Shown here: one piece after another, positions 1 through 39,401 of the stretch | How the letters are laid out: each line of letters begins with the position of its first letter | How positions within the stretch are numbered: the first letter of the stretch is position 1 | Assembly: GCA_913041415.1 (NCBI GenBank) | Contig: CAJWHS010000015.1 | Coordinates: 1-39,401 of the forward strand | Source: an uncultured Acidimicrobiaceae bacterium | GTDB taxonomy: Bacteria; Actinomycetota; Acidimicrobiia; Acidimicrobiales; Aldehydirespiratoraceae | DNA length: 39,401 bases | Reading direction: 5' to 3' | Translations under genes and position numbers: made by a program | Notes under the pieces: generated by a model | The model's input: the letters and a program-made list of their open reading frames with translations, nothing else | Databases searched by the model: none | Told to the model about the DNA's origin: nothing

Positions 1-470
1 AGCGGATCGATCTCTTCGCCGGTCCGTTCCTCGAAGAGCTCACTCGTCTGGAGGCCCGCGTCGTCGAGTGGGCGGGCGACGGTCGTCTCCGCCTGATCGG
101 TCGTCGTCATCTGCGGTCGAACAACTCGTGGATGCACAATGTCGAGGTGCTGGTCAAGGGCAAGGCCCGCTGCACCTTGCAGATCAACCCCGACGACGCT
201 GCCGAACTCGGCGTGGCCGACGGTGGCAAGGCATCGGTTCGGAGCCGGGTCGGCGAGGTCACTGCCGACGTCGAGGTCACCGACATCGTCATGCCCGGCG
301 TCGTTTCGCTGCCACACGGCTGGGGTCACGACAAGCCGGGCGCCCAACTCGATGTCGCCGCCCGTCACGCCGGCGTGAACTCGAATGTGCTCACTGATCC
401 GCTCGCAATCGACCCGGTGTCGGGTACGAGCGTGCTCAACGGCATCCCGGTCGAGGTTGCTCCTGCCTGA
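1..470 (+). CDS. Molybdopterin oxidoreductase, C-terminal fragment
   Basis: This is a partial gene truncated by the left edge; the reading frame is open from base 3 to the TGA at 468-470. The visible 155 residues contain the hallmark RSNNSWMHN followed by a beta-rich segment. That matches the C-terminal molybdopterin-dinucleotide-binding domain of the DMSO-reductase/formate-dehydrogenase superfamily, where this segment contacts one pterin guanine dinucleotide. The late segment with LPHGWGHDKPG and the LTDPLAIDPVSGTSVLNGIPVEV ending, read in two parts, is typical of assimilatory or soluble oxidoreductases annotated FdhA/BisC-like. The catalytic Mo-ligand region and any Fe-S cluster motif lie outside the window, so substrate cannot be assigned. 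The following acetyltransferase start overlaps or abuts this stop. Confidence 0.85.
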   Translation, partial: RIDLFAGPFLEELTRLEARVVEWAGDGRLRLIGRRHLRSNNSWMHNVEVLVKGKARCTLQINPDDAAELGVADGGKASVRSRVGEVTADVEVTDIVMPGVVSLPHGWGHDKPGAQLDVAARHAGVNSNVLTDPLAIDPVSGTSVLNGIPVEVAPA

Positions 471-1026
471 GCACTGTCGTCCGGCGGAAGTACTCGAGGG
501 CCCCGCCCTCGTGCTTCGACGCGTCGACGCGGCCTACGCAGCAGAGCTACGCGAGGCGTTGCGAGCCAGCATCCCGGAGCTCCGCAACTTCATGGACTGG
601 GCTCAAGACGACCCATCCGCCGAGGACGCGATCGGGGAATTCCTTGCAATCTGTGATCGCAACTGGATCGCCGACCGGGCCTACAACTTCCACGTCTTCC
701 TCGCTGACTCGGATACGCTCATCGGCAATTGTGCCCTGATGCGCTGGGTCGGTCCGGCGGCGATCGAGATCGGCTACTGGATTCGGTCGGATCACGCAGG
801 CTGTGGGTACGCCACCGAGGCCGCAGCAATTCTCATCGAGGCTGCATGGGGAGTCGACGGCATCGAACGCATCGTGATTCGTCATGATCTTGCCAACGGT
901 GCGAGTGGCCGAGTCGCCGAAAAGCTCGGCTTCGGTGAGATCGATCGGGTGGCGGTCGAGGTCGTGGCAGAGGGCGAAAGCGGAGTCGACCTCATCCGCG
1001 AGCTGATCCGGCCAGAGCCGCTCTGA
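457..1026 (+). CDS. GNAT-family N-acetyltransferase (RimJ/RimL-like)
   Basis: The protein transfers an acetyl group from acetyl-CoA to an amine; the acceptor is unknown. The order of elements is that of RimJ/RimL-type GNATs: an N-terminal strand (ALVLRRVDAAYAAELREA), a DWAQDDPSAEDA helix, a central FLADSDTLIGNCALM strand, then IEIGYWIRSDHAGCGYATEA carrying the acetyl-CoA pyrophosphate-binding loop, and an ANGASGRVAEKLGF segment typical of the C-terminal half. The frame is open back to 385, but the family N-terminus begins near residue VLEGPALVLRR, so the longer start is unlikely. I chose TTG 457 (about 189 residues), which overlaps the upstream stop by 14 bases; GTG 511 with a GAGGG upstream is the alternative. 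Start choice is uncertain; the family call is firm. Confidence 0.85.
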   Translation: MLLPEHCRPAEVLEGPALVLRRVDAAYAAELREALRASIPELRNFMDWAQDDPSAEDAIGEFLAICDRNWIADRAYNFHVFLADSDTLIGNCALMRWVGPAAIEIGYWIRSDHAGCGYATEAAAILIEAAWGVDGIERIVIRHDLANGASGRVAEKLGFGEIDRVAVEVVAEGESGVDLIRELIRPEPL

Positions 1027-1137
1027 CCCCGCTGGGCTTGGAACGCGTCCCGAACAGCGTCGCCGGTGGCAACGTCACGACGCCATATGGCCAGGGGAGT
1101 GTGACACCGCCCCGACCGATCGGGCAGGCTGTCGGCC

Positions 1138-1932
1138 ATGACCGAACACGGCCTCGACCTCTCCGACGACTTCACCGGCCGACCGGGCGCAGCATTCGTG
1201 ATCGGTGGAAGCGGCGGTCTCGGGGCGGCGGTCGTTCGGGAGCTCGCGGCCCGCGGCAGTGACGTCGCCTTCACCTATCGCCAGAATGAAGCGTCGGCCG
1301 CCCAACTCGCCCAGACGGTGAGCGATCTCGGCCGTCAAGCGTGGACGATCGAACTCGACCTCCGGAACCACGATGGCTGCGCGCAGGCGATCGATGCGAT
1401 CGCGGAAGCGGCTGGAGGCATCCACACGCTCGTCTATGCGGCCGGCCCCCACGTTCCGCAGAAGCATTTGTCGAAGGTGACACCGGCTGAGATGCAGGAA
1501 CAACTCGACGCCGATGCGTCCGGATTCTTCGCTGTCGCTTCACCGGTACTCCCGCACCTTCGCCAGACCGAAGGCAGCATCGTCGCCGTGACCACGGCGG
1601 CCACCCGTCGCTATCCGGTACGCGACGGGCTGTCGTCGATTCCGAAGGCCGCGGTCGAGGCGGCGGTAAGAGGGATCGCTGCCGAAGAGGGCCGTTTTGG
1701 GGTTCGGGCCAACACGGTGGGGCCCGGCATGCTCGTCGACGGGATGGCCGAGCGGCTGATGGCGTCGGGCGATCTCGACGAGTCTGCGCTCGAAGCGGCT
1801 CGGGCCAATATCGCCATGCGGCGGTTCGGGTCAGCCGCCGATATCGCCGAATCGGTCTGCTTCCTGGCGTCGCAGCGGGCGAAGTTCATCACCGGGCAGC
1901 ATCTCGATGTCGACGGTGGTTTCACCGTCTGA
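1138..1932 (+). CDS. SDR-family oxidoreductase with Ser in place of catalytic Tyr
   Basis: A 264-residue short-chain dehydrogenase/reductase fold. The Rossmann glycine motif GGSGGLG is at residues 23-29, a D74 follows the third strand, YAAG is at 100-103, and GPGM follows the NTV strand. The C-terminal HLDVDGGFTV is standard for classical SDRs. Oddly, the YxxxK catalytic pair reads S166-S-I-P-K170: the lysine is kept but the tyrosine is replaced by serine, and the expected catalytic Ser region reads VAVTTAATRR. The enzyme may therefore use another acid, act on an activated substrate, or be a non-catalytic homologue. A CAGGCT box sits 7 nt upstream of the ATG, resembling the leaderless promoters elsewhere in this window. 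The downstream neighbour is an acyl-CoA ligase, suggesting fatty-acid or related carbonyl chemistry. Confidence 0.9.
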   Translation: MTEHGLDLSDDFTGRPGAAFVIGGSGGLGAAVVRELAARGSDVAFTYRQNEASAAQLAQTVSDLGRQAWTIELDLRNHDGCAQAIDAIAEAAGGIHTLVYAAGPHVPQKHLSKVTPAEMQEQLDADASGFFAVASPVLPHLRQTEGSIVAVTTAATRRYPVRDGLSSIPKAAVEAAVRGIAAEEGRFGVRANTVGPGMLVDGMAERLMASGDLDESALEAARANIAMRRFGSAADIAESVCFLASQRAKFITGQHLDVDGGFTV

Positions 1933-1960
1933 CGACTTCCCTGTGTGACCGGCGTCGCAC

Positions 1961-1990
1961 TAGGTTCGCGGGCGCCTACTCCAGAGGAGA
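1961..1990 (+). promoter_or_regulatory. Possible -10 box and strong Shine-Dalgarno for acyl-CoA ligase
   Basis: TAGGTT at 1961-1966 fits the actinobacterial TAnnnT -10 pattern. AGAGGAGA at 1983-1990 is a good ribosome-binding site 4 nt before the GTG at 1995, which decides that start. A -35 element is not convincing. Confidence 0.5.
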
Positions 1991-1994
1991 CGTC

Positions 1995-3545
1995 GTGTAC
2001 CCCGGACATCACGCTGCGACCCGTCCTGATCACCCGGCTATCGTCATGGCCGACACCGACGAAGTCATCACCTATGCCGAACTCGACGAGGAGGCCAATC
2101 GCCTCTCGAACCTGTTCCGCGACATCGGGCTGAAGCCAGGCGACCACATCGCCTTCTGTCTCGAAAACAACGCCCGCTTCCTCGTGTTGTGCTGGGGCGC
2201 GCACTACGCCGGGCTCGTCTACACCGCGATGAGCAGCCGCCTCACCACCGACGAGATGGCGTACATCATCGACAACTGCGGTGCGAGGGTCTTCATCACC
2301 TCGCCGTACAAGGCCGACCAGGCCGTCGAGTTGCGCGATCAGGCGCCCAATGTCGAGCTGCGGCTCTCGATGGGTGGGGAGATCGACGGCTACGACTCCT
2401 ACGAGGACGCCGTCGCCAACGCCTCGCCCACCCCGCTCGAGCACCGCACAGCAGGCATGGACATGCTCTACAGCTCCGGCACGACCGGCCGACCCAAGGG
2501 CGTGCTCCCAACCGTTCCCGAGACACCGCTCGAAGAGTCCGGCACCGGCGTCGCAGGCCTGCTCGCCCTCCTCTTTGGGGCCAACGAGGAGTCGCGCTAC
2601 CTCTCGCCGGCGCCGCTCTACCACGCCGCCCCGTTGCGTTTCACCATGGGCACCCACGTCACCGGGGGCACCGTCGTCGTCATGGAGCGGTTCGACCCAG
2701 TCGACTACCTCCGCCTGATCGAAGAACACCGCATCACGATCTCTCAGGTCGTTCCCACGATGTTCGTTCGGATGCTCAAGCTCGACGAGGCGACCCGCAA
2801 CACTTACGACACCTCCTCGCTCAACGTCTGTGTCCACGCAGCTGCACCGTGCCCCATCGAGGTCAAGCGCAAGATGATCGAGTGGTGGGGGCCGGTCATC
2901 CACGAGTACTACGCCGGCACCGAAGGCAACGGTTTCGTGTATTGCAACAGCGAACAGTGGCTCGCCCATCCCGGCACCGTCGGCTCCGCCGTACTCGGCG
3001 TGATCCACATCGTTGGTGAGGACGGCGAAGAGGTGCCCGTCGGCGAAGAGGGCACGATCTACTTCGAGTCCGACACCCAATTCGAATACCACGGCGACCC
3101 CGAGAAGACGCAGGGCTCACGCCTCGCCAACGGTTGGTCGACCCTCGGCGACGTCGGCAAGGTCGACGAGGATGGCTTCCTCTACCTCACCGACCGCAAG
3201 GCGTACATGATCATCACGGGCGGCGTGAACGTGTACCCGCAAGAAGCGGAGAACGCCCTCACCATGCACCCAAAGGTCGCCGACGTTGCCGTCATCGGCG
3301 TGCCCAACGAGGACTTCGGCGAAGAGGTGAAGGCGGTTGTGCAGCCGGTCGAGATGCCGGCCGACGACGACGCTGCATCGGCGCTGTCTCGAGAGTTGAT
3401 CGCCTACTGCAAGGAACAACTCGCCGACGTGAAGTGTCCGCGATCGGTCGACTTCCGAGAAGAACTGCCGCGTCACCCGACCGGCAAGCTCTACAAGCGC
3501 CTGTTGAAGGACGAGTATTGGGCTGACGCTGGTCGCTCGATCTGA
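1995..3545 (+). CDS. AMP-dependent acyl-CoA synthetase/ligase (FadD-like)
   Basis: A 516-residue ANL-superfamily enzyme activating a carboxylic acid with ATP to an acyl-adenylate and then to acyl-CoA. The P-loop SSGTTGRPKG is at residues 160-169, the A5 motif YYAGTEGNG at 305-313, GDVG at 385-388, TDRK at 399-402 and the hinge into GGVNVYPQEAE just after. The C-terminal catalytic lysine is K498 in HPTGKLYK. Length is normal for medium/long-chain or aryl acid ligases. The GTG start at 1995 is chosen because a strong Shine-Dalgarno precedes it and the protein begins directly before the family's N-terminal strand. It follows an SDR by 62 bp on the same strand, consistent with a lipid or aromatic acid catabolic set. 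Substrate cannot be read from the sequence. Confidence 0.93.
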   Translation: MYPGHHAATRPDHPAIVMADTDEVITYAELDEEANRLSNLFRDIGLKPGDHIAFCLENNARFLVLCWGAHYAGLVYTAMSSRLTTDEMAYIIDNCGARVFITSPYKADQAVELRDQAPNVELRLSMGGEIDGYDSYEDAVANASPTPLEHRTAGMDMLYSSGTTGRPKGVLPTVPETPLEESGTGVAGLLALLFGANEESRYLSPAPLYHAAPLRFTMGTHVTGGTVVVMERFDPVDYLRLIEEHRITISQVVPTMFVRMLKLDEATRNTYDTSSLNVCVHAAAPCPIEVKRKMIEWWGPVIHEYYAGTEGNGFVYCNSEQWLAHPGTVGSAVLGVIHIVGEDGEEVPVGEEGTIYFESDTQFEYHGDPEKTQGSRLANGWSTLGDVGKVDEDGFLYLTDRKAYMIITGGVNVYPQEAENALTMHPKVADVAVIGVPNEDFGEEVKAVVQPVEMPADDDAASALSRELIAYCKEQLADVKCPRSVDFREELPRHPTGKLYKRLLKDEYWADAGRSI

Positions 3546-3551
3546 GCCTTT

Positions 3552-3585
3552 CGCAGCCTCAGTCTGGGGTGATCGGCAGGCTGCG
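3552..3585. terminator. Inverted repeat between convergent genes
   Basis: CGCAGCCT at 3552-3559 pairs perfectly with AGGCTGCG at 3578-3585 around an 18-nt loop. It lies wholly between the stop codons of the acyl-CoA ligase (3545) and the opposing amidohydrolase (3591), so it is placed to act as a bidirectional terminator. No T-tract follows, as is common in GC-rich actinobacteria. Confidence 0.5.
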
Positions 3586-3590
3586 TTGCG

Positions 3591-4454
3591 TCAGTCGATC
3601 TTCAGGACCCGGGCCGCGTTGTCGCGCAGGAACTTCGGCCAGACATCGTCTTTGAACCCGACGTGTTGCATGTCGCCCATGATCCGCTCGAGCGACAGGC
3701 CCATCGGGAAGTAACCGGCGTAGATGATCTTGTCGGCGCCGCGAGTGTTGGCGTAGTCAATGATCGACTGGGGGTAGTACTTCGGGGCAAAGGCCGAGGT
3801 CGAGTAGTGGAGCCCTGGCCATTTGAGCATGAGCTTGACGATCAGATCGTCCCACGGCTCACACCCGTGGCGGGTCACGAAGGTGAGCTCGGGGAAGTCG
3901 TACATCACCTGGTCGATGCGCTCGACGAGCTGTGGGCTCATCGGCAGCCGGGGGCCGGGTACTCCGGCACACACGAAGATCGGGATGTCGAGCTCACAGC
4001 ACGTCGAGTAGATCGGGTAGTACAGCGGGCTGTCGATGGGGACCTGTGGCGTGCAGCCGACCGGGAAGGTGCCGACTGCCTTGATGTCCCACTCGTCCTT
4101 GAGTCGGCGGATCTTGCGGACCTCGCCCATCACGTCGTTGGGGTCGACATTGGCCTGCGGGATGAAACGGTCGGGGTGTTCGGTGAGGGCGCGTTGGCTC
4201 TGCTCGCCTTCACACCCGATCAGGCCGTACTCGATACCGAAGCGGTCCATCTCGCCGAGGGTGACTTCGATCGGGTCGGCGTCGCTGCCGTAGAGCTCCT
4301 TCGGCACGTTCTTGAACATGTACTCGACGGGGAACTCGAAGTCGGTCGACTCGCCGTCCTTGAGCTGGTTCCTGATGAAGTCGTAGACGGCGAAGTCCTT
4401 GTCGGGAAACCCGATCATGGTGTCGATCACGCCGATTCCGGATGGTGGAGCCAT
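3591..4454 (-). CDS. Amidohydrolase-family (TIM-barrel) protein lacking canonical metal ligands
   Basis: A 287-residue protein with the overall layout of amidohydrolase-2 (PF04909) enzymes: an N-terminal strand VIDTMIGFPD, a PDRFIPQANVDP segment, a conserved HGCEPW with H196, and a C-terminal YAGYFPMGLSLERIM. In canonical members these are DxHxH at the start and GSDYP near the end. Here the two N-terminal histidines are Met13 and Gly15, and the aspartate of GSDYP is Tyr248, so ordinary metal-dependent hydrolysis or decarboxylation looks unlikely. Proteins of this kind are often found in actinobacterial lipid/steroid loci; function is unknown. The start ATG 4454 has a TACGGT box 7 nt upstream and is divergent from mutA across 65 bp. 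Confidence 0.8.
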   Translation of the reverse strand: MAPPSGIGVIDTMIGFPDKDFAVYDFIRNQLKDGESTDFEFPVEYMFKNVPKELYGSDADPIEVTLGEMDRFGIEYGLIGCEGEQSQRALTEHPDRFIPQANVDPNDVMGEVRKIRRLKDEWDIKAVGTFPVGCTPQVPIDSPLYYPIYSTCCELDIPIFVCAGVPGPRLPMSPQLVERIDQVMYDFPELTFVTRHGCEPWDDLIVKLMLKWPGLHYSTSAFAPKYYPQSIIDYANTRGADKIIYAGYFPMGLSLERIMGDMQHVGFKDDVWPKFLRDNAARVLKID

Positions 4455-4461
4455 GGGAGCG

Positions 4462-4467
4462 ACCGTA
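4462..4467 (-). promoter_or_regulatory. -10 box TACGGT for the amidohydrolase-like gene
   Basis: On the minus strand TACGGT ends 7 nt before the ATG at 4454, so the transcript would begin at or next to the start codon. No Shine-Dalgarno is seen. Confidence 0.5.
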
Positions 4468-4505
4468 ATCGGATCGTCGACTTCGGGACCAAAACGTCGG
4501 CGGCG

Positions 4506-4511
4506 TAGGCT
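4506..4511 (+). promoter_or_regulatory. -10 box TAGGCT for mutA
   Basis: TAGGCT ends 8 nt before the mutA ATG at 4520 and matches TAnnnT. There is no convincing Shine-Dalgarno, so leaderless transcription of the mut operon is likely. Confidence 0.55.
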
Positions 4512-4519
4512 GACCGGCG

Positions 4520-6292
4520 ATGACGAACGACGACCGGTTCCGGATCGACCGGGTCCCTGCCACCAAGGACGACTGGAGTGACGCCGTCGACGGCGTGCTC
4601 AAGGGGCGCCCCTTCGAAAAGGTGCTGGTGAATCAGACCGCCGGTGGCCTCGACATTCAGCCGCTGTACGCCCCGGCCTCCGCCGAACCGATCCTGCCGG
4701 TCGATCCCCACCGCGTCGCCTACGGTTGGGATATCCGGCAGCGGCACGAGGCGACCTCGCCCTCGGCGTGCCAGGCGGCGTTGCTCGACGATCTCGAGCA
4801 CGGTGTCACCTCGATCGAGCTCGGCACGCCGGCTACGGCCTGGGGCATCGATGACCTCCGTGATGCGTTGGAGGGGGTGCTGCTCGATATCGCGCCCGTC
4901 GTGCTCGCGCCGCACACCGATCTGGATTCGGCCCGAGCCCTGGTGGACCTTCTCGATGAACGCGGCGATGCCCTCACGAGCCGCTGCTGGCTCGGCCTCG
5001 ATCCGATTGGGGCCTACGCCCGAAACAGCGGCGTTGGTGCCGTCGACGAGGTCGCTGCATTCGCTTTTTTGATCTCCGAAACGCATCCGAACGTCGTTGC
5101 ATGCACGATCGACACGACCCGGTATGTCGATGCCGGCGCCGACGAAGTGCAGGAGATCACCTGGATGCTCGCCAGCGGCGTTGCGACGCTTCGAGCGCTC
5201 GAAGCCGCCGGCCTTCCGGTCGAGCGGGCCGCTGCCACCATCGGCTTCCGGGTTGTGGCTGATGCCGATCAGTTCCTCACGATCGCCCGGCTGCGAGCGG
5301 CCCGATCCTTGTGGGGTTCGGTACTCGCCGCCTGTGGGGTCGACGCCCGCCCGTCGCAGTTCCATGCCGTCACGTCGCCTGCGATGTTCTCGCGCCGCGA
5401 TGCGGCGGTGAACATGCTCCGTTCGACGTCGGCGGCGTTCGGCGCGGGTGTCGGCGGCGCCGACTCGGTGACCGTTTTGCCGTTCGACGGCTCCGACTCC
5501 ACGCTCGCTCGTCGGAACGCCCGCAATATCCACCACCTGCTGATCGAGGAGTCCGGTATCAACCGTCTCGTCGACCCGGCCGCCGGTTCCGGCTTCGTCG
5601 AGTCGCTCACGGACCGGCTCTGCGACGCTGCCTGGTCGGCCTTTCAGCAGGTTGAGGCCGACGGTGGCATGGTTGCCGTCCTTGAGTCCGGTGCGGTGGA
5701 GACTGCGATCGATACGGCGTGGTCGGCTCGTCTCGCACGTCTCGCGACCCGGACGGAATCGGTCACTGGCGTATCGGAGTTCCCCGACGACGCACCCGGT
5801 GCGGTGATCCCCGAGCCCGTCGGCGGGTTCCCGTTCCGCCGTCCCGCTGCGCCGTTCGAGACGTTGCGCGACGCCGCCGACCGAGCCCGCGACACCGGCG
5901 AGTCACTGGTGGTTCACCTCGCTACTCTGGGTTCACTGGCCGATCACACCGCCCGTTCGACCTGGATCACGAATTTCTTGGCCGTCGGCGGTCTCGACGC
6001 GATCGGTGGCGATGCCGATGGGGCAGCATCCGCAGCCGACGCCGTCGCCGCCTTCGAGCAGGCGGGCGCATCGGTTGTCGTGCTCTGCTCGTCGGATCCG
6101 GTCTACGCCGAACTGGCTGTACCGGCGGCCACGGCGTTGAAAGCTGTCGGTGCGGATTTCGTGGCCTTAGCCGGTCACCCGGGTGAACGTCGCGACGAGT
6201 TGGCGTCTGCCGGCGTCGACGCTTTCTTCCATGTCGGGATCGACGTGCTTGCGGCGCTCACCGACCTGCATGAACGCTTGGGGGTGCTCTGA
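4520..6292 (+). CDS. mutA: Methylmalonyl-CoA mutase small (beta) subunit
   Basis: This 590-residue protein is the non-catalytic partner of the adenosylcobalamin-dependent mutase that interconverts (R)-methylmalonyl-CoA and succinyl-CoA. It aligns by eye with its partner MutB: GWDIRQRHE, IGFRVVADADQF, ARSLWGSVLAACG, a NMLRSTSAAFGAGVGGADSV segment read in two parts, and LVDPAAGSGFVESLTDRL. In the C-terminal domain the cobalamin-binding DxHxxG motif is absent (GHPGERRDELASAGVDAFFH stands in the equivalent region), as expected for the beta subunit. Length is usual for actinobacterial MutA. The stop TGA (6290-6292) overlaps the ATG of a tiny membrane ORF, which in turn overlaps mutB, so the three are translationally coupled. 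Confidence 0.95.
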   Translation: MTNDDRFRIDRVPATKDDWSDAVDGVLKGRPFEKVLVNQTAGGLDIQPLYAPASAEPILPVDPHRVAYGWDIRQRHEATSPSACQAALLDDLEHGVTSIELGTPATAWGIDDLRDALEGVLLDIAPVVLAPHTDLDSARALVDLLDERGDALTSRCWLGLDPIGAYARNSGVGAVDEVAAFAFLISETHPNVVACTIDTTRYVDAGADEVQEITWMLASGVATLRALEAAGLPVERAAATIGFRVVADADQFLTIARLRAARSLWGSVLAACGVDARPSQFHAVTSPAMFSRRDAAVNMLRSTSAAFGAGVGGADSVTVLPFDGSDSTLARRNARNIHHLLIEESGINRLVDPAAGSGFVESLTDRLCDAAWSAFQQVEADGGMVAVLESGAVETAIDTAWSARLARLATRTESVTGVSEFPDDAPGAVIPEPVGGFPFRRPAAPFETLRDAADRARDTGESLVVHLATLGSLADHTARSTWITNFLAVGGLDAIGGDADGAASAADAVAAFEQAGASVVVLCSSDPVYAELAVPAATALKAVGADFVALAGHPGERRDELASAGVDAFFHVGIDVLAALTDLHERLGVL

Positions 6293-6459
6293 TGAGGAAT
6301 GCCGAGAAGCTCGGATGGTCGTTCTTCGTGCTCGGCTCGTTGGGCTTCACCGCCGCCGGGATCTTGAACGGTGATTGGTGGACCTTCGTCGGGGGTCTGC
6401 TGTACGTGGTCGGATGTGCGGCCTTGCTCCGCAGCGCTACCGAGGGGAGTGCGTCATGA
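6292..6459 (+). CDS. 55-residue two-helix membrane protein between mutA and mutB
   Basis: An ATG at 6292 opens a 55-codon frame ending TGA 6457-6459. The protein starts MRNAEKLGW and has two hydrophobic stretches, about residues 9-25 ([17 protein letters not shown]) and 29-46 ([18 protein letters not shown]), separated by a short NGD turn, with a polar tail. It overlaps mutA by one base (TGATG) and mutB by four (ATGA), fills the mutA-mutB gap exactly, and has a G-rich ribosome-binding stretch at 6280-6285. This spacing argues that it is a real gene and not spacer. I do not recognise the family. A role at the membrane, for example tethering the mutase or a link to cobalamin supply, is speculation. 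Confidence 0.75.
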
Positions 6460-8588
6460 GTTCGATTCCGGATTTCGCGTCGGTGCCCCGCCCTGCCGGC
6501 ACGGTGACGCCGTCCGGCGCTTACCTTGATACCTGGCGGACGCCGGAGGGCATCGATGTCCCCGCCTCGCTCGCCGCCGACATCAACACCGACCTTGCGT
6601 TCCCCGGGACCTTCCCCGGGCTGGCGCCGTTCGTCCGTGGTCCGTACTCGACGATGTACGTCAACCAGCCGTGGACGATCCGTCAGTACGCCGGTTTCTC
6701 CACCGCCGAGGAGTCCAACGCCTTCTACCGTCGCAACCTTGCGGCTGGCCAGAAGGGTCTGTCGGTCGCCTTCGATCTCGCCACCCACCGCGGCTACGAC
6801 TCCGACAATCCGCGGGTGACCGGCGATGTCGGCATGGCAGGTGTCGCGATCGACTCGATCCTCGACATGCGGCAACTCTTTGACGGTATCCCGCTCGACA
6901 AGATGAGCGTGTCGATGACCATGAACGGCGCAGTGCTGCCGATCCTCGCCCTCTACGTGGTGGCAGCCGAGGAACAGGGCGTCGCTCCCAGCCAGCTCGC
7001 CGGGACCATCCAGAACGACATCCTCAAGGAGTTCATGGTCCGCAACACCTACATCTATCCGCCGACTCCGAGCATGCGGATCATCTCCGACATCTTCGCC
7101 TTCGCTAGCCAGGAGATGCCTCGCTTCAACTCGATCTCGATCTCCGGCTACCACATGCAGGAGGCGGGAGCGACGGCGGATCTTGAGCTGGCCTACACGC
7201 TGGCCGACGGTGTGGAGTACGTGCGGGCCGGCGTTGCCGCTGGCCTCGACGTCGATGCGTTTGCGCCGCGTCTCAGCTTCTTCTGGGCGATCGGGATGAA
7301 CTTCTTCATGGAGGTCGCCAAGCTCCGGGCCGCCCGTCTGCTGTGGTCACACCTGATGGCCCAGTTCGACCCGAAAAACCCCAAGGCGTCGTCGTTGCGC
7401 ACCCACTCCCAGACGAGCGGATGGTCGCTCACCGCCCAGGACGTGTTCAACAACGTCACCCGCACCTGTGTCGAAGCGATGGCAGCCACTCAGGGGCACA
7501 CCCAGTCACTGCACACCAACGCCCTCGACGAGGCACTCGCGTTGCCCACCGACTTCTCGGCGCGGATCGCCCGCAATACCCAGCTGTTCCTTCAGCAAGA
7601 GAGCGGCACGACCCGCACCGTCGACCCGTGGGGTGGCAGCCACCATGTCGAGTGGCTCACCAATGAACTGGCCCACAAGGCAATGGCGCACGTCACCGAG
7701 GTCGAGGAGATGGGCGGCATGGCCGCCGCGATCGAGGCTGGCATCCCGAAGCTGCGCATCGAGGAGGCCGCCGCCCGCACCCAGGCCCGCATCGATTCAG
7801 GGCAGCAGGCGGTGATCGGTGTTAACCAGTACCGACTCGAGCCCGGAGAGGAAGAGGATATCGAGGTGCTCAAGATCGAGAACGCCGAGGTCCGCTCCAC
7901 CCAGCTGGCGAAACTTGAACGGCTGCGTGCCGACCGAGATCAGGCCGACGTCGACGCCGCCCTTCACGCACTCACCAATGCCGCCGACAGTGGTGAGGGC
8001 AACCTGCTGGCCCTCGCGATCGATGCCGCCCGGGCCAAGGCGACGGTGGGGGAGATCAGCGACGCCCTCGAAAAGGTCTACGGTCGTCACGTCGCAACCA
8101 TCCGCACGATCGAAGGGGTGTACCGAGCCGAAGTGGGTGCCGAAGCTGATTCCGTCGTCGCTGTCCGAGCGAAGGTCGACGAGTTCGCTGCGGCGAACGG
8201 CCGCCGCCCGCGCATCCTGATCGCCAAGATGGGCCAGGACGGTCACGACCGTGGCCAGAAGGTGATCGCCACTGCGTTCGCTGATCTCGGGTTCGATGTC
8301 GACATCGGGCCGCTTTTCCAAACGCCGGAAGAGGTCGCTCGCCAGGCCGTCGAAGCCGACGTCCATGTCGTCGGTGCGTCGTCGCTTGCCGCCGGGCACC
8401 TCACCCTCGTGCCTGCGCTGCGCGATGCGCTGGCCGAGCTCGGGCGGCCCGACATCAAGATCACTGTTGGCGGCGTGATCCCGCCCGACGACATGCCCGA
8501 GTTGCTCGACATGGGGGCGGTCGCCGTCTACCCCCCTGGCACGGTGATCCCCGATGCCGCATTCGAACTCCTTGATCTGCTCGGCTGA
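6456..8588 (+). CDS. mutB: Methylmalonyl-CoA mutase large (alpha) subunit
   Basis: The catalytic subunit of the B12-dependent mutase, 710 residues, which is the family length. The N-terminal arm and TIM barrel include [20 protein letters not shown] and [18 protein letters not shown], read in parts, with Y and R residues typical of CoA and substrate contacts. [10 protein letters not shown] and [14 protein letters not shown] follow. The C-terminal cobalamin domain has D595-G-H597-D-R-G600, where H597 is the lower axial cobalt ligand, then [13 protein letters not shown] and GGVIPPDD. The frame is open upstream to 6375, but the ATG at 6456 has GGGGAG 7 nt before it, overlaps the preceding small ORF by ATGA and matches the family N-terminus. 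meaB lies downstream beyond a convergent gene. Confidence 0.97.
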
Positions 8589-8597
8589 TGGCCCGGG

Positions 8598-8618
8598 GCC
8601 GGCGGGCCCTTCGCCGGC
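8598..8618. terminator. Short hairpin after mutB
   Basis: GCCGGCG at 8598-8604 and CGCCGGC at 8612-8618 form a perfect 7-bp stem with a 7-nt loop, 10 nt after the mutB stop and before the convergent Dabb gene stop. It could terminate both transcripts. No T-tract. Confidence 0.4.
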
Positions 8619-8637
8619 AACAAGGGCTCGCGAGCGG

Positions 8638-8928
8638 TCAGAGTTCGATCTGGCTGCGAGCGATCGAGGTGGCGTTGGGCGCAATCATCGTGGAGATGAT
8701 CTCCACATGGCGCTCATCGGTGGCGTAGACCCGGTAATCGTCGACCGAATCGAACTCGGCCACGATCGCGATGTCGCCGGTGTTGTCGGCGAGTTCGAGG
8801 TCGAGACCGATCTCGAAGCTTGTGCATTCGGGAACGCCAGCGACCCATTCGAGGAGGGCATCTCGGATCACAGGACCCATGTGCTTGGCGTCGTCGCTGA
8901 GCGCGGTGATGACGTGATGACGGATCAT
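8638..8928 (-). CDS. Dabb-family stress-response A/B-barrel protein
   Basis: A 96-residue protein with the Dabb fold: MIRHHVITALSDDA start, a helix containing MGPVIRDALLEWVAGVPECTSFEIG, a central IAIVAEFDSVDDYRVYATDERHVE and a C-terminal TSIARSQIEL, all at the spacing usual for small dimeric ferredoxin-like proteins. The specific function is unknown; relatives are found in stress-response and polyketide cyclisation contexts. The start ATG 8928 is preferred over in-frame ATGs at 8937 and 8940 because a TATGAT -10 box on the minus strand ends 7 nt before 8928, and because family members start MIRH. It lies between mutB and meaB and is divergent from meaB with only 27 bp between start codons. 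Confidence 0.85.
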   Translation of the reverse strand: MIRHHVITALSDDAKHMGPVIRDALLEWVAGVPECTSFEIGLDLELADNTGDIAIVAEFDSVDDYRVYATDERHVEIISTMIAPNATSIARSQIEL

Positions 8929-8935
8929 GGGCTGC

Positions 8936-8949
8936 ATCATAGGTAGCGT
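8936..8949. promoter_or_regulatory. Back-to-back divergent -10 boxes (Dabb gene and meaB)
   Basis: TATGAT on the minus strand (8941 to 8936) ends 7 nt before the Dabb ATG. TAGCGT on the plus strand (8944-8949) ends 6 nt before the meaB ATG at 8956. The two boxes are 2 nt apart, so each promoter's -35 region must lie inside the other gene's -10 or coding region and simultaneous firing may be excluded. Confidence 0.6.
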
Positions 8950-8955
8950 CGTCGT

Positions 8956-9942
8956 ATGGCTTCCGGTGGTACTGTGCCTTCTGATCTCGCTGCCGGTGTG
9001 CTCGCCGGTGATCGGACCGCGATCGGTCAGGCGATCACGCTTGTCGAGTCGATCCTGCCGGAGCATCGCGTCGATGCCGCAGCGCTGCTCGATGCACTGC
9101 TTCCCCACAGGGGCGATGTCCACCGAGTCGGCATTACCGGGGTGCCCGGCGTCGGCAAGTCAACCTTTATCGAGGCGCTCGGGCTGCAGTTGACCGGCGC
9201 CGGCCACAAGGTGGCCGTCCTCGCTGTCGACCCGTCGAGTTCTCGCACTGGTGGCTCGATCCTGGGTGATAAGACCCGCATGGCCCAGCTGTCGGTCGAC
9301 CCCGACGCTTTCATCCGCCCCTCACCGTCGGCGGGAACGTTGGGTGGCGTCACCCGCGCCACTCGCGAGGCGATGATCGTGCTCGAAGCCGCCGGTCACG
9401 ATGTCGTGCTGGTCGAGACGGTAGGGGTCGGTCAGAGCGAGACGGTCGTGCACGGCATGGTCGACGTCTTCGTCGTCTTGATGCTCTCCGGCGCAGGCGA
9501 CGAGTTGCAGGGCATCAAGAAGGGTGTGCTCGAACTCGCCGATCTGCTGGCGGTCAACAAGGCCGACGGCGCCAACGTCGACAAGGCCAAGCAGGCCGCG
9601 GTCGACTACCGGCGGGCGCTGCATCTCGTCCAACCACCGGGGGCCTCGTGGGAACCTCCCGTGCTCACCTGCTCGGCGATCGAACGCACGGGGCTCGCAG
9701 AGCTCTGGTCCGAAATCGAGCGCCACCGGGCGTTGATGACCGAGACGGGCGAGCGCGACGAGCGCCGCCGGGAGCAGAAGCTCACCTGGATGCGAACGAT
9801 GCTGCAGGAACGGCTGCTGGCGCACTTCGATGCCGATCCGCTGTTCGCCGCCGCTCGGGCCGATGTCGAGGCAGCGGTGAGCGACGGTTCGCTGACACCG
9901 TCGGTGGCGGTCGATCAGCTCCTCGACCGCCTCGGCCCGTAG
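8956..9942 (+). CDS. meaB: Methylmalonyl-CoA mutase-associated GTPase MeaB
   Basis: A 328-residue G3E-class P-loop GTPase that gates cofactor loading and protects the adenosylcobalamin mutase. Walker A GVPGVGKS is at residues 62-69, the VDPSSSRTGGSILGDKTRM switch-like segment at 91-109, the ETVGVGQSE region at 154-162 and the guanine-specificity NKAD at 201-204. The C-terminal helical dimerisation arm (ERRREQKLTWMRTMLQERLL) is present. Length and motifs match bacterial MeaB/ArgK. It lies just after mutA-mutB, as in many propionyl-CoA-using bacteria, but has its own start-proximal -10 box and no clear ribosome-binding site. The old ArgK (lysine/arginine/ornithine transport kinase) name is not supported. 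Confidence 0.95.
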   Translation: MASGGTVPSDLAAGVLAGDRTAIGQAITLVESILPEHRVDAAALLDALLPHRGDVHRVGITGVPGVGKSTFIEALGLQLTGAGHKVAVLAVDPSSSRTGGSILGDKTRMAQLSVDPDAFIRPSPSAGTLGGVTRATREAMIVLEAAGHDVVLVETVGVGQSETVVHGMVDVFVVLMLSGAGDELQGIKKGVLELADLLAVNKADGANVDKAKQAAVDYRRALHLVQPPGASWEPPVLTCSAIERTGLAELWSEIERHRALMTETGERDERRREQKLTWMRTMLQERLLAHFDADPLFAAARADVEAAVSDGSLTPSVAVDQLLDRLGP

Positions 9943-9969
9943 CGATCTGACGTCGGCGGGTCCCTGGTC

Positions 9970-9989
9970 TAGCCTCTCTTCCTAGGAAG
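9970..9989 (+). promoter_or_regulatory. P450 promoter -10 box overlapped by 12-bp palindrome
   Basis: TAGCCT at 9970-9975 is a TAnnnT -10 box. Two bases later CTTCCTAGGAAG (9978-9989) is a perfect 12-bp palindrome covering the expected transcription start. GGAGG at 10000-10004 is the ribosome-binding site for the GTG at 10010. The palindrome is a good operator candidate; the cognate regulator is unknown. Confidence 0.45.
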
Positions 9990-10009
9990 CCATCGCCTCG
10001 GAGGCCCTT

Positions 10010-11326
10010 GTGACCATTGACGTCGACCTGTGGGATCACGACGCATTCCAGCGTCAGGAACACCATGAACTGCTCGCCCAACTGCGCGAGACCGACCCAG
10101 GCGTGCACTGGGTCGACGAGGGCGATGAGGGGCCGGGCTACTGGGCCATCACCCGTCAGGCCCACCTGAAAGAGGTCAACCGTCAGGCCGATCTCTTCTC
10201 GTCGAACGCCCGCGGCACCCAGATGCACGAGCCGGACTTCGACAATCCGATGACCCAGGCCATGAACCAAGGCCTGATGATCGAACTCGATGCTCCTAAG
10301 CACACTCGCTTCCGGCGCATCGTGTCGCGAGGATTCACCCCGCGGATGATCCGCCTACTCGAGGACTACCTCCAGAACCGCACCGACTCGATCATCGACA
10401 AGGTGTGCGAACAGGGCCACGCCGAGTTCGTCGAGGATCTCTCGTCGGAGTTGCCGCTGCAGGCAATCGCCGAGATGGTCGGCATCCCGATTGAGGACCG
10501 CAGCAAGATCTTCGACTGGACCAACCGCATGATCGGTGGCAACGATCCCGACTTTGCGGCTGACGCCGACGAAGCCACCGGCGCTGCGGCCGAACTCTTC
10601 GCCTACAGCCGTGGCCTTCAGATGGAGCGTCGCGACCAACCCGCCGACGACATCATCACCACGCTGCTCTCCGCCGACGTCGACGGCGAAAAGCTCAGCG
10701 AGGACGAGTTCGACATGTTCTTCCTCCTCTTGTCGGTGGCAGGTAACGAGACCACCCGCAACTCGATCACCCGCGGGATGATGGGATTCTTCGACTTTCC
10801 CGAACAGTGGGAGAAGTACAAGAGCGACCCCGCTCGGTACGAGGAGACCATGGTCGACGAGGTCGTTCGGTGGGCGACCCCGGTTCTGCACTTCCGTCGC
10901 CAGTGCACGCACGACTACGAACTCAACGGTGTGCAGATGAAGGCCGGCGACAAGGTCGTGCTGTGGCACATCGCTGCGAACCGCGATCCCCGGGCGTTCG
11001 ATGATCCGTGGAACTTCGACATCGAACGCTCCCCCAACGACCATGTCGGGTTCGGCGGCGGTGGCCCGCACTTCTGCCTCGGCGCCAACCTGGCCCGCAT
11101 GGAGATCAAACTGATGTTCCGCGAGATCGCCAAGCGCCTCCCCGACATCCACCTGGCCGGCGATGTCGCCTATCTGCGCTCGAACTTCATCGGCGGCGTG
11201 AAGAAGCTGCCGGTGGCGTTCACGCCGACCCCGTCGCTGAACACGGTGTCGATGGAGCGCCTCGGCTCTGCTGCCGGGGCGTCGGGCACCGAGGGGTTCG
11301 GCGGCGACGTCGAGCGAACCTCCTGA
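10010..11326 (+). CDS. Cytochrome P450 (CYP124/125-like)
   Basis: A 438-residue soluble P450 monooxygenase. The oxygen-activating I-helix motif AGNETT is at 244-249, the K-helix ExxR at E284-R287, and the haem loop FGGGGPHFCLGANLAR with the thiolate ligand C356. The heme loop and the following RSNFIGGVKKLPVAF region resemble actinobacterial CYP124/CYP125 enzymes, which hydroxylate the terminal methyl of branched lipids or sterol side chains; that subfamily call is by eye only. No ferredoxin or reductase gene is adjacent. The GTG at 10010 follows a GGAGG ribosome-binding site. Its place downstream of the methylmalonyl-CoA module fits branched-lipid oxidation yielding propionyl-CoA. Confidence 0.92.
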   Translation: MTIDVDLWDHDAFQRQEHHELLAQLRETDPGVHWVDEGDEGPGYWAITRQAHLKEVNRQADLFSSNARGTQMHEPDFDNPMTQAMNQGLMIELDAPKHTRFRRIVSRGFTPRMIRLLEDYLQNRTDSIIDKVCEQGHAEFVEDLSSELPLQAIAEMVGIPIEDRSKIFDWTNRMIGGNDPDFAADADEATGAAAELFAYSRGLQMERRDQPADDIITTLLSADVDGEKLSEDEFDMFFLLLSVAGNETTRNSITRGMMGFFDFPEQWEKYKSDPARYEETMVDEVVRWATPVLHFRRQCTHDYELNGVQMKAGDKVVLWHIAANRDPRAFDDPWNFDIERSPNDHVGFGGGGPHFCLGANLARMEIKLMFREIAKRLPDIHLAGDVAYLRSNFIGGVKKLPVAFTPTPSLNTVSMERLGSAAGASGTEGFGGDVERTS

Positions 11327-11348
11327 ATCCGGGCGCAGGCGGTCCCGC

Positions 11349-11354
11349 TAGCCT
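11349..11354 (+). promoter_or_regulatory. -10 box TAGCCT for the YczE-like gene
   Basis: TAGCCT ends 6 nt before the ATG at 11361, the spacing seen at other probable leaderless starts in this window. Confidence 0.5.
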
Positions 11355-11360
11355 GCGCCG

Positions 11361-11984
11361 ATGTTCGTCGATCACCTGCGCCCGACGTCGCTGACAACGA
11401 TCCAGATCGTTGTTGGGTTGTGGTTGTTTGGCGTTGGCCTCGCGTTTGTCGTGCGCGGTGCGAACGGCCAAGGCGCATGGACCGTCTTTCACGATGGTCT
11501 TTCGCAGCACACGCCACTGTCCATCGGTGGGGCGACGGTGCTCACCGGGCTTGTGATCCTTGTCGTCGTGCTCGCGATGCGGGTTCGGATTGGGCTGGGG
11601 ACATTGCTCAACATCGCGATCATCGGCCCGGCCACCGACACCACGCTCTGGCTGCTCGACGAACCGGACTCGACCTTCGTCCGGGTGGTGCTGACGCTTG
11701 CTTCGCCATTCGTGATCGCCCTGGGCAGCAGCCTCTACCTCGGTGTCCACTGGGGTCCTGGGCCACGCGATGGCCTGATGACCGGGCTCAACGAGCGCGG
11801 GGTGTCGATCCGGCTGGCTCGCTTCCTGATCGAACTGACCGCCTTTGTCATCGGCTTCGTGCTCGGCGGCGCAGTCGGCTGGGGGAGTGTGTGGGCCGTT
11901 TTGGCTATCGGTCCGGCCGTGCAGTGGATGCTGCCGTGGTTCGACCGACCGACCGACCGACGGTGGTTGGCAGCCCGGACGTGA
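11361..11984 (+). CDS. YczE/YitT-like integral membrane protein
   Basis: A 207-residue protein with about five hydrophobic segments: IQIVVGLWLFGVGLAFVV near 14-31, ATVLTGLVILVVVLA, LGTLLNIAIIGPATDTTLWLL, ASPFVIALGSSLYLGV and LTAFVIGFVLGGAVGWGSVWAVLAIGP, the longer ones read in parts. The short AWTVFHDGLSQHTPLSIG and GPGPRDGLMTGL motifs are typical of the YczE/YyaS family of uncharacterised membrane proteins. Function is unknown. The 3' end contains five perfect CGAC tetranucleotide copies encoding FDRPTDRRW. The aldehyde dehydrogenase starts 18 bp after the stop and may be co-transcribed. Confidence 0.8.
   Translation: MFVDHLRPTSLTTIQIVVGLWLFGVGLAFVVRGANGQGAWTVFHDGLSQHTPLSIGGATVLTGLVILVVVLAMRVRIGLGTLLNIAIIGPATDTTLWLLDEPDSTFVRVVLTLASPFVIALGSSLYLGVHWGPGPRDGLMTGLNERGVSIRLARFLIELTAFVIGFVLGGAVGWGSVWAVLAIGPAVQWMLPWFDRPTDRRWLAART
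11942..11961 (+). repeat. Five tandem CGAC tetranucleotides in the 3' end of the YczE-like gene
   Basis: CGAC is repeated five times without interruption. Tetranucleotide runs are prone to slippage. Gain of one copy would move the frame onto the one that is open through the downstream aldehyde dehydrogenase. Confidence 0.85.
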
Positions 11985-12001
11985 CGTGGCAACGTGACGC
12001 G

Positions 12002-13423
12002 ATGCAAACCCAATTGCTGATCGGTGGAACATGGTCCGACGGGACCGAGCAGATCGCCGTGCACAACCCGGCAACCGGTGAACAGATCGCCACCGTCGCC
12101 GGGGGCGGGCCGGCCGAGGCCGCCGCTGCCGTCGAGGCCGCCGACCGGGCACAGCGTTCGTGGTCGGCGACGGCGCCGCGTGTTCGAGCTGAGATTCTGC
12201 GGTCCTGTTGGTCGACGTTGATCGACCACACCGACGAGCTCGCCACCCTGATCACACTCGAACATGGCAAGCCACTGGCCGACGCGAAGGGCGAGATCGC
12301 CTACGCCGCCGAGTTCTTCCGCTGGAACAGCGAAGAGGCCGTCCGCATCGACGGGATGATCAAGACCGCTCCCGGTGGCAGCGGCAAGATCATCGTTCAC
12401 CACCCGCCGGTCGGGGTCGTCGTGATGGTCACCCCATGGAACTTTCCGGCAGCGATGATGACGCGCAAGGTCGCTCCGGCGCTCGCCGCCGGCAATGCGT
12501 GTGTGATCAAGCCGCCAGCCGAAACGCCACTCACGGCGCTTCGTGTCGCCCAGCTCCTCGAAGACGCGGGCGTGCCGGCCGGCCTCGTCAACGTCGTCCC
12601 CACGAGCACCCCCGGCGAGTGGTTCGACGCCGCCACCGAGCATCGCGCCACCCGCATGGTGTCGTTCACCGGCTCGACCGCCGTCGGCAAGATCCTGCTC
12701 AAGCGCTGCGCCGATCGCGTCCTTAAGGTCGGGATGGAGCTCGGCGGCAATGCTCCGCTGGTCGTGTTCGAGGACGCCGATCTCGACCTGGCCGTCGAGG
12801 GCGCCATGATCGCCAAGATGCGCCACTCAGCCGAGGTCTGCACTGCGGCGAACCGCATGTTCGTGCACGCCGACGTCGCCGATGAGTTCACGGAACGCAT
12901 GGCCCAGGCGATGGGTGCGGTGAAGGTCGGCAACGGGATGGATGAGGGCGTCACCTGTGGGCCGATGATCAACGAGGAGGCGATCGTGTCGATCGATTCG
13001 CTCGTCAAGAGCGCGCTGGCCGATGGCGCGTCTGTCGCCACCGGCGGCACACCGATCGACGGTCCGGGCTTCTTCTACGCACCGACGGTGCTCGGCGACG
13101 TCACCATGGGTTCACCGATCACGCAGGAGGAGATCTTCGGCCCCGTCGCTGCGGTCATCCCCTTCACCGACACCGACCAGATGATCGACTGGGCCAACGA
13201 CACGGAGATGGGCCTCGCGGCGTACGTGTTCTCTCGCGATATCGGCCGTGCCCTCGGAGTGGGTGAGCGCATCCAGGCCGGCATGGTCGGCATCAACCGA
13301 GGGGCGATGTCGGATCCGGCAGCACCGTTCGGCGGCATGAAGCAGTCCGGTCTCGGTCGGGAGGGCGCTCACGAGGGCATTTTCGAATTCTGCGAGACCC
13401 AGTACCTCGCGGCCGACTGGTAG
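12002..13423 (+). CDS. NAD(P)-dependent aldehyde dehydrogenase, succinate-semialdehyde type
   Basis: A 473-residue ALDH superfamily enzyme oxidising an aldehyde to its acid. The oxyanion-hole N147 is in TPWNFPA, the general base E246 in MELGGN, the catalytic nucleophile C280 in AEVCTAANR, and EEIFGPVAAV follows near the C-terminus. Sequence around C280 and the MKQSGLGREG ending resemble GabD-type succinate-semialdehyde dehydrogenases. The frame is open far upstream to 11420, but this is an overlap with the membrane-protein gene; ATG 12002 matches the family N-terminus (LLIGGTW). Its neighbours across the convergent MocR gene are an aminotransferase and an MMSDH, so it may act on semialdehydes made by transamination. 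Confidence 0.9.
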   Translation: MQTQLLIGGTWSDGTEQIAVHNPATGEQIATVAGGGPAEAAAAVEAADRAQRSWSATAPRVRAEILRSCWSTLIDHTDELATLITLEHGKPLADAKGEIAYAAEFFRWNSEEAVRIDGMIKTAPGGSGKIIVHHPPVGVVVMVTPWNFPAAMMTRKVAPALAAGNACVIKPPAETPLTALRVAQLLEDAGVPAGLVNVVPTSTPGEWFDAATEHRATRMVSFTGSTAVGKILLKRCADRVLKVGMELGGNAPLVVFEDADLDLAVEGAMIAKMRHSAEVCTAANRMFVHADVADEFTERMAQAMGAVKVGNGMDEGVTCGPMINEEAIVSIDSLVKSALADGASVATGGTPIDGPGFFYAPTVLGDVTMGSPITQEEIFGPVAAVIPFTDTDQMIDWANDTEMGLAAYVFSRDIGRALGVGERIQAGMVGINRGAMSDPAAPFGGMKQSGLGREGAHEGIFEFCETQYLAADW

Positions 13424-13461
13424 TTCGGCTTGATTGATTGGCGCCGGCCAGGCCGTTGTGC

Positions 13462-14820
13462 TCAGCGTCCGGCTGTGGCGCCGCCCCGCCGGGCGGCTCG
13501 GGCGACGGCCTCGGCGAGATCGTCAGGATCGATCACGCGGCTGATCGTCAGGCGGATGTGGTCGCCGTTGCCATCGCCGACCTGGAACGGTCCGCCTGGC
13601 GCTGCGCCGATGCCGCGCGCCGCGAGCGCCACGACGGCGTTGCGCTCGTCGTCGACCGGGATCCAAAGGTTGAGACCAGAACCGTTGGTATCGATCGTGA
13701 TCCCGGCTCGGTTGAGCGCGTCGACGAGGGCCCGGCGACGATTGCGATAGGTCTGCTCGGCGTGGCGTACGGCAGCGTCGGCGGCCGAGTCGGTGAGGAG
13801 TCCTAGCAGGACGCGCTGAAGGAGCCGCGAGGTCCATGACGGGCCGAGCTGGCGGCGCCGGACGACGGCGTCGATGACCTCGGACGGCCCACCCACGGCG
13901 GCGAGCCGAAGGTCAGGCCCGTGCGATTTCGAGAAACTGTGCACGTGCACGGTTCGGTCGGGTCGATGGACACCGAGGCTGTGAAGCGGAGCACCTGCGA
14001 CCATGCCGGAGTGGTCGTCTTCGATGACGAGCACATCGTGTTCGGAGAATCGTGCAGCCAACTGCGCCGCCCTGGCTTCGGTGACGGCAACACCGCTTGG
14101 GTTGTGGGCCCGCGGCTGCACGATGGCGACGGTTGGGCCTCGGTCGAGCGCTGCCGCGACGGCAGCGACAATTGGGCCTTCGGCATCGACCGGAACGCCA
14201 ATCACATCGGCACCGGCGAGTTCGAGCATGTCGAGAACAGGAGGAAAGGTCGGAGTCTCGACGATCACTCGATCGCCGAAGTTGACGGTGGCATCGATCA
14301 GCCGGTCGAGCGCATCCTGCGCTCCGTCAAGCAAGGTGATTCGGCCGGGATCGAACGGCCATCGGCGGCGGAGTTCGACCTCGAGCGCGGGCAGGACGGG
14401 CCGGTCGAGATAGCTGGTGACCTGGTGGTCGTCGGTGGCGTGGAGCAGTGCACTGCCGAGGTCGGGAAGCAGGGCCGGGTCGGGTGTGCCGGTCGAAAGA
14501 TCGACAGCGAGCTCCCCCGGCTCGACCGGCACGTGCCAGGCACGTCCGCTGGCAGCGGTGCGGTCGAGACGAACGGTCGTGCCACGACGGCGGTCGGTCT
14601 CGATCACGCCGCGAGCACGGAGGATCCGCCAGGCGTCGCTGACGGTGCTGGCACTCACTCCGAGTTCGGCGGCTAGGCCTCGCACGGTCGGGAGCGGGGT
14701 GTCCGCGGAGAGTGGGGCCTGGTGAACGTGCCGGGAGATCGATGCTGCGATCTCCTCGGCGGTTCTCCCTTCGATGATGGCGGCGAGCTCGGCGCTGCTG
14801 GGCCCGGCGATATCGGTCAC
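13462..14820 (-). CDS. MocR/GabR-type regulator (GntR HTH fused to aminotransferase domain)
   Basis: A 452-residue fusion. An N-terminal GntR winged helix (about 20-85, with PLPTVRGLAAELGVSASTVS) precedes a class I aminotransferase-like domain carrying HNPSG at 239-243, IEDDHSG at 266-272 and the PLP lysine K298 in SFSKSHGPDLR. MocR proteins bind PLP and an amine and switch on adjacent amine-catabolic genes, as GabR does for GABA. This gene is divergent from a class III aminotransferase across 62 bp, the standard arrangement. I prefer GTG 14820 over the longer GTG 14841: TATACA on the minus strand ends 7 nt before 14820, so the shorter start would be leaderless, while the longer one would fall upstream of the promoter. 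Confidence 0.88.
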   Translation of the reverse strand: MTDIAGPSSAELAAIIEGRTAEEIAASISRHVHQAPLSADTPLPTVRGLAAELGVSASTVSDAWRILRARGVIETDRRRGTTVRLDRTAASGRAWHVPVEPGELAVDLSTGTPDPALLPDLGSALLHATDDHQVTSYLDRPVLPALEVELRRRWPFDPGRITLLDGAQDALDRLIDATVNFGDRVIVETPTFPPVLDMLELAGADVIGVPVDAEGPIVAAVAAALDRGPTVAIVQPRAHNPSGVAVTEARAAQLAARFSEHDVLVIEDDHSGMVAGAPLHSLGVHRPDRTVHVHSFSKSHGPDLRLAAVGGPSEVIDAVVRRRQLGPSWTSRLLQRVLLGLLTDSAADAAVRHAEQTYRNRRRALVDALNRAGITIDTNGSGLNLWIPVDDERNAVVALAARGIGAAPGGPFQVGDGNGDHIRLTISRVIDPDDLAEAVARAARRGGATAGR

Positions 14821-14826
14821 GAATCT

Positions 14827-14852
14827 TTGTATAGAACACACAAGGCCTTGTA
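14827..14852. promoter_or_regulatory. MocR-gene promoter with 12-bp palindrome and TTGTA direct repeats
   Basis: On the minus strand TTGCGT, an 18-nt spacer and TATACA (14833 to 14828) form a plausible promoter. ACAAGGCCTTGT at 14840-14851 is a perfect palindrome inside that spacer. TTGTA at 14827-14831 and 14848-14852 are direct repeats 21 bp apart, two helical turns, as MocR-family dimers often require. Confidence 0.5.
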
Positions 14853-14882
14853 CGCAATCAAAGGGCGGTCCAGAATCAGGAG

Positions 14883-16205
14883 ATGCGAACTACCGCTGTC
14901 GAGAACCTGTCGGTCGATGCCGCGCTGCTCAAGCGTTACCGTAATTCGCTGCCGTCGTTCGTGAAGCCGATGTTCGCCGAGCCGATCTCGATCGACCATG
15001 GCGACGGCAGTGCCGTCTTCACGGCTGAGGGCGACCGTTATCTCGACTTCTTCGGCGGCGTGCTCACCACGATGATCGGGCACAACCACCCGCACGTCAC
15101 CGCTGCCGTGCAGGAGCAGGCGGCGAAGGTGATGCACACCTCGACGCTCTATCTCAACGAGCCGATGATCGAACTTGCCGAACGCATCTGTCGCCTGTCG
15201 GGCATCCCCGACGCCCGGGTCTTCTTCACCGCCTCGGGCTCGGAGGCCAACGACACCGCGCTCCTGCTCGCCACCAGCTACCGCAAGAGCAATCAGGTGC
15301 TGGCGATGCGGAACAGCTACCACGGACGTTCGTTCACCACCCAGGCCATTACGTCGCACAGTTCGTGGTCTTCGACCTCGATCTCGGGTCTTGATGTGAA
15401 CTTCGTGCAGGGTGGTTACCGCCTTCGCAGCCCGTTCCGCGACCTCGACGACGCCGCCTTCACCGAGGCGTGTGTCGACGACCTCGCCCAGATGCTCGAC
15501 ATGGTGTCGGCCGGCGACGTGGCCTGCCTGATCGCCGAGCCGATCCAAGGTGTCGGCGGGTTCGCCACCCCACCCGACGGGTTCTTCGGTGCCTTCCAGA
15601 AGGAGCTCGACGCCCGCGGCATCCTGCTGATCTCCGACGAGGTCCAGACTGGCTGGGGGCGCACCGGCGAACATTTCTGGGGGTACGAGGCTCACGACAT
15701 TGTTCCCGACATGCTCACCTTCGCTAAGGGGGTCGGAAACGGCGCTGCGCTTGCCGGTGTCGTCGCCCGCGCCGAAATCATGGACACGATCCAGGTCACG
15801 TCGTTCTCGACGTTTGGTGGCAATCCGCTTTCTGCTGCGGCCGGCAACGCCACCCTTCAGGCCCTCGAGGACGAGAACATGCAGGCCAACGCCCTCGCTC
15901 GTGGCAACCAACTCACCGCCGGGCTCACCCCTGCGGTCGAGGCGAACGACTGGATCGCTGAGCTGCGCGGCAAGGGCCTCATGCAGGCGCTCGAGTTCGT
16001 CTATAGCGGTTCGAATGAGCCCGATGCGGCCACGACTGCCGAGTTCCTCGAGCGTTGCCGGTCGCACGGCCTGCTCGTCGGCAAGGGCGGCCTGTACGGC
16101 AACGTCATCCGCATCGCACCGATGCTCAACGTCACCGAGGCCGAGATGGACGAAGCCATCGTCGCCATGCTCGCCGCCATCGATGACATCAACGCCAAAC
16201 GCTGA
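14883..16205 (+). CDS. Class III aminotransferase (AGXT2/beta-alanine or GABA type)
   Basis: A 440-residue PLP-dependent omega-aminotransferase. SGSEANDTALLLA (residues 118-130) binds the cofactor phosphate, D252 in SDEVQTGWGR holds the pyridine nitrogen, and K282 in TFAKGVGNG is the PLP lysine. The segment VLAMRNSYHGRS and the overall pattern resemble alanine-glyoxylate aminotransferase 2 and beta-alanine/beta-aminoisobutyrate transaminases more than GabT. The very next gene, 26 bp on, encodes a methylmalonate-semialdehyde dehydrogenase, which would consume the malonate or methylmalonate semialdehyde produced, supporting that substrate. A GABA role remains possible because a GabD-like enzyme is also near. 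CAGGAG directly abuts the ATG, so start spacing is unusual. Confidence 0.9.
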   Translation: MRTTAVENLSVDAALLKRYRNSLPSFVKPMFAEPISIDHGDGSAVFTAEGDRYLDFFGGVLTTMIGHNHPHVTAAVQEQAAKVMHTSTLYLNEPMIELAERICRLSGIPDARVFFTASGSEANDTALLLATSYRKSNQVLAMRNSYHGRSFTTQAITSHSSWSSTSISGLDVNFVQGGYRLRSPFRDLDDAAFTEACVDDLAQMLDMVSAGDVACLIAEPIQGVGGFATPPDGFFGAFQKELDARGILLISDEVQTGWGRTGEHFWGYEAHDIVPDMLTFAKGVGNGAALAGVVARAEIMDTIQVTSFSTFGGNPLSAAAGNATLQALEDENMQANALARGNQLTAGLTPAVEANDWIAELRGKGLMQALEFVYSGSNEPDAATTAEFLERCRSHGLLVGKGGLYGNVIRIAPMLNVTEAEMDEAIVAMLAAIDDINAKR

Positions 16206-16231
16206 ATCCCCCGACGAGAGACTCCACGACC

Positions 16232-17725
16232 ATGAGTGACATCACCGAAATCGGACACTTCGTCGGAGGCCGCACGGTCGCCAGCACATCCGGTAACACG
16301 AGCCCGGTCTACAACCCCGCCACCGGTCAGCAGACCGGCGCCGTCGCCCTCGCGTCGGTCGAGGAGCTCGATGCTGCGGTCGCCATTGCGAACGCCGCGT
16401 TCCAGGAGTGGCGCTCCTCGAGTGTCGCCAAGCGCACCGAGGCGATGTTTAACCTGCGAAACCTGGTGAAGCAGAACGCAAGCGAGCTCGCTGCGAAGAT
16501 CACCGCCGAGCACGGCAAGGTCCACAGCGACGCGATGGGTGAGGTCGCCCGTGGCCTCGAGAACATCGAGTTCGCCTGCAACATTGGCGAGATGCTCAAG
16601 GGCAGCCACTCGAACCAGGTCTCGACCGGCGTCGACGTCACGACGATCCGTCGGCCGCTCGGGGTCGTCGCCGGCATCACCCCGTTCAACTTCCCGGCGA
16701 TGGTGCCGCTCTGGATGATTCCCAACGCCCTCGGCTGCGGCAACGCCTTCATCCTCAAGCCCAGTGAGAAGGACCCTACCTCGGCGATGTTCCTCGCCGA
16801 ATTGATCCACAAGGCCGGCTTCCCCGACGGTGTGTTCAACCTCGTCAACGGCGACAAAACCGCAGTTGACGCCATCCTCGAGCATCCCGACATCAAGGCG
16901 GTGAGCTTCGTCGGCTCCACCCCGATCGCCCAGTACATCCACCGCACCGCCAGCGAGCACGGCAAGCGGGTGCAGGCCCTCGGTGGCGCCAAGAACCACA
17001 TGCTGGTGCTGCCCGATGCCGACATCGGCCTCGCAGCCGATGCGGCCGTGTCGGCGGCCTTCGGTTCGGCCGGTGAGCGCTGTATGGCCATCTCGGTCGT
17101 CGTCGCAGTCGGCGAGGCCGCCGACCCACTGGTCGACGCAATCGCCGAGCGCACCCGTGCACTCACGATCGGCGATGGCATGGATCCCGCCTCGGAGATG
17201 GGCCCACTCGTCACCCGAGAGGCCCGCGATCGGGTCGAGTCCTCTATCGGCGCCGGTGCTGACGCGGGTGCCACGGTGGTGCTCGACGGCCGTGAGGCCG
17301 GGTTCGACGGCGATGGCTACTTCCTCGGGTGCACTCTTCTCGACAACGTCACACCTGACATGACCGTCTACCAGGACGAAGTCTTCGGACCCCTCCTCGG
17401 TGTGGTGCGTGTGCCGACCTTGGACGATGCGATCAAGCTGCTCGAGGACAATCCGTACGGCAACGGCACGGCGATCTTCACCAGCGATGGTGGTGCTGCT
17501 CGCCAGTTCACCGAGGAGGCCCCAGTCGGCATGGTCGGCGTCAACGTCCCGATCCCGGTGCCGGTGGCGTACCACTCGTTCGGTGGGTGGAAGGATTCCA
17601 TCTTCAGCGACACGGCGATTTACGGCCCCGAAGGTGTGCGCTTCTACACCAAGCCCCAGGCGATCACGACTCGCTGGCCCGACCCGGCCAGTTCGTCGGT
17701 CGATCTCGGCTTCCCGACCAACTAG
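16232..17725 (+). CDS. mmsA: Methylmalonate-semialdehyde dehydrogenase (CoA-acylating)
   Basis: A 497-residue CoA-dependent aldehyde dehydrogenase converting methylmalonate semialdehyde to propionyl-CoA, or malonate semialdehyde to acetyl-CoA, with CO2 release and NADH. ITPFNFPAMVPLWM (149-162), QALGGAKNHMLVLPDAD (248-264) and the nucleophile C284 in GERCMA are signatures of this subfamily. GGAKNH occupies the place of the ELGG general base, which is why these enzymes acylate CoA instead of hydrolysing. Length matches MmsA/IolA. It follows the aminotransferase in an apparent operon and would feed propionyl-CoA toward the methylmalonyl-CoA mutase genes also in this window. Confidence 0.95.
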   Translation: MSDITEIGHFVGGRTVASTSGNTSPVYNPATGQQTGAVALASVEELDAAVAIANAAFQEWRSSSVAKRTEAMFNLRNLVKQNASELAAKITAEHGKVHSDAMGEVARGLENIEFACNIGEMLKGSHSNQVSTGVDVTTIRRPLGVVAGITPFNFPAMVPLWMIPNALGCGNAFILKPSEKDPTSAMFLAELIHKAGFPDGVFNLVNGDKTAVDAILEHPDIKAVSFVGSTPIAQYIHRTASEHGKRVQALGGAKNHMLVLPDADIGLAADAAVSAAFGSAGERCMAISVVVAVGEAADPLVDAIAERTRALTIGDGMDPASEMGPLVTREARDRVESSIGAGADAGATVVLDGREAGFDGDGYFLGCTLLDNVTPDMTVYQDEVFGPLLGVVRVPTLDDAIKLLEDNPYGNGTAIFTSDGGAARQFTEEAPVGMVGVNVPIPVPVAYHSFGGWKDSIFSDTAIYGPEGVRFYTKPQAITTRWPDPASSSVDLGFPTN

Positions 17726-17804
17726 CCCCGGAGCCGTCCGCGGATCTCGGGCGACGAGCGCGGCACTGTGGCCAGGAGACCTCCAGTAGCGAAGACGACG
17801 GTTG

Positions 17805-17833
17805 TTGTGTTTCGACGACCACGAGGGCACGAT
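17805..17833 (+). promoter_or_regulatory. Possible promoter for the OFA-like MFS gene
   Basis: TTGTGT (17805-17810), 17 nt, then CACGAT (17828-17833), ending 6 nt before the ATG at 17840. The -10 differs from TAnnnT at its first base, so this is weaker than others here. Confidence 0.4.
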
Positions 17834-17839
17834 CGCCGT

Positions 17840-19096
17840 ATGGCGGAACCCACCACCGACACCACGGCTCGGCGCCGGTACACAGGATGGAAGGTGGTTG
17901 GCGCTAACTCCGTCGTGTGGTCGCTCCAGTCGATGGTGTGGGTCCAGGGATTCGGGAATCTCGCCGTGGAACTCCGAGATCAGTTTGGCTGGTCGAAGAC
18001 CTTCCTCTCGGTCGTCTTCGGGGCAACGCGAGCTGAGATCGCCCTCATCGGGCCGGTGCAGGGGCGAGAGATCCAGCGGCGAGGTGTCGCCCCGGTGATG
18101 CGCGCCGGCGCGATAGCGAGCGCTGCCGGCTTCGTCGCCGTCGCCGTGATCGATAGCCGCGCCCAGTTCCTCCTAGCGATGCTTCTGCTGGCGATTGGCA
18201 TGAGCCTGGTCGGCTTCCTCACCATCTCGGCGGCGACCGTCGCCTGGTTCGAGAAACGGCGAGCCCGAGCACTGTCGATCCAGACGATGGGTTTCGCGCT
18301 CGGCGGGTTCGCTGCACCGATCATGGTCTTGGGATTCCAGACGGTCGGTTGGCGAGCCACGGTCCTTGTCGTCGGCGGGGTCCTCTCGAGCGCCGCATGG
18401 TGGGCGGCCGGGATCACTGGTCGCCGCCCTGAGGACACGGGTGAACCAATGGACGGCCTCACCGAGGCCGAGGCCGACGCCACCCCCGACGCCGAGGGGA
18501 GCACCGGGCGCCACCTCACCGCCCAACAGGCGTTGCGCACACGAGGCTTCTGGATGATCTCGTTCGGACACGCGTTTGCCCTGCTCGTCGTCGTGTCGTC
18601 GATGGCCCACCTCGCGCTCTACCTCACCGAAGATCGTGGCTACTCGGCCGGATCGGCAGCGATCGTGGCGGGCATCGTGCCGCTCGTGCAGATCCTCGGC
18701 ACGGCGGCCGGCGGCTACCTCGGCGACCGGATCAACAAGCGGTTGATCTCGGGTGTTGCGATGCAGATGCATGGCGCTGCGTTGCTCGGCCTGGTGTGGA
18801 TCGACGCAGGATTCGCCGTCGTGGTCTTCATCGTCCTCCATGGACTCGCATGGGGCGTGCGTGGCCCGCAGATGCAGGCGATCCGAGCCGATTACTTCGG
18901 ATCGACATCGTTCGCCTCGATCATGGGTTGGTCGAACATCATCGTGACGATGGGAGCGATCGCCGGTCCGCTGATCGCCGGCTCGCTCGCTGATGCCACC
19001 GGCGACTATCGCCTCGGCTTCACGATCCTCGGTGTTGCGGCGGCGTGCGGCACCGTCTTCTGGATCTTCGCCACGCCACCGTCGGAGTCGGTCTGA
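17840..19096 (+). CDS. MFS transporter, OFA/monocarboxylate-like
   Basis: A 418-residue, about 12-helix major facilitator protein with a central hydrophilic loop (around 200-235) rich in Asp/Glu. Features include RRYTGWKVVGANSVVW at the N-terminus, an FGWSKTFLSVVFGATRAE first loop, a GRRPEDTGEPMDG inter-domain linker and GYLGDRINKRLI in the second half. This layout is that of the oxalate/formate-monocarboxylate antiporter-type MFS. The substrate is unknown; being downstream of the aminotransferase-mmsA pair suggests an organic or amino acid. The frame opens at 17768, but the ATG at 17840 is the last before the first helix and has a promoter-like box just upstream. Confidence 0.85.
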   Translation: MAEPTTDTTARRRYTGWKVVGANSVVWSLQSMVWVQGFGNLAVELRDQFGWSKTFLSVVFGATRAEIALIGPVQGREIQRRGVAPVMRAGAIASAAGFVAVAVIDSRAQFLLAMLLLAIGMSLVGFLTISAATVAWFEKRRARALSIQTMGFALGGFAAPIMVLGFQTVGWRATVLVVGGVLSSAAWWAAGITGRRPEDTGEPMDGLTEAEADATPDAEGSTGRHLTAQQALRTRGFWMISFGHAFALLVVVSSMAHLALYLTEDRGYSAGSAAIVAGIVPLVQILGTAAGGYLGDRINKRLISGVAMQMHGAALLGLVWIDAGFAVVVFIVLHGLAWGVRGPQMQAIRADYFGSTSFASIMGWSNIIVTMGAIAGPLIAGSLADATGDYRLGFTILGVAAACGTVFWIFATPPSESV

Positions 19097-19126
19097 GCGA
19101 ACCGGCGCCACAGCGGGCGGGCCGAC

Positions 19127-19132
19127 TACGGT
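19127..19132 (+). promoter_or_regulatory. -10 box TACGGT for the selenoprotein gene
   Basis: TACGGT ends 6 nt before the ATG at 19139, indicating leaderless transcription of the gene with the in-frame TGA. Confidence 0.5.
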
Positions 19133-19138
19133 CCCCGT

Positions 19139-20143
19139 ATGGCCAACGACACTGCACTGCTCGACTCGTTCGGCACGATCAGCGAGGCCCAACTCGCCGA
19201 ACTCGGCTGGACGCTCAAGCCAGAGGGGCTTTGTCAGGACGACACGTGTGTGCTCATCCCTGACCGTGGCGCCCTCGTTTCCGACGACGGCCTTGGTCTG
19301 GCCGTCCTCGGTGATCTGCTCGACCGTCCCGTCGCCATCGATACTGAGGCGGGTCTCGCTGCGGTCGGCGCGCCCCGGGCGGCTCGCCGCCAGGCACTCG
19401 ACGATCTCGTCGCTCCCGACTTCACCCTGCCCAACCTTGTGGGCGGCGGGGTCACCTCGCTGAGCGATCATCGCAGCAAAAAACGGTTGCTGATCGCCTT
19501 CTCCAGTTGGTGAGGCTGCGGCTACGAGCTGCCCGGGTGGCAGACACTGCAAAATGAAATCCATGCCGAGGGGCACACGGACTTCGAGATCATCGCCGTC
19601 GCCATCGACGAGAACATCGAGAAGCTCCGCGAGTTGGCCGAGGGAATTACCTACCCGGTGGTGGTTGATGCCGATCATGTCGTCACCGAGCTCTACGCGA
19701 TCTCGAATGTCCCGACCGTTGTGTTGGTCAACGAGGAAGACACGATCGCCATGCCGAACTGGAGTGCCTACGGCAGCGACCTGTTCAGCGAGTTCACCGG
19801 TGTCGAATCCGGCAAGCAGCACGATCGGATCCGTCGCTGGGTGCGCGAGGGCGATGCAGGGATGTCGACGAGTGAGGCGATCGGTGTGGTGGGTGATCTC
19901 TCCAGCGAGGAAGAAGCCGCCCGTCTCCACTTCCGTCTTGCGCTCGCGCTGCGCGATCGGGGCGATCAAGCTGGCTGCGACCGGAACTTCGATCGGGCCG
20001 CCGAACTGGCCCCTGAGGACTGGACAATTCGGCGGGCGATGATGCCGCTCCAAGGGCAGGACCCGTTCGGAGAGAACTTCATGGTGCTCTACGAGGACTG
20101 GAAGGCGAAGGGCAGCCCTTACCACGGGGTACGCGGCTACTGA
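19139..20143 (+). CDS. Thioredoxin-fold (redoxin) selenoprotein with Sec125 encoded by in-frame TGA
   Basis: Two frames, 19139-19513 and the one ending at 20143, are in the same phase and are separated only by TGA 19511-19513. Reading TGA as selenocysteine gives one 334-residue protein with FSSW-U-GCGYELPGW at 121-134, in which the redox-active first Cys of a TlpA/peroxiredoxin-like motif is Sec125. Coding continues without a stop through FEIIAVAID, YPVVVDADHVVTELY and NVPTVVLVNEED, the typical later strands and cis-Pro (VPT) of the fold. The C-terminal part (LHFRLALALRDRGDQAGCDRNFDRAAELAPEDW, in parts) looks like a TPR-type helix pair, then a conserved-looking WTIRRAMMPLQGQDP. An RNA hairpin with SECIS-like geometry follows the TGA. 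The likely role is thiol/peroxide redox chemistry. Sec insertion genes are not in the window. Confidence 0.85.
19514..19551 (+). promoter_or_regulatory. SECIS-like hairpin downstream of the Sec TGA
   Basis: CTGCC (19529-19533) pairs with GGCAG (19539-19543) around loop CGGGT (19534-19538). A lower stem TGCGG (19517-19521) pairs with CTGCA (19547-19551), with one G-U. The loop begins 20 nt after the TGA, has a G in its first two bases, and the element sits inside the coding region, as in bacterial SECIS elements. Confidence 0.65.
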
Positions 20144-20167
20144 AGCGGCCCCTCCGGTCGGTTCAGT
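20139..20167. terminator. Weak inverted repeat across two convergent stops
   Basis: ACTGAA (20139-20144) and TTCAGT (20162-20167) flank a 17-nt GC-rich segment and span both the selenoprotein and antiporter stop codons. The stem is only 6 bp; a bidirectional terminator is possible. Confidence 0.25.
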
Positions 20168-22298
20168 GGGCGTCGTTGCTGGAGCCAGATCCGTCGTCCT
20201 CGGGGACGAGGACGACGACGAGTGTGATGTCGGAGCCGTCGAGCACCCGCTGGATCGTGGCGCTTACCGCGGGAACACCAGCGTTGTCGCGGCTGCTCCC
20301 CGACATCACGATCAGATCAGCGCCGAGTTCGGTGGCCGTCGACAAGATGCCGGCAGCCGGACTCGGGTCGTGGGCCAGGATCGACGATGCCCGAGCGCCG
20401 CTTGCGTCGGCGACTGAAGCGGCCTCGTCAAGGATGGCGCGGTGACGGACCCGGTCGGGACCGCGCTCGCCGATCAGAGATCCCATGCGAGTCGGTGGTG
20501 TGGGCGAGACGTGGAGCTGGAGCAGCTGAGTGCCCAGATGAGAACTCAGCTGGGTGGCCAGCTCCAGTGCCGGTTTGGCCGACCTCGAACCGTTGACCGG
20601 AACAAGCGCACGGGCAAACGCCCACGGCAGACGGCCATTGAGTGATGCCGCCCCTCGTACGATCACCACGGGGATCGGTGAGCGACGCATGATCTCCGCC
20701 ACGTACTCGGAGGTCTCACCGCCGGTCGGCGCGCCGATCACGATGGCATCGTAGCCAAGTACCGCCTCGGCGATGACGGCATCGGCGACCGCCGTATCGA
20801 CGATGTCGTGGTCGACGGCCCGGCCGAACAGGACATCTCGATGGGCTTGCACGTCGACCGTCGAGGCATCGCCGGCGGTGAGGAGCGTGACGGCCGTATC
20901 GGCCGGCCAGGTCAGCCCTGCGACCTGGGCTGCGAGCAGCGATGGTACGTCGCCCTTGGTCGGGATCAGGATGCGGTTGCCCCGCACGACGATGTTGCTC
21001 GCAAGTTGGGCTTCCATGTCGAGCCGCTGTCGTTCCTCGGGGGTGCCCTCCCATCCGGAGAGGGCTCGACGCAACAGCGGGGGAGCGGCCATTGAGGTGG
21101 CCATCGCCATCAGCACGATGACTGTGTAGGAGCGATCGTTCAGAACGCCGAGTGAGAGGCCGACCGTGGCGATCACGATCTCGAGCGCGCCTCGGGCATT
21201 GAGCCCGACACCGAGGGCGGCGCCTTCGCGCAGCGGGAGGAGCGACAACTGCGCTCCGAGGATCGAACCGAGGAACTTCGACATCGACGCGATCGCGAGC
21301 ACGATCAGGGCCCACACGATCGTCTCGCCGTCGGCCAGCAGACCGAGGTCGACTCGCAGGCCAGCGGTGGCGAAGAAGATCGGTGCGAAGACCGCGGCGG
21401 TCATGGTCTCGAGCGGTCGGATGAGTTCGTGTTCGGCGAAACGAGAGCGGGCGAGGATGACCCCGGCGATGAAGGCACCCAGCACAGCCTCAACGTGGAG
21501 CCACTGGGTCACCACACCGAACGAGAGCGTGGTGACGAGCACCACGGTCATGCCGGAGAGTTGGTCACCCCCGTTGGCTCGAACCCGTTTGAGGGCAGTG
21601 TCAACGACCCGCTGCCCAATCGTGAAGGCGACGACGAAGAACACGATGAGCCCTACGACGGTGAAGGCGAGCTTGTCGAGCTTTAGGCCGCCGGCTTGCG
21701 CAAGGCCGGCGATGAGGCCCAGTGCGACCCAGCCGATGACATCGTTGGCCATGCCGGCTGCAAGAGTAAGTTGGCCGAAATTGCGGCGCATGAGGCCCAT
21801 CTCGCCGAGAATCTTGGCGATCACCGGGAGCGACGAGATCGAGAGGGCGGCGGCGACGAAGAGGGCGAAGATATAGCGCTCAGTGTCGCTGCCGACGAAG
21901 GCCGTGGGGAGAAACCAACCGACGGCGAAGCCGGCGATCGCCGGAACCAGCAACGAACCCGCCGACACGATCACTGCGGCGCGGCCGAGTCGGCCGATCA
22001 AGCCGAGGTCTGTCTCGAAGCCAGTGCCGACCAGCAGAAACAACACACCGAGCCATCCGACGGTGAAGAGCATGCCGGTCTGAACATCGTCGGCGGGGAA
22101 CATCCAGTCGGTGATGTCGGGGGCGAGTTTGTCGAGTACCGACGGGCCGAGGATGAGACCGGCAGCAAGTTCGCCGATCACGGCGGGGTGGCCGATGCGC
22201 TGCATCACCGCCCCAAGCAGCCGTGCGGCCGCCAGGATCACGAGCAGGCCGACCCAGAAGACGAGGAGCTGGTGCTCGGTCGGGGGGTTGAGGCTCAT
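20163..22298 (-). CDS. CPA2-type cation/H+ antiporter with two C-terminal UspA-like domains
   Basis: A 711-residue membrane protein. The first ~410 residues form a CPA2 Na+/H+ or K+/H+ exchanger (KefB/NapA-like): RIGHPAVIGELAAGLILGPSVLD near the start, a MANDVIGWVALG discontinuous-helix region, AVLGAFIAGVILARS and a GVGLNARGALEIVIATVG stretch carrying the NARG motif, each typical of the transport core. After this come two cytoplasmic segments, the first containing RILIPTKGD...YDAIVIGAPTGG and the second ALVPVNGSRSAKPALELATQ...ADLIVMSGSSRDNAG, that read like universal-stress-protein domains. These often sense nucleotides and gate the exchanger. The ORF extends to 22337, but ATG 22298 with GGAG 8 nt upstream fits the first helix. 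Ion specificity is not known. Confidence 0.88.
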   Translation of the reverse strand: MSLNPPTEHQLLVFWVGLLVILAAARLLGAVMQRIGHPAVIGELAAGLILGPSVLDKLAPDITDWMFPADDVQTGMLFTVGWLGVLFLLVGTGFETDLGLIGRLGRAAVIVSAGSLLVPAIAGFAVGWFLPTAFVGSDTERYIFALFVAAALSISSLPVIAKILGEMGLMRRNFGQLTLAAGMANDVIGWVALGLIAGLAQAGGLKLDKLAFTVVGLIVFFVVAFTIGQRVVDTALKRVRANGGDQLSGMTVVLVTTLSFGVVTQWLHVEAVLGAFIAGVILARSRFAEHELIRPLETMTAAVFAPIFFATAGLRVDLGLLADGETIVWALIVLAIASMSKFLGSILGAQLSLLPLREGAALGVGLNARGALEIVIATVGLSLGVLNDRSYTVIVLMAMATSMAAPPLLRRALSGWEGTPEERQRLDMEAQLASNIVVRGNRILIPTKGDVPSLLAAQVAGLTWPADTAVTLLTAGDASTVDVQAHRDVLFGRAVDHDIVDTAVADAVIAEAVLGYDAIVIGAPTGGETSEYVAEIMRRSPIPVVIVRGAASLNGRLPWAFARALVPVNGSRSAKPALELATQLSSHLGTQLLQLHVSPTPPTRMGSLIGERGPDRVRHRAILDEAASVADASGARASSILAHDPSPAAGILSTATELGADLIVMSGSSRDNAGVPAVSATIQRVLDGSDITLVVVLVPEDDGSGSSNDAH

Positions 22299-22524
22299 GG
22301 CAAACTCCGGACTTGACGGGGGATCACGATGACACACCTATCGCGCGATGTGTCGACATGCCGACCTGTGATCGGGTTCGACGAGGTGGCGGTTGCCACG
22401 TTCGGGTGAACTCGGACGCGGGACGGCCGCCCCGTTGGTGAGCGAGGCGGCCGTCTGAGGGGTGCGCCCGCTTGGTGTCGGGCGACGTTGTTGGTGGTGA
22501 CTCAGGGAGGCGAGAGCGTGGGGC
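22299..22524. other. 226-bp spacer between nrdB and the antiporter
   Basis: Apart from the nrdAB terminator hairpin at 22422-22455 and a short TGTCGACA palindrome near 22350, no coding frame or RNA gene is recognisable. The antiporter promoter should lie here, but no -35/-10 pair stands out. Confidence 0.4.
22422..22455 (-). terminator. nrdAB terminator hairpin
   Basis: GACGGCCGCC (22422-22431) and GGCGGCCGTC (22446-22455) form a perfect 10-bp stem with a 14-nt loop, about 70 nt beyond the nrdB stop. The stem is very stable. It lacks a T-tract, usual for this GC content. Confidence 0.7.
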
Positions 22525-23613
22525 TCAGAAGTCCTCGTCGAAGGCGACATCGCCCTCGACGCCGACCTGGTAGGCCGAGACGGTGCGCTCGAAGAAGTTC
22601 GAGAGCTCTTGGACGTCCTGTAATTCCATGAAGGCGAACGGGTTCGAGGCGTTGAAGCGCTTGGGCAGGCCGAGCTGGCTCAGACGCTGATCGGCGACGA
22701 ACTCGAGGTAGGTGCGGGTGTCCACCGTGGACATGCCGGGCACACCTTCGCCGAGGAGATCCTCGGCGAACTGGAACTCGGCGTCGACGGCCTCTTCGAG
22801 CATTGCGGTGATGCGCTCGCCGAGATCGTCGTCGAACAGCTGGGGCTCCTCGGCCCGAACCGTGTTGATGACCTCAAGGGCGAAGTTCATGTGCATCGAC
22901 TCGTCGCGGAACACCCAGTTCGTGCCGGCGGCGAGACCGTTGAGCAGGCCCTTGCTGCGCAGGAAGTACACGTAGGCAAACGCCGCAAAGAAGAACAGAC
23001 CCTCGATGCAGGTGGCGAAGCAGATGAGGTTCATGAGGAACCGCTTGCGGTCCTCCTCGGTCTGCAGGGCCCCGTCAGGAACATCGCTCATCCACTTGAA
23101 GCAGAAGTCGGCCTTGGTCTTGATTGAAGGGATGTTCTCGATTGCTGCGAACGCCTCGGCCCGCTCGTCGTGATCCGGGATGTAGTTGTCGAGCAGGTTC
23201 AAATAGAACTGGACGTGCAGCGCCTCTTCGTAGAGCTGACGGCTCAGATACATCCGGGCTTCGGGGGCGTTGATGTGCTGGTAGAGGTTGAGCACCAGAT
23301 TGTTGGCCACGATCGAGTCGCCGGTGGCGAAGAACGCCACGAGGCGGCTGATCAGGTGCTTCTCGGCCGGCATCAGTTTGCGATCGAGGTCGGTGAGATC
23401 GTCGGAGAAGTCGATCTCCTCGACGGTCCACGTGTTCTTGATAGCGTCTTTGTACATCTCGAAGAACTGCGGGTACCGCATCGGCCGCAACGTGAGGTCG
23501 AAGCCGGGGTCGAGAATGTTGGTGTGGGCACCTCGGTTGGCGGAGTGGCCGAGGTTGTCGGTCTGGGCGGGCTCCGCCGCGAGTGCGTAGTTGTGATCTT
23601 CTGCCAGTGCCAT
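22525..23613 (-). CDS. nrdB: Class I ribonucleotide reductase small subunit
   Basis: A 362-residue diiron protein that generates the tyrosyl radical for deoxynucleotide synthesis. All expected ligands can be read: D99 (ATGDS), E130 and H133 (EEALH), E204 (CIEGLF), E238 and H241 (RDESMH). The radical tyrosine Y137 stands four after H133, so this is a conventional tyrosyl-radical enzyme, not a Tyr-less class Ic type. The C-terminus ends VEGDVAFDEDF, the acidic tail that docks to NrdA. The frame starts at 23622, but ATG 23613 overlaps the nrdA stop by one base (TGATG), showing translational coupling. Confidence 0.96.
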   Translation of the reverse strand: MALAEDHNYALAAEPAQTDNLGHSANRGAHTNILDPGFDLTLRPMRYPQFFEMYKDAIKNTWTVEEIDFSDDLTDLDRKLMPAEKHLISRLVAFFATGDSIVANNLVLNLYQHINAPEARMYLSRQLYEEALHVQFYLNLLDNYIPDHDERAEAFAAIENIPSIKTKADFCFKWMSDVPDGALQTEEDRKRFLMNLICFATCIEGLFFFAAFAYVYFLRSKGLLNGLAAGTNWVFRDESMHMNFALEVINTVRAEEPQLFDDDLGERITAMLEEAVDAEFQFAEDLLGEGVPGMSTVDTRTYLEFVADQRLSQLGLPKRFNASNPFAFMELQDVQELSNFFERTVSAYQVGVEGDVAFDEDF

Positions 23614-26072
23614 CAGTCGCACGCCTCACATGCTTCGGGGTTCTCCAGCGAGCAGGCGATGGCCTCTTCGTCGGTGAACATCTTCTTTTCGGGAGCGGGC
23701 TGCCCACCGCCGGTGGGGCCACCCGAGCCACCGGCGGTGGCCTTGTTGATCTTGGTCGCCGGGCGAGAACGCAGGTAGTAGGTGGTCTTGAGACCGGCCT
23801 TCCAGGCGTACATGTACATCGACGAGAGCTTGCCGATGGTGGGCGACTCCATGAAGAGGTTGAGCGACTGGCTCTGATCGATGAAGGCGCCGCGGTCGGC
23901 GGCCATCTCGATCAAGCTCTTCATCGGGATCTCCCACGCCGTGCGGTAGATCGCCTTGAGATCGTCGGGAATTCGGTCGACGTCTTGGATCGAACCCTCG
24001 GACTTCTTGACCTCGGCGATCATCTCGGCGTCCCACAGGCCCCGGCTCTGGAGTTCCTTGACCAAGTGGCGGTTGATCTGCATGAACTCGCCCGAGAGGG
24101 TCTCACGCTTGAAGAGGTTCGAGACCTGGGGCTCGATGCACTCGTAGCAGCCGGCGATCGAGGCGATCGTTGCGGTCGGGGCGATGGCGATCATGAGTGA
24201 GTTGCGAAGACCGTGGGCCTTGATGCGCTCACGCAGCAGCTCCCAACGCTCGGTGTCGGAGGGCTCGACGCCCCACAGGTCGAACTGCAGGTCGCCGTTG
24301 GCGGCACGGGTCTCGGGGAAGGCAGCGTGGGCGCCGTTGGCCTCAGCCAGTTCGGTGGAAGCCCACAGGGCGTTGAAGTAGATCTCCTCGGAGATTCGAC
24401 GGCTGACGTCGCGAGCGACGGGGCTGTCGAACGGGACGCCGAGCTTGAAGAAGACGTCCTGGAGGCCCATCAGGCCCAGGCCGACCGGGCGCCAGCGGGC
24501 GTTGGACACGCCGGCCTCGTCGGTCGGGTAGTAGTTGATGTCGATGACCCGATCGAGAAAGGGCACTACCTGGCGGACGACCTCGCCGAGACGCTCGTAG
24601 TCCACGCCGGCGACTCCGTCGGTTTCGGCGACGAACTCACCGAGGTTGACCGAACCGAGGTTGCACACCGCCGTCTCGGACTGCGAAGTCACCTCGAGGA
24701 TTTCGGTGCAGAGGTTCGACAGGTGCACGACCCGGTCGCGGGCGTTGCCCTCAGCGGCGGTGCCGGGACCCGTCTGGTTGCACTTTTCGTTGCTGGGATC
24801 CTTGAAGGTCATCCAGCCGTTGCCCGTCTCGGCCAGCGTCTTCATCATGCGCTGGTAGAGCTGACGGGCCGGAACCTGCTTTTCGAAGCGGCCGTCGGCC
24901 TCGGCCTGCTCGTAGATGGCGCGGAACTCCTCGCCGAAGGTGTCGATGAGCTCGGGGACCCGCTTGGGATCGAAGAGGCTCCACTGCCAGTCCTTTTCGA
25001 CCCGCTCCATGAAGAGGTCGGGGATCCAGTTGGCGAGGTTGATGTTGTGGGTGCGGCGGGCATGGTCGCCGGTGTTGTCGCGCAGCTCGAGGAACTGGTC
25101 GATGTCGGCGTGCCAGCTTTCGAGGTAGACGCAAGCGGCTCCCTTGCGGCGACCGCCCTGGTTGACGGCGGCGACCGAGGCGTCGAGGGTCTTGAGCCAC
25201 GGGATGATGCCGTTGCTGAGGCCGTTGGTGCCAACGATCAGGCTGTTCTTAGAGCGGATTCGGTGCCAGGCGACGCCGATACCGCCGGCGAACTTCGAGA
25301 GGCGGGCGATGTCGGTGTAGCGCTTGTAGATGCCCTCGAGGGAATCCTCGGGCGAGTCGAGCAGGTAGCAGCTGGACATCTGCGGGTGGGTCGTGCCCGA
25401 GTTGAACAGGGTGGGCGACGACGGAAGGTAGGCCAGCGACGACATGAGGTCGTAGAACTTGATGGCCTCGTCGGCGTCGGTGGACAGGCCACAGGCAACC
25501 CGCAGGAAGAAGTACTGCGGGGTCTCGATGACCTTGCGGGTCTCGGGGTGGCGGAGAAGGTAGCGGTCATAGACCGTGCGCAGGCCGAAGAACTCGAAGT
25601 TCTTGTCGCGCTGGGAGTTGATGGCGGCGTTGAGTTCGGGGGCGTTGGTGGCGACGAACTCGAGGACGTCGTCGCCGATCAGGCCGAGGGTGTGGCCGAG
25701 GGTGACCGACTCCGAGAACCAGGGGACGTTCTGGTTGCGAACTTCTTTGTCGACATAGGTCGCCAACATGCGGGCGGCAAGCCTGGAGTAGTTGGGCTCC
25801 TCGACGATGAGGCCGGCTGCGGTGCGGATCGACAGCTCATCGAGCTCCTGGGTGGTGGAACCGTCGGCGAGCGCCGAGATCGTGCGGGTGGAGACGACCA
25901 TCGGGTCGACGCCCATCAGGCCCTCGGAGGCGCGGGCGATGGCGTTGACGATTTTATTGAGATCGACGGGTTCGAGCGAGCCGTTGCGCTTCTTCACCCG
26001 CATGGTGGTGGCCGTTTCGACCGCCGTGCCGTTGTCGCCGACTGCGGACAGTCGGTCCTCCGTGATCGCCAT
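23613..26072 (-). CDS. nrdA: Class I ribonucleotide reductase large subunit
   Basis: An 819-residue catalytic subunit reducing ribonucleoside diphosphates. An N-terminal ATP-cone (about 24-115, KKRNGSLEPVDLNKIVNAI) gives overall activity control by ATP/dATP. The substrate-site cysteines appear in QMSSCYLL and HLSNLCTEIL (with the Glu), and NLGSVNLGEF and APTATIASIAGCYECIEP follow. The C-terminus carries a flexible Gly/Pro linker, then the CEACD pair that relays electrons from thioredoxin. The sequence style is the eukaryote-like class Ia group. ATG 26072 is preceded by AGAGGGG. It is the first gene of an nrdAB operon facing a MarR gene across 308 bp. Confidence 0.97.
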   Translation of the reverse strand: MAITEDRLSAVGDNGTAVETATTMRVKKRNGSLEPVDLNKIVNAIARASEGLMGVDPMVVSTRTISALADGSTTQELDELSIRTAAGLIVEEPNYSRLAARMLATYVDKEVRNQNVPWFSESVTLGHTLGLIGDDVLEFVATNAPELNAAINSQRDKNFEFFGLRTVYDRYLLRHPETRKVIETPQYFFLRVACGLSTDADEAIKFYDLMSSLAYLPSSPTLFNSGTTHPQMSSCYLLDSPEDSLEGIYKRYTDIARLSKFAGGIGVAWHRIRSKNSLIVGTNGLSNGIIPWLKTLDASVAAVNQGGRRKGAACVYLESWHADIDQFLELRDNTGDHARRTHNINLANWIPDLFMERVEKDWQWSLFDPKRVPELIDTFGEEFRAIYEQAEADGRFEKQVPARQLYQRMMKTLAETGNGWMTFKDPSNEKCNQTGPGTAAEGNARDRVVHLSNLCTEILEVTSQSETAVCNLGSVNLGEFVAETDGVAGVDYERLGEVVRQVVPFLDRVIDINYYPTDEAGVSNARWRPVGLGLMGLQDVFFKLGVPFDSPVARDVSRRISEEIYFNALWASTELAEANGAHAAFPETRAANGDLQFDLWGVEPSDTERWELLRERIKAHGLRNSLMIAIAPTATIASIAGCYECIEPQVSNLFKRETLSGEFMQINRHLVKELQSRGLWDAEMIAEVKKSEGSIQDVDRIPDDLKAIYRTAWEIPMKSLIEMAADRGAFIDQSQSLNLFMESPTIGKLSSMYMYAWKAGLKTTYYLRSRPATKINKATAGGSGGPTGGGQPAPEKKMFTDEEAIACSLENPEACEACD

Positions 26073-26174
26073 GAGTGCCCCTCTGGATTTCGCGCCGAGA
26101 TCACCAAGTCGGTCTGCAGAAGGCTCTCAGCATCACCTTCGTCCCGCCCCGGACAGGTGATGGCCGGGTGAAAC

Positions 26175-26204
26175 ATTACACCCCCGTAATTACGCCTCCG
26201 TCAA
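26175..26204 (-). promoter_or_regulatory. nrdAB promoter TTGACG-18-TGTAAT
   Basis: On the minus strand TTGACG (26204 to 26199), an 18-nt spacer containing the palindrome GTAATTAC, and TGTAAT (26180 to 26175) form the best sigma-70-like promoter in the window. The leader to the nrdA ATG would be about 95 nt. Confidence 0.6.
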
Positions 26205-26344
26205 GGGGGGCGCCCAGGTTTTCTAGAAATCCTCGTGTTTCCAGCGGAAATCGGGGTTATCCCCAAATTACGCACAGTGACAAAACCTGTCGTGGAGGTG
26301 ATTTTGGGGTGCTTTCCACAGTCTGTGTATCGGCGCTACACAAC

Positions 26345-26373
26345 TTCAACGTTGAAACGAAAGCCACTAAGTT
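26345..26373 (+). promoter_or_regulatory. MarR-gene promoter with perfect 12-bp palindrome over the -35
   Basis: TTCAAC, 17 nt, TAAGTT (26368-26373), ending 7 nt before ATG 26381. TTCAACGTTGAA (26345-26356) is a perfect palindrome covering the -35, the form and place expected of a MarR autoregulatory operator. Confidence 0.6.
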
Positions 26374-26380
26374 GCTCGAC

Positions 26381-26881
26381 ATGTCATCCACTGTTCACAC
26401 GGGAACGCACGCCGGCGCTGGACCAGCCGACGTTCGCTGGCTTTCGGAGGCCGAACAGCTCGCCTGGCGGGGCTGGATCGACGCCAGCCGCCGCGTGCTC
26501 GCAGCCACCGATCGCCAACTCAAGCGCAACGCCGGCCTCACCACCGACGATTACGAGGTATTCGTGCGGCTGAGCGAGGCCGAGGGGCACCGACTGCGCA
26601 TGTCCGACCTCGCAAGTTCGGTCACCAACTCGCCGAGTCGGCTTTCGCAGCGGGTCGACCGTCTCAGCAGAAACGGCTACGTGGGCCGGGTTCGGAGCGA
26701 CACCGACGCCCGGGTCTGGTGGGTCGAACTCACCGCCGCCGGACGCGAGAAGTTGGAGGCTACGGCGCCCGGTCATGTCGAGGCCGTGCGGGAAGCGTTC
26801 ATCGACCGACTCGGAGCCGACGAGATCAAGGTCCTCGCCAGCGTCTTGCCGCGCTTAGTGGCGTCGCTCGAGAACGACTGA
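26381..26881 (+). CDS. MarR-family transcriptional regulator
   Basis: A 166-residue winged-helix dimeric regulator. A dimerisation helix (LAWRGWIDASRRVLAATDRQLKR) precedes TTDDYEVFVRLSEAEGHRLRMSDLASSV, read in two parts, the recognition helix NSPSRLSQRVDRLSRNGYV, and the wing VRSDTDARVWWVELTAAGRE, where D704-equivalent Asp/Arg pairs (DTDAR) are the MarR signature. A C-terminal helix closes the dimer. The frame is open from 26075, but that would read through the nrd control region; ATG 26381 has a -10 box 7 nt upstream and fits the family length. Targets are unknown; its own palindrome, and possibly nrdAB, are candidates. The ligand is not predictable. Confidence 0.92.
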   Translation: MSSTVHTGTHAGAGPADVRWLSEAEQLAWRGWIDASRRVLAATDRQLKRNAGLTTDDYEVFVRLSEAEGHRLRMSDLASSVTNSPSRLSQRVDRLSRNGYVGRVRSDTDARVWWVELTAAGREKLEATAPGHVEAVREAFIDRLGADEIKVLASVLPRLVASLEND

Positions 26882-26911
26882 GCCAGTCGGCGTCGTGGCT
26901 TCGGCGCGCCC

Positions 26912-27391
26912 TCAGTGGGGGGTCAGCCGAAAGATCCGGAACTGACGATCGGTGATGCCCGTATAGGCCTGCCAGCCGCCGAAGTGGGCGAGTGCCTCTT
27001 GCCACCCCTCCTCGCGAGCCTCGCCCTCGAGCAGCGTGGCCGTCGCCGGCGTCGCGTTGCCGCGCACCAGGATCTCGCATTCGGGATGGGCGATCAGGTT
27101 TCCGGTCCAGGCCGGGTGTGGCTCGCGTGCGAAGTTCGACCCGACCACCACCCACGAGCCGTTCGAGCTCGGCACTGCTTCGAGCGGCGTCTCGCGACGC
27201 TTCCCTGATTTCGCACCGGTGGTGTAGAGCACGAGTCCGGCGCCCGGAACGAAGCGGCCCCGGGTGAGTTTGTTCATCGCCTTGTGCATGGGCGGAATGA
27301 CCTTGGGGGCGACTGCCCGGAACCAATCTTTGGTGACGATCTTGGCGAGCGCGTCGTCGGCTCCCGCTCGCGGTTTCGGTGTGTCGGACAT
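26912..27391 (-). CDS. Deazaflavin-dependent nitroreductase family protein (Ddn/DUF385-like)
   Basis: A 159-residue split-barrel protein of the actinobacterial F420-binding FDOR-A/Ddn group. LVLYTTGAKSGKRRETPLEAV at about 53-73, read in two parts, WVVVGSNFAREPHPAW and NLIAHPECEI are the family's characteristic strands, and the C-terminus carries YTGITDRQFRIFRL. Such proteins bind F420 and reduce quinones, nitroaromatics or other electrophiles, often at the membrane. The ORF extends upstream to 27649, overlapping the divergent oxygenase, so ATG 27391 is chosen. It is convergent with the MarR gene and divergent from the 2OG oxygenase by 61 bp. Confidence 0.88.
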   Translation of the reverse strand: MSDTPKPRAGADDALAKIVTKDWFRAVAPKVIPPMHKAMNKLTRGRFVPGAGLVLYTTGAKSGKRRETPLEAVPSSNGSWVVVGSNFAREPHPAWTGNLIAHPECEILVRGNATPATATLLEGEAREEGWQEALAHFGGWQAYTGITDRQFRIFRLTPH

Positions 27392-27440
27392 GGCGTCAGC
27401 GTCACACGGATACGCCTCCGGGCGCCAACGTCGTCGGCGG

Positions 27441-27446
27441 TAGAGT
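27441..27446 (+). promoter_or_regulatory. -10 box TAGAGT for the 2OG oxygenase
   Basis: TAGAGT ends 6 nt before the ATG at 27453. No Shine-Dalgarno lies between them, so a leaderless transcript is likely. Confidence 0.55.
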
Positions 27447-27452
27447 GACCGG

Positions 27453-28430
27453 ATGGAGATCCTTGACGTCGATCTACTCGCCTTCGAGACCGGAAGCGTC
27501 GAGGAACGCCGCTCGGTCGTCGATGGTGTGCTTCGCAGCCTCGTCACCGGCTTCGTCTTCGTGGAACACGACCTGTCGGTCGATCTCATCGATGAGGCGT
27601 ATGCGCAGCTCGAGGCGTTTTTCACCCTCCCCCAGGAGCGCAAGGACACCTATGTCGTGCCTGGCTCCAACGGGCAGAGCGGCTACACGGGCCTGCTGGT
27701 CGAGACGGCGGCGGTCGCCGACGTACCCGACTGGAAGGAGATGCTCAACTGGGGGGCACCTCTCGGCGATGGTCACCCGCTGCGGGCGAAGTATCCCCAC
27801 CGCTACGGTCCGCCGACCCTTCCCGAGCGCGACTTGCCGGGTGTCCACGACCTCTTGATGCACTTCCATCACAGCGTCGCCGACCTGCAGCGTCGTGTCC
27901 TCCGGATCATCGCCGAAGGGCTCGGGGTCCACGAAACCTTCTTCGACGAGATGCTCACTGATGGCGCCACCCTCACCCGGGCAATCCACTACCCCGCAAT
28001 GGAGCAGGCACCCGGTGAACAGCATGTCTGGGCTGGCGAACACGCCGACATCAATCTCATCACGGCGTTGCCCCGCGCCACGGCGGCCGGTCTGCAGCTC
28101 AAGACCCCCGACGGCGAGTGGTCCGACGTCGCCCCGCCGGAGGGCTCTGCGATCATCAACACCGGTCTGATGCTCGAGCGATTGACCAATGGCATGATCC
28201 TGTCCGGGATTCATCGTGTCGTTTCGGGTGCGGGCCAGCAGGGCGATCGCTATTCGGTCGTGCAGTTCGCCCACCCGACGCCATGGACGATTCTGGCGCC
28301 GATGCCGAGCACCGTGACGGCAGAAAATCCGCTGCGGTACAGTGCGATCGCTGCGAGCGATGCGCTCGACAAGGTCCTCTACGAGATCAACCTGGCGGAG
28401 GACGGCCGCCGGGTCGACGCCGACGACTGA
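27453..28430 (+). CDS. 2-oxoglutarate/Fe(II)-dependent oxygenase (isopenicillin-N-synthase-like)
   Basis: A 325-residue double-stranded beta-helix oxygenase. The iron triad is H197, D199 (GEHADINLITAL) and H254 (SGIHRVV). The 2-oxoglutarate-binding pair R266-Y-S268 (DRYSVVQF) is the RxS motif of the DIOX/IPNS-like family. The N-terminal DIOX_N half contains TGFVFVEHDLS and FFTLPQERKD. The enzyme probably hydroxylates or desaturates a small molecule; plant-type family members act on diverse acids, so no substrate is proposed. ATG 27453 has a -10 box 6 nt upstream and is divergent from the Ddn-like gene. Confidence 0.92.
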   Translation: MEILDVDLLAFETGSVEERRSVVDGVLRSLVTGFVFVEHDLSVDLIDEAYAQLEAFFTLPQERKDTYVVPGSNGQSGYTGLLVETAAVADVPDWKEMLNWGAPLGDGHPLRAKYPHRYGPPTLPERDLPGVHDLLMHFHHSVADLQRRVLRIIAEGLGVHETFFDEMLTDGATLTRAIHYPAMEQAPGEQHVWAGEHADINLITALPRATAAGLQLKTPDGEWSDVAPPEGSAIINTGLMLERLTNGMILSGIHRVVSGAGQQGDRYSVVQFAHPTPWTILAPMPSTVTAENPLRYSAIAASDALDKVLYEINLAEDGRRVDADD

Positions 28431-28541
28431 CTCCGCTGGCTGCAGCGACCCGGACCACGCCTTCGTTGATGACGTCCTCCTCGCCCATCTGGTGCGGCAT
28501 GCCGGGACGCTGTCGACGCAGCGGCGACGCCGGACCTGGCA

Positions 28542-29286
28542 TCAGGCCATCGTGAGGCCGCCGCTGACCGAAAGGGTCTGGCCGGTGATGAAGAGGGCTT
28601 CATCGTGGGTGGAGACGGTGGCGCCGTACGCGATCTCGTCGGGCTGCGCCATCCGGCCGATCGGCGTGGCACGGTCGAGCCCGCCGACGATCTTGGCCGG
28701 AAGCTCGCCTTGTTCACTCATCTCCCGGATGAGGGTCGTGTCGGTCGGGCCGGGACACACGACGTTGCAGGTGCCGCCCTTCTTCGCGGTCTCTCGGGCG
28801 ATCGTCTTGGTGAATCCGTCTACGCCGGCCTTCGCGCCGGCGTAGACGGATTCGAGCGAACCGCCGACCCGAGCCGCATCCGAGGCGAAGTTCACGATTC
28901 GGCCCCAGCTGCGTTCGGTCATGCCCGGAAGGACGGCGTGGCAAGTGCGCAGGGTGCCCTTGTAGTTGATGTCGATGATCGTGTCCCAGAAGTCCTCGTC
29001 GGTGTCGACAAAGCGCACGAATCGATCGAACCCGGCGCAGTTGACGAGCACGTCGACTGGGCCGAGGTCGGTCTCGATCGCCGAGACCATGTCGCGTACG
29101 CCGTCGGAGTCGGCGACATCGCAGCGGTAGGCGTTGGCCGTCGAGCTCGTCGGCCAACGCCTCGGCCTCGGTGGTGAGCGGGTCGGCCAGGACGACTCGG
29201 CGGTCCTAGGCGTGGAGCCGGCGGGCGACGGCGGCACCGATGCTGCGGGCGCCGCCGGCGACGAGCGCGACTCGAGGTTCAGTCAT
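28542..29286 (-). pseudogene. SDR-family dehydrogenase, broken by amber codon and frameshift
   Basis: Starting at ATG 29286 the frame reads TEPRVALVAGGARSIGAAVA, the expected SDR start, but meets TAG at 29206-29208 where homologues have Gly/Glu after RRLHA. It then continues DRRVVLADPLTTEAEALADEL before the reading shifts near 29135-29150 into the frame encoding NAYRCDVADSDGV. From there the gene is intact: NCAGFD, YxxxK in SVYAGAKAG, NVVCPGPTDT and a C-terminal GQTLSVSGGLTMA. The intact part resembles 3-hydroxyacyl-CoA-type SDRs such as BadH. Two lesions suggest a pseudogene, although base-call errors in GC-rich DNA could produce the same picture. It converges with the oxygenase gene. Confidence 0.75.
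28812..28853. repeat. Perfect 17-bp inverted repeat in the broken SDR gene
   Basis: The 17-nt arms 28812-28828 and 28837-28853 are exact reverse complements around an 8-nt CCTTCGCG spacer. In the gene they encode ESVYAGAKAGVDGF, which includes the catalytic Tyr and Lys, so codon choice on both sides of the active site is mirror-symmetric. Confidence 0.9.
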
Positions 29287-29374
29287 GGTGCGACCCTCCC
29301 ACAGCCCGTCGGTGACGATGCGGACCGGCACCCGCAGGGCGTCGAGCCGAGCGCACGCGGTGACGTGAGTGGCC

Positions 29375-29380
29375 TACGAT
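29375..29380 (+). promoter_or_regulatory. -10 box TACGAT for the AIM24-family gene
   Basis: TACGAT ends 6 nt before ATG 29387, which supports that start over the in-frame ATG-like start at 29369. Confidence 0.5.
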
Positions 29381-29386
29381 CGCCGC

Positions 29387-30070
29387 ATGGAGATCCAACT
29401 GCGACACAACCCCTCGTTCTCGGTGGCGCGCGCCATCCTCGGTCCCTCTGAGGCGATCCGAGCCGAATCGGGCGCCATGATGGCGATGGCCGCCGACCTC
29501 AATCTCGACGCGAAGATCGAGGGTGGCCTGATGAAGGGCCTCAAACGCAGTGTCCTCGGTGGCGAGTCGTTGTTCATGACGACGGCGACGGCCTCAGCCC
29601 ACGGCGGCTGGATCGACTTCGCTCCCTCGTTGCCGGGTGACGTCACCGTCTTCGACGTCACCCCCGAAATGCCGTTGCTCATCCAGAAGGGCTCGTTCTT
29701 GTGCGCCGAGATGGGTGTGGAGATCGACACCCAGTGGGGCGGGATGCGCAACCTCATCGGTGGCGAGGGCGGTTTCCTCCTGCGGGCGAGCGGGCAGGGG
29801 AAGGTCGTGCTGTCGTGTTACGGCGCGCTCGACCGCTTTGAGTTGCAGCCCGGCCAGCAGGTGGTCGTCGACACGAACCACATGGTCGCCTTCGCCGAGA
29901 GCGTCCAGATGGAGCTCACGCGGGCCAGCGACTCGTTCATGAAGTCGGCAAAGACCGGCGAGGGCTTCGTGTTCATGTTCACCGGACCGGGCGAGCTGAT
30001 GATGCAGTCGCGCAACCCCGATGAAATCGTGCAGTACATCTACCGGAACATGCCGGCCAGTCGTAACTGA
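29387..30070 (+). CDS. AIM24/TIGR00266-family protein
   Basis: A 227-residue beta-rich protein of the AIM24 family (TIGR00266, formerly DUF124). Typical elements are ILGPSEAIRAESGAMMAM near residues 15-32, GGLMKGLKRSVLGGESLFM, LLIQKGSFLCAEMGVEI, the glycine-rich GEGGFLLRASGQGKVVLSCYG in parts, VVVDTNHMVAFAESVQ and GEGFVFMFTGPGELMMQSRN. Family members form trimeric beta-barrel-like structures; a function is not established in bacteria. The start ATG 29387 fits the leaderless promoter spacing. It lies divergent to the broken SDR and convergent with ileS. Confidence 0.9.
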   Translation: MEIQLRHNPSFSVARAILGPSEAIRAESGAMMAMAADLNLDAKIEGGLMKGLKRSVLGGESLFMTTATASAHGGWIDFAPSLPGDVTVFDVTPEMPLLIQKGSFLCAEMGVEIDTQWGGMRNLIGGEGGFLLRASGQGKVVLSCYGALDRFELQPGQQVVVDTNHMVAFAESVQMELTRASDSFMKSAKTGEGFVFMFTGPGELMMQSRNPDEIVQYIYRNMPASRN

Positions 30071-30093
30071 CCGCCGCCTCCGGCAATCGCCGA

Positions 30094-33000
30094 TCAGCTG
30101 ACCTTCAGCGAGAAGCGCAGGGGCTCGCCGCCGACAGTGGCCTCGTGCGCCGACACGTCGTCAGGGCCGGCGCCCAGCGTGATCGACGTGCCGAGCACCT
30201 GTTCGGCGATGTAGGCCTCGTGGGTGCCGATTGCAGCGGCGACGGTGGCCGAGGCGGCGTCGATCCAGAGGTCGATGCGGTCGGTGACGACGAGATCCTC
30301 GGCCTTGCGGGCGTTCTGGATCTCGCGTACGACATCGCGGGCCAGGCCTTCGGCTTCGAGTTCGGGCGTGACGTCGGTGTCGAGTGTGACGACAGCATCG
30401 TTGGAGCGCAGCGCAGCAGCGACGACACCCTCGGGCGACTCGAGCGCCAGTTCGTACTCGTCGGGCTGGAGCAGGTGGCCGCCGACATCGACGGTGCCGT
30501 CATCGTTGGCGGTCCAGTCACCGGACCGGGCGGCGCCGAACACGGCCTGCACGTTCTTACCAAGGCGGGGTCCCAGGGCCTTGCCGTTGGGGCGAAGGAT
30601 GAAGGTGGCGAGGTCGCCGATCTCCTCGGTGACGTGAACGTCCTTGACGTTGAGTTCGTCGCGGAGCAGGTCGGCGAACGGCTCGAGGGTCGACGCGTCG
30701 CGGCCGGCGATCGTGACCGATGCAAGCGGGAGACGAACGCGGAGGCCTTGATCTTCGCGAAGGCGAAGACCGGTGGAGGCGACGTCGCGCAAACGGTCCA
30801 TGGCGGCGACAAGGCCAGGGTCGTCGCCGTAGGTCGCGACGGCGGGCCATGTCGACAGGTGCACCGACGGCGGCATGATGTCGTCCCCGTTGCACAGTCC
30901 CGACCAGATCTCCTCGGTGATCATCGGAAGGAACGGCGCTGCGACCTGGTTCAGCGTCACGAGCACGGTGAAGAGCGTGTCGAGTCCGGCGAGATCGGCC
31001 CCGCCCTCGCCTGTGCCCCAGAAGCGGTCGCGGCTGCGGCGGATGTACCAGTTGTTCAGGGCGTCGATGAAGGCCTGAATCTCCATGGCGGCGCCGGGGA
31101 GGTCGTAGTCGTCCATGTTCGCCTCGACTGCGGCGACGAGGTCGCGGGTCTTGGCGAGGATGTAGCGGTCGAGCAGATCGGCGTCAGGTCCCGGGTCGGG
31201 TGTGAATGTCGCTCGGTGGCCTTCGACGTTCGCGTACAGCGTGAAGAACGAGTAGGCGTTCCAGATCGGCAGGATCACCTGGCGCACGACATCGTCGATC
31301 GCCTGATCGGAGATTCGCGTATCGCCGCCGCGCACGATGTTGGTGGACATGAAGTACCACCGCAAGGCGTCGGAGCCCTGGTTCTCGAAGATCAACTCTG
31401 GCTCGGTGTAGTTCCGGAGCTTCTTCGAGAGCTTGGCGCCGTCGTCGGCGAGCAGGATCCCGTGACAGATGACGTTCTGGAACGCAGGACGGTCGAACAG
31501 CGCCGTGGCGAGCACGTGGAGCGTGTAGAACCAGCCGCGCGACTGGTTGATGTATTCGACGATGAAGTCGGCCGGGAAGTGTTCGTCGAACCAGTCCTTG
31601 TTCTCGAACGGGTAGTGCACCTGGGCGAACGGCATTGAGCCCGATTCGAACCAGCAGTCGAGGACCTCGGGCACGCGGCGCATCATCGACGCGCCGGTTG
31701 GGTCGTCGGGGTTGGGGCGCACGAGTTCGTCGATGTAGGGACGATGCAGGTTGGTTGGGCGGACGCCGAAGTCGGCCTCGAGTTCGTCCAGGCTGCCGTA
31801 GCAGTCCATGCGGGGATAGTCGGGGTTGTCGCTGACCCACACGGGGATCGGTGAGCCCCAGAACCGGTTCCGGCTGATCGACCAGTCGCGGGCGCCTTCG
31901 AGCCATTGGCCGAAGCGGCCGTTCTGGATGTGGCCGGGCACCCAGTTGATCGCCTGGTTGGTCTCGAGCATCCGGTCGCGGATGTCGGTGACCTTCACAT
32001 ACCAGGAAGGCATCGCCTTGTAGATGATCGGCGTGTCGGTGCGCCAGCAGTGCGGGTAGTTGTGGGTATAGCTGTCGTGGCGGACCAGCTGACCCGTTTC
32101 GCGCAGGTGCTTGATGATGCCGCTGTTGGCCTCGAGCACGTTCTGGCCGGCCCACTCGATGACGTCGTCGGTGAAGCGGCCCGAGTCGTCGACCGGCACG
32201 ACCATGCCGATGCCGGCTTCGCCGACCACCCGCTGGTCGTCCTCGCCGAAACCGGGGGCCATGTGCACGACGCCGGTGCCCTCGGAGGTGTCGATGAAGT
32301 CGCCTGCGAGGATCTGGAACGCTCGTTCGGTGCCGTGGTGCGGCTTGGTCGGGTCGACCTCGGCCATGTCGGCGAAGTACGGGAAGATCGGCGTGTAGGT
32401 GCGGCCGACGAGGTCGGAACCCTTGAGGATGCCGACCTGGGTGGCGTTCTCGAGCTGCTTTTCGTAGCTGCCGATGACAGCTTCGCCCAGCAGGTAGCGC
32501 GAGCCGTCACCGTCGAGCATCACGGCGTAGTCGAGTTCGGGGCCGACGGCGAGCGCGAGGTTCGAAGGCAGGGTCCACGGCGTGGTGGTCCAGGCGAGGA
32601 TCTTGGCGGGCGTGTCGGCATCGCCGGGAATGCCCGATGGGTCGTCGAGCTCGAAAGCGACGGTGACGGCCGGGTCCTGACGGGGGCGCGTGGCATCGTC
32701 GAGACGAATCTCGTGGTTCGACAGTGGGGTCTCCGCCCCCCAGCTGTACGGCAGCACGCGGTTGGACTGATAGATCAGCCCCTTGTCCCACAGCTGCTTG
32801 AACGCCCACATGACCGACTCCATGTAGTCGAGGTCCATGGTCTTGTAGTCGTTCTCGAAATCGACCCAGCGGGCCTGACGGGTGACCGTCTTCTCCCACT
32901 CCTGGGTGTGCTTCAGCACCGAGGTGCGGCAGTACTCGTTGAACCGCTCGATGCCGTAGTCGATGATCGACGCCCGGCCGCTGACGGGAAGGTCCTTCTC

Positions 33001-33306
33001 GGCTTCCATCTCGGCGGGGAGGCCATGGCAGTCCCAGCCGAAGCGGCGCTCGACTCGCTTGCCCTTCATGGTCTGGTACCGAGGCACCACGTCCTTCACG
33101 TAGCCGGTGAGCAGGTGACCGTGGTGAGGGAGGCCGTTGGCGAACGGCGGGCCGTCGTAGAAGACGTATTCGTCGTCCTCGGGCCGGCTCTCCACGCTCT
33201 CGTCGAAGGTCTCGTCGGTGCTCCATCGCGCGAGAATTCGCCGCTCGATGCCCGGGAGGTCCGGGCTCTCGACATGCGGGTACGGCGCCTTCGCTGCGTC
33301 ACTCAT
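30094..33306 (-). CDS. ileS: Isoleucyl-tRNA synthetase
   Basis: A 1070-residue class I aminoacyl-tRNA synthetase charging tRNA-Ile. PPFANGLPHHGHLLTG (residues 53-68) carries the HIGH motif as HHGH at 61-64, and KLSKK at 625-629 stands for KMSKS. GWDCHGLPAE follows HIGH, then RDWSISRNRFWGSPIPVW and the large CP1 editing insertion. The length, the KLSKKLRNY form and the extended C-terminus match the eukaryote-like type II IleS found in many actinobacteria, a type known to be poorly inhibited by mupirocin in studied cases. The frame is open to 34068, but this lies across the divergent nucleoside-hydrolase gene; ATG 33306 with TATCCT 8 nt upstream is right. Confidence 0.97.
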   Translation of the reverse strand: MSDAAKAPYPHVESPDLPGIERRILARWSTDETFDESVESRPEDDEYVFYDGPPFANGLPHHGHLLTGYVKDVVPRYQTMKGKRVERRFGWDCHGLPAEMEAEKDLPVSGRASIIDYGIERFNEYCRTSVLKHTQEWEKTVTRQARWVDFENDYKTMDLDYMESVMWAFKQLWDKGLIYQSNRVLPYSWGAETPLSNHEIRLDDATRPRQDPAVTVAFELDDPSGIPGDADTPAKILAWTTTPWTLPSNLALAVGPELDYAVMLDGDGSRYLLGEAVIGSYEKQLENATQVGILKGSDLVGRTYTPIFPYFADMAEVDPTKPHHGTERAFQILAGDFIDTSEGTGVVHMAPGFGEDDQRVVGEAGIGMVVPVDDSGRFTDDVIEWAGQNVLEANSGIIKHLRETGQLVRHDSYTHNYPHCWRTDTPIIYKAMPSWYVKVTDIRDRMLETNQAINWVPGHIQNGRFGQWLEGARDWSISRNRFWGSPIPVWVSDNPDYPRMDCYGSLDELEADFGVRPTNLHRPYIDELVRPNPDDPTGASMMRRVPEVLDCWFESGSMPFAQVHYPFENKDWFDEHFPADFIVEYINQSRGWFYTLHVLATALFDRPAFQNVICHGILLADDGAKLSKKLRNYTEPELIFENQGSDALRWYFMSTNIVRGGDTRISDQAIDDVVRQVILPIWNAYSFFTLYANVEGHRATFTPDPGPDADLLDRYILAKTRDLVAAVEANMDDYDLPGAAMEIQAFIDALNNWYIRRSRDRFWGTGEGGADLAGLDTLFTVLVTLNQVAAPFLPMITEEIWSGLCNGDDIMPPSVHLSTWPAVATYGDDPGLVAAMDRLRDVASTGLRLREDQGLRVRLPLASVTIAGRDASTLEPFADLLRDELNVKDVHVTEEIGDLATFILRPNGKALGPRLGKNVQAVFGAARSGDWTANDDGTVDVGGHLLQPDEYELALESPEGVVAAALRSNDAVVTLDTDVTPELEAEGLARDVVREIQNARKAEDLVVTDRIDLWIDAASATVAAAIGTHEAYIAEQVLGTSITLGAGPDDVSAHEATVGGEPLRFSLKVS

Positions 33307-33314
33307 AGCGTCGC

Positions 33315-33320
33315 AGGATA
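33315..33320 (-). promoter_or_regulatory. -10 box TATCCT for ileS
   Basis: On the minus strand TATCCT ends 8 nt before ATG 33306. No T-box, leader hairpin or Shine-Dalgarno is visible, so ileS is probably leaderless. Confidence 0.5.
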
Positions 33321-33363
33321 CCGGCGCAGTCCGATCCACCGGTCGCTGTTTCGCCGTCGACAG

Positions 33364-33369
33364 TAGGGT
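33364..33369 (+). promoter_or_regulatory. -10 box TAGGGT for the nucleoside hydrolase
   Basis: TAGGGT ends 6 nt before ATG 33376. It is about 43 bp from the opposing ileS -10, a compact divergent promoter pair. Confidence 0.5.
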
Positions 33370-33375
33370 GCGACC

Positions 33376-34302
33376 ATGCGACGTTTCCTCATCGACACCG
33401 ACACCGCCAGCGACGACGCCGTTGCGATCGTCATGGCGCTGCAGCATCCCGATGTGCATGTCGAGGCGCTCACGGTTGTTGCCGGCAATGTCGGGCTCGA
33501 CCAAGCGGTGCAGAACGCGCTCTACACGGTGGAGCTGTGTGGCAAGGAGACGCCGGTGTACGGCGGCCGGGCCCAGCCCATCATGCGCACCCCCGAGACC
33601 GCGCAGAGCGTTCATGGTCACGACGGCATGGGCGATTGTGGTTTGCCGCTTCACGGCCGCATTCCGGCTGCGGGGCGTGGGGTCGATGTCATAGTCGATA
33701 CGATCCTCGGCTCGCCGGGTGAGGTGACCCTTGTGTGCCTCGGCCCGCTCTCGAATGTCGCCGCGGCCGTCCTCCGTGCCCCGGAGATCACCGAGGCGGT
33801 CGAGCGGGTGGTGATCATGGGCGGCACCGGTGTGCACGGCCCCGGCAATGTGAGCGCGATGGCGGAGTTCAACTTCTGGGCCGATCCCGAGGCTGCGGCG
33901 ATCGTCACGGCATCCGGGATGCCGCTTGAGTTCGTCGGCTGGGACATCTCCATCACGTCGGCGATCGTCACCCAGGAACGCCACGATGCGATGCTCGCCA
34001 TCGGCACTCCGCTTGCGAGGTTCGGTGTCGACATCGCGCAGGCCGTGCGTCGATTCGCCCTCGAGCACGGCATGGAAGGCGACGATCTACCCGACCCGAT
34101 TGCGATGGCCCACGCCATCGATCCATCGGTCGCCGAGATCAGCCGACTGAACGTCAAGATCATGTTCGGCGACGGGGGCCAGCGCGGGGTAATGGAGGTC
34201 GATCGCATGGGCTTTGTCGGCGGTGAACCCAACATCGACATCGTCACCCACTACCCGAGCGATCACTTCTTCGAGTTGCTCTTCGACGCATACCGAACGT
34301 GA
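33376..34302 (+). CDS. Nucleoside hydrolase (IunH-like)
   Basis: A 308-residue Ca2+-dependent N-ribohydrolase cleaving nucleosides to base and ribose. The N-terminal DTDxxxDD motif reads D7-T-D9-T-A-S-D13-D14, the calcium cluster of the family, here with T10-A11 in place of the common Pro-Gly. LVCLGPLSNVA, MGGTGVHGPGNVS and AEFNFWADPEAA (ligand Asn/Asp) follow, and LPDPIAMAHAID supplies the distal Asp. The C-terminal histidine lies in DIVTHYPSDHFF. Base preference (purine or pyrimidine) is unclear. The TGA overlaps the GTG start of the thioesterase by four bases, so the pair is translationally coupled; a functional link is not obvious. Confidence 0.93.
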   Translation: MRRFLIDTDTASDDAVAIVMALQHPDVHVEALTVVAGNVGLDQAVQNALYTVELCGKETPVYGGRAQPIMRTPETAQSVHGHDGMGDCGLPLHGRIPAAGRGVDVIVDTILGSPGEVTLVCLGPLSNVAAAVLRAPEITEAVERVVIMGGTGVHGPGNVSAMAEFNFWADPEAAAIVTASGMPLEFVGWDISITSAIVTQERHDAMLAIGTPLARFGVDIAQAVRRFALEHGMEGDDLPDPIAMAHAIDPSVAEISRLNVKIMFGDGGQRGVMEVDRMGFVGGEPNIDIVTHYPSDHFFELLFDAYRT

Positions 34303-35078
34303 ACGACGTTCCAGGCTACGAACACATTCCGGGGCGCTACGGCGTCGAAGTCGAACGCACTGACAGCGGGACATCGACCTTCGTCCCGCTGCGTCCGGAT
34401 CTCGCCGCCCCCGACGGCAGCCTTCGCATCGCTGCGGTCCTGATGGGGATCGACATGGGCGCCGGAATCACGGCCGGGCAGGCGGTTCTGCCCGGATGGA
34501 CCGTCACCGCCGATATCGAGACTCACCTTGTCGGTGGCTGCACGGTCGGGCCGCTTCGGGTCGACGCGCAGGCGATCAAGCCGGGGCGCACCATGTCCGT
34601 CGTGGAGTGCCGTGTCGTCGACGCTGGCGCCGACGACGAACTCGTGGCTCTTGCGACGGCGAATCACGGCGTGCTGGAGCCCACGTTCGACGACGACCTT
34701 CGCGGCATGACGGTCGGTGGCCGTCGGGTGTTCACGCCGCCAACCGATCCTGACGACTCGCTCGAGTCGTACTTCGGGGTCGATGTGAGCGCCGACGATC
34801 TGCGAATCGACCTCTCCGAACGCACCCGCAACCCGTGGGGAATCCTGCACGGCGGCCTCACCGGGCTGCTCATCGAGCAGGCGGCGTTTCGTGCGGGAAT
34901 CGCGGCGCCGACCGACTTCGTCACTCGTTATCTGCGGGCGGTGAAGGAGGGGCCGGGAGAGATCCGGGTCGTGGAAACGATCGACCGCGGCGAGACCCGA
35001 CTCGTTCGGGTCGAACTCGTCGATGCCGGCACCGGTCGGGTTGCCGTCGTGTCGACGGTCGGTGGTCGGCGCACCTGA
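34299..35078 (+). CDS. Double-hotdog thioesterase (PaaI-like)
   Basis: A 259-residue protein with two hotdog-fold halves. The first half shows ADIETHLVGGCTVGPLRVDAQAIKPGR and CRVVDAGADDELVALATANH, each in parts; the second contains NPWGILHGGLTGLLIEQAAF with the HGG loop and AVKEGPGEIRVVETIDRGETRLVRVEL. This arrangement fits acyl-CoA thioesterases of the PaaI/4HBT group. It would release a free acid from an acyl-CoA; the substrate is unknown. The GTG start at 34299 sits in a GTGA overlap with the nucleoside hydrolase stop, giving translational coupling. It converges with a zinc dehydrogenase 15 bp away. Confidence 0.85.
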   Translation: MNDVPGYEHIPGRYGVEVERTDSGTSTFVPLRPDLAAPDGSLRIAAVLMGIDMGAGITAGQAVLPGWTVTADIETHLVGGCTVGPLRVDAQAIKPGRTMSVVECRVVDAGADDELVALATANHGVLEPTFDDDLRGMTVGGRRVFTPPTDPDDSLESYFGVDVSADDLRIDLSERTRNPWGILHGGLTGLLIEQAAFRAGIAAPTDFVTRYLRAVKEGPGEIRVVETIDRGETRLVRVELVDAGTGRVAVVSTVGGRRT

Positions 35079-35093
35079 CCGAGCGGCCGACGA

Positions 35094-36026
35094 TCAGAGG
35101 TCGAACGCCACCTTGATCGTGCCCGAGGAACGATCGGCTGCCGAGGCGAAGGCCTCGACGCAGCCGTCGAGTGGGAAGCGATGGGTGATAATCGTCGGGC
35201 TGATGTCGGGCGCCGCTGCGAGGGCGGCGGCCGCCTCGTCGAAGTCGCGGCCGGGGACGCGGCACCGGTACGTCATCGCCGGGAGGATCTCGATCTCCCT
35301 CATGCAGGCGGCGATGCCGAGCTCGGCCGGCTGCCATGTCGTGCCGACCAACCCGACCCGCCCCATCGGGCGGGCGCGGTGGACGGCCTCACCGATCGAG
35401 GCGCTGGTGGCGACGGCGTCGATCACGACGTCGTAACCGTCGCCAACATCGAGGGAGGCGCCCAGCCGTTCCGCTGCGGCCTGCTGGTGGGGATGACGGG
35501 CGCTGACCGTGGCGGGGATCCCCCGGTGGCGGAGCATTGCAGCGGCGGCCAAGCCGATGGGACCTGCACCGATGACCAGCACCCGGTCGTTGTCGGTGAC
35601 CCGGGCGCGGTCCAGCGCGTGGGTCGCGACCGCAAGTGGCTCGACCAGACAGGCGTGTTCGAGCGTAAGCCCCGACGGCAGAGCGACGAGCGCACCGGGG
35701 TGCACGATGATTTCGTCGGCCATACCGCCCGGCAGGCCGATGCCGTAGAAGATCGCGCCGTTCGAGCAGAAGCTCAGGTGGCCCTCGTCGCATGCCCAGC
35801 AACTGCCACACCCCGCCATCGGCTCGACCGCGACCGGGGTCCCGTCGGGTGCGATACCGCAGAACTCGTGACCGAGGATCATGCCCTCGGCGATCCCGCC
35901 GTCGAGCAGGTGCAGGTCGCTCCCGCAGATCGACGAACTCACCACCTTCACGCGAACGCCGTCGCCCTCCGGCCCGGCGAGCGTCTCCAGGGTTGGGGTG
36001 CCGTCGACGATTCGTACTGCGCGCAT
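35094..36026 (-). CDS. Zinc-dependent alcohol/polyol dehydrogenase (medium-chain)
   Basis: A 310-residue MDR enzyme. Catalytic-zinc residues C34 (ICGSDLH) and H53-E54 (GHEF) are present, and the structural-zinc lobe C73, C76, C79, C87 (CGSCWACDEGHLSFC) is intact. The cofactor Rossmann motif is VIGAGPIGLAAAAML. Its closest style is sorbitol/threonine dehydrogenase-like NAD(P) enzymes; it is somewhat short for the family. The substrate is not known. Upstream of the ATG, TCACGAACGTGA at 36045-36056 is a near-palindrome that could be an operator. It is convergent with the thioesterase gene. Confidence 0.9.
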   Translation of the reverse strand: MRAVRIVDGTPTLETLAGPEGDGVRVKVVSSSICGSDLHLLDGGIAEGMILGHEFCGIAPDGTPVAVEPMAGCGSCWACDEGHLSFCSNGAIFYGIGLPGGMADEIIVHPGALVALPSGLTLEHACLVEPLAVATHALDRARVTDNDRVLVIGAGPIGLAAAAMLRHRGIPATVSARHPHQQAAAERLGASLDVGDGYDVVIDAVATSASIGEAVHRARPMGRVGLVGTTWQPAELGIAACMREIEILPAMTYRCRVPGRDFDEAAAALAAAPDISPTIITHRFPLDGCVEAFASAADRSSGTIKVAFDL

Positions 36027-36044
36027 CGGCTCAGTTGACCATGC

Positions 36045-36056
36045 TCACGAACGTGA
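36045..36056. promoter_or_regulatory. Near-palindrome TCACGAACGTGA upstream of the dehydrogenase
   Basis: Five-base arms TCACG/CGTGA flank a 2-nt centre, about 19 nt before the ATG at 36026 on the minus strand, in an operator-like position. Only a candidate. Confidence 0.3.
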
Positions 36057-36098
36057 CTGCCACTAAGCCGGGCTCGGCGTGGCGGTGGCGCTGAGGGA

Positions 36099-36482
36099 CT
36101 ACTGCTCTTCGTCGGCGGCCGGCGCTTCGTCGTCGGCGGCGTCCTCGGCCGGGGCGTCTTCGGCGCCGGTCTCGTCAGCCGCCGGCTCGTCGGCTGCGAC
36201 CTCGGCGGCCGGCGCCTCTTCGGGTTCCTCGCCGTCGCGGATCTTCTTGAACGCGTCCTGCGCTTCGCGGTACGCAGCCTCGGCCGCGGCTTTCTCTTCG
36301 GCGGAGCCGGATTCGTTGGCTTTGCGCACGGCGGCGGCGGCCTCGTCCTTGGCCCGTTCGGCCTTCTTCACCCCCTTCTCGCGGCGAGTGCGCTCACGAT
36401 CAGCGTCGACGTACTCGTTGAAGAGCGTGAGCGCTGCGGTCGTCTCGTCGTCGAGCGACGGGGCGGTATCGGTTTCGGCCAT
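36099..36482 (-). CDS. Small coiled-coil protein with acidic Ala/Glu/Asp tail
   Basis: A 127-residue protein I do not recognise. Residues about 12-85 are charged and helical (LFNEYVDADRERTRREKGVKKAERAKDEAAAAV, in parts), with a heptad-like pattern suggesting a coiled coil. The last ~40 residues are a low-complexity acidic stretch of Ala, Glu and Asp ending DEEQ, with repeats such as AAEVAADEPAADETGAEDAP. There is no signal peptide or membrane segment, so it is probably cytoplasmic. It stands alone between two dehydrogenase genes on the same strand. A CAGACT box lies 6 nt before ATG 36482. It may be a nucleoid- or ribosome-associated or chaperone-like protein, but nothing supports one choice. 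Confidence 0.7.
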   Translation of the reverse strand: MAETDTAPSLDDETTAALTLFNEYVDADRERTRREKGVKKAERAKDEAAAAVRKANESGSAEEKAAAEAAYREAQDAFKKIRDGEEPEEAPAAEVAADEPAADETGAEDAPAEDAADDEAPAADEEQ

Positions 36483-36540
36483 GGCCGTAGTCTGGCCGGT
36501 CCTCGTCGCGATGACGACTCGATGGGCGGCGAAATCCTTG

Positions 36541-37734
36541 TCAGGTGTCGCCGGTGCCTCGACGCTTCCCGTCTCGCATGTCGAAGGCGACCTTCACCCC
36601 GCCTCGAGTCCCCGACTCGGCCGCATGGGCGATTGCGTCGACATAGCGGGCCAAGGGGTAGGTGGCCGACAGCATCTTGTCGAAGGGCACCTTGCCGGCG
36701 AGTTCGAATGCGAGCTCGAAACTGCTCGTGCCGCGGCCGTCGTCGGTGGTCTCGGATCCGTAGGTGTAGGTGCCGATGAGTTCGGTCTCGCGATGCCACA
36801 GGGCGGTGAGATCGAGTTCGACCACGCTCGGCATGCCGAGCAGCACCACCCGGCCCCGCGGGCGACACATCCCGATGGCTGCTTCGATCGACTGCTGGGA
36901 GCCGACGGCATCGATGACGATGTCGGCACCACCGGAGAGTCGGCCATCGATCATGAACGATCCGGTCGCTCGTCGGACTGCTCGGCTGAGCTCGTCGGGT
37001 GCGCACATGACGTCGGCGCCGAACTCCTCGGCGAGCTGCCGTTGGATCGGGTACTTGGCCCCGATCAGGATCGAGCCGGGGGAGGTCAGATGACGCAGTG
37101 CGGCGACGGTGACCAGCCCCATCGTGCCTGCACCGATCACCGCAACGGTGTCGCCGTTGGCAACCTTCGCCCGCAGCGCTGTGTGGACACCGCCGGCGAC
37201 CGGCTCCATCAGGACGGCGAGTTCATCGCTCATCCATTCGGGGACCTCGTGAAGCTGGCTGGGGTGGGCGACGAACTCGGTCGACCACGCTCCACCGGTC
37301 GTTTCGCAAAAGCCGGTCTGGATGCCGGGCTCGAGATCACCGGTGGTGAGATGGCGGTAGTCGTCGCCGTCGCCGGGCTGCGCACCGTCGAACGGAGGTT
37401 CGAAGCCGCGGGCGGCATGGCCGAGCACCGGGTCGAGCACGACCCGTCGGCCGTCGTCGGTGTCGCCGACGACCTCGTGGCCGGGGACGAACGGGAAGCT
37501 GACGAAGTGTTCGAAGTAGCGCGACGCATGGCCGTCGACCGTCGACAGGTCAGAACCGCAGATGCCGGCGAGCCGGGGATACACACGGACCCAGTCAGGG
37601 GTTGGGAGCTCGGGGGCGTCGTCGTCGATTAGCGAAAGGGGCCCGACAGCGGCACCGGAGCCGGGGCGCAGCCGAGATGCCGCCATCGCAGCGGCGTAGC
37701 GCCCTTCTTTGCGGGAGAAGCGGAGAGCCTTCAC
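36541..37734 (-). CDS. Zinc-type medium-chain dehydrogenase with altered structural-zinc lobe
   Basis: A 397-residue MDR-family protein. C59 (ICGSDLS) and GHE at 85-87 retain catalytic-zinc residues, and VIGAGTMGLVTVAAL is the NAD(P)-binding motif. The usual structural-zinc loop of four cysteines is missing: residues about 102-140 read LDPVLGHAARGFEPPFDGAQ and then DGDDYRHLTTGDLEPG, with no Cys cluster. Related enzymes with that lobe include threonine dehydrogenase-like proteins. The start GTG 37734 is in a GTGA overlap with the upstream transporter's stop, so the two are translationally coupled and probably act together on one compound. The much longer open frame to 39030 is an overlap, not one protein. 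Confidence 0.85.
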   Translation of the reverse strand: MKALRFSRKEGRYAAAMAASRLRPGSGAAVGPLSLIDDDAPELPTPDWVRVYPRLAGICGSDLSTVDGHASRYFEHFVSFPFVPGHEVVGDTDDGRRVVLDPVLGHAARGFEPPFDGAQPGDGDDYRHLTTGDLEPGIQTGFCETTGGAWSTEFVAHPSQLHEVPEWMSDELAVLMEPVAGGVHTALRAKVANGDTVAVIGAGTMGLVTVAALRHLTSPGSILIGAKYPIQRQLAEEFGADVMCAPDELSRAVRRATGSFMIDGRLSGGADIVIDAVGSQQSIEAAIGMCRPRGRVVLLGMPSVVELDLTALWHRETELIGTYTYGSETTDDGRGTSSFELAFELAGKVPFDKMLSATYPLARYVDAIAHAAESGTRGGVKVAFDMRDGKRRGTGDT

Positions 37735-39191
37735 GCCGCGGAGGTTATCGCTTCGGGCCGACTCCGCACGAGGTGCCGGGCGGCCGGGATGGTTGCCACC
37801 GCTGCGACCACCGCCACCGCAATGGCGAAGAGGAAGCCGGCGCCGAGCGCATCGGCGACCGGCCGGCTCACCGTCTCGACGTCGCCACCGAGGAGATCGC
37901 GCACCGCTTCTACGTCGCCCGTGCGGCGGTCGACGGTTGCCAGGATCACTGCGCCAGCGATGCCAACGCCGTAGGTGACCGACATCGAGCGGGTGAACTG
38001 GTGAGCCCCGTTGACCCGACCCATCTCGGAAAGCGGTGTGCGTTCCTGCAAGACGTTGATGCCGGTGGTGGAGATCGAGCCCGTTCCGAGTCCGGAGATG
38101 AACAGGCCGATCGCGAGCACGGCTATCGGCGCTTCGGCCCAGACGAGCACCGCTGAGAGGAGGATGCCGATCGACAAGACGACCGACCCGAGTAGCACGA
38201 CCTGCTCGCGCAGGATGCGGTCCTGGAGTCGGCTGCTGCTGACAGCGCCGGTCGTCCACCCGGCCGACAGGTAGGCGACCGAGAAGGCGGCGGCGGTGGT
38301 CGAGAGGCCGCGGGCACCGTTGAGGTACACCGGCAAGAACGAGTGGAAGCCGAGCGCTCCGCCGACGGCGAGCAGTGAGGTGGTATGCACGCTGCGGAAC
38401 CGAGTGGCGAACAGATGGCGGGGCCGCACTACGGGGTCGGGCACCGAACGGGCGTGACGGGCGTAGCCGGCCACGCCAAGTGCCACGACGAGCGTTCCGC
38501 CGGCGATCGCCGTCAACGAGCCCTGAGCGACGGCGAGGCCGGCAGCAGCGATGACGGCGACGATGCCGATACCGCGGACGTCGGCGGTGGAGGTCTGGGC
38601 TTCGCTTGTCGGACCGGGAAGGTTGTTCCAGGCAAGCGCACCGGCGACGAGGCCGACCGGAACGCTGAAGAAGAACACGCCGCGCCAGTTGAGGGTGGCG
38701 ACCATGACCGCAGCGATCGATGGCCCGGCGACGCTCATCACGCCCCAGACGGTGGAGTTCATGGCGAATACCCGGGCGCGCTGGTGCACGGGATAGGAGA
38801 GACCGATCGTCGCCATCGCCGAAGTGAGCAGTACACCGATCGTGATGCCCTGGAGCGCCCGTCCGATCACCAGCAACAGCATCGTCGGAGCCAGCCCGCA
38901 CAACGCAGACGTGATCACGAATCCGACGACGGACCAGCGAAAGACCCTCCGGGCACCGAGGCCGTCGACGACGGGACCCGCAGCGAGGACGGCCACGCCG
39001 GACATGAGCAACTCGACCGTGATCGTCCACGGCAGGAGTGCGACGTCGCCGAGGTCATTGCCGATTTCGGGAAGAGCGGCGGTGAGGCCAAGGTTGGAGT
39101 AGGCGATGATGCCGATCGAGGCCATCACCGCGATCGTCAGCCCTCGTTTCTCACCGCTCAAGATGGTGTTCGGAGGTAAGGTCTCGGCCAT
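37731..39191 (-). CDS. MFS transporter, DHA2 (14-TM) drug/H+ antiporter-like
   Basis: A 486-residue major facilitator with about 14 hydrophobic segments: the N-terminal VMASIGIIAYSNLGLTAALPEI, ELLMSGVAVLAAGPVVDGLGARRVF, RALQGITIGVLLTSAMATI, MNSTVWGVMSVAGPSIAAVMVATLNWRGVFFFSVPVGLVAGALAW and further helices, the longer ones read in parts. The pattern NWRGVFF-N-PVG is typical of DHA2 exporters of the EmrB/QacA type. The substrate is unknown. It is translationally coupled by GTGA to the dehydrogenase downstream, so export or uptake of a metabolite linked to that enzyme is plausible. TAGCGT on the minus strand (39203-39198) lies 6 nt before the ATG. Confidence 0.88.
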   Translation of the reverse strand: MAETLPPNTILSGEKRGLTIAVMASIGIIAYSNLGLTAALPEIGNDLGDVALLPWTITVELLMSGVAVLAAGPVVDGLGARRVFRWSVVGFVITSALCGLAPTMLLLVIGRALQGITIGVLLTSAMATIGLSYPVHQRARVFAMNSTVWGVMSVAGPSIAAVMVATLNWRGVFFFSVPVGLVAGALAWNNLPGPTSEAQTSTADVRGIGIVAVIAAAGLAVAQGSLTAIAGGTLVVALGVAGYARHARSVPDPVVRPRHLFATRFRSVHTTSLLAVGGALGFHSFLPVYLNGARGLSTTAAAFSVAYLSAGWTTGAVSSSRLQDRILREQVVLLGSVVLSIGILLSAVLVWAEAPIAVLAIGLFISGLGTGSISTTGINVLQERTPLSEMGRVNGAHQFTRSMSVTYGVGIAGAVILATVDRRTGDVEAVRDLLGGDVETVSRPVADALGAGFLFAIAVAVVAAVATIPAARHLVRSRPEAITSAA

Positions 39192-39197
39192 GCCGGC

Positions 39198-39203
39198 ACG
39201 CTA
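39198..39203 (-). promoter_or_regulatory. -10 box TAGCGT for the DHA2 transporter
   Basis: On the minus strand TAGCGT ends 6 nt before ATG 39191. It matches the leaderless pattern seen repeatedly in the window. Confidence 0.5.
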
Positions 39204-39319
39204 CCGGCGACGGTTCGGCTCCAGGGTCGTGCAACGGACCGTCGGTGCAGCTCGGCGGCTGTGGCGGCGGGCCACCAGGGCTGTTGGACGCATAATCGCT
39301 CCGTGCCAATACTGGCGGC

Positions 39320-39401
39320 ATGGGCATCGCTGTTCCGTTCCCCGACACTCAGCCTCCCGGCTACAAGTGGTTCGCCGACGAGCCGGTCTTCGAACCTGCC
39401 C
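39320..39401 (+). CDS. Start of an unidentified gene, cut by the right edge
   Basis: ATG 39320 opens a frame beginning MGIAVPFPDTQPPG, continuing YKWFADEPVF to the end of the window. Its G/C-rich third codon positions agree with a real start. CATAAT at 39291-39296 may be a -10 element. Only 27 residues are seen, so the family cannot be named; a leaderless GTG at 39303 in another frame is a weaker option. Confidence 0.45.
   Translation, partial: MGIAVPFPDTQPPGYKWFADEPVFEPA

Follow-up and report, generated by a model that had tools for sequence, protein, structure and literature searches.

Does the in-frame TGA of a thioredoxin-like gene in an uncultured Acidimicrobiaceae bacterium separate two broken genes, or does it encode selenocysteine (Sec), and in that case, what kind of selenoprotein results? 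The window, meaning the whole stretch of 39,401 nt analysed here, contains a frame at 19139-20143 (+) whose sole internal stop is the TGA at 19511-19513. An earlier note on this DNA had described two same-phase ORFs parted by that single TGA, which a conventional pipeline would call as two truncated genes, and had proposed the Sec reading FSSW-U-GCGYELPGW for the flanking residues. Translation table 11 does break the frame into two same-phase fragments, 19139-19513 and 19634-20143, and translation of 19139-20143 reproduces the Sec reading. A 650-aa ORF lying antisense to the gene (18173-20125, -) is probably spurious. The features considered first are:

19139-20143 (+): predicted selenoprotein gene, 334 aa, with Sec as residue 125 and the stop TGA at 20141-20143
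19511-19513 (+): TGA codon of residue 125, taken to encode selenocysteine on the basis of a Sec/Cys-only column and of the Sec machinery in the genome
19517-19519 (+): codon of Cys127, the partner of Sec125 in U-G-C, invariant in 41 aligned members

The genome to which the window belongs (2.68 Mb in 143 contigs, 96.85% complete) encodes the four components that the earlier note had suggested looking for. We found selA (371.8 bits) adjoining selB (291.1 bits) on contig C57, selD (340.3 bits) and a tRNA-Sec with anticodon TCA (64 bits against a cut-off of 47), all of them exceeding their curated cut-offs. The selD gene has one in-frame TGA of its own (GAGUGCKL) and is likely a selenoprotein gene as well, truncated by the contig end (G000 contig C18, L022:1-843).

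The codon aligned with residue 125 was then read in two sets of loci, and in both it encodes Cys or Sec only, as the earlier note had expected for this position. The relatives search covered 149 genomes, the window's own included, and matched the protein in 108; among 67 readable loci of 70 the codon is TGA in 63, Cys in 4 and anything else in none. These 67 comprise 47 loci of family A, the window's family (43 TGA, 4 Cys), and 20 of a second family, B, which were picked from rows already flagged as having one TGA and so give no independent test of the column. A separate scan of named genomes, which retained 80 of 191 loci, gave 62 TGA, 13 TGC, 4 TGT and no other codon in 79 readable loci, in a TGA to Cys ratio that is no census, because one of the two peptide patterns used was written with Cys. 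Four loci whose match stops short of residue 125 were dropped (L042, L070 and L071 among the relatives, L122 among the named loci). Several genomes occur in both sets, and L137 and G072 are apparently one genome. The closest named relatives are Acidimicrobiaceae or Acidimicrobiales metagenome-assembled genomes, with 97% for PBTQ01000067.1, and family A extends to records named Chloroflexi, Deltaproteobacteria and Rokubacteria.

A sequencing or assembly error that produced TGA from a codon for Cys or Trp, conceivable in so fragmented an assembly, has next to no probability, as the identical TGA stands at codon 125 in all seven other readable same-genus genomes (G001-G006 and G008), which are separate assemblies, and the column is never Trp in the relatives. 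Termination at this TGA, yielding two truncated proteins or a pseudogene, is what the two ORFs of table 11 would imply at face value, and we regard it as highly improbable: frame and TGA are kept from the same genus out to other phyla, relatives have Cys in its place, and purifying selection persists past the TGA. In comparisons with four same-genus relatives (L024-L027) dN/dS is 0.072-0.121 on the 3' side of the TGA and 0.13-0.43 on the 5' side; L028 was excluded from the upstream comparison, where an ungapped comparison failed. Since the column otherwise holds only Cys and dN/dS after the TGA is low, the in-frame TGA goes beyond chance. The earlier interpretation of the TGA as Sec is thus borne out by the machinery in the genome, by the same-genus genomes and by the column, and we are confident that, as the comparisons indicate, the gene encodes a selenoprotein with TGA as its Sec codon and a SECIS behind it.

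In keeping with established bacterial Sec insertion, SelB with Sec-tRNA would bind the hairpin behind the TGA, and Sec would be inserted with no termination. The elements of this hairpin are:

19529-19543 (+): predicted SECIS apical hairpin, stem 19529-19533/19539-19543 (CTGCC/GGCAG), from conservation, covariation and folding
19535-19536 (+): loop G[G/U], within the apical hairpin
19534 and 19537 (+): covarying Watson-Crick third bases of the Pro132 and Gly133 codons, with T19538 unpaired
19517-19551 (+): the longer two-part hairpin of the earlier note, whose lower helix 19517-19521/19547-19551 is unconserved

The two-part hairpin had been put forward with a 5-bp apical stem and a GG-containing loop 20 nt downstream of the TGA. 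It can form, with -11.4 kcal/mol when the apical stem is enforced (19517-19521/19547-19551 plus 19529-19533/19539-19543), but the unconstrained minimum of the stretch is a rival hairpin 0.9 kcal/mol more stable (-12.3 kcal/mol), and all five pairs of the lower helix occur in 4 of 97 Sec genes. What held is the apical part: the loop CGGGU starts 20 nt after the TGA, and the 5-bp stem is complete in 96 of the 97 Sec genes, as against 8 of the 20 Cys genes, that were distinct once repeated 63-nt stretches had been collapsed (from 125 Sec and 21 Cys loci). RNAalifold recovers the apical hairpin from the 97 Sec genes, with 6 bp and a 5-nt loop (the outermost pair is G-A in the window), and a different, weak hairpin from the 20 Cys genes. 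No match at gathering scores was obtained from Rfam in the hairpin region.

Alternatively, the stem could merely accompany a conserved peptide, LP(G/V)WQ, with Sec inserted without any hairpin, and LPGWQ or LPVWQ does by itself favour CTGCC..GGCAG; two further points in favour of this by-product reading are the unremarkable generic folding energy and the fact that a different hairpin is the minimum fold in the window. Codon choice argues against it. Leu131 is CTG in 93/97 Sec genes, a codon that accounts for 38% of Leu in the flanking parts of these genes, and the stem is kept by compensating codons in some Sec genes (TTG/CAA in L069 and L092, CTC/GAG in L068); L123 and L129, both Cys genes, have the TTG/CAA swap as well. 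The Cys homologues often carry stem-breaking Leu codons, the third base not being G in 10/20, and they have Ala133 in 6/20, while residue 133 is Gly or Val, both of which give loop G[G/U], in 97/97 Sec genes.

A further argument against the by-product reading comes from the third bases of the codons of Pro132 and residue 133 (N1 and N2), which are synonymous. They are Watson-Crick partners (C-G, G-C or A-T) in 95/97 Sec genes and in 8/20 Cys genes. Permuting the bases separately among Gly and Val genes, a procedure that ignores kinship, gave 57.0 +/- 3.7 pairs with a maximum of 72 in 20,000, and N1-N2 ranks first of 232 third-position codon pairs (z 11.9, the next being 5.2). When one gene was taken per 80% identity over 45 nt, N1-N2 pairs were present in 16/18 Sec and 2/7 Cys representatives. 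On the tree each base has 13 changes and the pair 14 (12, 12 and 13 once five long-branch rows are left out), so N1 and N2 mostly change together. Pairing of synonymous third bases is not expected from protein selection alone, and comparison of Sec and Cys genes shows a hairpin, 16-30 nt past the TGA, that is under RNA-level selection in genes with TGA and relaxes in those with Cys. We consider it highly improbable that this hairpin is a mere consequence of the peptide.

In a folding-energy test against synonymous-codon shuffles the SECIS region hardly stood out: the 77 family-A Sec genes had mean z of -0.46 (39 nt) and -0.33 (45 nt) after the TGA, other 45-nt stretches of the same genes ranged from -0.10 to -0.37, and the same stretches of Cys genes gave -0.26 and -0.32. 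This test preceded those of pairing and covariation, which used the same sequences. Compared with the consensus rules for bacterial SECIS elements given in section 5 of PMC13188914, which include an energy of -7.5, the window agrees in spacing (20 nt), stem (5 bp) and loop (5 nt with G second), as far as that section describes them. In energy, the fold that includes the lower helix (-11.4) passes the limit, and the isolated apical 21 nt fall narrowly short of it (-7.3). A difference from the consensus is that the covarying bases here are N1 and the base right after G[G/U], the U of the Trp codon being unpaired.

The occurrence of Sec as against Cys follows the presence of selA closely, although imperfectly. 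In the relatives set, a selA match is present in 43/43 family-A Sec-form genomes, own genome included, 40 of them above the cut-off (the matches of G039, G104 and G119 are shorter and below it), and in 1/4 Cys-form genomes (G095). Among the named loci, where the test covered every one of the 17 Cys loci and 18 of the 62 Sec loci and completeness was not given, selA matched in 18/18 Sec-form genomes (17 above the cut-off) and 1/17 Cys-form genomes (G164). The Cys form thus stands together with selA at L056 (G095) and L157 (G164). The Sec/Cys label requires at least 5 changes on the 117-row tree (4 without the five long-branch rows). The tree itself gives no direction for the exchange; Sec was probably lost in several lineages, as family B branches outside family A and its sampled members all have Sec. 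Neither the folding-energy test, nor the rival fold, nor the lower helix, nor the Cys genomes with SelA touch the column or the covariation.

The two families separate at an SH-aLRT of 100 in both trees that we built, with the hairpin codons left within the protein columns. The first tree was made by a quick method with SH-aLRT only, and five family-B rows in it were flagged as long branches; the split between A and B keeps its value of 100 in the second, made without those rows. Several genomes carry both families, for example G032, G034, G104 and G107. The chain beyond Sec has 201-210 residues in 44/47 family-A loci (the others having 48, cut, 239 and 302) and 233-253 in the 20 family-B loci. 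The protein itself is divided as follows:

19139-19408 (+): N-terminal domain, residues 1-90, with an invariant CX4C formed by Cys32 (19232-19234) and Cys37 (19247-19249)
19412-19747 (+): thioredoxin-fold domain (AhpC-TSA/ResA-like), residues 92-203
19904-20107 (+): C-terminal helical part, residues 256-323, TPR-like, with TPR_2 below its cut-off

Columns were compared in a 41-row alignment (A1) drawn from the 47 readable family-A loci, which omits L026, L027, L038, L064, L069 and L072, and the only Cys/Sec columns common to all 41 members are 32, 37, 125 and 127. The profile of these members, searched against solved structures, is led by ResA (1st9, E 1.1e-21) and other thiol-disulfide oxidoreductases. 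In its alignment the two active-site Cys of ResA are matched, in order, by Sec125 and Cys127, with one residue fewer between these than in ResA, so that Sec does occupy the first redox-active position, as had been claimed, in a U-x-C spacing one shorter than CxxC. The AlphaFold model has a pLDDT of 94, and in the VIA structure comparison it superposes on 1st9 with Z 17.0 (rmsd 2.3 over 134 residues) and on 3gl3 with Z 18.2.

The N-terminal domain was matched 51 times in 61 genomes, 50 times at family A or B loci; the remaining match is a 34-residue fragment outside the listed family loci (G067:C98:3158-3259). Modelled alone, the domain has a pLDDT of 83, and its best match in the PDB has an E of 0.31, which gives no convincing fold and does not show a new one. 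None of the 41 family-A members exceeds 1.8 in the first 60 residues in a hydropathy scan, and because this reveals no hydrophobic N-terminal segment, the protein is probably cytosolic, unlike ResA/TlpA.

Two readings of the chemistry have to be weighed. The same selenoprotein might work mainly as a peroxiredoxin-like Sec peroxidase in which Sec125 reduces hydroperoxides. Pfam AhpC-TSA (pfam00578) is the best domain (residues 92-203, 36.9 bits against a gathering score of 26), peroxiredoxins such as 5dvb and 3tkr are among the VIA rows, and published names of UGC proteins include 'Prx-like' (PMC2398784 and PMC9312934, in the parts available). The structure profile search argues in the other direction, being headed by ResA and other thiol-disulfide oxidoreductases. 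Peroxiredoxins have the motif PxxxTxxC. This motif is absent here, and residues 118-127, LIAFSSWUGC, fit it neither with Cys127 nor with Sec125. We hold the peroxidase to be possible and the less likely of the two.

The reading that we favour, with some reservation, is a ResA-fold thiol-disulfide oxidoreductase with a Sec-x-Cys site. Sec125 would attack a disulfide and Cys127 would resolve the intermediate, leaving a Sec125-Cys127 selenenylsulfide that may be re-reduced by the Cys32/Cys37 pair or by an outside thioredoxin-like reductant, and the C-terminal helices might hold a partner or client. A more speculative extension of this oxidoreductase, which we offer tentatively, is a cytosolic selenium relay in one chain: the CX4C domain would pass electrons to the short Sec-x-Cys site, and the C-terminal helices would recruit the client. 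If the relay reading were true, the repeated exchange of Sec and Cys, tracking the absence of selA, would provide natural matched pairs for asking what advantage selenium confers.

Regarding the neighbourhood, genes for the large and small chains of class I ribonucleotide reductase (NrdA/NrdB, 22525-26072, -) lie convergently downstream of the selenoprotein gene in the window, with a Na+/H+ exchanger-Usp gene in between. NrdB/NrdA are convergent downstream in 13/80 named loci, all of them close relatives; orientation is opposite and the synteny local, and we rejected the neighbourhood as functional evidence. Antisense ORFs dominated an initial clustering of neighbours, which we set aside. Elsewhere in the window, 4520-9942 (+) contains two methylmalonyl-CoA mutase genes followed by MeaB. 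A tblastn search of plasmids gave 19 records, none covering more than 80% of the query; one of the loci, L173, on a plasmid of Streptomyces sp. NBC_00536 (1501-1896), is similar only to residues 198-329 (33%), has no listed gene and is perhaps a remnant.

The hairpin constitutes an unusually clean comparative case of a SECIS, in which third bases covary in Sec genes and cease to do so in Cys genes within one coding frame. In addition, the Sec/Cys pairs with and without selA lend themselves to testing directly what a U-x-C thioredoxin fold gains from Sec. As table 11 gives fragments and the window protein stays below the cut-off of NF041054, members of this clade throughout Acidimicrobiia may well be wrongly annotated.

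How does this protein compare with known systems? With ResA, TlpA and StoA it shares a thioredoxin fold of the ResA type; they have CxxC where it has U-x-C, one residue shorter, and it differs from them in having no hydrophobic N-terminal segment and two extra chain parts. NCBIfam NF041054 (WAxxUGC_long, 'ResA-like WAxxUGC motif-containing protein') matches residues 17-305 of the window protein with 163.4-163.5 bits, which does not reach its curated cut-off of 300 bits. All 41 family-A members match this model, the best with E 5.5e-72, about 244 bits by extrapolation and below 300; the best E in family B is 1.6e-174, and its first member has 271.2 bits. The motif of NF041054 is WAxxUGC as against FSSWUGC here, and the UGC site and the CX4C of family B are also present in family A. 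Judging from these scores and the trees, NF041054 probably describes part of family B, with family A as its sister clade. Our literature searches returned no paper joining selenoprotein with WAxxUGC or with ResA-like, and, by title, nothing on topic for selenocysteine in Acidimicrobi-.

Selenoproteins of a related kind have been named in three papers, as far as their available parts go: a 'Prx-like (UGC-containing)' protein with pfam00578, 46 sequences and counted Cys homologues (PMC2398784), a 'UGC-containing Prx-like protein' (PMC9312934) and a 'UGC-containing TlpA disulfide reductase family protein' with cd02966 (PMC13188914). They share with our protein the AhpC-TSA/TlpA-type thioredoxin fold and Sec in a UGC motif, and MDE0950781.1 and MBL6689828.1 are their published representatives. 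In those parts they are described by domain, motif, counts or accession, without the clade, the CX4C domain, the C-terminal helices or the covarying SECIS. Compared by these descriptions only, the protein belongs by domain and motif to the loosely defined UGC-containing Prx/TlpA-like kind. Selenoproteins of this kind are already in print, and the present protein adds to them a clade beside NF041054.
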